Shown: piece after piece, positions 1 through 46,032 of the stretch | Numbering within the stretch: position 1 is the first letter of the stretch | How the letters are laid out: every line of letters begins with the position of its first letter | NCBI GenBank assembly: GCA_024641005.1 | Contig: JAHEDX010000031.1 | Span: 1 to 46,032, forward strand | Reading direction: 5' to 3' | Length of the DNA stretch: 46,032 nucleotides | Source: Acidimicrobiaceae bacterium | GTDB lineage: Bacteria > Actinomycetota > Acidimicrobiia > Acidimicrobiales > Ilumatobacteraceae | Translations under genes and position numbers: made by a program | The notes under the pieces: generated by a model | What the model saw: only the letters and a program-made list of their open reading frames with translations | The model's database searches: none | Told to the model about the DNA's origin: nothing

Positions 1-141
1 ACATCGGGGCAGACAGTACGGCCAAATCGGTCGATCGTTCTCGCGGTGGCTACCCGATCCGTCACCGGCCGTACACGCAGGGTCATGGTCGAAACGATGT
101 CGGCACCGCCCGTCTTCACCGATACGCTGCACGAGCCATAA
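1..141 (+). CDS. Possible 3' end of a gene entering from the left (hypothetical)
   Basis: Frame 1 is open from the window edge to TAA at 139-141 and encodes 46 residues ending FTDTLHEP. I recognise no family. The opposite strand is also open here, so coding is not proven. A terminator-like hairpin 17 bases after the stop supports a rightward gene ending at this point. Confidence 0.3.
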   Translation, partial: TSGQTVRPNRSIVLAVATRSVTGRTRRVMVETMSAPPVFTDTLHEP

Positions 142-157
142 CCGGTCCAGAAGACCT

Positions 158-178
158 CGGAGGGTTCCTCCGCCTTTT
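158..178 (+). terminator. Candidate intrinsic terminator before tRNA-Thr
   Basis: A perfect 6-bp stem, CGGAGG (158-163) with CCTCCG (167-172), closes a 3-base loop and is followed by CCTTTTC. It would separate whatever ends near 141 from the tRNA. The T-run is short. Confidence 0.45.
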
Positions 179-189
179 CGACCGGTCCC

Positions 190-262
190 GCCCAGATAGC
201 TCAGTCGGTAGAGCAACGCACTCGTAATGCGTAGGTCAGGGGTTCAATTCCCCTTCTGGGCT
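190..262 (+). tRNA. tRNA-Thr (anticodon CGT)
   Basis: A 73-base cloverleaf. Acceptor GCCCAGA (190-196) pairs with TCTGGGC (255-261) and T262 is the discriminator base. The D arm is GCTC...GAGC, and the anticodon stem ACGCA/TGCGT holds loop CTCGTAA with anticodon CGT at 223-225, reading ACG. The T arm is AGGGG-TTCAATT-CCCCT. CCA is not encoded (CTC follows). Confidence 0.97.
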
Positions 263-404
263 CTCGAGCTGAACCGTTCCGTTCAGCAAGTTGCAGCACC
301 GGTCCTGCGAAATGCTGATTGGAACGGGTTGGTGGCGGCGCGGGGCATCGATCGGGGGACCAAGGTCCCTGGACTTTCCCGTCACCGTCGACCAGTCTCT
401 GAGT

Positions 405-815
405 GTGCGACTTGAGATAACCCGCCGCGCCGACCTCGCTGTACAGGCAATGCGCGTGCTCGGCGGGGCGCAGCATCGGATGAAGGCCTTGGCCATGGCC
501 GAGGCCCTCTGCACCACGCCGGGCTTCGTGCCACAGGTATTGGGACCGTTGGTGAAGGCCGGTTGGGTCCGGTCGGATCCGGGCCCAACAGGCGGTTACG
601 CGCTCGATGTCGCGCTCGACGACGTGAGCGTGCTCGAAGTCATCGAGGCGGTCGACGGTCCGACGGATACCGGTCTCTGCGTGGTGGCCGGCGACTCGTG
701 CAATCGGGATCACCCATGTGTATTGCACACCGCCTGGACCCAGGCACGTCGCGACCTCATGCTCACCCTCGACTCGGTGTCGATCGCCTCGCTCGACATC
801 GACACGCTTCGATGA
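405..815 (+). CDS. Rrf2-family Fe-S transcriptional regulator (NsrR/IscR-like)
   Basis: 136 residues if started at GTG 405, which gives the family-typical N-terminus VRLEITRRADLAVQAM. The winged helix-turn-helix covers about residues 1-75, with wing motif GPTGGY. Three cysteines near residues 90-103 (GLC, DSC, HPC) are spaced C-x6-C-x5-C, as in Rrf2 proteins that carry a [2Fe-2S] or [4Fe-4S] cluster and sense NO, redox or iron-sulfur status. The stop overlaps the next start (ATGA at 812). The position before a nitrate reductase cluster suggests an NsrR-like role in nitrate/NO control; this is inference. No clear Shine-Dalgarno is seen. Longer in-frame starts exist upstream but would add residues outside the family fold. 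Confidence 0.85.
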   Translation: MRLEITRRADLAVQAMRVLGGAQHRMKALAMAEALCTTPGFVPQVLGPLVKAGWVRSDPGPTGGYALDVALDDVSVLEVIEAVDGPTDTGLCVVAGDSCNRDHPCVLHTAWTQARRDLMLTLDSVSIASLDIDTLR

Positions 816-1651
816 GCCGAGCGGCGCCGGCAGGACAGGACCATGTCGCGGCGGCATCGCCGGTTGGCACCATCCATCGTCCCGGCGTCATCTCGGTCGC
901 GATCCCGAGCGAGCACGGCGGGTGGGGACTGACGATCGAACCGGTCCTGTTGGGCTTGCTGCTCGCACCGTCCACGCCAGGGGCGCTGATCGGCCTTGCC
1001 GCCGTCCTGGCATTCATGGCGAGAACCCCGATCAAGCTCGTGCTGGTCGACCGGCATCGCGATCGTTGGCTGGATCGTTCACGCCTGGCTGCGGTGGTCG
1101 CGTCAGCCGAGACGCTCGCCATCGTCGGATTGTCGGCGGCGGCCACCTGGTTGGCGGGGTGGTCGTGGTGGTTGCCAGTACTCGTCGCATCTCCACTCAT
1201 CGGGACCGAGCTCTGGTACGACGCCCGCAGCCGAAGTCGCCGCCTTGTGCCCGAATTGTTCGGCGCTGTCGGTGTCGCCGCATCAGTTGCATCGATCGCG
1301 CTGGCCGGTGGGGCCGGGACACGGCTCGCAGCAGGTGCCTGGTTCGTGCTGGGGGCACGCGCAGTGGGCTCGATCCCGTTCGTCCGTGCCCAGATCCTGC
1401 GCCTGCGGCGGGGCGAACTCGCGACGCGGTCGACCGATATCGCCCAGCTGGCGTCGGCCACGCTCGGCGCGGCCGCAGTGGCGCTCGACACGCGACTGGC
1501 GGTCGGCTGTGGGGCCGTGGTGGCGCTGGCGCTCTTCCAGACGGTGAGAGCGCGCACGACGCCGACGTCGGCCAGATCGCTCGGCTTCACCCAGATGGGC
1601 TTGGGCTTCTCCCTGGTGGTCGCCACCGCGATCGGTGTGGCGCTGAGCTGA
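812..1651 (+). CDS. YwiC-like integral membrane protein
   Basis: 279 residues from ATG 812, overlapping the Rrf2 stop by ATGA. The N-terminal motif IPSEHGGWG (about residues 30-38) followed by 7-8 hydrophobic helices is the signature of the YwiC-like family. In Bacillus subtilis ywiC lies in the narK-fnr-ywiC-narGHJI region, and here it also precedes nar genes, so the linkage is conserved across phyla. The biochemical role is unknown. Overlap with the regulator gene implies a shared transcript. The family call rests on the HGGWG motif, topology and context. Confidence 0.8.
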   Translation: MSRAAPAGQDHVAAASPVGTIHRPGVISVAIPSEHGGWGLTIEPVLLGLLLAPSTPGALIGLAAVLAFMARTPIKLVLVDRHRDRWLDRSRLAAVVASAETLAIVGLSAAATWLAGWSWWLPVLVASPLIGTELWYDARSRSRRLVPELFGAVGVAASVASIALAGGAGTRLAAGAWFVLGARAVGSIPFVRAQILRLRRGELATRSTDIAQLASATLGAAAVALDTRLAVGCGAVVALALFQTVRARTTPTSARSLGFTQMGLGFSLVVATAIGVALS

Positions 1652-1792
1652 ACCGTCGGGCAGCGGCACGGCGACATTGCGCCGTGTCAGAACCGAGAAG
1701 GGTCACGCGGCGTGAAGCCTCGGCTCGAGCGGAGCGGGTGGACCCTGCGCCCCTTGCGTTCCGTGCGCGAGTGGTCCCCGTGGGCGCAACTA

Positions 1793-1806
1793 GGGACCTT
1801 CGACCC
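1793..1806. promoter_or_regulatory. Candidate DosR/DevR-like box upstream of the nar cluster
   Basis: GGGACCTTCGACCC matches 11 of 14 positions of the DosR core GGGACTWWAGTCCC. It lies about 50 bases upstream of the dyad at 1846-1874 and 104 bases before the cytochrome c start. DosR controls narK2 in Mycobacterium tuberculosis, so the location makes sense. No DosR-like gene is in the window. Confidence 0.35.
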
Positions 1807-1845
1807 TTCATGCGATTCCGCACGTTCCAGCACAATGCTGAAAGA

Positions 1846-1874
1846 TCACAAGTCAATTAGTCCCCGACTTGTGA
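1846..1874. promoter_or_regulatory. Perfect inverted repeat, likely operator of the cytochrome c-narGHJI operon
   Basis: TCACAAGTC (1846-1854) and GACTTGTGA (1866-1874) are exact reverse complements separated by 11 bases. Half-site centres are 20 bases apart, about two helical turns, which suits a dimeric regulator. The surroundings are locally AT-rich. It begins 64 bases before the cytochrome c ATG. It is not a canonical FNR site (TTGAT-N4-ATCAA). The regulator is unknown; the Rrf2 protein encoded at 405-815 is a candidate. Confidence 0.6.
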
Positions 1875-1909
1875 ATATCGGAATCGGGAGACCACGAGGG
1901 AATGAGGGC

Positions 1910-2820
1910 ATGACTGCGCCGCCGCGTAAGGGCCGCACGCTGATCGGATCGACCCTGCTGCCGGTCGCCGTCGTCGTGTTCACCGCGATCTTCGGAACCC
2001 TCAGCGCCCACTCCGATGCGGCCAACGCCCAGGACGTCTCAGGGTCCGATCTCTACGCCGCGAACTGCGCGGGCTGTCACCAACCCGGCGGCGAGGGCAT
2101 CGTGGGGACGTTCCCCCCACTCGCCGGCAACCCGGCCGCCGCCGACCCGACCTATGTGGCCACGGTCGTGTCCCAGGGCAAGAGCGGCCCAATCGAGGTA
2201 CTCGGCGTTCCGTACGACGGGGTAATGCCGCCGTTCAGCAAGCTCTCGACCGACGAGATTGCGGCCATTGCCGACCATGTCTCGGGCCTCGCGACCGGAA
2301 CCGCGCCCGACACCGCACCCGACACCGCACCAACCTCCGTTCCCGACGGCGTGCCTACGACGACCGTCCCTCCGGAACCACCGGTCGCCGGCGACGCTGA
2401 CAGGGGCCGCGAACTCTTCGTCGGTTCGAACCGCTTGGATCGAGGTGCTCCAGGGTGTGCGTCGTGCCATGTCGCAGGTGACGTCGGCAACCTCGGCGGG
2501 AACGGTCTCGGCCCCGACCTGACCGGCGTCTACGGGCGTCTTGGCGGCGAGGCGGGCCTGACCGCATGGCTGGCCAACCCGGCGTCGAAGACGATGATGC
2601 CGGTCTTCGCCGACCGCCCGATGACCGATCAGGAGATCGCCGACCTGGTCGCGTTTCTCGCCGACACCCCGAACAGCGAGCGGCCGTCCTACTCGGCCGA
2701 CTGGCTGCTGATGGCCGGACTCGCCGGCCTCGGCATGTTGCTCATCGGCATGGCCATCGCCTGGCGCGGCATGCGCCGACCGTACGCCCAGATTCTCGCG
2801 ACCACCAGGAGGAGCCCACG

Positions 2821-2824
<4 letters not shown>
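1910..2824 (+). CDS. Membrane-anchored di-heme cytochrome c
   Basis: 304 residues. ATG 1910 has GAGGG nine bases upstream. An N-terminal hydrophobic segment (about residues 13-32) exports the protein. Domain 1 has heme motif CAGCH (C53, C56, H57) with a likely Met ligand in VMPPF. A Thr/Pro-rich linker (about residues 125-155, with repeated APDT) leads to domain 2 with CASCH (C183, C186, H187) and TMMPVF. A C-terminal helix (about residues 265-288) anchors it. The stop overlaps the narG start (ATGA at 2821), so it is the first gene of the nar operon. A role as electron carrier to or beside the nitrate reductase is inferred from position. Such a gene is not part of the classical narGHJI unit of E. 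coli. Confidence 0.88.
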
Positions 2825-7960
<5,136 letters not shown>

Positions 7961-7964
<4 letters not shown>

Positions 7965-8479
7965 CCATGTGGACCGACATCGTCGCACTCGGCTACCGCT
8001 ACCCGACGCCCACTGCAGCGGACGAACTGCGCGCAGCCGTCGAACGCATCGGCGATCACGAGGTGAAGCGCCATTTCGCACGATTCGTCGGCGCTGTCGG
8101 CTCCCTGTCGCTGGGAGCGTGGGAGGAACTGCATACCGCAACGCTCGACCTGTCCGCCCCATTCGTGCCATATGTGGGCCACGTGATCTGGGGCGACGCC
8201 TACCGGCGTGGCGAGTTCATGGCCGATCTCACCAGGGCAATGGCAGCGGTCGGCGTGGACCCCGAAGGCGAACTCCCCGACCATCTCGAGCCGGTGCTGC
8301 GCTATCTCGCGGCCACACCGACACCACTACCCGATCTGCTCGACGTGCTACCCGGTGCGATCGCCACGATGAGCCAAACGCTCGCATCCGCGTCACCGGA
8401 CAATCCCTACTGCCACCTGTTGGCGGCAACGCTGGCGAGTGCCGGTAACCGGCCGGTCACGATCGGGGGCAGGCGATGA
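7961..8479 (+). CDS. narJ: Nitrate reductase assembly chaperone NarJ
   Basis: 172 residues, an all-helical TorD/NarJ-family chaperone that helps insert the Mo cofactor and assemble NarGH at the membrane; it is not part of the final enzyme. Family features are YRYPT near the N-terminus, the FVPYVGHVIWGD segment, and E-L-PDHLEPVLRYLA, the conserved NarJ core. ATG 7961 overlaps the narH stop; a second in-frame ATG lies at 7967. The stop overlaps narI at 8476. Confidence 0.94.
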
Positions 8480-9198
8480 CCTCCAACGACTTCCTGTTCG
8501 GTGTCGTGCCCTATGCCGTCGCGACCCTCGCGGTGATCGTGACGATCATCCGATGGCGCTCGGCGCCGTTCACGGTGTCGTCGCTGTCATCGCAGTTGCT
8601 CGAGAGCCGCAAGCTGTACTGGGGCACCGTGCCGTTCCACTGGGGGTTGTCGCTGATCCTGATCGGTCACCTCGGGGCGCTCCTCGTTCCGCGCGGATTC
8701 GAGTTGTGGAACGGCGCCCCGGTCCGCCTGTATCTGCTCGAGATGACCGGGCTGGCGCTCGCCCTGTGGGCCGCCTTCGGCATCACGATGCTGTTCATCC
8801 GACGTCACGGCGACGCCAGAATCCGTCGGGTCAGTACCCCGATGGACACCATCGTGCTCGTGATCATCGGCACCCAGATCGTCACCGGGATATGGATCGC
8901 GGTGGGGTACCGGTGGGGTTCGTACTGGGGCACCGGTGTCTTCGTGCCCTATGTGCGCTCGCTGTTCACGTTCCGACCGGAACCCGACTACGTCGCACCA
9001 CTTCCGATCGTGCTGAAGCTGCACGTGCTGTCGTTCTTCGCGTTCCTGGCCGTGTTCCCGTTCACACGGCTCGTCCACATCATCACGTTGCCGCTCCAGT
9101 ACCTGTTCCGCCCCTGGCAGAAGGTGATCGCCAACCGCGAGCCCCCGTCACCCGGCTACGTGTCGAACCACCGGCGGATCAGGCAGTACCGCCGGTGA
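8476..9198 (+). CDS. narI: Nitrate reductase gamma subunit NarI (cytochrome b)
   Basis: 240 residues with five predicted membrane helices. Oxidises quinol and holds two b hemes. Likely axial histidines are H55 and H65 (PFHWG, IGH; ten apart, as E. coli H56/H66) and H183 and H201 (KLHVL, RLVHI; 18 apart, as E. coli H187/H205). The intact set of ligands argues for a working quinol:nitrate reductase. It closes the run of ATGA-coupled genes. Confidence 0.97.
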   Translation: MTSNDFLFGVVPYAVATLAVIVTIIRWRSAPFTVSSLSSQLLESRKLYWGTVPFHWGLSLILIGHLGALLVPRGFELWNGAPVRLYLLEMTGLALALWAAFGITMLFIRRHGDARIRRVSTPMDTIVLVIIGTQIVTGIWIAVGYRWGSYWGTGVFVPYVRSLFTFRPEPDYVAPLPIVLKLHVLSFFAFLAVFPFTRLVHIITLPLQYLFRPWQKVIANREPPSPGYVSNHRRIRQYRR

Positions 9199-9250
9199 AC
9201 TGCCCTGCCAACCCCACAGCCGATCTCCGGCCCCGACGAACGAGATCCCG

Positions 9251-10876
9251 ATGAACGCCGACCAGCCGCTTACCGACGAGCAACCTCCGAGATTGCTCGA
9301 CTTCCACCAAGAACGCATTCGGGTGCTGCACTTCACGTGGATCGCCTTCTTCATGACGTTCTATGTCTGGTTCAACCTCGCACCGTTGTCGACCACGATG
9401 CGCGAGAACTCGGATTGGCTGACCAAGGAACACGTCAAGATCCTCCTGATCGCCAACGTGGCGCTCACGATCCCGGCCCGAATCGTCGTCGGCAGCCTGA
9501 TCGACCGGTTCGGTGCCCGTGTGGTGTTCACCTGGCTGATGATCTCCATGTCGATTCCGGCGATCGTGTTCGCCTTCTCCGACAGCTTTACGCAGATGCT
9601 GATCTCACGACTGGCCCTCAGTTGTGTCGGCGCCGGCTTCGTGATCGGCATCAAGATGGTGGCGCAGTGGTTCCCGCCCAAGTACATCGGCCGAACCGAG
9701 GGGTTCTACGCCGGATGGGGCAACTTCGGCTCGGCGTGGGCAGCCATGACGCTGCCATGGCTCACGATCACCGTTCTCGACAGCTGGCTCGGCATGGGAG
9801 AGGACGCGTGGCGTTGGGCGATGGCGCTCAACGGTCTGACGCTCGGCATCTACGGCGTCATGTACTACTTCCTCGTCCGCGACGTACCAGACGACCGCGT
9901 CCTCACCGTCACCAAGAAGACCACGCCGATGATGGTGAGTTCGTATGGCGACCTCGTCCAGTACCTGGTGTGGTCGATGCCGATCGTGGGAGCGCTCGGC
10001 CTGCTGGCGTGGCGGATCTCCAATGTCGAGGTCAACGGCGACGTCGTGCTCTCGCAGACCTGGCTCTGGATCGTCTACGTGGCACTCGCGTTGGTCTATC
10101 TCGGCCACGTGATCCGCACCTTGCAGATCAACTTGCCCTACCTGCGTGCAGGTGTGCCCGAGGAGGAGAAGTACCACTTCGGCAGCGTCGTTGCGCTCAA
10201 CTCGACCTACTTCGCCAACTTCGGTGCAGAGCTGGCCGTCGTATCGATGCTGCCCGAGTTCTACGAGGAGGTGTTCGCCCCGCTCACCGACAACGCCGGC
10301 GCCCCGATCGTCACCGCGACCGTCGCCGGCTTCGTGGCCGCATCGTTCGCATTCGTGAACTTGGTGGCCCGGCCCCTCGGTGGGTACCTGTCCGACCGGC
10401 TCGCGAACCGGAAGCTCACCATGTTGGCCTACATCCTGGGCATCGTGTTGGGGTTCACACTGATGGGTTTCATCGCGAAATGGACGCCGGGCGTCGACGA
10501 GGATGGCCTCAAGAACCTGGCGCCGGCATTCGGAGGGGTCTCGTGGCTCGTCATCGCCGTCGCGATCACCGTGTTCGCATCGATGTTCGTGCAAGGTGCC
10601 GAGGGCGCGACCTTCGCCATCATCCCGATGGTCAACAAGAAGATGACGGGCCAGGTCGCAGGCATGGCGGGCGCCTACGGAAACATCGGTGCCGTCGTCT
10701 ACCTGGTCATCTTCTCCCTCGTCGACGCTCGCACGTTCTTCTTCATCCTCGCGGCCGGGGCAGGTGCGAGCTTCCTGCTCACCCTGGCGCTGCTCAAAGA
10801 GCCCGAGGGCGCGTTCGACAGCGAGTTCGACACCACCGACGCCAGTGATCCCAGCACAGTGATCGCCGGCGACTGA
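9251..10876 (+). CDS. narK: NarK-type nitrate/nitrite transporter 1 (MFS, NNP family)
   Basis: 541 residues, about 12 membrane helices, 52 bases after narI. NNP signatures are GFYAGWGNFGSAWA (first) and GMAGAYGNIGAVVYLVIF (second), both intact, the form seen in NarK1/NasA-like carriers associated with proton-coupled nitrate uptake. A charged loop near TM2-3 (LIDRFGAR) is the usual MFS motif. The cytoplasmic loop is enlarged compared with E. coli NarK. Its sequence differs clearly from the next gene, so the two are not a recent duplication. Start ATG 9251 has only a weak purine stretch (GAGA) before it. Confidence 0.92.
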   Translation: MNADQPLTDEQPPRLLDFHQERIRVLHFTWIAFFMTFYVWFNLAPLSTTMRENSDWLTKEHVKILLIANVALTIPARIVVGSLIDRFGARVVFTWLMISMSIPAIVFAFSDSFTQMLISRLALSCVGAGFVIGIKMVAQWFPPKYIGRTEGFYAGWGNFGSAWAAMTLPWLTITVLDSWLGMGEDAWRWAMALNGLTLGIYGVMYYFLVRDVPDDRVLTVTKKTTPMMVSSYGDLVQYLVWSMPIVGALGLLAWRISNVEVNGDVVLSQTWLWIVYVALALVYLGHVIRTLQINLPYLRAGVPEEEKYHFGSVVALNSTYFANFGAELAVVSMLPEFYEEVFAPLTDNAGAPIVTATVAGFVAASFAFVNLVARPLGGYLSDRLANRKLTMLAYILGIVLGFTLMGFIAKWTPGVDEDGLKNLAPAFGGVSWLVIAVAITVFASMFVQGAEGATFAIIPMVNKKMTGQVAGMAGAYGNIGAVVYLVIFSLVDARTFFFILAAGAGASFLLTLALLKEPEGAFDSEFDTTDASDPSTVIAGD

Positions 10877-10907
10877 CAACGAGTTCGACACCGACAGGAG
10901 ATCCGCC

Positions 10908-12512
10908 ATGGCAGACATCACCGAATGGGACGTCGAGAACGAGGAGTTCTGGGAGAGCACCGGCAAGAAGGTCGCCTCGAGGAACCTCTGGGTCTCGATA
11001 CCGAGCCTGCTGTGCGGGTTCGCCGTCTGGCTCTACTGGAGCATCATCACGGTCCAGATGCTCAATCTGGGCTTCCCGTTCGAGCAGTCCGAGCTGTTCA
11101 CGATCACCGCGATCGCCGGCTTCACGGGCGCCACGTTCCGAATCCCCAACAGCTTCTTCATCCGCATCGCCGGTGGCAGGAACACGATCTTCCTGACCAC
11201 GGTGCTGCTCATGATCCCCGCCGCCGGCACCGGAATCGCCCTGCTCGACAAGGGCACCCCGCTGTGGGTGTTCCAGCTGCTCGCATTCCTGTCGGGACTC
11301 GGTGGCGGCAACTTCGCGTCCTCCATGTCGAACATCAGCTTCTTCTATCCGAAACGCAAGCAGGGACTGGCGCTCGGCCTGAACGCCGGCATCGGCAACG
11401 CCGGAGTGACCACGATGCAGCTCTTGATCCCACTGGTGATGACCCGCGGGATCTTCGGCGGCGGTTCGCTGGTGCTCGAACAGGACTCGGGCACGCTGAT
11501 CGGCAAGATCAAGGCCGGCACCGACACCTACATCCACAACGCTGGATTCGTCTGGCTCGTGTTCCTCGTTCCGCTCGCGTTCTTCGGGTGGTTCTTGATG
11601 AACAACATCCGAGCCCCACACGTCTCACCCAACATCGGCAACCCGTTGTCGTCGTTCGGCAAGATCCTCGGGATGCTCGCTGTCTCGTGCATCCCCTCGC
11701 TGATCGGTCTGTACATCATCCTGCCGAAGTCGACAGGTCTCGGTGCGCCCTCATGGGCGAAATGGCCCGTGATCGCCTTCGTGTTGTGGTGCACGGTGTT
11801 CCTGTTGAAGTTGATTCCAGGGGAGATCAAGCCCAACCTCGAACGCCAGTACAAGATCTTCGGTCACAAGCACACCTGGATCATGAGCGCGATCTACACG
11901 ATGACGTTCGGTAGCTTCATCGGTTACTCGGCCGGATTCGCATTGGCGATCAAGGTCGTCTTCGGGTTCAAGCACATCGAAGTCGGCGGGATCCTCACCC
12001 ACGACACCATCAATCCGGATGGCCCGTCAGCGCTCACCTACGCCTGGATGGGGCCATTCATCGGCGCCTTCATCCGGCCGGTCGGCGGCTGGATCGCGGA
12101 CCGGGTCGGTGGCGCGCGAGTCACCCACTGGGTGTCGATCGTCATGACCGTGAGCGCGATCGGTGTCGCCTACTACCTCCGCCAGGCGTACCGATCCGAG
12201 ACCCCCGAGGACTACTTCGTCCCGTTCTTCCTGTTGTTCCTCCTGCTGTTCGCCGCGAGTGGCATCGGGAACGGTTCGACGTTCCGCACGATCGCGATCG
12301 TGTTCGACAAGGAGCAGGCCGGTCCGGTGCTCGGCTGGACATCGGCTGTCGCCGCCTACGGCGCCTTCATCGTTCCCGAAGAGTTCGGCACCCAGATCAA
12401 GGCAGCACGGCCCGAGTACGCGCTCGCCGCGTTCGCCGTGTTCTATCTCGTGTGCATGGTGATCAACTGGTGGTACTACCTCGGCCCCAAGGCCGAATAC
12501 CAGAATCCGTAG
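10908..12512 (+). CDS. narK: NarK-type nitrate/nitrite transporter 2 (MFS, NarK/NarU subtype)
   Basis: 534 residues, about 12 helices, 31 bases after the first transporter, with AGGAG upstream of ATG 10908. The motif NFASSMSNISFFYPK followed by GLNAGIGNAGVT is close to E. coli NarK, while the second signature reads SAVAAYGAFIVPEEFG, the NarK/NarU form (nitrite efflux or nitrate/nitrite exchange). A pair of one uptake-type and one exchanger-type carrier parallels the NarK1-NarK2 fusion of Paracoccus, here as separate proteins. The transport mode is inferred from subtype. Confidence 0.92.
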   Translation: MADITEWDVENEEFWESTGKKVASRNLWVSIPSLLCGFAVWLYWSIITVQMLNLGFPFEQSELFTITAIAGFTGATFRIPNSFFIRIAGGRNTIFLTTVLLMIPAAGTGIALLDKGTPLWVFQLLAFLSGLGGGNFASSMSNISFFYPKRKQGLALGLNAGIGNAGVTTMQLLIPLVMTRGIFGGGSLVLEQDSGTLIGKIKAGTDTYIHNAGFVWLVFLVPLAFFGWFLMNNIRAPHVSPNIGNPLSSFGKILGMLAVSCIPSLIGLYIILPKSTGLGAPSWAKWPVIAFVLWCTVFLLKLIPGEIKPNLERQYKIFGHKHTWIMSAIYTMTFGSFIGYSAGFALAIKVVFGFKHIEVGGILTHDTINPDGPSALTYAWMGPFIGAFIRPVGGWIADRVGGARVTHWVSIVMTVSAIGVAYYLRQAYRSETPEDYFVPFFLLFLLLFAASGIGNGSTFRTIAIVFDKEQAGPVLGWTSAVAAYGAFIVPEEFGTQIKAARPEYALAAFAVFYLVCMVINWWYYLGPKAEYQNP

Positions 12513-12590
12513 CGGGGCAGGCCAACAGCGCCACGGGCACGACGGGTGGCTGGGCTTGCAGACCCCGACCAACCCCCCGCACAATGTCGG

Positions 12591-13928
12591 ATGACCACAG
12601 CGGCCGATCGCAGCCACCGACACCCCGGATACTGGCCATCTCGCTGGCCGGTCGAGTGCGGCGGAAATCGCCGTCAGAAGGCCGCATCCGGCCGGCTCGA
12701 CGCCGCTTCCGGCACTGCCCGAACCGTCACCCGTCGCGACGGCAAATGGCACGTGATGGTGATCGAACGAGATCCGGGCCAGTGGTATCTCGGTGGCACG
12801 ATGCCGGCGTTCGCCGGGCCTCCCCCGCACGGTTGGGTCGAACGGATCGACCCCGACACGCTCGAACCCCTGGCGTCCTCGCCCGACCTGCCCTGTGGAG
12901 AGCACGTGTGGTGCGGAGCGATCCTCGCCCACGCCAACGGCTCGGTCATGTCGGTCAACGGGAGCTACCTACACCGGCTCGACCCCGACGATCTGTCGAT
13001 CATCGTCGAACGTCGGCTGCCGGCCGATCGCTCGCACAACGGCCTGCTCGCTCTCGCCGACGGCACGCTGGTCACCAAGGACCTCCGGCTGGAGGGTCAG
13101 GGAGGCACCACGATCACGCGGCTCGACGCCGACACGTTGGAACTGATCGGCGAGCCGATGGTGCTGCCCGAGGGTTCGATGGGTCGCATCGCAGCGGATA
13201 CCGACGCAGATGGCGACGACCTGGTCTATGTACCCGGCACCGAACATCTGTGGCGACTTCGGGTCGGGGCCGATCGTCTCCTCCTCGACGATTGGAAGCC
13301 CCGGTACCGAGCGGCGTACGACCGCGTCGGGTTGTCGTGGGACGCCTGCCTGTCCGACGGGCACTGCTGGATCATGGATTGCGGCGACATCTTGTCGGTG
13401 CGTCGCATCCACCAGACCGAGCCGAACGGCCGCTTCGCCGCACCCCCCGGCCGCGACCTGTCGTGGCGTCTGCCGGCTCCGTGGGACGGAGCCCAGCGGC
13501 TGTTTCGAGTGTCGCTCGACGACCCCACCGACATCATGGCGATCGAGCCGTTCGGCACACCAGGCGGCGGCATCATCGCTCCGCCCGTCCACGTTCCCGA
13601 AGCCGAGATGGCGGTCGCCTGGGACAGTGTCAACGGCGGCCTGGCCGGCATCTCGACCGTCGACGGCGGGCTGGAGGTGGCGTGGCACCTCGACATCCGG
13701 GCCAGCATGCAACCAATCGTCTTTCCCGAATCCGGCGAGCTGGTCATCAACGACTTCACGGCCGACGGCAGCGATGATCTCGTGGTGGTCGACGTGACGA
13801 CCGGCGAGCTGATCGACCGCACGCAGACCGGCTCGAGGGTGGCGAACGGCATGTTCCTCACCTCCGGCGGTGAGCGGGACGTGTTCTACTGCAGCACGCT
13901 CACGGTCGCCCGGATCCAATGGCGCTGA
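12591..13928 (+). CDS. Hypothetical soluble protein, possibly beta-propeller-like
   Basis: 445 residues from ATG 12591; not recognised. No signal peptide or membrane segment. The N-terminal 45 residues are basic and low-complexity, so the true start could be later. The rest has repeated short strand motifs built on Asp-Gly turns and WHVMVIE, HVWCGAIL, HCWIMDCGDI, suggesting several beta blades (about residues 60-445). The C-terminal VNDF-type stretch (ELVINDFTADGSDDLVVVD) looks like an end-of-propeller blade. It follows the second NarK by 78 bases on the same strand, but nothing ties it functionally to nitrate. Confidence 0.75.
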   Translation: MTTAADRSHRHPGYWPSRWPVECGGNRRQKAASGRLDAASGTARTVTRRDGKWHVMVIERDPGQWYLGGTMPAFAGPPPHGWVERIDPDTLEPLASSPDLPCGEHVWCGAILAHANGSVMSVNGSYLHRLDPDDLSIIVERRLPADRSHNGLLALADGTLVTKDLRLEGQGGTTITRLDADTLELIGEPMVLPEGSMGRIAADTDADGDDLVYVPGTEHLWRLRVGADRLLLDDWKPRYRAAYDRVGLSWDACLSDGHCWIMDCGDILSVRRIHQTEPNGRFAAPPGRDLSWRLPAPWDGAQRLFRVSLDDPTDIMAIEPFGTPGGGIIAPPVHVPEAEMAVAWDSVNGGLAGISTVDGGLEVAWHLDIRASMQPIVFPESGELVINDFTADGSDDLVVVDVTTGELIDRTQTGSRVANGMFLTSGGERDVFYCSTLTVARIQWR

Positions 13929-13935
13929 CAGCGCA

Positions 13936-13960
13936 ACAGTTGGTGCCTGGCACCAACTGT
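13936..13960. repeat. 25-bp near-perfect palindrome before the GDP-fucose synthase gene
   Basis: Arms ACAGTTGGTGCC (13936-13947) and GGCACCAACTGT (13949-13960) pair perfectly around the single T13948. It lies 7 bases after the previous stop and 21 before the next ATG, and overlaps where the -35 of the 13970 promoter would be. It has no T-run, so an operator or a dispersed palindromic repeat is as likely as a terminator. Confidence 0.7.
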
Positions 13961-13969
13961 GACGGTCGG

Positions 13970-13975
13970 TAACGT
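13970..13975 (+). promoter_or_regulatory. -10 box, leaderless start of GDP-fucose synthase gene
   Basis: TAACGT followed by 6 bases and then ATG 13982. The usual 6-8 base distance from -10 to the transcription start would put the mRNA end at or next to the ATG. No Shine-Dalgarno is present. Confidence 0.5.
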
Positions 13976-13981
13976 CTTCGC

Positions 13982-14959
13982 ATGGCACTGCTGGATCGAG
14001 ATGCTCGGGTATATGTCGCGGGGCACCGGGGGCTCGTTGGTGCGGCCCTGGTACGGCATCTCGAGGCGGAAGGCTTCACGAACGTGCTCACCGCTGCCCG
14101 CGACCAGGTCGACCTGCGCGACCAGTCGGAGGTGTCTCACTGGTTCAAGGCCAATCGGCCCGACTATGTGTTCTTGGTGGCCGGAACCGTCGGCGGCATC
14201 CTGGCGAACAGCACCCGCCCCGCCGAGTTCATCTACGACAATCTGATGATCCACGGCACCGTCGTGCACTCGGCGTACGAGAGCGGGGCCAAGAAGCTCC
14301 TCTACCTGGGTTCGTCGTGCATCTATCCGCGCGACGCGACACAACCGATCACCGAGGAGGAACTCCTCACCGGCCCGCTCGAGCCGACCAACGAGTGGTA
14401 TGCGATCGCCAAGATCGCCGGCATCAAGCTCTGCCAGGCCTACCGCCGCCAGTACGGATGTGACTTCATCTCGGCGATGCCCACCAACCTGTACGGGCCG
14501 GGCGACAACTTCGACCTCGACTCGTCCCATGTGATCCCGGCCCTGATGCGCAAGTTCCACGATGCCAAACAGGCAGGCCGCGGCGAAGTCGAGGTCTGGG
14601 GCACCGGTAGCGCCTTTCGCGAGTTCCTGCATGTCGACGACCTGGCCGCCGCATGCCTGTACCTGATGGAGCACTACTCGGACGACTCCCACATCAATGT
14701 CGGTACCGGCGTCGATCTGTCGATCAAGGAACTCGCCGAGATGATCCGTGAGGTGGTCAACCCGACCGCTGAGCTCGTGTGGGACACCTCCAAGCCCGAC
14801 GGTACCCCTCGCAAACTGCTCGACGTCACCCGCCTGCGGTCATTGGGTTGGGCCCCGTCGATCGAGCTGATCGACGGGCTCACCTCGACCTACCAGTGGT
14901 ACCTCGAACAGATCGGCACCCAGACCCAGCTCCGCGGCGTCGCTGACCAGTCGGCCTGA
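13982..14959 (+). CDS. fcl: GDP-L-fucose synthase (NADPH-dependent epimerase/reductase)
   Basis: 325 residues, usual length. Converts GDP-4-keto-6-deoxy-D-mannose to GDP-L-fucose for glycans. The cofactor loop is AGHRGLVG (residues 14-21); SSCIYP carries the catalytic Ser and NEWYAIAKIAG the Tyr-x3-Lys pair. MPTNLYGPGDNFD and the substrate motif FREFLHVDDLA are family markers. GDP-mannose dehydratase (gmd) is not in the window. The gene appears leaderless. A MarR gene follows after 5 bases. Confidence 0.94.
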   Translation: MALLDRDARVYVAGHRGLVGAALVRHLEAEGFTNVLTAARDQVDLRDQSEVSHWFKANRPDYVFLVAGTVGGILANSTRPAEFIYDNLMIHGTVVHSAYESGAKKLLYLGSSCIYPRDATQPITEEELLTGPLEPTNEWYAIAKIAGIKLCQAYRRQYGCDFISAMPTNLYGPGDNFDLDSSHVIPALMRKFHDAKQAGRGEVEVWGTGSAFREFLHVDDLAAACLYLMEHYSDDSHINVGTGVDLSIKELAEMIREVVNPTAELVWDTSKPDGTPRKLLDVTRLRSLGWAPSIELIDGLTSTYQWYLEQIGTQTQLRGVADQSA

Positions 14960-14964
14960 ACGCC

Positions 14965-15441
14965 GTGACCGACGACGACGCGACGAGCCGCAGGATCGCC
15001 CTCGCCTGGCGAGAGCTGCGCCGTGGGGCGTCGGGCCCAGCGTTGCGCAGCCACCTGCTCGGACCGAACGGTCCGGAGCTCGAGCAGGCGCAGCTCGACG
15101 GACTCGAGATCCTCGCCAGCGTTCCTGACGGATGGCGGATGAGCGATTTCGCGGATGCGATGCGGGTCGATCCGAGCACGGCGACGCGCGCCGTCAACCG
15201 GCTGGAACAGCTCGGGCTCGCCGAGCGCCTTCCCGGCACCGACGACCGCCGGGTCGTCGTCGCGCGCGCCACGCTCGCCGGCCGTCGGATGATCAATCGC
15301 GTGACGACGCTTCGCGCGATCGGCATGGAGCGGCTGCTCGAACCGTTCGGCGAGGCAGAGCGCGAGCAGTTCGCCGAGTATCTCGATCGTTTCGTCGATT
15401 CGATCGATCGGCTGGTCGCCGAACTCGCCAGAGAGGTCTGA
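14965..15441 (+). CDS. MarR-family transcriptional regulator
   Basis: 158 residues from GTG 14965, 5 bases after the fcl stop, likely co-transcribed. A winged helix-turn-helix covers about residues 50-105: MSDFADAMRVDPSTATRAVNRLE is the recognition region and GTDDRRVVVARAT the wing. Flanking helices would form the dimer interface. The ligand and targets are unknown; the palindrome at 13936-13960 upstream of the same transcript is a candidate autoregulatory site (inference). Confidence 0.88.
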   Translation: MTDDDATSRRIALAWRELRRGASGPALRSHLLGPNGPELEQAQLDGLEILASVPDGWRMSDFADAMRVDPSTATRAVNRLEQLGLAERLPGTDDRRVVVARATLAGRRMINRVTTLRAIGMERLLEPFGEAEREQFAEYLDRFVDSIDRLVAELAREV

Positions 15442-15477
15442 CCCGCACCGGTCACGAACCACGCCCACACTCGGAGT

Positions 15478-16209
15478 TCAGTCAGGTGAGGGGTCAGATG
15501 ATCGGGCGTCAGCCAGCCCGAGCGGGGCGGGGAGCCACTCGTCGAGCTTGTCCATGATGACCTCGTCGCTGCGACCGAGCAGGTGGCCGTCGCCAGGCAA
15601 CACGACGAGCTCGCCGGTTCCCGCGATCATCCTCACCAGCTCGCTGGACTGCATCGGCAGCAACTCGTCGCGGTCACCGTGGAACAGCAGCAACGGCCGC
15701 CCGGCGAGCGCGCCGGCGACCTCACACCCTGCCGACTGTGTCGCAAACGTGACGACGCCGTGCACCTCCGCGGTCATCACCACCGCCACCCTGACGGCCA
15801 CGGCACCGCCGAAGCTGTGCCCCATCACGATCACTCGACGAGCACCGGACTCGATCGCCATCTCGACCGCGCACGCGACGTCGTGGGCGCACCGATCGAG
15901 ATCGTTCGGCACCCGATAGCCGACCCGGTAGACGCTCGCGCCCCGCGCCGGCCACACCGCGCCGAGCTGGTGGAACAAGCCGTGGCCCGGACCGAGCACG
16001 CCGCCCATGGCTCCCCCGCATGTCACGATCGCCGCTGACGGCGCCGGACCGCCGGGCTCGGTATGCGTGAACACGGTGAGGAGCCCGTGCGGGGTGTACA
16101 TCTCGAGGTGTTCGAGACCGGGCGCCACCTCGACCGATGAGCGTGCGAGCAACCCCAAGGATCCCAGCGCGCTCGGCCCGGCGCTGCGTGTTCGGTCGTC
16201 GTTGCTCAT
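15478..16209 (-). CDS. Alpha/beta-hydrolase (dienelactone hydrolase-like)
   Basis: 243 residues from ATG 16209 (MSNDDRT); a GTG at 16248 would add 13 residues. The nucleophile elbow is GHSFGG, the acid is probably Asp in [12 protein letters not shown], and the His lies in GDGHLLG, giving a complete triad. There is no signal peptide, so it should be cytoplasmic. Convergent with the MarR gene and divergent from sigR. The substrate cannot be deduced. Confidence 0.83.
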
Positions 16210-16289
16210 AGCAGGCGGGTCGATTCCTGTCGTCGTCGAAAATTTCACGGTAGCGAGCAGCCGCCGGGGGCGACGACAGCACCACCCAC

Positions 16290-16295
16290 TATGGT
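16290..16295 (+). promoter_or_regulatory. -10 box, probable leaderless start of sigR
   Basis: TATGGT lies 8 bases before GTG 16304. No SigR-type autoregulatory promoter (GGAAT-N18-GTT) is recognised upstream, so a housekeeping promoter is more likely for this copy. Confidence 0.4.
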
Positions 16296-16303
16296 CGCGG
16301 ATC

Positions 16304-16891
16304 GTGGCCGATCAGCAGGACTTCGCCAAACAGGCGATGGAATTCGCACCCCAGCTGTACTCGGCCGCGTTACGGATGACCCGCAACCCCGCCGACGCCG
16401 AGGACCTCGTCCAAGAGGCCTATCTGAGGGGCTTTCGCAGCTTCCACACCTTCCAGGAGGGCACCAACCTGCGGGCGTGGCTGTTCCGCATCCTCACGAA
16501 CGCCTACATCAACAACTACCGCGCCAAGCAGCGGCGGCCACAGGAAAGCGACCTCGGGGAAATCGAGGACCTCTACCTGTACCGGCGGCTCGGGTCGATG
16601 GAGACCGCGGCAGCCGCCATGTCGGCCGAGGAACAGTTCCTCGATCTGTTCACCGACGACGAGGTGAAGCAGGCACTCGAGGACCTTCCCGACAACTTCC
16701 GACTGCCGGTCCTGCTCGCCGACGTGGAGGGCTTCGCCTACAAGGAGATCGCAGAAATGCTCGATATCCCGATCGGGACCGTCATGTCCCGGCTCCATCG
16801 GGGAAGAAAAGCGATGCAACGCGCGTTGTACGAATACGCCGAGGCACGGGGACTCACCCAACCCCTCGACGACGAGGCAGCTGACAGCTGA
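16304..16891 (+). CDS. sigR: ECF sigma factor SigR/SigH (thiol-oxidative stress)
   Basis: 195 residues from GTG 16304. Sigma region 2 (about residues 10-80) contains [23 protein letters not shown] and [12 protein letters not shown]; region 4 (about 125-180) contains [22 protein letters not shown] and [13 protein letters not shown]. These are diagnostic of the SigR/SigH (ECF12) group, which drives thioredoxin and mycothiol genes. A gene for a zinc anti-sigma factor follows 15 bases downstream. The mshA gene in this window may belong to its regulon (inference). The start is chosen because upstream sequence in this frame is the shadow of the divergent hydrolase. Confidence 0.93.
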
Positions 16892-16906
16892 ACACCACCT
16901 GACGAC

Positions 16907-17164
16907 ATGGCGAACTGCAACGAAACCATCAGAGAGCTCGACGCTTTCCTCGACGGAGAGCTCTCCGATGATGTCCGCGCTCACATCCATCGCCACCTCG
17001 GCGAGTGCACCGACTGCCTGCAAGCGTTCGATTTCCAGGCGGAACTCAAGCTCGCCATCCGTCGCAAGTGCACCACCGACGAGCTGCCGCCGGGTCTGCT
17101 CGGCCGCATCGAGATGTGCTTCGACGCCGACTTCGACGACGACGGCGTCATCGGTCCCGCCTAG
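16907..17164 (+). CDS. rsrA: Zinc-binding redox anti-sigma factor RsrA/RshA
   Basis: 85 residues. Ligands are C4, H30-x3-C34-x2-C37 (HRHLGECTDC), the ZAS pattern of RsrA, where disulfide formation expels zinc and frees SigR. A short acidic C-terminus (DADFDDD) follows. It is directly downstream of sigR, as in Streptomyces and mycobacteria. Confidence 0.94.
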   Translation: MANCNETIRELDAFLDGELSDDVRAHIHRHLGECTDCLQAFDFQAELKLAIRRKCTTDELPPGLLGRIEMCFDADFDDDGVIGPA

Positions 17165-17231
17165 TTGCCCTGCCCACGCACTCGTGCAGCGCTCGCTCAT
17201 TCGTCGTGAGATCCACATGATTGGCGCGGAC

Positions 17232-17262
17232 TTGGGCAGAGCATGCTCCGGGTCGCTACGCT
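17232..17262 (+). promoter_or_regulatory. Promoter of the 50-residue protein gene
   Basis: TTGGGC (17232-17237), 19 bases, then TACGCT (17257-17262), seven bases before ATG 17270. The spacer is longer than ideal; the -10 to start distance suggests a leaderless mRNA. Confidence 0.4.
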
Positions 17263-17269
17263 GGCCGAC

Positions 17270-17422
17270 ATGCTTGCCGCCTACATCTGGCACTGGTGGA
17301 TCGGACTGGTCATGTTGCTCGCCGGTGTCGGCGCGGCCATCGGCCTGACCGGCCTCTACCTCAAGCAGGTGTCGTCGCAGCGGTACCCGAGCGGCAAGCG
17401 CGGGCGCGAGCAAGAGCTCTGA
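17270..17422 (+). CDS. Small single-pass membrane protein, 50 residues
   Basis: Starts MLAAYIWHWWIGLVMLL: one hydrophobic helix (about residues 4-31), then a basic tail (KQVSSQRYPSGKRGREQ). An aromatic-rich start and positive C-terminus predict N-out, C-in. The end overlaps the likely start of tilS by four bases. Function unknown. An upstream in-frame ATG at 17243 exists but lies before the -10 box. Confidence 0.6.
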   Translation: MLAAYIWHWWIGLVMLLAGVGAAIGLTGLYLKQVSSQRYPSGKRGREQEL

Positions 17423-18288
17423 GTCTGCTCGACGACCTTCTCCCCCGTTGCACGTTCCCACCTCCCGGCACCGCTGTTGCCTGCGCGTTCTCGGGCGGGC
17501 CCGACTCGACCGCGCTCGCTGTGCTGGCACAGCACCACGGGTGCATCGTCACCGCCCATCACGTCGACCACGGCATTCGCCCCGAGTCGGGGACCGAGGC
17601 CCAGCTGGCGCGCGCGATCGCAGCCCGACTCGGTGTCGGATTCGAACTGCATCGGTTACTGGTGGGGCAGGGGCCGAACCTCGAGGCCCGGGCACGCTCG
17701 GCGCGCACCGCGGCGCTTCCCGTCGGCGTGCTGACCGGACACACCGCCGACGATCAGGCCGAGACGCTGCTGATCCGGTTGTTGCGGGGCAGCGGGAGTG
17801 GCGGTCTGGCCGCCATGACGCCGGGCGGGACCCATCCCATCCTCGCCCTGAGACGTGCCGAGACCGAAGCCGTCTGTCTCGAGTTGGGTATCAGCCCGGT
17901 ACGCGACCGCTCGAACGACGTCGCCGACGTCTGGCGGAACCGCATCCGACAGGAGTTGCTCCCACTCGCCACCGACATCGCCGCACGCGACCTCACCCCG
18001 ATCCTCACCCGCACCGCAGACCTGCTGCGCGACGACGATCGGTACCTCGATGGCCTCGCCGACACGATCGACCCCACGGATGCCGTCGCGGTGGCCGCCG
18101 CCCACCCGGTGTTGGCGCGGCGTGCCCTGCGCAACTGGCTGACCCTCGACGGCTACCCGCCTGACGCAGCCAGCATCGAGCGGGTGCTCGCCGTCGCCCG
18201 TGGCGAAGGGATCGCCTGCGAACTGCCCGGCGGGCGACGTATCGAGCGATCGAATCAGCGATTCCGCATCATCTCCCCCGGCCGGTAG
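17419..18288 (+). CDS. tilS: tRNA(Ile)-lysidine synthase TilS
   Basis: About 289 residues if started at CTG 17419. Makes lysidine at C34 of tRNA-Ile(CAU). The PP-loop is FSGGPDSTALAVLAQ (about residues 24-38); HHVDHGIRPES and GHTADDQAETLLIRLLRGSG are TilS motifs, and WRNRIRQELLPL closes the catalytic domain. No ATG, GTG or TTG lies between the end of the upstream shadow frame and the PP-loop. The nearest in-frame GTG (17296) would add an Arg-rich stretch that is the shadow of the overlapping small gene. Initiation at CTG 17419 or 17425, coupled to the preceding stop, is my best estimate. Confidence 0.9.
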   Translation: MSLLDDLLPRCTFPPPGTAVACAFSGGPDSTALAVLAQHHGCIVTAHHVDHGIRPESGTEAQLARAIAARLGVGFELHRLLVGQGPNLEARARSARTAALPVGVLTGHTADDQAETLLIRLLRGSGSGGLAAMTPGGTHPILALRRAETEAVCLELGISPVRDRSNDVADVWRNRIRQELLPLATDIAARDLTPILTRTADLLRDDDRYLDGLADTIDPTDAVAVAAAHPVLARRALRNWLTLDGYPPDAASIERVLAVARGEGIACELPGGRRIERSNQRFRIISPGR

Positions 18289-18336
18289 AGTTGACAACCG
18301 CACTGTACGACGATCGATGACCTGGGGTGAAGGCTG

Positions 18337-18852
18337 ATGCCTCCGAAGCTGCGAGGAAAGTGGGCACTCGGTATCACGCCCCGACATTTCACCTGGATCC
18401 TGAAGGACAAGCTGGCGATCTGTGAGCGTCCGGGCGGCTACGGCGACAACCATCGCCGGGTCAGGCGCCAGGAGGAGATCATCTGGATCCGCGAGAACGG
18501 GTTCAACTATGCGATCTCGATCATCCAGGCGCCTCACAACCTGCACAACTACGAGGAACTCAACCTGCCGTATCGGCATCGTCCGTTCCAGGGCGACGAC
18601 CGAAACCGTTGGCTGAAGGCGTTCTACACCGAGCTCGACGACCTGCTCAAGCACGGCAACAAGGTGCTGGTGCACGGCGAGGAACTCGGTGACCGGTTGG
18701 TCGGGATCATGGGTGGCTACATCCGTTGGGCCGGCCTGGTCGACGACACGACCAAGGCGATCGAGGTCACCGAACGGCTGACCGGCCGCCAGCTCGACCC
18801 GTGGGCCCGCGACGTCATCATGGTCGCCGCTCAGCTCCACGAGTCCAGCTGA
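18337..18852 (+). CDS. Dual-specificity-phosphatase-like protein lacking the catalytic Cys
   Basis: 171 residues; ATG 18337 has AAGG-type purines (GGTGAAGG) upstream. The layout follows bacterial DSP/tyrosine phosphatases: ITPRHFTWILKDKLAICERPG (entry strand), IIWIRENGFNYAISI (helix and strand), LNLPYRHRPFQGDD (acid-loop region), then VLVHGEELGDR at residues 110-120. This aligns with HC-x5-R but has Gly114 (GGC) where the nucleophilic Cys (TGC) should be; His113 and Arg120 remain. It should bind phosphate or a phosphoprotein but not catalyse hydrolysis (inference). A TTGACA at 18291-18296 could be a -35 element. Confidence 0.7.
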   Translation: MPPKLRGKWALGITPRHFTWILKDKLAICERPGGYGDNHRRVRRQEEIIWIRENGFNYAISIIQAPHNLHNYEELNLPYRHRPFQGDDRNRWLKAFYTELDDLLKHGNKVLVHGEELGDRLVGIMGGYIRWAGLVDDTTKAIEVTERLTGRQLDPWARDVIMVAAQLHESS

Positions 18853-18924
18853 ATCCACTCACGCCGAGCGTTCCGAACCACCGGCTGTTCCGCAACGTTT
18901 CGCTGCCGGTTCGGCCCCGCGAAC

Positions 18925-19551
18925 TCAGTAGACGTTGCAGTTCTGCGGGATGTCGAGCAGTGGCACCGGATCGACAGGCGTCGCATACGGGTCGGGACCC
19001 GGACGCACCTCGAAGTGCAGGTGCCAGCCCCCCGAGACCGCGTTGCCGGTATCGCCGACATAGCCGATGACCTGCCCCTTGACGACACGGTCGCCCACAG
19101 CAAGCCCGTCGGCCTTCGCGTCGAGGTGGTAATAGCGGTACCTGGTGTCGGTGTCGGACCAGAGCCCCCAGCCGATACCCGACGTACTGCTGCTGAAGTC
19201 GCGGTACAGCACACCGTCCTCGACCGCGTAGACCTCCTGGCCGAGCCGGGCCCCGATGTCGACGCCCTGATGCCCGCCGGAGCCCAACGACTTGCTGTAG
19301 CCACCGAAGTTGTTGAACACCTCGCAGACCGGAAACGGGTCGATCGGGAACAAGAGGCCGGTCCCCCACACCGAGGTGCTCGCCAGACGCGTCGCCCCCG
19401 ACGTGACCGCGGCAGCCTCGTTGATGACCGGGGTGTCGGCGTGCACGACGGTGGCGCCGGCCAGTAACGCGCCGACGACGATGCCGGCCCTCAAGAAGCG
19501 GGCCGTCGAGAATCGGGTCAACCCCGTGGGTGTGGAGCTAGCGTTGATCAC
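18925..19551 (-). CDS. Exported M23-family metallopeptidase (peptidoglycan endopeptidase-like)
   Basis: 208 residues from GTG 19551. Signal sequence at about residues 10-40 (FLRAGIVVGALLAGATVVHA, then DT). The LytM/M23 domain holds GGHQGVDIGA (first zinc His and Asp) and GGWHLHFEVR (H-x-H), with YHLDAKADGLAVGDRV between, so the zinc site is complete. The C-terminus ends LLDIPQNCNVY; Cys near VCEVFNN may form a disulfide with it. Predicted to cut peptide cross-links in the cell wall. The start codon directly abuts that of the divergent SDR gene; TTG 19521 is an alternative that keeps the signal sequence. Confidence 0.88.
   Translation of the reverse strand: MINASSTPTGLTRFSTARFLRAGIVVGALLAGATVVHADTPVINEAAAVTSGATRLASTSVWGTGLLFPIDPFPVCEVFNNFGGYSKSLGSGGHQGVDIGARLGQEVYAVEDGVLYRDFSSSTSGIGWGLWSDTDTRYRYYHLDAKADGLAVGDRVVKGQVIGYVGDTGNAVSGGWHLHFEVRPGPDPYATPVDPVPLLDIPQNCNVY
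19539..19544 (+). promoter_or_regulatory. -10 box, leaderless start of the SDR operon
   Basis: TAGCGT, 7 bases, then GTG 19552. It lies within or just before the 5' end of the divergent peptidase gene, so the two promoters must overlap. Confidence 0.5.
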
Positions 19552-20523
19552 GTGGCAGGTGTACGGGTTCTCATCAGCGGCATGGGCGGCGAGCTCGGGT
19601 CGCGAGTTGCCAGTTTGCTCGAAAATGAACCGTGGGTGGGTTCGCTCGAGGGCATTGATGCCGATCCTCCTCGGCGCCGGCTTCGCCGGACGGTGTTTCA
19701 TCGTATCGTGCCTGGTCAACATGACCGCACGGTCAAGGTCGTCACCGACTTCAACCCACACGTGGTGGTACACGTGGCGGTGTGGGAACCCTATGCCCGT
19801 GCCGGAACGGCAACCGCCCGTTCACTCACCGATGACGCCGCCACCTCGATCCTCGGTGCGGCGGCCGAGTGCAAGGCGCTCGAGTCGATCATCGTGCGCA
19901 GTGGCATCGAGATCTACGGCAGAGCGCGTGGATCGGTCACCCGCCCGACCGAGCAGGTACCGACCAATCCCACCAGCGAGTACGGCCACATGGTTGCCAA
20001 GATCGAAGACACCGCCGACGCGATCGGACGGCGAATCGGAGTCTCGGTCGGGACATTACGGCTCGCCACCGTGCTCGGCCCTCACGTGCCCAGCGCGCTC
20101 GGTCGCCTGCTGCGCCTGCCCGCCGTTCCGTTCAGCGCGCTGGCCGACCCCCCGTTCGCCGTGATCCACCAGCACGATGCCGCCGAGGCGTTCGTGTCCG
20201 CCGCCAGGGTCCGCGTCAACGAGCCCCTCAACATCGTGGCACCGGGCGCCATCACAGCGCTCCAGGCGATACGGCGCGGCCGACGGGTACCCGTTCCGCT
20301 CCTCGGTCCCGAGTGGGTCGCTGCCAGGGCACTGACCTACCTGGCCGGAGCGCCACTGCCCGATCACGTGCAGGAAATGCTGCACCGTGGCCGACTGGCC
20401 GACAACGCCAGGGCGATCGACGTGATCGGTTTCGCACCCCGTTCGACGACCAGCGAGGTCATCGAGCAGCTCTACCGCTGGCCGAGCGTCGTCCACACCC
20501 CGGCCGCACGAGAGGTCGCATGA
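19552..20523 (+). CDS. NAD(P)-dependent epimerase/dehydratase (extended SDR)
   Basis: 323 residues from GTG 19552. The N-terminal Rossmann motif VRVLISGMGGELGSRVA begins at residue 4, so no later start is possible. VVVHVAVWEP follows; IVRSGIEIYG carries the Ser region and EYGHMVAKIED the Tyr-x3-Lys pair. The C-terminal half resembles sugar-nucleotide or sterol-dehydrogenase-like SDRs with a substrate loop; the exact substrate is unknown. First of four genes joined by 1-4 base overlaps. Confidence 0.88.
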   Translation: MAGVRVLISGMGGELGSRVASLLENEPWVGSLEGIDADPPRRRLRRTVFHRIVPGQHDRTVKVVTDFNPHVVVHVAVWEPYARAGTATARSLTDDAATSILGAAAECKALESIIVRSGIEIYGRARGSVTRPTEQVPTNPTSEYGHMVAKIEDTADAIGRRIGVSVGTLRLATVLGPHVPSALGRLLRLPAVPFSALADPPFAVIHQHDAAEAFVSAARVRVNEPLNIVAPGAITALQAIRRGRRVPVPLLGPEWVAARALTYLAGAPLPDHVQEMLHRGRLADNARAIDVIGFAPRSTTSEVIEQLYRWPSVVHTPAAREVA

Positions 20524-21269
20524 TGCCCAGCACCGCCCAACGTCTCGCCGACGTCATCACGATGCCCGCCAGGAATGTCGGGACCCAGGCTGCGTCTGCC
20601 GCCACCGGCACCGTGCAACACCTGCGGAACTGGACCACCAACGAGGTCGACAATTGGGGCCGAGACGACGCGTTCGTCAACCGGGTGTGGACGCTCGCCC
20701 AACTGCGGTGGAGCACATCGGTCGGTGGCACCGAACACGTGCCCAAGCGCACCGGCGCGCTGATCGTGGTCAACGCCCGCAGGTTCGCTCTCGCTCCGGT
20801 CTTCGCTGCGCTGGCGATCGGTGCCGCAGTCGACCGTCCCGTACGCTTCGTCGGGCGCCCCGACATTGCTCCGTTCGGTCCGATGATGCAACGCCTCGGC
20901 GGCCTCCTGCCGGTCGAGGCCGAACTCGAAGGTGCCTTGCGAGCCGGCGAGCTGATCGTACTGGGCGCCGCCCACACCAGGACCAACCTGCACACCGGCC
21001 AGATCGACCATCAACTCGTCGGATCGGCCGTCGCAGCCAAGGTCCGCGTGCTGCCTGCCGCCGCCATGTCGGTCCCGGTCGGCCGCAACGCCCGGGTCGA
21101 GATCGGCGGCCCGATCAGGCTCCGCCACAAGCGCCGCGGGCCACTCGAGGAACTCGAAACCGCCGACCATCTGCAGGCCCACATCAACGCCGTGCTCGAC
21201 GAGCTCGGAGGCACGATGACCGGCACGCCGATCGACTGGCTGCCGAACAGCTGGGTCGGGAGGATCTGA
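20520..21269 (+). CDS. PlsC-like acyltransferase homologue without catalytic motifs
   Basis: 249 residues from ATG 20520 (overlaps the SDR stop). From about residue 65 it follows the glycerolipid acyltransferase fold: GGTEHVPKRTGALIVVN, VRFVGRPDIAPFGPMMQRLGGLLPV, ALRAGELIVLGAAHTRTN, VRVLPAAAMSVP. The usual NH-x4-D site reads NARRFALAP from N85: His is replaced by Ala86 and no Asp follows at +5. FPEGTR is replaced by LGAAHTR. It is likely inactive as an acyltransferase, perhaps a lipid-binding or scaffold partner of the operon enzymes (inference). The N-terminal 60 residues are amphipathic and unassigned. Confidence 0.72.
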   Translation: MMPSTAQRLADVITMPARNVGTQAASAATGTVQHLRNWTTNEVDNWGRDDAFVNRVWTLAQLRWSTSVGGTEHVPKRTGALIVVNARRFALAPVFAALAIGAAVDRPVRFVGRPDIAPFGPMMQRLGGLLPVEAELEGALRAGELIVLGAAHTRTNLHTGQIDHQLVGSAVAAKVRVLPAAAMSVPVGRNARVEIGGPIRLRHKRRGPLEELETADHLQAHINAVLDELGGTMTGTPIDWLPNSWVGRI

Positions 21270-22126
21270 TGCCCTACGTGCGTGCTACCGACGGGGTGCG
21301 GCTGCACTACAGCGAGTCCGGGCGTCGTTCCGGCCCACCGGTGCTGTTGATCCAGGGGCTCGGCGCCGACAAGCAGATGTGGAACCTCCAGCGATTCGCG
21401 CTGGCCTCGAAGTACCGAACGATCGCACTCGACAACCGCGGGGCCGGTCGCAGTGACAAGCCATACGGCGACTATTCACTCGAGCAGATGGCTCGCGACG
21501 CCATCTCCGTGCTCGACCACGCCGGCGTCGACACGGCCCACGTGATCGGCGCGTCGATGGGCGGCGCCATCACCGAGATCATCGGGGTGCGACACGCCGA
21601 CCGAGTCCGGTCGCTCACCCTCGCATGTACGGCGTGCATGCATCATCCGTGGCGCAAGGAACTGCTGGCCGAGTGGGCCAGTTCCGCGATGGAAAACGGC
21701 ATGGGTTCGATGACTGCCGAAGCCGCACGATGGGTGATCGGGCCCCGGTCGTTCCGCCGCCTCGCCCCCGCGATCGGCTGGATGGGCCCACTCGCCTTCG
21801 CGCGTCCACCACACGCGTTCGCCGGTCAGGTCGCGGCGATCTTGTCGATCGACGACGCGCTCGCGGATGAGCTCTCGAAGATCGATGTGCCGACCCTCGT
21901 GATCGTCGGCAACCAAGACATCCTCACGCCGCGCGGCGACTCCGAAGACATCGCCCAACGCATCTCGACCGCCGAACTGGTCGTGATCAGCGGTGCCGCT
22001 CACGGGCTCATGATCGAGCATGCGACCACGTTCAACCGTGTGATGCTCGAGTTCCTCGGGCGCGCCGAGCAGGCGTTTCGCACCGTAGGAGTCGAGCAGC
22101 ACGACGCTGCGGCGACCGCCGGCTGA
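21269..22126 (+). CDS. Alpha/beta-hydrolase fold protein
   Basis: 285 residues; ATG 21269 overlaps the previous stop by one base. Motifs in order: VLLIQGLGADKQMW (oxyanion loop), LDNRGAGRSDKP, VIGASMGGAITEI (nucleophile Ser in G-x-S-x-G), LVIVGNQDILTP (acid), ISGAAHGLMIE (His). The triad is complete. Sequence style is that of actinobacterial carboxylester hydrolases close to lipases. No signal peptide. Shares an operon with SDR, PlsC-like and renalase-like proteins, pointing to lipid or steroid-like metabolism, but this is inference. Confidence 0.9.
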   Translation: MPYVRATDGVRLHYSESGRRSGPPVLLIQGLGADKQMWNLQRFALASKYRTIALDNRGAGRSDKPYGDYSLEQMARDAISVLDHAGVDTAHVIGASMGGAITEIIGVRHADRVRSLTLACTACMHHPWRKELLAEWASSAMENGMGSMTAEAARWVIGPRSFRRLAPAIGWMGPLAFARPPHAFAGQVAAILSIDDALADELSKIDVPTLVIVGNQDILTPRGDSEDIAQRISTAELVVISGAAHGLMIEHATTFNRVMLEFLGRAEQAFRTVGVEQHDAAATAG

Positions 22127-23079
22127 TGCGGGTCGCCGTGATCGGGGCCGGACTGGCCGGCCTGGTCGCTGCCCGATCACTTCACGGCGACCACGACGTC
22201 GTCGTACTCGACAAGGGCCCCTCGGTCGGAGGGCGGCTCGCGACCAGACGGATCGGCGAGGCCAGGCTCGATCACGGCGCCCAGTTCTTCACCGTGCGGG
22301 GTGCCGCCCTGCAAGCACAGGTCGACGACTGGTTGGAACGCGGGATCGCTCGGGTGTGGTGCCACGGTTTCGCAGGCCGTGCCGACGGCTATCCCCGCTA
22401 TTGCGGGTCCGACGGCATGAACTCACTGGCCAAGGACCTCGCCAGCGGACTCGACCACCGCACGAACCAGATGGTCTTCATGGTGCGTCGCACCGAGGAC
22501 GGCTGGGACGTCGTGATCGATGACGGATCCAGGATCGCCGCCGACGCCGTGATACTCACCTGCCCCGTGCCGCAATCCTGGGCCTTGCTCGCTCAAGCCG
22601 AGCTGGCGATCCCCGAGGAGTTGTTCCGCCGTGCCTACCACCGCACGATCGGCCTGCTGACCGTGCTCGACCGACCGAGCGCCGTACCGTCGCCAGGGGG
22701 CGTGCAGTTCGACGCCGACGACGCATCGAACGCGTTCGGGTTCATCGCCGACAACCAGGCGAAAGGTGTCAGTCCCGTCCCTGCGGTCACCTTCCATGCG
22801 ACCCAACCGTGGAGCACCGAACACTGGGACGACGACGTCGCACTCCTCCGAACGCTGCTGCTCGAGCGAGCGCGGCCCTGGATCGGCGAGGCCTGCGTCC
22901 TCGATGCTCAGGTGAAGAAGTGGCGATTCGCCGGCCCCGTCGACCCATGGGTGGACGCATGCTGGGTCGAAGCTGAGCATCAAGTGGTGCTGGCCGGCGA
23001 TCTGTTCGCCGGCCCGAAGTTCGAGGGCGCCTTCAATTCCGGCCTCGCTGCAGCGGCGGCGGTCGTCGGCTTCTCCTGA
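22126..23079 (+). CDS. Renalase-like FAD-dependent oxidoreductase
   Basis: 317 residues; ATG 22126 overlaps the hydrolase stop by one base. The FAD-binding N-terminus is VAVIGAGLAGLVAARSL, followed by DKGPSVGGRLATRR and LDHGAQFFTVR, characteristic of renalase/NAD(P)-binding amine-oxidase-like proteins. C-terminal FAD contacts are VVLAGDLFAGPKFEGAFNSGLAAA. Bacterial renalases oxidise off-form dihydropyridine isomers of NAD(P)H, so a repair role is possible. Last gene of the operon. Confidence 0.9.
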   Translation: MRVAVIGAGLAGLVAARSLHGDHDVVVLDKGPSVGGRLATRRIGEARLDHGAQFFTVRGAALQAQVDDWLERGIARVWCHGFAGRADGYPRYCGSDGMNSLAKDLASGLDHRTNQMVFMVRRTEDGWDVVIDDGSRIAADAVILTCPVPQSWALLAQAELAIPEELFRRAYHRTIGLLTVLDRPSAVPSPGGVQFDADDASNAFGFIADNQAKGVSPVPAVTFHATQPWSTEHWDDDVALLRTLLLERARPWIGEACVLDAQVKKWRFAGPVDPWVDACWVEAEHQVVLAGDLFAGPKFEGAFNSGLAAAAAVVGFS

Positions 23080-23094
23080 GGTCGCATCTACCGT

Positions 23095-23128
23095 GTGGAC
23101 CTTCGGCTCTTGATCGTGAGCCGTCCAC
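23095..23128. repeat. Inverted repeat after the SDR-renalase operon
   Basis: Stem GTGGA/TCCAC plus CGGCTC/GAGCCG, separated on the 5' side by a short bulge, with an 8-base loop. It sits 16 bases after the renalase stop. No T-run follows, so a terminator role is uncertain. Confidence 0.4.
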
Positions 23129-23174
23129 CGCGCATCATCGAATTCATCAATCATGTGAACTCAGGAGGCGTGTC

Positions 23175-25031
23175 ATGCCGAACACCGCTGTGATCGCGAC
23201 GCCCGTCCCAACAGGTGCTCACACCACCGTTCGCACTGTCGTACATCGTTTCCGCGATCGGGTCGCATCGCAGCCCGAGCGGCCGGCGTTACGCCATCAC
23301 GTCGACGGTGAGTGGAAGCCGCTCGACTGGGGCCAATACGGACGCGCCGTCGACGAGACGGCCGCCGGGCTCATCACGCTCGGGGTCGAGCGAGGAGACC
23401 GCGTCGGTCTGCTGTCGAGCAACCGGCCCGAATGGCACATCGCGGATCTGGCGACACTGTCGGTCGGCGCCGTCACGGTGCCCGTCTACCCGACCAGTTC
23501 GTCGTCGCAGGTGGCGTACGTGTTGCGCGACTCCGGAGCCAAGGTCTGCTTCGTCGAGGGCGCCGAGCAACTGTCGAAAGTGCTGCTCCACCTCGAAGAC
23601 CTCCCGAAGCTCGAGATGCTCGTCGGGCTGACCGGGCTCCCTGGGCTCGATCGGGAGTCGATCATGATCGATCTCGGCAGGCTGCGTTCACGCGGTCGCA
23701 TGGTGTTGGGTGCGACTCCTGACGTGGTTGCCGAACGGGTCGCCCTCCTCGAGAGCAGCGACATCGCCACCCTCGTGTACACCAGCGGCACGACCGGTGC
23801 ACCCAAAGGCGCCGTGCTGACCCATGGCAATCTCGAGTGGACGATCACCGCCGTCGAGTCGATGGTCGGGCTGTCGCCGAACGACCGCTTGCTCAGCTAC
23901 CTGCCGCTCAGCCATATCGCCGAACGGATCGTCAGCCATGTCGGCCAGATCGTGTCCGGCGGCGAGACCTGGTTCGCGCAGAGCCTGTCCACCGTGCCCG
24001 ACGACCTGCGAGCATGCCGCCCGACCATCTTCTTCGCCGTGCCGCGGGTGTGGCAGAAGTTCCACGACGCGATCCTCGACCAGATCGCGGCCACACCTCG
24101 CCCGGTACGGGCCATCATCGAGCGGTATCTCGCACTCGGGTTGGCGGCGGTTCGGGCCGACGAGGGTGGGCCGGCACTCACGACCGGCGAACGGCGGCTG
24201 CACCGAGGTCTGGATCGCACGATCGGCGCACGACTCCGGCACCGGCTCGGGCTCGACCAAGCACGCTTGGTCGTGTCGGCGGCCGCCCCGATCCATCCCG
24301 ATCTGGTGCGCTGGTTCCATGCGCTCGGTCTTCCGATCGCCGAGGTCTGGGGGCAGACCGAGGACTGTGGGCCCGCAACGATCAATCCACCGTCGGCGAT
24401 CAAGATCGGCTCGGTGGGCGTGGCTCTCCCGGGTCTCGACGTCAGAGTTGCCGAGGACGGAGAACTGTTCGTGCGCGGCGGCAGCGTATGCGCCGGGTAT
24501 TACGGACGCGACGATGCCACGGCCGAGATGATCGCGCCAGACGGGTGGATGTCGACCGGCGACCTGGGTTCGATCGACGACGACGGGTACGTCACCATCA
24601 CCGGCCGCAAGAAGGACCTCATCATCAACGCAGCCGGTAAGAACATCTCACCATCCGAGATCGAGAGTCGTCTCGCCCTCGAGCCGCTGATCGGGCAGGC
24701 GGTGGTGGTGGGCGATGGGCGCCGGTACCTCGTCGCGCTGCTCACCCTCGATCCCGATGACGCGGCCGATTGGGCAGCGTCACACGGCGCGTTCGCAGAC
24801 ATCAGCAACCTGGTCAACGATCCTCAGCTGCGGGCGGTGATCGCCGCCGGTGTCGAGCGGGTCAACCGCGAGCACGCACCGGTCGAACAGATCAAGCAGT
24901 GGCGACTACTCCACGAACCCTTCACCGTCGAGGGCGGTGAGCTGACCCCCACCATGAAGGTCAAGCGATCTGTCGTGATAGATCTCAACGCGGATGCCGT
25001 CGACGAGATGTACGCCGACGACCGTCGCTGA
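23175..25031 (+). CDS. Long-chain fatty-acid-CoA ligase (FadD15-like, AMP-forming)
   Basis: 618 residues; ATG 23175 has a strong AGGAGG upstream. Activates fatty acids through an acyl-adenylate. Motifs: YTSGTTGAPKGAVLTHGN (P-loop, about residues 198-215), LPLSHIAER, VSAAAPIHPDL, EVWGQTED (A5), DGWMSTGDLG (A7), GRKKDLIINAAGKNISPSEIE (A8) and TPTMKVKRS with the C-terminal catalytic Lys. Family architecture is that of the long-chain (eukaryote-like) synthetases typical of actinobacteria. Length and all core motifs are normal. Confidence 0.94.
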   Translation: MPNTAVIATPVPTGAHTTVRTVVHRFRDRVASQPERPALRHHVDGEWKPLDWGQYGRAVDETAAGLITLGVERGDRVGLLSSNRPEWHIADLATLSVGAVTVPVYPTSSSSQVAYVLRDSGAKVCFVEGAEQLSKVLLHLEDLPKLEMLVGLTGLPGLDRESIMIDLGRLRSRGRMVLGATPDVVAERVALLESSDIATLVYTSGTTGAPKGAVLTHGNLEWTITAVESMVGLSPNDRLLSYLPLSHIAERIVSHVGQIVSGGETWFAQSLSTVPDDLRACRPTIFFAVPRVWQKFHDAILDQIAATPRPVRAIIERYLALGLAAVRADEGGPALTTGERRLHRGLDRTIGARLRHRLGLDQARLVVSAAAPIHPDLVRWFHALGLPIAEVWGQTEDCGPATINPPSAIKIGSVGVALPGLDVRVAEDGELFVRGGSVCAGYYGRDDATAEMIAPDGWMSTGDLGSIDDDGYVTITGRKKDLIINAAGKNISPSEIESRLALEPLIGQAVVVGDGRRYLVALLTLDPDDAADWAASHGAFADISNLVNDPQLRAVIAAGVERVNREHAPVEQIKQWRLLHEPFTVEGGELTPTMKVKRSVVIDLNADAVDEMYADDRR

Positions 25032-25139
25032 CGACACGAAACACACTCCTTCCCACCGAGTTCGGGCGCGTCGCGGAGCGTGCGCGCTGCGCCCACGGGG
25101 CGGAAATGATCACGTGGAGATCGGATGGCGTCGGTCGGC

Positions 25140-25838
25140 TCACGGCGACGCCGACGAAGACGTGGGGGTCGTCGTGGAGATCGTCGTGGAGGGTGCCTCG
25201 GTGGTCGAGGTCGGTGCGGGCTCGGGCGCATAGGGAACCGTGACCCGGCATTCGACGGCCGACAACCTGCGCTCGTCGAGATCGAAGATCGCCGTGAAAT
25301 CTTCTCCGAACACCTTGCGGAACTCGCGATACGACTCGAACTCCTCGTCACCGCATCGGCGGTCGAGCACCGAGGCGTAGGGCACCTGCCAGCCGTTCAC
25401 CAGGGTCGCGACACCGTCGGCCAACGTGTCGATGGCCGGCATGCGAACCGTTCGGTTCGACCCCATCGGCACCAGGGCGAGCCACACCACGCCCTCGCCC
25501 AACAGGTCGGCGACCACGGCGCAGGCACCGATCTCGCCGAAGTCGGGACACAGCATCTCCCCACGGGTCCCTGCCACGACTCGCAAGGAGCGCGAGCCGT
25601 CGATGATCAAGTCGGTGTCACCGGTGGCCACACCGTCGACACCGATCCGGAAACCGGCATTGCTCGACGAGAAGACCTGCTCGACGAGATCGATCTTGTG
25701 CAACTCGATGGAAGCCACCTCGGTGTCACCGCCGCCGTCGATCGCGTTGCGGGTGGCGAAGATCGTCGACAGCAGGAAGAGCAGGCCGACGACGGCGCCG
25801 ATCGCGGCGAAGAAGCGCACGCTGAAGATCTGCCGCAT
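25140..25838 (-). CDS. Hypothetical membrane-anchored protein with Ser/Thr-rich tail
   Basis: 232 residues from ATG 25838. One N-terminal helix (FFAAIGAVVGLLFLLSTIF, residues 8-27) anchors a domain of about 170 residues outside the cell, with four cysteines (LCPDF, GACAV, RRCGDE, VECRV) that could form two disulfides. The last 25 residues are Thr/Ser/Pro-rich. I recognise no family. It follows hemL by 30 bases but has its own -10 box (25849-25854), so it need not be part of the heme operon. Confidence 0.75.
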   Translation of the reverse strand: MRQIFSVRFFAAIGAVVGLLFLLSTIFATRNAIDGGGDTEVASIELHKIDLVEQVFSSSNAGFRIGVDGVATGDTDLIIDGSRSLRVVAGTRGEMLCPDFGEIGACAVVADLLGEGVVWLALVPMGSNRTVRMPAIDTLADGVATLVNGWQVPYASVLDRRCGDEEFESYREFRKVFGEDFTAIFDLDERRLSAVECRVTVPYAPEPAPTSTTEAPSTTISTTTPTSSSASP

Positions 25839-25848
25839 GGTGCCAGCG

Positions 25849-25854
25849 ACGCTA
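25849..25854 (-). promoter_or_regulatory. -10 box upstream of the hypothetical anchored-protein gene
   Basis: TAGCGT on the minus strand, 10 bases before ATG 25838, in the short gap after hemL. Confidence 0.4.
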
Positions 25855-25868
25855 GTGGCTGCCGGACG

Positions 25869-27206
25869 TCAGCCGGCGGCGGCCACACCGGCAGCGCGGT
25901 GTGCCCGTTCGGCGATCTGGTCGAGTACGGCATCGGTGTGAGCGAGCCCGACGAAGATCGCCTCGTACGCACCAGGCGCCATCGCCACCCCTTCGGCCAA
26001 CATCGCGTGGAAGAAACGCGCATAGGCGGTCTCGTCGGTCTGCTTGGCCTCCGCGAAGTTACGAGCAGGCGCCGCATCGCCACACACCATGCCCACGAGC
26101 GTCCCCACCACCGGGAAACGGGCGGCGAATCCGGCCGACGAGCAGGCTTGTGTCAGCAGGGACGAGAAGCGTTGCGCCCGCGCGCCGATCGTGTCGTAGA
26201 CATCGGCATCGAGCAGATTCAGGGCGGCGAGCCCGGCCGCCGTCGCTATCGGATTGCCGGAGAGCGTGCCGGCGTGGAACACGGGTCCGAGCGGCGACAG
26301 CGTCTCCATGATCTCGCGCCGACCACCCACCGCCCCGATCGGGAGCCCTCCGCCGATCACCTTGCCGAACGTGGTGAGGTCGGGCCACACGCCGTACCTG
26401 GCCTGCGCACCACCGAGGCCGAGCCGGAATCCGGTGATGACCTCGTCGAAGATCAATACCGCACCGACCCGATCACATTCATCACGCAGGCCCTGCAGGA
26501 AACCCGCATCGGGCGCGACGACACCCATGTTGGCGGCGACCGGCTCGACGATCACACATGCGACCGAATCGTCGAGATGGGGAACCTCGTTGTACGGCAC
26601 CACCATCGTCTCCGCGACGGCACCCGCCGGGACGCCTGCCGTACCGGGCAGGCCGAGGGTTGCCACCCCGCTGCCACCGGCGGCGAGCAGAGCGTCGGTC
26701 GCTCCGTGGAAGTTGCCGTGGAAGATCACGACGCGGTCGCGACCGGTGAAGCCACGCGCCAGGCGAACCGCCGTGCTGGTGGCCTCGGTACCCGAGTTCA
26801 TGAACCGCACCTGCTCGCACGAGCCGACGCGGTCGGTGATCGCCTCGGCGAGCTTCATCTCGCGCGGGGTCGGGGCGCCATACGACGTGCCACCTGCTGC
26901 CGCCTGGGTGACAGCGGCCGTGATGTCGGGGTGGGCATGCCCCAGGATGACGGCGCCGTAACTCTGCACGAGGTCGATGTACTCATTGCCCTCGACATCC
27001 CAGACGCGGGCGCCCTCGGCCCGGGCGACCACGTACGGGCGGCCGCCGACCGACGTGAATGCACGGATCGAGGAGTTCACACCGCCGGGGATCACCTGTG
27101 TCGAGCGGGTGAACACGTCGTCGTTGGATGCCAGACCCGCGCCGACGCACACCGTTGCCGAACAGCCTGCGGCGGCACAACGTTCGGGGTCGCACAACGG
27201 GATCAT
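25869..27206 (-). CDS. hemL: Glutamate-1-semialdehyde 2,1-aminomutase HemL
   Basis: 445 residues from ATG 27206, which overlaps the hemB stop (ATGA). Converts glutamate-1-semialdehyde to 5-aminolevulinate. VIPGGVNSSIRAF, YGAPTPREMKLAE, FMNSGTEATSTAVRLAR and TTFGKVIGGGLPIGAVGG (PLP Lys) are intact. Unusually, the family core starts only near residue 27; the preceding leader has cysteines at positions 5, 10, 15 and 20. GTG at codon 19 could be the true start instead. The ATGA overlap with hemB favours the longer form. Confidence 0.95.
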   Translation of the reverse strand: MIPLCDPERCAAAGCSATVCVGAGLASNDDVFTRSTQVIPGGVNSSIRAFTSVGGRPYVVARAEGARVWDVEGNEYIDLVQSYGAVILGHAHPDITAAVTQAAAGGTSYGAPTPREMKLAEAITDRVGSCEQVRFMNSGTEATSTAVRLARGFTGRDRVVIFHGNFHGATDALLAAGGSGVATLGLPGTAGVPAGAVAETMVVPYNEVPHLDDSVACVIVEPVAANMGVVAPDAGFLQGLRDECDRVGAVLIFDEVITGFRLGLGGAQARYGVWPDLTTFGKVIGGGLPIGAVGGRREIMETLSPLGPVFHAGTLSGNPIATAAGLAALNLLDADVYDTIGARAQRFSSLLTQACSSAGFAARFPVVGTLVGMVCGDAAPARNFAEAKQTDETAYARFFHAMLAEGVAMAPGAYEAIFVGLAHTDAVLDQIAERAHRAAGVAAAG

Positions 27207-28201
27207 GATGCAGCCCTTCCGGTGGCGCGTTCGGCAAACCACCTGGTCAGATACGTGAGCACGAGATCGGCGCCGGCACGTTTGATGGCCGTCAGGTGCT
27301 CGAGCGCGACCGTGTCGTGATCGATCCACCCGTTCGCCGCAGCGGCCTTGATCATCGAGTACTCACCGCTCACGTGATAGGCCGCGAGTGGTACGTCGAC
27401 CTGGCGGCGGACCTCGTGGATCACGTCGAGATAGGCAAGCGCGGGTTTGACCATCACCATGTCGGCGCCCTGGGCGAGGTCGGCGTGAACCTCGACGAGT
27501 GCTTCGCGAGCATTGCGGAAGTCCTGCTGGTAACCCTTGCGGTCACCGCCGTCGGCGATGCTGACGTCGACCGCATCGCGGAATGGACCGTACAGACCGC
27601 TGGCGTACTTGGCGGAGTATCCCAGGATCGCCACCTCGCCGAATCCATTGCGGTCGAGTGCCGATCGGATCGCCCCGACCTGACCGTCCATCATGCCGCT
27701 CGGAGCGACGACGTGGGCTCCGGCGGTGGCCTGTGCGACCGCCGCCTCCGCATAGATCTCGATCGTCGCGTCGTTGTCGACGCTGCCGTCGGGCCGAACG
27801 ATGCCGCAATGGCCATGGCTCGTGTACTCGTCGACGCACAGGTCGGCCATCAACACCACGTCGTCGCCCAACTCGGATCGCAGATCTCGCAAGGCGAGCT
27901 GCACGATGCCCTGCGGGTCGCAAGCTCCGGAACCGGTCTCGTCCTTGACCGCTGGAACGCCGAACAGCATGATCGCCCTGACACCCATGTCGGCAAGGTC
28001 GACCACCTCGCGGCGAAGGCTGTCACGGGTGTCTTGGAAGACGCCTGGCAACGAACTGATCTCGACGCGCTCGTCGATGCCTTCTCGCACGAACAGCGGT
28101 GCGATCAGATCGGTGACCGCGAGATTGGTCTCGGCCACGAGATCCCGCATCGCCGCCGTCGCCCGAAGCCTCCGCGGCCGTTGGAATGGGAAGTCTGCCA
28201 T
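27203..28201 (-). CDS. hemB: Delta-aminolevulinic acid dehydratase (porphobilinogen synthase) HemB
   Basis: 332 residues from ATG 28201 (MADFPFQRPRRLR), which has GAGGG six bases upstream. ATG 28219 is an alternative that fits a leaderless start (TACCAT 7 bases before it). Condenses two aminolevulinates to porphobilinogen. The Schiff-base lysines are in GYSAKYASGLYGPFRDA and MVMVKPALAYLD. The metal loop LCVDEYTSHGHC has C122, D124 and C132, so the middle Cys of the classical zinc triplet is Asp. Followed directly by hemL. Confidence 0.96.
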   Translation of the reverse strand: MADFPFQRPRRLRATAAMRDLVAETNLAVTDLIAPLFVREGIDERVEISSLPGVFQDTRDSLRREVVDLADMGVRAIMLFGVPAVKDETGSGACDPQGIVQLALRDLRSELGDDVVLMADLCVDEYTSHGHCGIVRPDGSVDNDATIEIYAEAAVAQATAGAHVVAPSGMMDGQVGAIRSALDRNGFGEVAILGYSAKYASGLYGPFRDAVDVSIADGGDRKGYQQDFRNAREALVEVHADLAQGADMVMVKPALAYLDVIHEVRRQVDVPLAAYHVSGEYSMIKAAAANGWIDHDTVALEHLTAIKRAGADLVLTYLTRWFAERATGRAAS

Positions 28202-28330
28202 CGGCCCTCGAGATGCCATGCCCCGCATGGTAGGGCCACGGACCGGTCGGGCCACACCCCCGCCGGTCCCCGACAGCCGTTCGGCGCTGCATCTGGCCGT
28301 GGATGCCCGAACGGTGGACCAACGGGGCGG

Positions 28331-28336
28331 TAGCGT
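28331..28336 (+). promoter_or_regulatory. -10 box, leaderless start of the Ig-like protein gene
   Basis: TAGCGT, 7 bases, then GTG 28344. No Shine-Dalgarno is seen. Confidence 0.45.
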
Positions 28337-28343
28337 CATCAGG

Positions 28344-29582
28344 GTGTCTGTGCAGGTGTGGTTTGCCCAGGAGGAGATCTCGATACGGCCCGGCGAGTCG
28401 ACGTCGCTGTCGCTGGCCGTCGAGAACGTCGGCGACCGGACCGAGAGCTACACGATCATCCCGGCAGGCCTGACGGCCGCCTGGACCACCGTCACGCGTC
28501 CGAACATCACCTTGTTCGCCGGGTCGCGCGACGTGGTCGAGGTGACGATTCGGCCGCCGGCGATCCACACCACCACTGCCGGGAGTACCGCTCTGGCGGT
28601 CCGGGTGATCCCGCAAGCGTCACCCGACGATGCGGTCATCGCGGAGACCATCGCGTCGGTGCAATCCTTCGACGACCGACGGATCACCACCCTGCAGCCT
28701 GTTCAGCGGGGCCGACGGCGCGTGACGTTCGAATTCATGGTCGAAAACCATGGCAACAATCTTGCGAGCTGCAGATTGCACCTGATCGATGCCAGCAACC
28801 GCGTCGACGGCTCGTTCGACCCGCCCGCCGTCGGAGTCGCTCCCGGTTCGGCGAGTCTCGTGCGCCTCAACCTCCGAGCGCACCACGGCTATCTACGTCG
28901 CTCCGAACGGCAACTCGACTTCGAGATCGAGGCCACCGAACAGGATCATGCACCCGCTACCGGTCGAGCGACGCTGATCCAATCGCCGACAGTATCGGCA
29001 CGGGCGGCTTGGCGAACTCTGGCGCTGGCCGCGACGATCGTCGCCATCGTCTTCGCCTGGACCGGCGTGGTGCGCCCAGAACTGCGCGATGCCGCCGCTC
29101 GAGCCGTCGACGATCGCATCGAAGAATTGGGGGCGGTGCCGACCGACACGACCCCTGATGTCGCCGAGACGTTGCCGCCCGACGAGACACCGGACGCTCC
29201 CGGCACCGCGATCGTCGCTGTCGACGAGGGCGAACCCACGTCGTACCGGATCGTGGTCGACGTGGGCATCACCCAAGAACGCAGCGAATCGATCTCGGTC
29301 CCACCGGATTCGCAGTTCCTGCTCACCGACGTGGTGCTGCAGAATCCCAACGGCGACCTCGGCACAGCACAGCTCTTGCGGAACGCCGACATTCTCTACG
29401 AATGGGACCTGGGCTCGATGAACTCGGCCAACGAGTTTCAGCCCCGCATCAGCCCGTTGCCGTTCGAGCCGGGTGACAACGTCGTGCTGGCTGTCGACTG
29501 CGAGGTCGCGGGCCAAACCACCGGCACGGGCTGCGAAATCGCGGCATTGCTCGGTGGCCGACTCGTTCCCGCCCAGGGCTGA
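28344..29582 (+). CDS. Single-pass membrane protein with Ig-like domains (hypothetical)
   Basis: 412 residues from GTG 28344. Two beta-rich, NEW3/CARDB-like domains (about residues 1-100 and 105-200: SIRPGESTSLSLAVENVGD, RVTFEFMVENHGNNLASC) precede one helix (about residues 224-244) and a second beta domain (about 290-412). There is no N-terminal signal, so the N-terminal domains would be cytoplasmic and the C-terminal part external; this is odd for Ig-like modules. Function unknown. It lies between hemB and the propeller gene, which also has Ig-like modules. Confidence 0.75.
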   Translation: MSVQVWFAQEEISIRPGESTSLSLAVENVGDRTESYTIIPAGLTAAWTTVTRPNITLFAGSRDVVEVTIRPPAIHTTTAGSTALAVRVIPQASPDDAVIAETIASVQSFDDRRITTLQPVQRGRRRVTFEFMVENHGNNLASCRLHLIDASNRVDGSFDPPAVGVAPGSASLVRLNLRAHHGYLRRSERQLDFEIEATEQDHAPATGRATLIQSPTVSARAAWRTLALAATIVAIVFAWTGVVRPELRDAAARAVDDRIEELGAVPTDTTPDVAETLPPDETPDAPGTAIVAVDEGEPTSYRIVVDVGITQERSESISVPPDSQFLLTDVVLQNPNGDLGTAQLLRNADILYEWDLGSMNSANEFQPRISPLPFEPGDNVVLAVDCEVAGQTTGTGCEIAALLGGRLVPAQG

Positions 29583-29680
29583 CCGACAGGCTCACTGTTC
29601 GCAACTCAGTGTGGGTGATCATCGCTCGATCCGGCACGGGTGACAGCGAAACACCCGATGGTCGAACGCTTGGTACCGGT

Positions 29681-32080
29681 TCAGCCCAGGCCGAAACCGG
29701 GCAGGCGAGGTATGGATCGTTCGACGGGTCGTTGAACGTCGACCATGGCGGTTGCCACCGCGCCGTCGGCCGATGAAGCGACCAGTCTGAGCTGACCGGC
29801 ACGAAGTCGCCCTGGCAACGTGACGATCGCCAGGAAGCTGCCGCCCTCGTTCGAGGTGACCGTCTCGAACGGTTTGCTTCCATCGTCGAAACCGATCGAT
29901 ACCAGCGATTCGGGTGGGAACCCGGCACCACCGATACCCAGGCTGCCTCCCGGCCTGACGACCGAAGAATCGACCTCGAACGTCGGGGCGTAGCGCGCCA
30001 GGCCACCGATCACGGCGGCGGTGTATTCACCCACCGGCGTCGTGGCGATCAGCAACGCGCTGCGATAGCCGGGGCCCTGTGGCAGGAACTCGACCTCGAC
30101 AGTGCAACTGGCATCGGGGTTGAGCGCCCGCCCGGTGCAACTCTGCGTGACCACCGCGAAATCGTTCGGATGGTTTCCACCGAGCTGGAGGCGCGCCACC
30201 GACGACGGCAGGAACCCGATGTTGACGATGTCGATCGCCACCCGGCCACCGACATCGCCGACAACGCCGGGTTCGACGTCGACGCCACCGGGTTCGGCCA
30301 GCAAGACCGGATCACCTGCGGCCCCACGAACGGAGGTGGACACCGACGGAGCATCGGACCCGTTGCCGCTGACTCGGAGCGTTCCCGAGTAGCCGCGAAT
30401 CGCGGTAGGCGTGAACGTGAGATTGACCGAGCACGAGGTGCCGGCCGCGACGATCACTCCGCGCGCACAAGTACCGCCCGTGATTGCGAAGTTCGAGGAG
30501 ATCGAGAGCTCGGTGGGCTCGAACGCGGCGGGCCCAGCATTGAGCACCTGCGCATACAACTCGGCGCTCTGGAGGTTGAGCAGCACCGTGCCGAAGTCGA
30601 GCGCTGCAAGCGACAGTTTCGGTGTCGCTTCGGCCGTGACAATCGATCGACCGGTGCTCGTTCGGTGCACCCCCGTCAGGGGCCCGGCCGCCATCGTGTC
30701 GAAAGCGATGACCTGTCCGGTCTTCGACAACGAGGGGGCGCCGTGCGCTCCCGGGACCCCGGTGAGGTGGGGGGCGTCGAGCACCCGGCGGATCTGGCCC
30801 AGTTCGAATTCGGCGACGAGCAGGTCACCGTCCTCGGCAGCTCCACCGCCGCCCCGTCGACTCGGCAACAGATTGATGGCGTCGGTGACGAACGCGATCT
30901 GGCTGCCGTCGGCATTGACCGCCGGGGCCCACGACGACCGATCGCCCGCACGCGGCACGCCGACGGCAACGACGCCTGCATCGACGGCCGACACGATGGC
31001 AAGCGGACTGCGTCGAGGCGGCTCGTCGAAGATCCCGTTGCCATCGGTGTCGCGGTCGAATCGGTAGACCTGACTGGGGCAGTCGGGAAGACATCCGCTC
31101 AGTTCGGCGGTCACGAGCGCGCGGTCACGAGATGTGAACACGATGATTCGTCCGTCATCAGACATCGCCGGCGATTCGCCGCCCGCAAGACTTCGCTGGC
31201 CGTCACGCCCGGAGAGGAGACGTACACCGCGCCGCTGGTCGGCGGCGCGGCGGTCCCACACGTAGACCTGAGACGTGGCGTATTCGCCGGGCACCGGCCC
31301 GTCCGCCCAACCGGGCAGCAGTTCGGATGCCGTGGTGTCGGACACGAAGGCCAGATGTCGTCCGTTTTGTGACAGCGCCGGCTGTCGGGCCCCTCGGTAG
31401 AGGAACGCCCGGTTCGGTGCCTCGACCGGGATGCCGGCGACGCCTTCGACGCGGCCGGGTTCGTTGACCGGCACCGTGACGTCGACGACGCTGATGGTTC
31501 CGACACCATCGGGAGCGCCCGGCAACGGGTGGACGTACGCGATCACGGCACCCGAGCCGGAGATGGCCGGGGCGGAATCGACGAAGATGTCGTCGCGGGC
31601 CGTTCCGGAGCGTTCGGAAGCCGATACCAACTCCCACCCGTTCGGTTGGCCGCCGCACTCGGGCAACACGAGACGATAGGCGTCCCAGCGGGCGTCGCGG
31701 TCGTCGTCGCGAAACAGGTCGAAGGGGATCTCGGTCAGCGCGACCACGACGCAGCCGTCGGCGGACAGTCGGGGGTGGAGTGTGTCACCAGATCGGACCC
31801 CGGCGGGCACCGGCGACAGTTCGGTCGTGATGCCGGACTCGCGGTCGGTCCGAAAGACCGACCGCCTCTGGTCCACCAGACCACCGAATACGACCCAGCG
31901 TCCGTCTGCCGAGAGCGAGGGCCCAGCGGCATCGGACACGTCGGCCGACACCACGTCGACACGGTCGTCGGCAAACGTTTCGTCGGCAACGACCGGACGC
32001 GCCACCAACACCGCTGACACGGCGAGTGTTGCGCTGATCGCTGTCGCCAGTCGCCGGCTGATCGGGTTCGGTCGTCGCAT
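29681..32080 (-). CDS. Exported seven-repeat propeller protein with Ig-like C-terminal domains
   Basis: 799 residues; ATG 32080 has AAGGAG just upstream. Signal peptide at about residues 1-33 (RRLATAISATLAVSAVLVARPVVA). Seven TolB/PD40-type repeats with the pattern LSxDGRxxxF can be counted (for example LSADGRWVVF, LSQNGRHLAF, MSDDGRIIVF, VNADGSQIAF, LSKTGQVIAF), predicting a seven-bladed propeller to about residue 480. Two choice-of-anchor-D-like Ig domains (LDFGTVLLNLQSAELYAQVL; VDVEPGVVGDVGGRVAIDIV) and an IPT-like domain follow. Probably a secreted or surface binding protein. It lies 28 bases after hemD and may ride on the heme transcript. Confidence 0.8.
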   Translation of the reverse strand: MRRPNPISRRLATAISATLAVSAVLVARPVVADETFADDRVDVVSADVSDAAGPSLSADGRWVVFGGLVDQRRSVFRTDRESGITTELSPVPAGVRSGDTLHPRLSADGCVVVALTEIPFDLFRDDDRDARWDAYRLVLPECGGQPNGWELVSASERSGTARDDIFVDSAPAISGSGAVIAYVHPLPGAPDGVGTISVVDVTVPVNEPGRVEGVAGIPVEAPNRAFLYRGARQPALSQNGRHLAFVSDTTASELLPGWADGPVPGEYATSQVYVWDRRAADQRRGVRLLSGRDGQRSLAGGESPAMSDDGRIIVFTSRDRALVTAELSGCLPDCPSQVYRFDRDTDGNGIFDEPPRRSPLAIVSAVDAGVVAVGVPRAGDRSSWAPAVNADGSQIAFVTDAINLLPSRRGGGGAAEDGDLLVAEFELGQIRRVLDAPHLTGVPGAHGAPSLSKTGQVIAFDTMAAGPLTGVHRTSTGRSIVTAEATPKLSLAALDFGTVLLNLQSAELYAQVLNAGPAAFEPTELSISSNFAITGGTCARGVIVAAGTSCSVNLTFTPTAIRGYSGTLRVSGNGSDAPSVSTSVRGAAGDPVLLAEPGGVDVEPGVVGDVGGRVAIDIVNIGFLPSSVARLQLGGNHPNDFAVVTQSCTGRALNPDASCTVEVEFLPQGPGYRSALLIATTPVGEYTAAVIGGLARYAPTFEVDSSVVRPGGSLGIGGAGFPPESLVSIGFDDGSKPFETVTSNEGGSFLAIVTLPGRLRAGQLRLVASSADGAVATAMVDVQRPVERSIPRLPGFGLG

Positions 32081-32108
32081 GCTCTCCTTCACGTACCGGA
32101 CGCCAATT

Positions 32109-32849
32109 CTAGGGCTGCCCTTCGAAGACGGAAGCGATCTCTGCAGCCAGCCCTTCCACACTGTGATCGGCTGCCATGTGAGTGACCTTGAGACCGACTT
32201 CGACAGCGACGTCACGCGTCGTCGGTCCGATCACCACCACCACCGCCGGGGTCACGCTGCCGAAGGACGCTGCCCACGATCTGGCCGCCGAACCGCTCGC
32301 GAATGCCACAGCATCGGCTTCGAGCGCGGCTCGACGCTCGGCCGACGTGGGAGAACGCAATCGGGTCGAGTACCCGACGACAGCCGTGACATCGAACCCC
32401 GTCCGTGTGAGACCGGCTGTCAGCGTGTCGTCGGCGCGGTCGGCCTGGACGACCAGCAGACGGGCGTCGCCGGCTTCCGGTGGCGGCATCGCACCGACCA
32501 GCGCCGCAGCAGTTTGCCGTGAAGGAACGATGGTCGGGGCTCTTCCCGACAGCCGCGTGAGCTCGTCGGCCGTGCGGCTGCCGACCGCGGCGAGCGACAC
32601 CCCAGGCGACTGTGCAACGGCACCTGCGACACGGTGAGCACCGTGCTGCGAGGTCACCACCAGCCATCGATAGGTGTCCAGACGACCGAGTTCGTCGTCC
32701 AGTGCGCGACCGCCGTCGTCGGGCGCTGCGATCTCGATCAGCGGGACGTGGACGACATCGGCACCGGCCTGAGCGAGCAGCGAGTCGAGCCGGCCGCGCT
32801 CGTCGCGGGTGGTGACGATCCGCCGGCCGAGCAATGGACGGGCATTCAC
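32109..32849 (-). CDS. hemD: Uroporphyrinogen-III synthase HemD
   Basis: 246 residues from GTG 32849, 7 bases after the hemC stop. Closes and inverts ring D of hydroxymethylbilane. The bilobal fold is recognisable from GRRIVTTRDERGRLDSLLAQAGADVVHVP, WLVVTSQHGAHRV, AAVGSRTADELTR, and the second-lobe motifs DAVAFASGSAARSW and VVIGPTTRDVAVEVG. Sequence identity in this family is low, but context (rex-hemA-hemC) makes the call firm. Confidence 0.92.
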   Translation of the reverse strand: MNARPLLGRRIVTTRDERGRLDSLLAQAGADVVHVPLIEIAAPDDGGRALDDELGRLDTYRWLVVTSQHGAHRVAGAVAQSPGVSLAAVGSRTADELTRLSGRAPTIVPSRQTAAALVGAMPPPEAGDARLLVVQADRADDTLTAGLTRTGFDVTAVVGYSTRLRSPTSAERRAALEADAVAFASGSAARSWAASFGSVTPAVVVVIGPTTRDVAVEVGLKVTHMAADHSVEGLAAEIASVFEGQP

Positions 32850-32856
32850 TGCTGTC

Positions 32857-33735
32857 TCACCGTCCGCTGACGTGCTCGTGAGCTGCCCTCGCTGCCTCTG
32901 CGGCACGCTGGATGTCATCGTCGATGTCACCGGACAACTCGATCGTGTCGGAGACGATCACGCCAGAGGTCTCTCCGGCGAGGAACACGTACAGCTTGCC
33001 GGCGTCGACATGCGCCCCGACCGGCAACGAGCAGCCGGAGCCGAGCTCGGCGAGGAACGCTCGCTCGATGCTGACGTCGGAGCGGGTCGCATGATGATCG
33101 ATGGTGGTGAGCGCGTCGAGTAGACGTCGGTCGCGCGAACGGCATTCGACGGCGACGCAGCCCTGCCCGACGGCAGGTACGAACTCGGCCGGATCGAGGA
33201 CCTCGGCGATCTGGTCGGTGAGATCGAGCACCTCGAGCGCAGCCACCGCGATCACGATCGATCCGCCGTCGGGCACCTTGGCGAGTCGGGTGTGGATGTT
33301 GCCACGGAGCTCGACGAACTCGAGGTCGTGCCGGGCCCGGTGCAGCTGGGCCCGCCGGCGAACGGAACCGGTAGCCACGACGGCCCCGGCCGTGAGATCC
33401 ACGAGTGAACGGCCGACGAGGGCATCGGCGGCGGATCGACGCTGTGTGAAGGCTCCGATCACGAGCCCGTCTGCGGGGGTCGTCGGCAGATCCTTGGCGG
33501 AATGCACCGCGACATCCGCTCGCCCGTCGAGCACCGCGACCTGCACCTCTTTGACGAAGATGCCCTGCCCGCCGATCGTGTGCAGCGGCACATCGGCCGA
33601 CTGGGTGCGGTCACCGTGCGTGTCGATCAACACGAGTTCTGCGTCGAAGCCGGCGGACGCGAGCTGATCGGCGACGTGTCGGGCTTGTGTGACGGCTTGG
33701 CTGCTCCCGCGGGTGGCGATCCGGATCGTAGACAC
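32857..33735 (-). CDS. hemC: Hydroxymethylbilane synthase (porphobilinogen deaminase) HemC
   Basis: 292 residues from GTG 33735 (VSTIRIATRGS); TTG 33741 would add two. Polymerises four porphobilinogens. Motifs: IATRGSSQAVTQA, GQGIFVKEVQVAVLDGRADVAVHSAKDLPTT, ATGSVRRRAQL, ELRGNIHTRL and the dipyrromethane-cofactor Cys in ELGSGCSLPVGAH. It lies 12 bases after the hemA stop. Confidence 0.97.
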   Translation of the reverse strand: MSTIRIATRGSSQAVTQARHVADQLASAGFDAELVLIDTHGDRTQSADVPLHTIGGQGIFVKEVQVAVLDGRADVAVHSAKDLPTTPADGLVIGAFTQRRSAADALVGRSLVDLTAGAVVATGSVRRRAQLHRARHDLEFVELRGNIHTRLAKVPDGGSIVIAVAALEVLDLTDQIAEVLDPAEFVPAVGQGCVAVECRSRDRRLLDALTTIDHHATRSDVSIERAFLAELGSGCSLPVGAHVDAGKLYVFLAGETSGVIVSDTIELSGDIDDDIQRAAEAARAAHEHVSGR

Positions 33736-33747
33736 GGTCAATGACCG

Positions 33748-35004
33748 TCAGCCAAGGTCGAACAGATCGGCAACGGCTGCCGCGTTGCGCTCGCCCTGTG
33801 GCGTCCCCGCCTGGTTGCGGAGGCGAACGGATGGTTCGTGCAGGAGCTTGGCAACGATGCCACGAGTGATCGAATCGACGAGTTCGCGCTGCGACTCGTC
33901 GAGCTGGGCCAGCCGCCTGGCGTACCGCTCGAGTTCGGCGTTGCGGTGGGTCTCGGCACGGTCACGCAGCGCGGACACGAGTGGGGCGGCCTGCAAGGCC
34001 GCCGATTCGATAGCGAAGCGATCGACCTCCTCGCCGACGATGCGGAGCACCTGGTCGACCTCGCCGAGGCGTTGTGCCCGGCCGCGATCGGCCCAGGCGG
34101 TGAGATCCTCGAGGTCGAGCACGGTGACGTCAGGCAGCTCTGCGACATCGGGCGCCACGTCGCGGGGGACGGCGATGTCGACGAACAACAGGGGGCGACC
34201 GTGTCGCGGCGCGCGCACCATCAGCTCACGGGTGACGATCGGAGTGCCGGCACCAGTGGAGGTGAGCACCACATCGGCGTCCTCGATCGCTTCGAGGAGA
34301 TGATCGAACCCGAGCGCAACCCCGTTGATCCGGTCAGCGAGCGAACGCCCCCGCTCGATCGAGCGATTGACGACCCGGACGTCGCCGACGCCTGCGCCGT
34401 GCAGGGCGACAGCGATGCCTTCGCCCATCGCTCCGGCGCCGACCACCGTGACCCTGCGGCCTTCGATGCTGCCGTGGTGCTCGACGGCCATCTCGACCGC
34501 GGCGTGGCTGACGGACGCGGTGCCGCGAGCGATCCCCGTCTCGGTACGAGCCCGCTTGCCGACACCGATCGCGTGGCGGAACAGCAGGTTCAGCGAAGAA
34601 CGCGCCCCACCCTCGCGCTGGGCCACTTCCCAGGCCTGCCGGAGCTGACCAAGGATCTCTGCCTCGCCGACCACAGCCGAGTCGAGTCCGGCCGCGACCT
34701 CGAAGAGGTGTCGGACAGCGGCTTCGTCGTGCTGACTGTAGAGATGGGGGTGCAACTCGTCGGGCGAGATATTGCCGAGATCACACAAGAAGTCGCGGAT
34801 GTCGGCATACGCGCCATGAAACTTCTCGGCGACGGCATAGATCTCGGTGCGGTTGCACGTGCTGAGCACCACGACTTCGCGCACGTTGTCGCGTCCGGCG
34901 AGCCCGTTGACCGCCTTGGGAACCTCGTCATTGAGCAACGTGACGCGTTCGAGAACACTGAGCGGACCGCTGCGGTGGTTGACTCCGATGACGAGAATCG
35001 ACAT
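33748..35004 (-). CDS. hemA: Glutamyl-tRNA reductase HemA
   Basis: 418 residues. First committed step of C5 tetrapyrrole synthesis: reduces Glu-tRNA to glutamate-1-semialdehyde with NADPH. GVNHRSGPLSVLERV, the catalytic Cys in VVLSTCNRTEIY, GLDSAVVGEAEILGQLRQAW and NADPH loop VTVVGAGAMGEGIAVAL are intact. The dimerisation domain fills the C-terminus. It lies 12 bases after rex in the same operon. Confidence 0.98.
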   Translation of the reverse strand: MSILVIGVNHRSGPLSVLERVTLLNDEVPKAVNGLAGRDNVREVVVLSTCNRTEIYAVAEKFHGAYADIRDFLCDLGNISPDELHPHLYSQHDEAAVRHLFEVAAGLDSAVVGEAEILGQLRQAWEVAQREGGARSSLNLLFRHAIGVGKRARTETGIARGTASVSHAAVEMAVEHHGSIEGRRVTVVGAGAMGEGIAVALHGAGVGDVRVVNRSIERGRSLADRINGVALGFDHLLEAIEDADVVLTSTGAGTPIVTRELMVRAPRHGRPLLFVDIAVPRDVAPDVAELPDVTVLDLEDLTAWADRGRAQRLGEVDQVLRIVGEEVDRFAIESAALQAAPLVSALRDRAETHRNAELERYARRLAQLDESQRELVDSITRGIVAKLLHEPSVRLRNQAGTPQGERNAAAVADLFDLG

Positions 35005-35016
35005 GACAGACGCAGC

Positions 35017-35721
35017 CTAGGCGGTGGCGCCTCTGCCACGTTCGGCAGGGACCGCGTGCAGCTGGCCGTTCTGGTCTGCGACCGAGCGACGCTGCTCGTG
35101 GTAGCTGAGGATCTGGAGTTCGACAGCGAGGTCGACCTTGCGCACGACGATGCCCACCGGCACCGACAACACGATCGGAGCGAAGTTCAAGATGCTGGTG
35201 ACGCCGGCTTTGACCAGACGGTCGGCGGCGTCCTGGGCAGCGGTCGGCGGCGTCGCGATCACTCCGATCGAGATGCCCTTCGCCGCCACGATCTGGGCCA
35301 GCTCCTCGAGCGGACGCACCCTCGCACCGGCGACCACGGAATCGAACTTGCCGGGATCGATGTCGACGATGCCCGCGACCGGAAAGCCCCGATCGTTGAA
35401 TCCGCCGTATCCGGCGAGCGCCTGACCGAGGTTGCCGGCGCCGACGATCACGACGGGCCAGTCGTGATCGAGACCGAGTTCGCGACGGATCTGGTACACG
35501 AGATGGTCGACGTCGTAGCCGACGCCGCGCGTCCCGTAACTGCCGAGATACGACAGGTCCTTACGGACCTTGGCGGCATTGACCCCCGCGAGATCGGCAA
35601 GCCCCTCTGACGAGATGTTGTCGACTCCGCCGGCTGACTGCTCGGCGAGGATCTGGAGATAGATCGGGAGCCGGGCGACCGTGGCGTCGGGAATGCGTCG
35701 GCGGGTGCGATGGGGGGGCAT
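35017..35721 (-). CDS. rex: Redox-sensing transcriptional repressor Rex
   Basis: 234 residues. Binds DNA when NAD+ dominates and is released by NADH. Winged helix at residues 1-80 (ISSEGLADLAGVNAAKVRKDLSYLGSYGTRGVGYDV), Rossmann motif VVIVGAGNLGQALAGYGGF, and the IGVIATPPTAAQDAAD region typical of Rex. First gene of rex-hemA-hemC-hemD, the arrangement known from Streptomyces, with its own operator upstream. Confidence 0.97.
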   Translation of the reverse strand: MPPHRTRRRIPDATVARLPIYLQILAEQSAGGVDNISSEGLADLAGVNAAKVRKDLSYLGSYGTRGVGYDVDHLVYQIRRELGLDHDWPVVIVGAGNLGQALAGYGGFNDRGFPVAGIVDIDPGKFDSVVAGARVRPLEELAQIVAAKGISIGVIATPPTAAQDAADRLVKAGVTSILNFAPIVLSVPVGIVVRKVDLAVELQILSYHEQRRSVADQNGQLHAVPAERGRGATA

Positions 35722-35730
35722 CGAACTCAG

Positions 35731-35760
35731 AGCTTAGGACGCATGTGCACGATTTCACAA
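35731..35760 (-). promoter_or_regulatory. Promoter of rex-hemACD
   Basis: On the minus strand TTGTGA (35760-35755), an 18-base spacer, then TAAGCT (35736-35731), ten bases before the rex ATG. The -35 lies inside the Rex operator. Confidence 0.6.
35744..35759. promoter_or_regulatory. Rex operator (ROP)
   Basis: Minus strand TGTGAAATCGTGCACA matches the Rex consensus TGTGAA-N4-TTCACA at 11 of 12 fixed positions. It covers the -35 element, so bound Rex would block its own operon and heme synthesis, as in Streptomyces. Confidence 0.85.
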
Positions 35761-35837
35761 AGCAGGTCGACGTGACGGCTCGGCAGCGGTCAACCGGTGT
35801 CGCGCCGTCGGGCACTCGCTCTGGCTGTGATCGCGAC

Positions 35838-37370
35838 TCAGCCGTCGAGGATCGTGCCCTCGAGTTCGCGGCGCAGTAGCTTGCCGGCCGAGTTGCGCGG
35901 CAACTGGTCGACGAAGATCACCTTGGACGGGCACTTGTAGCGGGCGAGATAGTCGCAGGCGTAATCGATCAGCCCGTCCTCGTCGATGTCGGCACCGTCG
36001 GCGAGCACCACATAGGCCTTCACCGCCTCGCCCTGATGCGGGTGTGGCACACCCAGTACCCCGACCTCGGCGACCGCCGGGTGCGACTGCAGGACTTGTT
36101 CGACTTCACCGGGGAACACGTTGAACCCCGACACGATGATGAGATCCTTGGCCCGGTCGACCAGGTACAGATAGCCGTCGTCGTCGACCATCGCGATGTC
36201 GCCGGTACGCAGCCAACCGTCGACGAGCACCCGGGCGGACGCCTCGGGCTCGTTGAGATAGCCGAGGAAGACATTGTCGCCACGCACCCAGATCTCACCG
36301 GCGTCGCCGACGGGAACATCCTCGCCGTCGTCGCCCACCAGGCGCACCGTCTGGCCGCCCAGCACGCGACCGACCGATCCGGGTCGGCAGGGCATCCCCG
36401 CTGAACTCGTGACCACGGGCGACGCCTCGGTGAGGCCGTACCCTTCGTGGATCTGGAGGCCGAAGTGCTCGAGCATGCGATCGGTGACCGCAGGAGCGAG
36501 CCGAGATGCGCCAGACACCGCGAGCCGCACCGAGGCGAACGTGTCGGAGGGCAGCTCGTCGAAATGGCTGAATGCGATCCACATCGGAGGTGCGCCGGGC
36601 ACAGCGGTGACCTGGCGCTGCACGATCGACTGCGCCGCGGTGGCAGGGTCGAATCGCTGCACGAGCAGCACGGTGGCTCCGACGGCCAGCGATACCCCGA
36701 GCACGACATTGAGACCGAAGATGTGGAAGAGCGGCAATACCCCGTACACCACGTCGCCGCAATCGATGTGGTCGCGTGCGCTGATGTCCTGCTCGATGTT
36801 CGAGAGCAGGTTCCAATGGCTGAGCATGGCTGCCCGGGGCGGACCGGCAGTGCCGCTGGTGAACATCATGACCGCGATGTGATCATGATCGACATCGACC
36901 ACGGGGACCGGCTCGGCGGTCAACAGGTCGTCGAGCGACCGGGTGCCGACAGGCGCGTCACCCTCGGCGATGACCACGGTTCCGATCTGCTCGATCACTG
37001 CGACGTCGACCTGGGACCAGGCGGCCATCGCGCTGGGTCCGACGACGACCACGCCCGGCTCGACCACGGCCAGCTCGCGTTCGATCTCGTGAGCTGGGCT
37101 GGCAGGATTGAGTGGCACCGCTACCGCGCCGAGACCGGTCACCGCGAGGTAGGTCGTGACGAAGTACGGATTGTTGCCGCACAGGATCGCAACCCGGTCG
37201 CCGACACCCACTCCGACACCGGCGAGGCCACCACGCAGATGGTCGACCTGGTCACGAAGTTGCCCATAGGTGGTCTCGCGGTTGCTCGAGATCAGCGCAA
37301 CGCGATCGGCGTCGTGCGCCTCGAGGATCCGAGCCAGATTGATGCGTTGCTCTTCCCCCACGACGGTCAT
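35838..37370 (-). CDS. Acyl-CoA synthetase (AMP-forming, FadD-like)
   Basis: 510 residues from ATG 37370. Motifs: MMFTSGTAGPPRAAMLSHWN (P-loop with Arg-Ala in place of the usual Lys-Gly), PLFHIFGLN, EGYGLTEASPVV, DGWLRTGDIAMVDDDGYL, VDRAKDLIIVSGFNVFPGEVE, and NSAGKLLRRE with the C-terminal catalytic Lys. Complete, so likely active on a carboxylic acid that cannot be named. The P-loop Lys is replaced by Arg, a known variation. It lies 116 bases before the rex start on the same strand. Confidence 0.92.
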   Translation of the reverse strand: MTVVGEEQRINLARILEAHDADRVALISSNRETTYGQLRDQVDHLRGGLAGVGVGVGDRVAILCGNNPYFVTTYLAVTGLGAVAVPLNPASPAHEIERELAVVEPGVVVVGPSAMAAWSQVDVAVIEQIGTVVIAEGDAPVGTRSLDDLLTAEPVPVVDVDHDHIAVMMFTSGTAGPPRAAMLSHWNLLSNIEQDISARDHIDCGDVVYGVLPLFHIFGLNVVLGVSLAVGATVLLVQRFDPATAAQSIVQRQVTAVPGAPPMWIAFSHFDELPSDTFASVRLAVSGASRLAPAVTDRMLEHFGLQIHEGYGLTEASPVVTSSAGMPCRPGSVGRVLGGQTVRLVGDDGEDVPVGDAGEIWVRGDNVFLGYLNEPEASARVLVDGWLRTGDIAMVDDDGYLYLVDRAKDLIIVSGFNVFPGEVEQVLQSHPAVAEVGVLGVPHPHQGEAVKAYVVLADGADIDEDGLIDYACDYLARYKCPSKVIFVDQLPRNSAGKLLRRELEGTILDG

Positions 37371-37454
37371 GGTATCGACCAGGACTCCTCAGCGTGTCAG
37401 CAATCGAGCCGACAGGCCGGTACACCGGGCCGCCGCGACCAGCGGGCCGGTGGC

Positions 37455-37538
37455 TCAGAGCCGTACGAGAGAGATGACACCGGCAAGGAGGATCGCTGCC
37501 AGCAACAGACCGAGCGTGAGAGTGGTGGCCGGGCGCAT
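37455..37538 (-). CDS. 27-residue hydrophobic membrane peptide
   Basis: ATG 37538 to TGA 37455. It starts MRPATTLTLGLLLAAILLAG and ends with a basic VRL: one membrane helix, a short positive N-terminus. TAGCCT six bases before the ATG supports independent leaderless expression. Function unknown. Confidence 0.45.
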   Translation of the reverse strand: MRPATTLTLGLLLAAILLAGVISLVRL

Positions 37539-37544
37539 GACGAA

Positions 37545-37550
37545 AGGCTA
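37545..37550 (-). promoter_or_regulatory. -10 box of the 27-residue peptide gene
   Basis: Minus-strand TAGCCT, 6 bases, then ATG 37538. Confidence 0.4.
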
Positions 37551-37561
37551 TCCGCGAGCGA

Positions 37562-38440
37562 TCAGCGACGACCGAGGTCGACCCTGGTCTCGACCGGCGG
37601 AGGGTCCTCGAGCGACACGATCGTGACCTGATCCCCCGCCGACACACCCAGCTCTTCGGCCGCCGAACGCTGGTCCATCGAGATCGCCAGCATGCCGTAT
37701 GAGTCGAGTACCAGTCCGACAGCACCCCCTGACAGCTCGGAGAAGCGGGTGGCCCGCACGGCGCGTCGCACCGACACACCCGACGGGTCGGTGGGTGCGC
37801 CGACCTGTACCTGGAGGTGCGAACCCCACAGCGGGGGCAGATCGTCAGGCCCGATGTTCAGCTGTGCATTACCGAATCGGTCGACCCACAACACCTCGGT
37901 GACCAGTGCATCTCCGTCCTCACGCGGCAACGGCACGGTGCCCGGGAGCAACAACACCGGGTCGATCTCTGGTCCGAGTTCGCAGAGGGCGACTCCGTTG
38001 CACACGTGAGCCGCCGCGGGAGCGAAGACATCACGCCCGGCGAACGTGGCCCCAGCGGCGTCGAGTTGATATTCGACATTCGTGAGTTCGAACGCACGCT
38101 CGGCCCCACCGGCCATCGCGATGGCCGGCGCGAGCAATCCGTTGTCGGGACCGATCACGACACCAGCGCCGCCCGCCACCTCGATGGCGACCGCGCGTCG
38201 AAGCGAGCCGACCCCGGGATCCACCACGGCCAGCACCACGCCACTGGGCACATACCCGATGCACCTTGCCAGAGCGAGTGATCCGGCCCGGATGTCGAAC
38301 GGGGCGATCTCGTGGGTGAGGTCGATCACACCGACGTGCGGGGCAATGTCCCGGATCACCGACTTCACCACACCGACGAACTCGTCGGCGGTCCCGTAGT
38401 CGGTGAGGAATGAAACAGTATCGAAGCGCGGCCCAGTCAC
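37562..38440 (-). CDS. SAM hydroxide adenosyltransferase (DUF62/SAM hydrolase family)
   Basis: 292 residues from GTG 38440 (VTGPRFDTVSFLTDYG). Hydrolyses S-adenosylmethionine to adenosine and methionine. N-terminal SFLTDYGTADEFVGVVKSVI supplies the catalytic Asp region; VIDLTHEIAPFDIRAGS, VVDPGVGSLRR and GPDNGLLAPA are family hallmarks; the C-terminal beta barrel (VLWVDRFGNAQLNI) is present. The frame stays open to GTG 38575, but those 45 residues are Ala/Arg-rich and lie over RNA-like hairpins. The TAGCGT-N7-GTG arrangement favours 38440. Confidence 0.92.
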   Translation of the reverse strand: MTGPRFDTVSFLTDYGTADEFVGVVKSVIRDIAPHVGVIDLTHEIAPFDIRAGSLALARCIGYVPSGVVLAVVDPGVGSLRRAVAIEVAGGAGVVIGPDNGLLAPAIAMAGGAERAFELTNVEYQLDAAGATFAGRDVFAPAAAHVCNGVALCELGPEIDPVLLLPGTVPLPREDGDALVTEVLWVDRFGNAQLNIGPDDLPPLWGSHLQVQVGAPTDPSGVSVRRAVRATRFSELSGGAVGLVLDSYGMLAISMDQRSAAEELGVSAGDQVTIVSLEDPPPVETRVDLGRR

Positions 38441-38447
38441 CCGAGCG

Positions 38448-38453
38448 ACGCTA
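38448..38453 (-). promoter_or_regulatory. -10 box, leaderless start of the SAM hydrolase-family gene
   Basis: Minus-strand TAGCGT, 7 bases, then GTG 38440. Confidence 0.45.
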
Positions 38454-38508
38454 TCTCGCGAGTCCTGGACCCGAACGATGACGGGCAACGCAGCCCTTGG
38501 CGCGACAA

Positions 38509-38567
38509 GGGCCGGTGCCAACCCCCCGATGGCACCGGCCCCTCGGCGCTGACCGGCTTTCGCCGGT
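38509..38567 (-). other. Two strong adjacent hairpins between proC and the SAM hydrolase-family gene
   Basis: Read on the minus strand, hairpin A is ACCGGC-GAAA-GCCGGT (38567-38552), a 6-bp stem with a GNRA tetraloop inside a further CGC/GCG pairing. Hairpin B is a perfect 12-bp stem (38541-38530 with 38520-38509) closing the 9-base loop TCGGGGGGT. TACAGT at about 38589-38584 could be a -10 box for a short RNA starting near 38575. No T-run follows hairpin B. It could be a proC terminator, a small RNA or a leader element; no known riboswitch was recognised. Confidence 0.4.
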
Positions 38568-38639
38568 GCGCTCACCGAACGTCACTGTAGGTCACCGAGA
38601 ACGATGAGAAAAGAGTCACAAAGAATTTGTTTGCGTCGG

Positions 38640-39431
38640 TCAACCCCGGCCGAGCTCGCGGCTGCGGTCGGTCGCTGCCTGCACCGCTCCGATCAACGCG
38701 GCCCGAACCGCACGGTCCTCGAGGACCCGCACGCCGGCAGCGGTGGTGCCACCCGGTGAGGTCACCATGGCGCGAAGCCCCGCCGGATCACCTCGCTCGG
38801 CGAGCAGCTTGGACGAGCCGACGAGGAGCTGAGCGACCATCAGCTCGACCGTCGCCCGCGGCAGCCCAGCCGCGACGCCGGCGTCCATCAATGCCTCTGC
38901 GACGAGGAACACGTACGCGGGGCCCGAACCCGTCAGGCCGGTGACGGCGTCGAGCTGTGACTCGGCGACCCGGACGACCAGCCCGACCCCGGCGAGGACC
39001 CGCTCCGCCCAGTCGAGATCGGCGTCGGTCGTGCCGGCCGCACCGCTGAGCGCCGACACACCCTCGCCGACGAGCGCAGGCGTGTTCGGCATCGTTCGCA
39101 GCACGGCCACGCCCTCACCGACCGCGGCCACGATCGTGGCGGTGGTGACGCCGGCCGCGACCGAGAGCACCCGGGTCGCACCCGCCGCAGCTGCCGAACG
39201 AGCGACCGCAGGAATGTCGGGCGGCTTGACAGCGAGCACCGCCGATGCACAAGGGGGAACCTCATCGGTGATGGTCACGCCGCCGAAGGAGGCTTCGAGT
39301 TCGAGGCGCCGAGGGGCGTACGGTTCGACCACCGCCACCTCGCCGTGGCCGACCACGCCCGAGTCGAGCAGCCCCCCGAGCAGGGCGGCGCCCATGTTGC
39401 CGCCGCCGATGACGACCAGTTCGAATGCCAT
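38640..39431 (-). CDS. proC: Pyrroline-5-carboxylate reductase ProC
   Basis: 263 residues. Last step of proline synthesis. The Rossmann motif VIGGGNMGAALLGGLL starts at residue 7; AVKPPDIP, RTMPNTPALVGEGVSAL and the signature TGLTGSGPAYVFLVAEALMDAGVAAGLPR are intact; TSPGGTTAAGVRVLED is the conserved C-terminal active-site segment. It is preceded by TAGCGT seven bases before the ATG. The 216 bases upstream (39432-39647) hold no recognised gene. Confidence 0.96.
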   Translation of the reverse strand: MAFELVVIGGGNMGAALLGGLLDSGVVGHGEVAVVEPYAPRRLELEASFGGVTITDEVPPCASAVLAVKPPDIPAVARSAAAAGATRVLSVAAGVTTATIVAAVGEGVAVLRTMPNTPALVGEGVSALSGAAGTTDADLDWAERVLAGVGLVVRVAESQLDAVTGLTGSGPAYVFLVAEALMDAGVAAGLPRATVELMVAQLLVGSSKLLAERGDPAGLRAMVTSPGGTTAAGVRVLEDRAVRAALIGAVQAATDRSRELGRG

Positions 39432-39438
39432 CGCACAG

Positions 39439-39444
39439 ACGCTA
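39439..39444 (-). promoter_or_regulatory. -10 box, leaderless start of proC
   Basis: Minus-strand TAGCGT, 7 bases, then ATG 39431. Confidence 0.45.
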
Positions 39445-39647
39445 GTGCGACGCGCGGCGGCGCCAGCGTTGTCGAGAGCGGCGGCCGGTTCGCCGGAGAT
39501 GGAGTCCGGGCGGCTCGGAGTTTCCGACTTCCCCGATACGCCGCCCGGACATCACCAGTGGGGGCGACACGCGACCGAGAACCGGAAGACCCTCGTCGGG
39601 CAGAACATCGTGCCCGCCCAGGCGGTGGCAAAGACGATCCCAGCTGG

Positions 39648-40124
39648 TCAGGTTGCGAAGCGACTTGCGAACGCGATTCGCAGCAGCGCCACGAAGTTCG
39701 CCTCGACGGCCACGTACATCGTCCCCAGGATCCGATCGAGCTCGTCAGCTGACAACGCCACATCGGGTATCTCGCCGCGCAGATAGACGGCGTCCTCCTG
39801 GCCGATCGAGAAGTGAGCGCCAACGAGATGCTCGTTGCGACGCAGCAGCATCTCCATCACGGTCGCCTGGTTCTCGGCGGGAGCCGGCATCACGTAGGTC
39901 TCATATCGAAGCGTTCGCTGACCGAGGGTCAGCCACACGGTGATGAAGTCCTTGTCCTCGCCGACCATCCGCACGAACCAACGAGGTTCCCCGAGCGGGG
40001 TGTCGTCGCTCGTGCCTCGGTCGATGGCCGCGACCAGCGGATTGGACTGCGCGAACACGTCGAGCCAGTGATCGATCTTGGCCCGCAGATCGTCGAGTCG
40101 CGAACCGACGTGCAGATCGGTCAT
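39648..40124 (-). CDS. YbjN-domain protein linked to mshA
   Basis: 158 residues from ATG 40124, overlapping the mshA stop by ATGA. The fold is the type-III-secretion-chaperone-like YbjN domain: VRMVGEDKDFITVWLTLGQRTLRYETYVMPAP, LLRRNEHLVGAHFSI, VYLRGEIP. In mycobacteria and Streptomyces a YbjN gene also adjoins mshA, so the linkage is ancient, though its role is not established. Translational coupling to mshA suggests matched amounts. Confidence 0.88.
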   Translation of the reverse strand: MTDLHVGSRLDDLRAKIDHWLDVFAQSNPLVAAIDRGTSDDTPLGEPRWFVRMVGEDKDFITVWLTLGQRTLRYETYVMPAPAENQATVMEMLLRRNEHLVGAHFSIGQEDAVYLRGEIPDVALSADELDRILGTMYVAVEANFVALLRIAFASRFAT

Positions 40125-41335
40125 TCGCCCAGCACGAGCTGCCGCGCGGTGAGATCGGTGTAGAGGCGCCGCAACCGGGCGGCCGCGAATCCCCAGGTGT
40201 ACTGACGGGCCTTGGTGGCCGCCGCCGAGGACATCGCCGCTGCGAGCATCGGGTCGTCGAGCACCGCGGCGACCGCCGCAGCGAAGACGGCAGGGGCTCG
40301 TTCTGAGATCAGAAAGCCCGTCTGACCGTGGTCGACCAGCGACTTCAGCCCACCGACAGCGTTGGCGACGACAGGAATCCCGCACGCTGCTGCTTCGAGG
40401 GCCACGAGCCCGAAACTCTCGCTGCGACTGGGCACGAGCACGACATCGGCCGCGCGGTAGTAGGTCGAAAGAATGTGGTGCGGTTGCGGCGGGACGAACC
40501 TCACCTGGTCGTGCAAGCCGAGTTCGTCGACGAGTTGGTGAGCGCGCTCGATCTCGCCGTCACCCGATGATCCACTGGCCCCGCCGACGACCAGCAACAG
40601 AGCATCGGGGCGATGCAGAGCATGCAACGCACGGATCGCCACATCGGGGCCCTTGAGCGGTTGGATCCGACCCACGAACAGCAAGACCGGAGCAGCCCGG
40701 GGAAGATCGAGCGCTGCGCGCGCTCCGGCCCGATCGCCGGGCGCGAAGAAGGCGTGCTCGACGCCCGGGGCCACGATCTCGATCAGCCCCTTGGGGTCAC
40801 CGTAGAGACGCCGGAACTGCTCTTCCTCCTCGACACAGCTCACGCAGATCGCGTCGGCGCAGTTGATCAGCTCGGCCTCGGCCCGATCGCGCCATCCCGG
40901 CTCGGGATCGCCGCCTTCCGATTTGACGCGGGCGAGCGTGTGGAACGTGGACACGAACGGGATGTCGAGTTCGTGTTTGATCCGGTGGGCAGCAACCCCG
41001 CTGAGCCAGTAGTTCGCGTGGACGGCATCGGCGCCACCATTCGCGAGGAGATGCTCGAGCACTCGATCCGTGAACTCGTCGATGATCTCGGGCAGCGCCT
41101 CCTTGGGCAGGTGATGTGGACCAGCCTCGATGTAGACGACCTTGTGATTGGGTTCGACGATCACCTCGGACGGCAGGCCCTCGCGGTCGGCACGTGTATA
41201 GGTGGTGCATTCGAGCCCGGCTTGCGACAACGACGACACGAGCTCGCGGACGTACACGTTCATCCCACCGCTGTCGCCCGAACCGGGCTGCAGCAGCGGA
41301 GACGTGTGTAAGGAGATCACCGCGACTCGACGCAT
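40121..41335 (-). CDS. mshA: D-inositol-3-phosphate glycosyltransferase MshA (mycothiol synthesis)
   Basis: 404 residues from ATG 41335; GTG 41338 and TTG 41347 are alternatives. Transfers GlcNAc from UDP-GlcNAc to inositol-3-phosphate, the first mycothiol step. A GT4, GT-B fold: VAVISLHTSPLLQPGSGDSGGMNVYVREL (N-terminal lobe), HANYWLSG, VSTFHTLARVK, FVGRIQPLKGPDVAIRAL, VPSRSESFGLVALEAAACGIPVVA (sugar-nucleotide site). GDSGGMNVY and the HTLARVK segment separate MshA from other GT4 enzymes. Mycothiol is restricted to actinobacteria. Confidence 0.95.
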   Translation of the reverse strand: MRRVAVISLHTSPLLQPGSGDSGGMNVYVRELVSSLSQAGLECTTYTRADREGLPSEVIVEPNHKVVYIEAGPHHLPKEALPEIIDEFTDRVLEHLLANGGADAVHANYWLSGVAAHRIKHELDIPFVSTFHTLARVKSEGGDPEPGWRDRAEAELINCADAICVSCVEEEEQFRRLYGDPKGLIEIVAPGVEHAFFAPGDRAGARAALDLPRAAPVLLFVGRIQPLKGPDVAIRALHALHRPDALLLVVGGASGSSGDGEIERAHQLVDELGLHDQVRFVPPQPHHILSTYYRAADVVLVPSRSESFGLVALEAAACGIPVVANAVGGLKSLVDHGQTGFLISERAPAVFAAAVAAVLDDPMLAAAMSSAAATKARQYTWGFAAARLRRLYTDLTARQLVLGE

Positions 41336-41463
41336 CACAGGGATCAAACGCTAGCGACCCGGTCAACATTCCCGATCAGCGGACGTTCCTACCCGCCGGT
41401 GCGGTCGCCGTCGTGACCAGATCCCCTCACGCCCTTGGACGGCCCCACCGATGGGGCGACCGA

Positions 41464-41859
41464 TCATCTCGATCGCGAAACGAAACTCTCGTACACGTTC
41501 AGCAGGGCCAGCTTCTGCTCGGGCGCCAGGTCGGGATCGTTGTCGATCGCCTCCGGCACGGTACTGATCGAGCGCTCGAGGTCGGGCAGGATGCCGGCCC
41601 TGACGTAGAGGGACTCGACGCTGATCCTGAGTGCATTCGCTACCTGCTGCAAGATGTCGGCCGAGGGTTTCCTGAGCCCTCGTTCGATCTGCGAGAGGTA
41701 GGGGTTCGAGACATTTGCGAGCTCGGCCAGCTTGCGAATCGACATCTCCGCCCGCTCGCGTTGGCTGCGGATGAACTCTCCGACGTCGAGCAAGTCGCCG
41801 AGCGGAGCACCCGCCTCGGTGGATCCGGCGCCGGATGCTTCCGACGAACGGGAGGCCAT
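41464..41859 (-). CDS. XRE-family transcriptional regulator (Rv0474-like)
   Basis: 131 residues from ATG 41859, one base after the upstream stop. After a Ser/Gly/Ala leader (about 22 residues), the helix-turn-helix covers about residues 27-85 (SIRKLAELANVSNPYLSQIERGL, KPSADILQQVANALRISVESLY). The C-terminal part (RAGILPDLE..., LAPEQKLALLNVYESF) matches mycobacterial Rv0474-type regulators as I recall them. It is co-transcribed with the RsiG-like gene, so it may respond to or act with that protein (inference). Confidence 0.88.
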   Translation of the reverse strand: MASRSSEASGAGSTEAGAPLGDLLDVGEFIRSQRERAEMSIRKLAELANVSNPYLSQIERGLRKPSADILQQVANALRISVESLYVRAGILPDLERSISTVPEAIDNDPDLAPEQKLALLNVYESFVSRSR

Positions 41860-41860
41860 C

Positions 41861-42349
41861 TCAGCCCCCGAGCAGACCGTCGACCGAGGCCTCGCCGTCG
41901 CGATAGCGACGCACCAGCTCGGCGCTGAGCGCGTCGAGGTGCTCGTATCGCTCGCGTCGGTCGTCGGAGACGCGACGCTCGAAAGCGGTGAGTTCACCGT
42001 CGAGAACCTCGAGTTCGCTCAACGACAGGCTCTCGAGCCGACTGAACCCGTGCTCGGCGCAGACCGCGTCGAGACGGTCGGACAGATCGTTGTCTTCGAG
42101 ATTCTCGACCGGTCGGGGCGGGCGCGGCGGACCACCGGTGAGATGGCTCGACAGCACGACCCGGAGCTCGCTGGACACGTCTTCGGACAACTCGCCGCGC
42201 GCTCGCCGATGTGCCTCGGCGCGAACCAGATCGAGGCGGGCCTGAGCGACGCGCCGCACATACGACACCACGTCGTCCTCGTTCTGCAATCGATTGCGCT
42301 CGTCGCGCAATTGGTCGAGCGACAGCGATTGTGGATCGGCTGCGTTCAC
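41861..42349 (-). CDS. RsiG-like protein (predicted c-di-GMP-binding anti-sigma family)
   Basis: 162 residues from GTG 42349, six bases after AGGAGG; GTG 42355 is too close to that site. Mostly helical. RsiG of Streptomyces carries two copies of E-x3-S-x2-R-x3-Q-x3-D that bind c-di-GMP in an antiparallel coiled coil and so hold the sigma factor WhiG. Here copy 1 is D25-S29-R32-Q36-D40 (in DDVVSYVRRVAQARLD) and copy 2 is E124-S128-R131-Y135-D139 (in ERRVSDDRRERYEHLD), each with one substitution. A Pro-rich linker (GGPPRPPRP) and a short helix separate them. Start overlaps the MoaD-like stop (GTGA). No WhiG-type sigma gene is in the window. Confidence 0.78.
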   Translation of the reverse strand: MNAADPQSLSLDQLRDERNRLQNEDDVVSYVRRVAQARLDLVRAEAHRRARGELSEDVSSELRVVLSSHLTGGPPRPPRPVENLEDNDLSDRLDAVCAEHGFSRLESLSLSELEVLDGELTAFERRVSDDRRERYEHLDALSAELVRRYRDGEASVDGLLGG

Positions 42350-42588
42350 GTGCACCCTCCTGATACCGGCGGCAGGACCGCCAGTTCGTCGGCCGAGCCG
42401 ACATGGTCGTCAGACTGGGCCGGTTCTCCGTTGACCCAGATCTTGCTGGACGCGAGCACCCTGGTGAAGGCGTCGCCATAGCGTTGGCTGGCAACGGCGA
42501 GCACGGCATCGACCGTGTCGCCGGGCAGCTCGTCACGGCTGGTCCCGGCAGCATCACGCGCTGCAGCAAAGAGGCGGACGATTGCCAT
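42346..42588 (-). CDS. MoaD/ThiS-family ubiquitin-like sulfur carrier with GGCT tail
   Basis: 80 residues from ATG 42588 (MAIVRLFAAARDAAG). The beta-grasp fold ends ELAVLPPVSGG, the MoaD-type tail, but two more residues (Cys-Thr) follow before the stop, while MoaD normally ends exactly at Gly-Gly to be thiocarboxylated. The GGA GGG codons also form the ribosome-binding site of the next gene. Either the tail is trimmed or the protein cannot carry sulfur as made. A role in molybdopterin synthesis for NarG is possible but unproven. Confidence 0.85.
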   Translation of the reverse strand: MAIVRLFAAARDAAGTSRDELPGDTVDAVLAVASQRYGDAFTRVLASSKIWVNGEPAQSDDHVGSADELAVLPPVSGGCT

Positions 42589-42594
42589 TCCGTC

Positions 42595-42600
42595 CAGCGT
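42595..42600 (-). promoter_or_regulatory. -10 box, leaderless start of the MoaD-RsiG-XRE operon
   Basis: Minus-strand TACGCT, 6 bases, then ATG 42588. Divergent from the promoter at 42612-42617 within a 37-base intergenic space. Confidence 0.5.
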
Positions 42601-42611
42601 ACTGTGAGCGG

Positions 42612-42617
42612 TACCCT
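42612..42617 (+). promoter_or_regulatory. -10 box, leaderless start of the histidine phosphatase gene
   Basis: TACCCT, 8 bases, then ATG 42626. Confidence 0.45.
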
Positions 42618-42625
42618 CCGTCGGG

Positions 42626-43348
42626 ATGCTGCGCTCATCGACCTCGCTGCTGCTGCTCCGGCACGGGCAGAGCGAATGGAACGCTGTGCGCCGTTGGCAG
42701 GGTTCGGCCGACACCCCGCTGACGGCACTCGGGCGCGAGCAGGCGATCTCTGCCGCGGAGCGGCTCGCCGCCCTCGATGTCGATTTCTGCGGGCCATGGA
42801 CCAGTGATCTGGACCGGGCGGCCACGACGGCATCGGCGATCGCATCGGTGCTCGGTATCGGGCCGACGATCGCCGACCGCCGGCTGCGCGAAGCCACCGC
42901 CGGCGAATGGGAGGGCCTCACGCCACATGAGATCGAGGCGCGGTACCCGGGATGGCTGGACGCCCATCGCCGACCCGCCTCGTTCGAACCATTCGACACG
43001 GTCGTCGCCCGCGCATTGGCAGCGATCCGAGCGATCGCGGGCGCGGCTCGCCCACCGGGGTCCGTGCCGCTCGTCGTCACCCACTCCGGCGTGATCCGCT
43101 CGGTCATGCGCCACCTCGGCCATCCCGACTCGAGGATCGCGAACCTCGGGGGCGTGTGGCTGTCGGTGGACCCGGCATCCTCAGCCATCGACACCGCCGA
43201 CGGGATCGGAGGCCGTGACACGATCGGCGTCTCGGTGGGAGATCTGTTCGATGCGGACGGGATCGTTGTCAGTGGCATCGACATTCCCGGGGAGGATCCC
43301 CGCCAACAGGCCGATCAATCCCACGACCACCGCCGCACCGACGGCTGA
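42626..43348 (+). CDS. Histidine phosphatase (phosphoglycerate-mutase-like)
   Basis: 240 residues. LLLLRHGQSEWNAVRRWQG carries the phospho-accepting His in RHG; SDLDRAATTA, the acid in LREATAGEWEGLT and VVTHSGVIRSV (second His) complete the site. The family core ends near residue 185 (NLGGVWLSV); about 55 further residues, ending in a charged HDHRRTDG, are extra and are encoded over the 3' end of the opposite gene. The substrate is unknown; it could be a cofactor or sugar phosphate. Confidence 0.9.
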   Translation: MLRSSTSLLLLRHGQSEWNAVRRWQGSADTPLTALGREQAISAAERLAALDVDFCGPWTSDLDRAATTASAIASVLGIGPTIADRRLREATAGEWEGLTPHEIEARYPGWLDAHRRPASFEPFDTVVARALAAIRAIAGAARPPGSVPLVVTHSGVIRSVMRHLGHPDSRIANLGGVWLSVDPASSAIDTADGIGGRDTIGVSVGDLFDADGIVVSGIDIPGEDPRQQADQSHDHRRTDG

Positions 43349-44257
43349 CTGGCGCGCGGTTCGCTCCTCGGTCCGGCGGGACACCAGATGAGCGTTGGCC
43401 AACTCGGGGGCCGTCGTGGTGCGCAGCGTGTAGAGACCGCCGATCACCGTCAGGATCGCAAGCAGCATCGCTGTCTGCCGACCGTCGGCCGACATCGGGG
43501 CGAGACCATGGGTCCACCGATCGCTCATCCCCCGCAGTGCGATCGCCAGGTTGAGCGACACCACTGCGGCGACGGTGCCCACCCAGCGGCGAGGGGCGAC
43601 GCCGTCGGGATCGGTGCCGGCGCACACCTCACCGAGTGCAGCCGACGACCAGCGAATGCGGTCGCCGACACGAATCCGGCCGCCACTGAGCAACACATGG
43701 GACACGGACAGGGTGAGGAATCCGATCACGCCGAAGGCGATGGCCCAGTGCGGCGGAACGGACATCGGTGCCACGCCGAGCAGCAACCCCGCCGCCAGCG
43801 ACACGACGAGGACGAGACGCCGCGGACCATCGGTGAGTACGGCCGCCATCGCTACGTCGGGCAGTTCTGGACGGCCATGCCTCACGGTTCGGTAGGAAGC
43901 GACGAGGTCACCACGGAGGTTCGACGTGCGAGGCCGGCCGAGGGCGTCCTCCACTGCGTATGCGTATCGGAAGGCCTCCCGCCGGTCGATGTCGAAACGC
44001 CCGCCCGGCACATTCGTACGGGCGAGTCCGAACGCCACCAGCAAACCTGCCGCGACGGACACGACCTCGACGGAAAAGATCATCAATGCGATCGGATGTG
44101 CGCTGAGGTGCGTGGCCCGCCACCCCAACCAACCGGTCGAAGCGAGCAGGCAGGTCGTCAACGACACGACGCCCGCCGCGCGGCGCCATGCATCGTTCTG
44201 CGGGGCCGCACGCCGTTCGTCGCCCATCTCGGTTCTGCCCGTTTCGAGCAGGGCCAT
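43181..44257 (-). CDS. Hypothetical polytopic membrane protein
   Basis: 358 residues from ATG 44257; not recognised. Seven or so hydrophobic helices, in two groups (about residues 30-80 and 145-345), separated by a hydrophilic segment (FDIDRREAFRYAYAVEDALGRPR...). No cofactor motif is seen. Its last 56 codons overlap the phosphatase gene tail-to-tail by 168 bases. The hydrophobic helix VGAAVVVGLIGLLAGIL begins just outside that overlap, so both frames look real. Confidence 0.75.
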   Translation of the reverse strand: MALLETGRTEMGDERRAAPQNDAWRRAAGVVSLTTCLLASTGWLGWRATHLSAHPIALMIFSVEVVSVAAGLLVAFGLARTNVPGGRFDIDRREAFRYAYAVEDALGRPRTSNLRGDLVASYRTVRHGRPELPDVAMAAVLTDGPRRLVLVVSLAAGLLLGVAPMSVPPHWAIAFGVIGFLTLSVSHVLLSGGRIRVGDRIRWSSAALGEVCAGTDPDGVAPRRWVGTVAAVVSLNLAIALRGMSDRWTHGLAPMSADGRQTAMLLAILTVIGGLYTLRTTTAPELANAHLVSRRTEERTARQSAVGAAVVVGLIGLLAGILPGNVDATDNDPVRIEQISHRDADRVTASDPVGGVDG

Positions 44258-44390
44258 GTGTTCCGCCAGTGGTCAAGCGGTGCCTCGCGCACCGTCGTTA
44301 TCAGCCTTATCGGCCGGATTTCCCACGGCTTGAACGCTGAGTCGCAACGACCACTGCCGAGCCCGCGCTGAAACCCCGCGGCGGCGCCGG

Positions 44391-44396
44391 TATCCT
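44391..44396 (+). promoter_or_regulatory. -10 box upstream of the FKBP genes
   Basis: TATCCT, 9 bases, then GTG 44406; CTGAAA at 44369-44374 is a weak -35 candidate. Confidence 0.45.
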
Positions 44397-44405
44397 CGCA
44401 CCCTC

Positions 44406-45037
44406 GTGGGCACACAGAAGCGTGAACGTCAAAAAGCAAACCGCCATCAGCGTCAACTCGAAGAGGCTCACGCCCAACGAGTCGGCACCGTGAAGCGCAA
44501 CGTGCTGCGGTGGAGTATCGGAGGCGTCTTGGCGCTCGGTGCCGTCGTGCTGATCGCATGGATCGGTGGTGCCTTCGACAACGACGACACAGCTTCGACC
44601 GACCTGCCGACGATCGATTCGACGGTTCCCGTCGACAGCACTCCGGTCGAGACCCTGCCGACGCCGCCCAAGCCCGACGTGGTGATTCCCGACGAGCTGC
44701 CGACCGAGCTGGTCATCACCGATCTCGTCGAGGGAACCGGCGAGGCCGCTCAGGTGGGTGACACCGTGGTGGTGCACTATGTCGGCGTTCGTTCCGAGGA
44801 CGGCGTCGAGTTCGACAACAGCTACGACCGGGGGACGCCCTTCCCGGTCGCGCTCGGCTCGGGCGGGGTCATCCAAGGCTGGGAGGACGGCTTGATCGGG
44901 GTCAAGGTCGGCGGTCAGCGTCAGCTCGACATCCCGGCCGATCTCGCCTACGGCGACGAAGGCCGTGGCGACATCATCCGGCCTGGCGATGCCCTCACGT
45001 TCGTCGTCGATGTCATGGCCATCACGCCATCGGGAGA

Positions 45038-45041
<4 letters not shown>
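44406..45041 (+). CDS. Membrane-anchored FKBP-type peptidyl-prolyl isomerase
   Basis: 211 residues from GTG 44406. A very basic cytoplasmic N-terminus (KRERQKANRHQRQ), one helix (about residues 35-53), a Thr/Pro-rich external stalk, then an FKBP domain (about residues 100-208): GDTVVVHYVGVRSEDGVEFDNSYDRG, GGVIQGWEDGLIGVKVGGQRQLDIP, AYGDEGRGDIIRPGDALTFVVDV. Catalytic-pocket residues (Tyr, Asp, Trp, Tyr) are present. Likely folds exported proteins at the outer face. The next gene begins in its stop codon and has a related domain, suggesting duplication. Confidence 0.93.

Positions 45042-46032
<991 letters not shown>

Follow-up and report, generated by a model that had tools for sequence, protein, structure and literature searches.

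RsiG-WhiG has been described as the sole sigma/anti-sigma complex known to be a target of c-di-GMP (PMC8325347). Earlier work in Streptomyces and Rubrobacter has demonstrated that RsiG binds both c-di-GMP and WhiG. The described outputs are sporulation in Streptomyces and, from mapped promoters, pili in Rubrobacter; there, genes for type IV pili and for c-di-GMP enzymes stand behind predicted WhiG promoters whose start sites were mapped (PMC8325347). Rubrobacter radiotolerans RsiG (PDB 7lq2-7lq4) carries one copy of the c-di-GMP motif and dimerises, while a twin-motif RsiG was reported in three of four Acidimicrobiales species; in the parts of PMC8325347 consulted, neither a regulon nor the gene neighbourhood or motifs of the Acidimicrobiales proteins are detailed. 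The locus described below has the same motif as the Rubrobacter protein in two copies per chain, an arrangement shared with S. venezuelae RsiG (PDB 6pfj, 6pfv).

The window, i.e. the whole stretch of 46,032 nucleotides that was analysed, contains on its minus strand the gene rsiG (41861..42349), whose 162-aa product was assigned as a twin-motif RsiG-family anti-sigma factor by profile, sequence and fold matches. As read by eye, the GTG start lies at 42349 with GGAGG 6 bases 5' of it, overlapping the stop of moaD in the sequence GTGA. The rsiG stop at 41861-41863 is separated by one base from the ATG of xre at 41859. The Pfam family RsiG (PF22802) matched the product in two stretches with 71.1 bits against a curated cut-off of 27 (E=6.2e-20). 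The top match among solved sequences was S. venezuelae RsiG (E=4.9e-12, residues 10-162), followed by three RsiG chains of the Rubrobacter paper (E of about 1e-5); these first Pfam, PDB and BLAST runs were made on a longer version of 164 aa that begins with the GTG at 42355, which shifts positions by +2. Homology to RsiG thus does not depend on the motif alone. The closest named relatives came from Ilumatobacter and Acidimicrobiaceae draft genomes, with identity up to 86%. The predicted structure (mean pLDDT 88.9) consists of two long helices, residues 11-50 and 110-150, in the antiparallel coiled coil of RsiG. RsiG was its top match when a second aligner re-ranked Foldseek's own matches, a comparison that does not exclude families absent from that list, and in the fold alignment to S. 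venezuelae RsiG the identity was 33-34% along almost the entire chain. The first-pass annotation had read this frame as an RsiG-type c-di-GMP anti-sigma factor with two motif copies; its coordinates and both motifs were reproduced, and the identity is now backed by the Pfam family, the S. venezuelae protein and the predicted fold. Judged from sequence and structural model, the product is the RsiG of an Ilumatobacter relative (Acidimicrobiia) and belongs to a known family.

The first c-di-GMP motif covers residues 25-40 (D25, S29, R32, Q36, D40; 42230..42277, minus strand) in helix 11-50, and the second covers residues 124-139 (E124, S128, R131, Y135, D139; 41933..41980, minus strand) in helix 110-150. 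Each copy has four of the five residues of E-x3-S-x2-R-x3-Q/H-x3-D and neither has all five. Compared with S. venezuelae RsiG, the first motif has D for E and the second has Y for Q. Among the 253 open frames that reach 100 codons in the whole window, rsiG alone contained two motif matches of at least 4/5; hence the pair exceeds what chance would give.

A search of the same genome for a WhiG-like sigma factor and for GGDEF proteins returned one sigma above the FliA/WhiG cut-off (C10:20321-20980; 262.2 bits against 189.6 for TIGR02479) and 11 GGDEF matches. Its best solved match was S. venezuelae WhiG (E=2.4e-74). It scored below the equivalog cut-off of NF004935 (285.8 against 343 bits), which was still the top of 57 matching families. 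This whiG is not linked to rsiG and lies, as seen by eye, between comM/dprA-like genes and rpsB; in Streptomyces, too, whiG is unlinked to rsiG. The VKFVAGR contact residues K57, G61 and R62 of S. venezuelae WhiG, a lysine, glycine and arginine that touch c-di-GMP (PMC8325347), are kept as K37, G41 and R42. Among the WhiGs of RsiG-positive genomes, KGR occurred in 8 of 11, KSR in two and RSR in one, while none of six sigma factors of the lower-scoring class had KGR. These residues were rejected as a sign of coupling to RsiG, because KGR was also kept in all three WhiGs of RsiG-negative genomes and is therefore not diagnostic.

We consider it highly probable that RsiG armed with c-di-GMP holds this unlinked WhiG, and that the freed sigma factor reads promoters of the form TCAAG-N15/16-CCGATA. 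At high c-di-GMP, the two motif helices would hold a c-di-GMP dimer and clamp WhiG; when c-di-GMP falls, WhiG would be freed and would transcribe from these promoters, many of them apparently leaderless. Its targets would be type IV pilus genes, c-di-GMP cyclases and phosphodiesterases, roadblock proteins and secreted and surface proteins, as well as a membrane protein encoded close to rsiG. What has been computed is the family, the fold, the conservation of the motifs, the presence of WhiG and GGDEF proteins, the co-occurrence with WhiG, and the promoter class with its downstream genes. By analogy with the described systems, we infer that the RsiG of the window would bind c-di-GMP and WhiG, and that WhiG would be the reader of the promoter class.

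The promoter class was recognised in the window itself. A predicted WhiG/flagellar-type promoter, TCAAG-N15-CCGATA (44308..44333, minus strand), lies 49 nt before the start of a gene for a 358-aa protein (43181..44257, minus strand) beyond the histidine phosphatase gene. This candidate target looks like a membrane protein by eye and had no match in Pfam or NCBIfam. The strict flagellar pattern TAAA-N15-GCCGATAA with at most one mismatch gave 1 match in the genome against 4 in the control; it proved useless alone, and its single match in the window led to the TCAAG form. Upstream of 43181-44257, the TCAAG and CCGATA boxes were identical in all six genomes aligned, while the spacer of 15-16 nt was not; the more distant loci L023-L029 lay outside this alignment, and a seventh genome (G296) seemed to have the same arrangement, with the likeness of the gene judged by eye. 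In ten genomes of the family, TCAAG-N13/16-CCGATAA gave 7 matches against 2 in the control. TCAAG-N15/16-CCGATA gave 59 against 9 in the reversed control, an enrichment that is partly post hoc, since the final pattern was read off aligned upstream sequences. The genome itself accounted for 13 matches against 2. Two observations played no part in choosing the pattern. First, at 20 of 46 sites (the distinct sites read, out of 59) a start codon, ATG or GTG, that opens a frame of 80 codons or more stood exactly 7 or 8 nt past CCGATA, compared with about 2.8% of random positions; this spacing suggests leaderless transcripts. Second, in other families of the order, 20 hand-chosen WhiG-positive genomes gave 43 matches against 20 in the control, while 28 hand-chosen WhiG-negative genomes gave 34 against 32, i.e. 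no enrichment.

These promoters could instead belong to another sigma factor, with RsiG and WhiG controlling other genes. For Rubrobacter the -35 box was taken as TAAA rather than TCAAG (PMC8325347), the enrichment outside the family is modest, and five RsiG-positive genomes without a detected WhiG still gave 12 matches against 2. On the other hand, CCGATA at -10 is similar to the flagellar GCCGATAA, the genome contains a single sigma of the FliA/WhiG clade over the cut-off, and WhiG-negative genomes lack the enrichment, so that we regard a different owner as unlikely. One genome with both RsiG and WhiG (G064) had no promoter match.

Under WhiG as the reader, the genes behind the sites give a predicted regulon. 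All 20 proteins behind short-spaced sites were examined with Pfam: seven carried GGDEF, EAL or HD-GYP-type domains, six others were roadblock, sugar transferase, CAP, beta-helix, FN3 and cell-wall-binding proteins, and the remaining seven had no informative Pfam match. The GG[DE]EF motif is intact in four of the GGDEF proteins, a GGDEF-EAL protein of the same-genus genome G006 has the EAL motif and no GG[DE]EF, and the HD protein has the HD-GYP signature. A GGDEF target in the genome itself (contig C36; L178:3390-4424, minus strand), located directly behind TCAAG-N16-CCGATA, has DADTF in place of the GGDEF motif and is possibly a non-enzymatic effector. Promoter sites with a longer leader stood before a coiled-coil gene in five genomes (G000, G006, G102, G327 and G296), and in G006, G102 and G327 this gene was followed by pilB. 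In G006, pilB (with MshEN), pilC and pilT occur in succession with prepilin-type genes nearby. A search of the window's genome found no PilB, an empty answer that is uninformative for want of a known positive, and the coiled-coil gene there is cut off by the end of contig C74, so that the position where pilB would be expected is missing from the contig. As a further observation, the type IV pilus genes in G006 (L179 and L180) face a gene for a NIT-HAMP-HATPase protein, then a roadblock gene and a GTPase-like gene, and both promoters of this region recur in the window's genome.

The placing of these promoters before pilus and c-di-GMP enzyme genes resembles the Rubrobacter arrangement (PMC8325347). 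In Streptomyces, the phosphodiesterase RmdB is reported to bind WhiG via its GGDEF domain and to keep RsiG off (PMC13232838). As a tentative guess, about which we are more doubtful than hopeful, the degenerate GGDEF protein of the regulon may likewise antagonise RsiG at WhiG, and in single- and twin-motif forms alike the ancestral role of the switch may be to control pili and c-di-GMP.

With two of ten motif positions off the consensus, D25 and Y135 might have cost the protein its c-di-GMP binding; it would then either hold WhiG constitutively or have drifted to another role. The other eight positions are kept, and the alignment of sequences from the order makes such a loss very improbable. 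S29, R32, E124, S128 and R131 were invariant in all 58 aligned sequences, D40 was kept in 57 and D139 in 55, and Q36 was kept in 50, with H in four, E in three and G in one. Position 25 was E in 41, D in 16 and A in one. Position 135 was H in 31, F in 24 and Y in three, and never Q; in all eight loci of genus g144 (L062-L069), which we take to be Streptomyces, it was Q. These counts show that D25 is common with close relatives and that H, F or Y at position 135 is common to the whole order, so the Y135 change, which in the view of the first-pass annotation may affect nucleotide number or affinity, is not peculiar to the RsiG of the window. The motif residues are therefore conserved among homologues, to a degree that may be somewhat overstated since most of these loci are best-scoring ones. 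Of the loci retrieved, L031-L060 and L062-L091 were the best-scoring, and the hand-picked L092-L111 include lower-scoring and WhiG-lacking genomes. The alignment (A1) holds 58 of 62 available sequences, leaving out L032 and L058 for short starts, and L024 and L093, taken as repeats of L046 and L037. Replacement of Q by H has been noted only in the first RsiG motif, and histidine at this position is considered fit for the same guanine stacking (PMC8325347). By analogy, F or Y at position 135 could likewise stack guanine.

The adjoining XRE regulator was named as a possible partner by the first-pass annotation, which reasoned from the absence of a linked sigma gene to a c-di-GMP switch acting on this DNA-binding protein. 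The genes concerned form a block of histidine phosphatase (42626..43348, plus strand, divergent from moaD), moaD (a MoaD/ThiS-like gene upstream of rsiG; 42346..42588, minus strand), rsiG, xre (an XRE-type HTH regulator of 131 aa; 41464..41859, minus strand), a GT4-type glycosyltransferase (40121..41347, minus strand) and a proC-like pyrroline-5-carboxylate reductase (38640..39431, minus strand), and this block recurs across the order. Within distances of up to about 3 kb, a moaD homologue was found near rsiG in 21 of 32 loci examined and an xre homologue downstream in 23; xre was not found in the other nine, some of the misses being contig ends or distance limits. Linkage of XRE to rsiG is thus common but not required, and since several other genes share the block, linkage alone says little on a partnership. 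In the eight putative Streptomyces loci, by contrast, none of the moaD, xre, glycosyltransferase and proC neighbours turned up within 1.5 kb of rsiG. The XRE neighbour had 12 matches among solved structures, all to the HTH part and none named BldD. Several side observations concern the same surroundings. A SAM hydroxide adenosyltransferase gene (PF01887, PF20257; 37562-38575, minus strand) lies near the block. Two tandem isomerase-like genes occur on the plus strand, the first (44406-45041) FKBP (PF00254) and the second (45038-46030) FKBP- and cyclophilin-like by eye. In genome G387 (L161, C4:179064), TCAAG-N16-CCGATA stands 13 nt before a glycosyltransferase gene resembling, by eye, that of the block.

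Co-occurrence was compared over 148 genomes drawn from the order, 96 of which had RsiG. A WhiG-class sigma (E <=1e-69, with a gap in the listed scores between 236 and 206 bits) was present in 85 of these 96 and in 3 of the 52 RsiG-negative genomes (85/11/3/49 for both, RsiG only, WhiG only and neither), while XRE (E <=1e-18) was matched in 76 of 96 and 27 of 52; as the genomes are related, Fisher values are not to be taken at face value. RsiG thus goes far more tightly with the WhiG-class sigma than with the XRE type of the window. Among the 14 genomes discordant for RsiG and WhiG, eight were less than 90% complete and six were not. The comparison within families was confined to 115 of the 148 genomes, namely those with a listed family label that was shared or noted. 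RsiG presence varied in 10 of 38 families tabulated; WhiG varied exactly with it in six (f3, f23, f31, f40, f50, f53) and did not in four (f8, f19, f20, f34), and WhiG alone varied in four further families (f5, f9, f43, f52). Two further observations may be added. Genome G080, listed with 5% contamination, has two loci (C62:784-1275 and C50:27272-27769) with two RsiG stretches each, and a second RsiG copy has been reported only in Acidothermus (PMC8325347). Three genomes of family f32 (G032, G082, G117) have a WhiG-class sigma, with a single weak RsiG stretch recognised.

The one-base gap between rsiG and xre, the downstream homologues and the XRE match in 10 of 11 RsiG-positive genomes without a WhiG-class sigma speak for the XRE protein, but 19 of the 20 RsiG-positive genomes without an XRE match have WhiG, and the same-family genomes G134 and G064 keep RsiG and WhiG with no XRE match at E 1e-18, which leaves this partnership barely credible. 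XRE as an obligate partner was rejected on co-occurrence and neighbourhoods together. With an unlinked WhiG present, the earlier argument for a different partner is not supported, and the partner of RsiG is likely the WhiG of the same genome, not the adjoining XRE regulator.

RsiG in Acidimicrobiales is already in print, and the testable predicted regulon is a useful addition; a literature search largely confined to openly available papers turned up no description of it. In this Ilumatobacter relative, the predicted role of the switch, and the probable one, is to control pili, surface proteins and enzymes of c-di-GMP, compared with sporulation genes in Streptomyces. Acidimicrobiia are not known to sporulate. 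How RsiG grips the c-di-GMP dimer can be probed naturally through the H, F or Y found order-wide at the second stacking position, and with a predicted twin-motif RsiG regulon in Acidimicrobiia the ancestral output of the switch becomes open to direct test.
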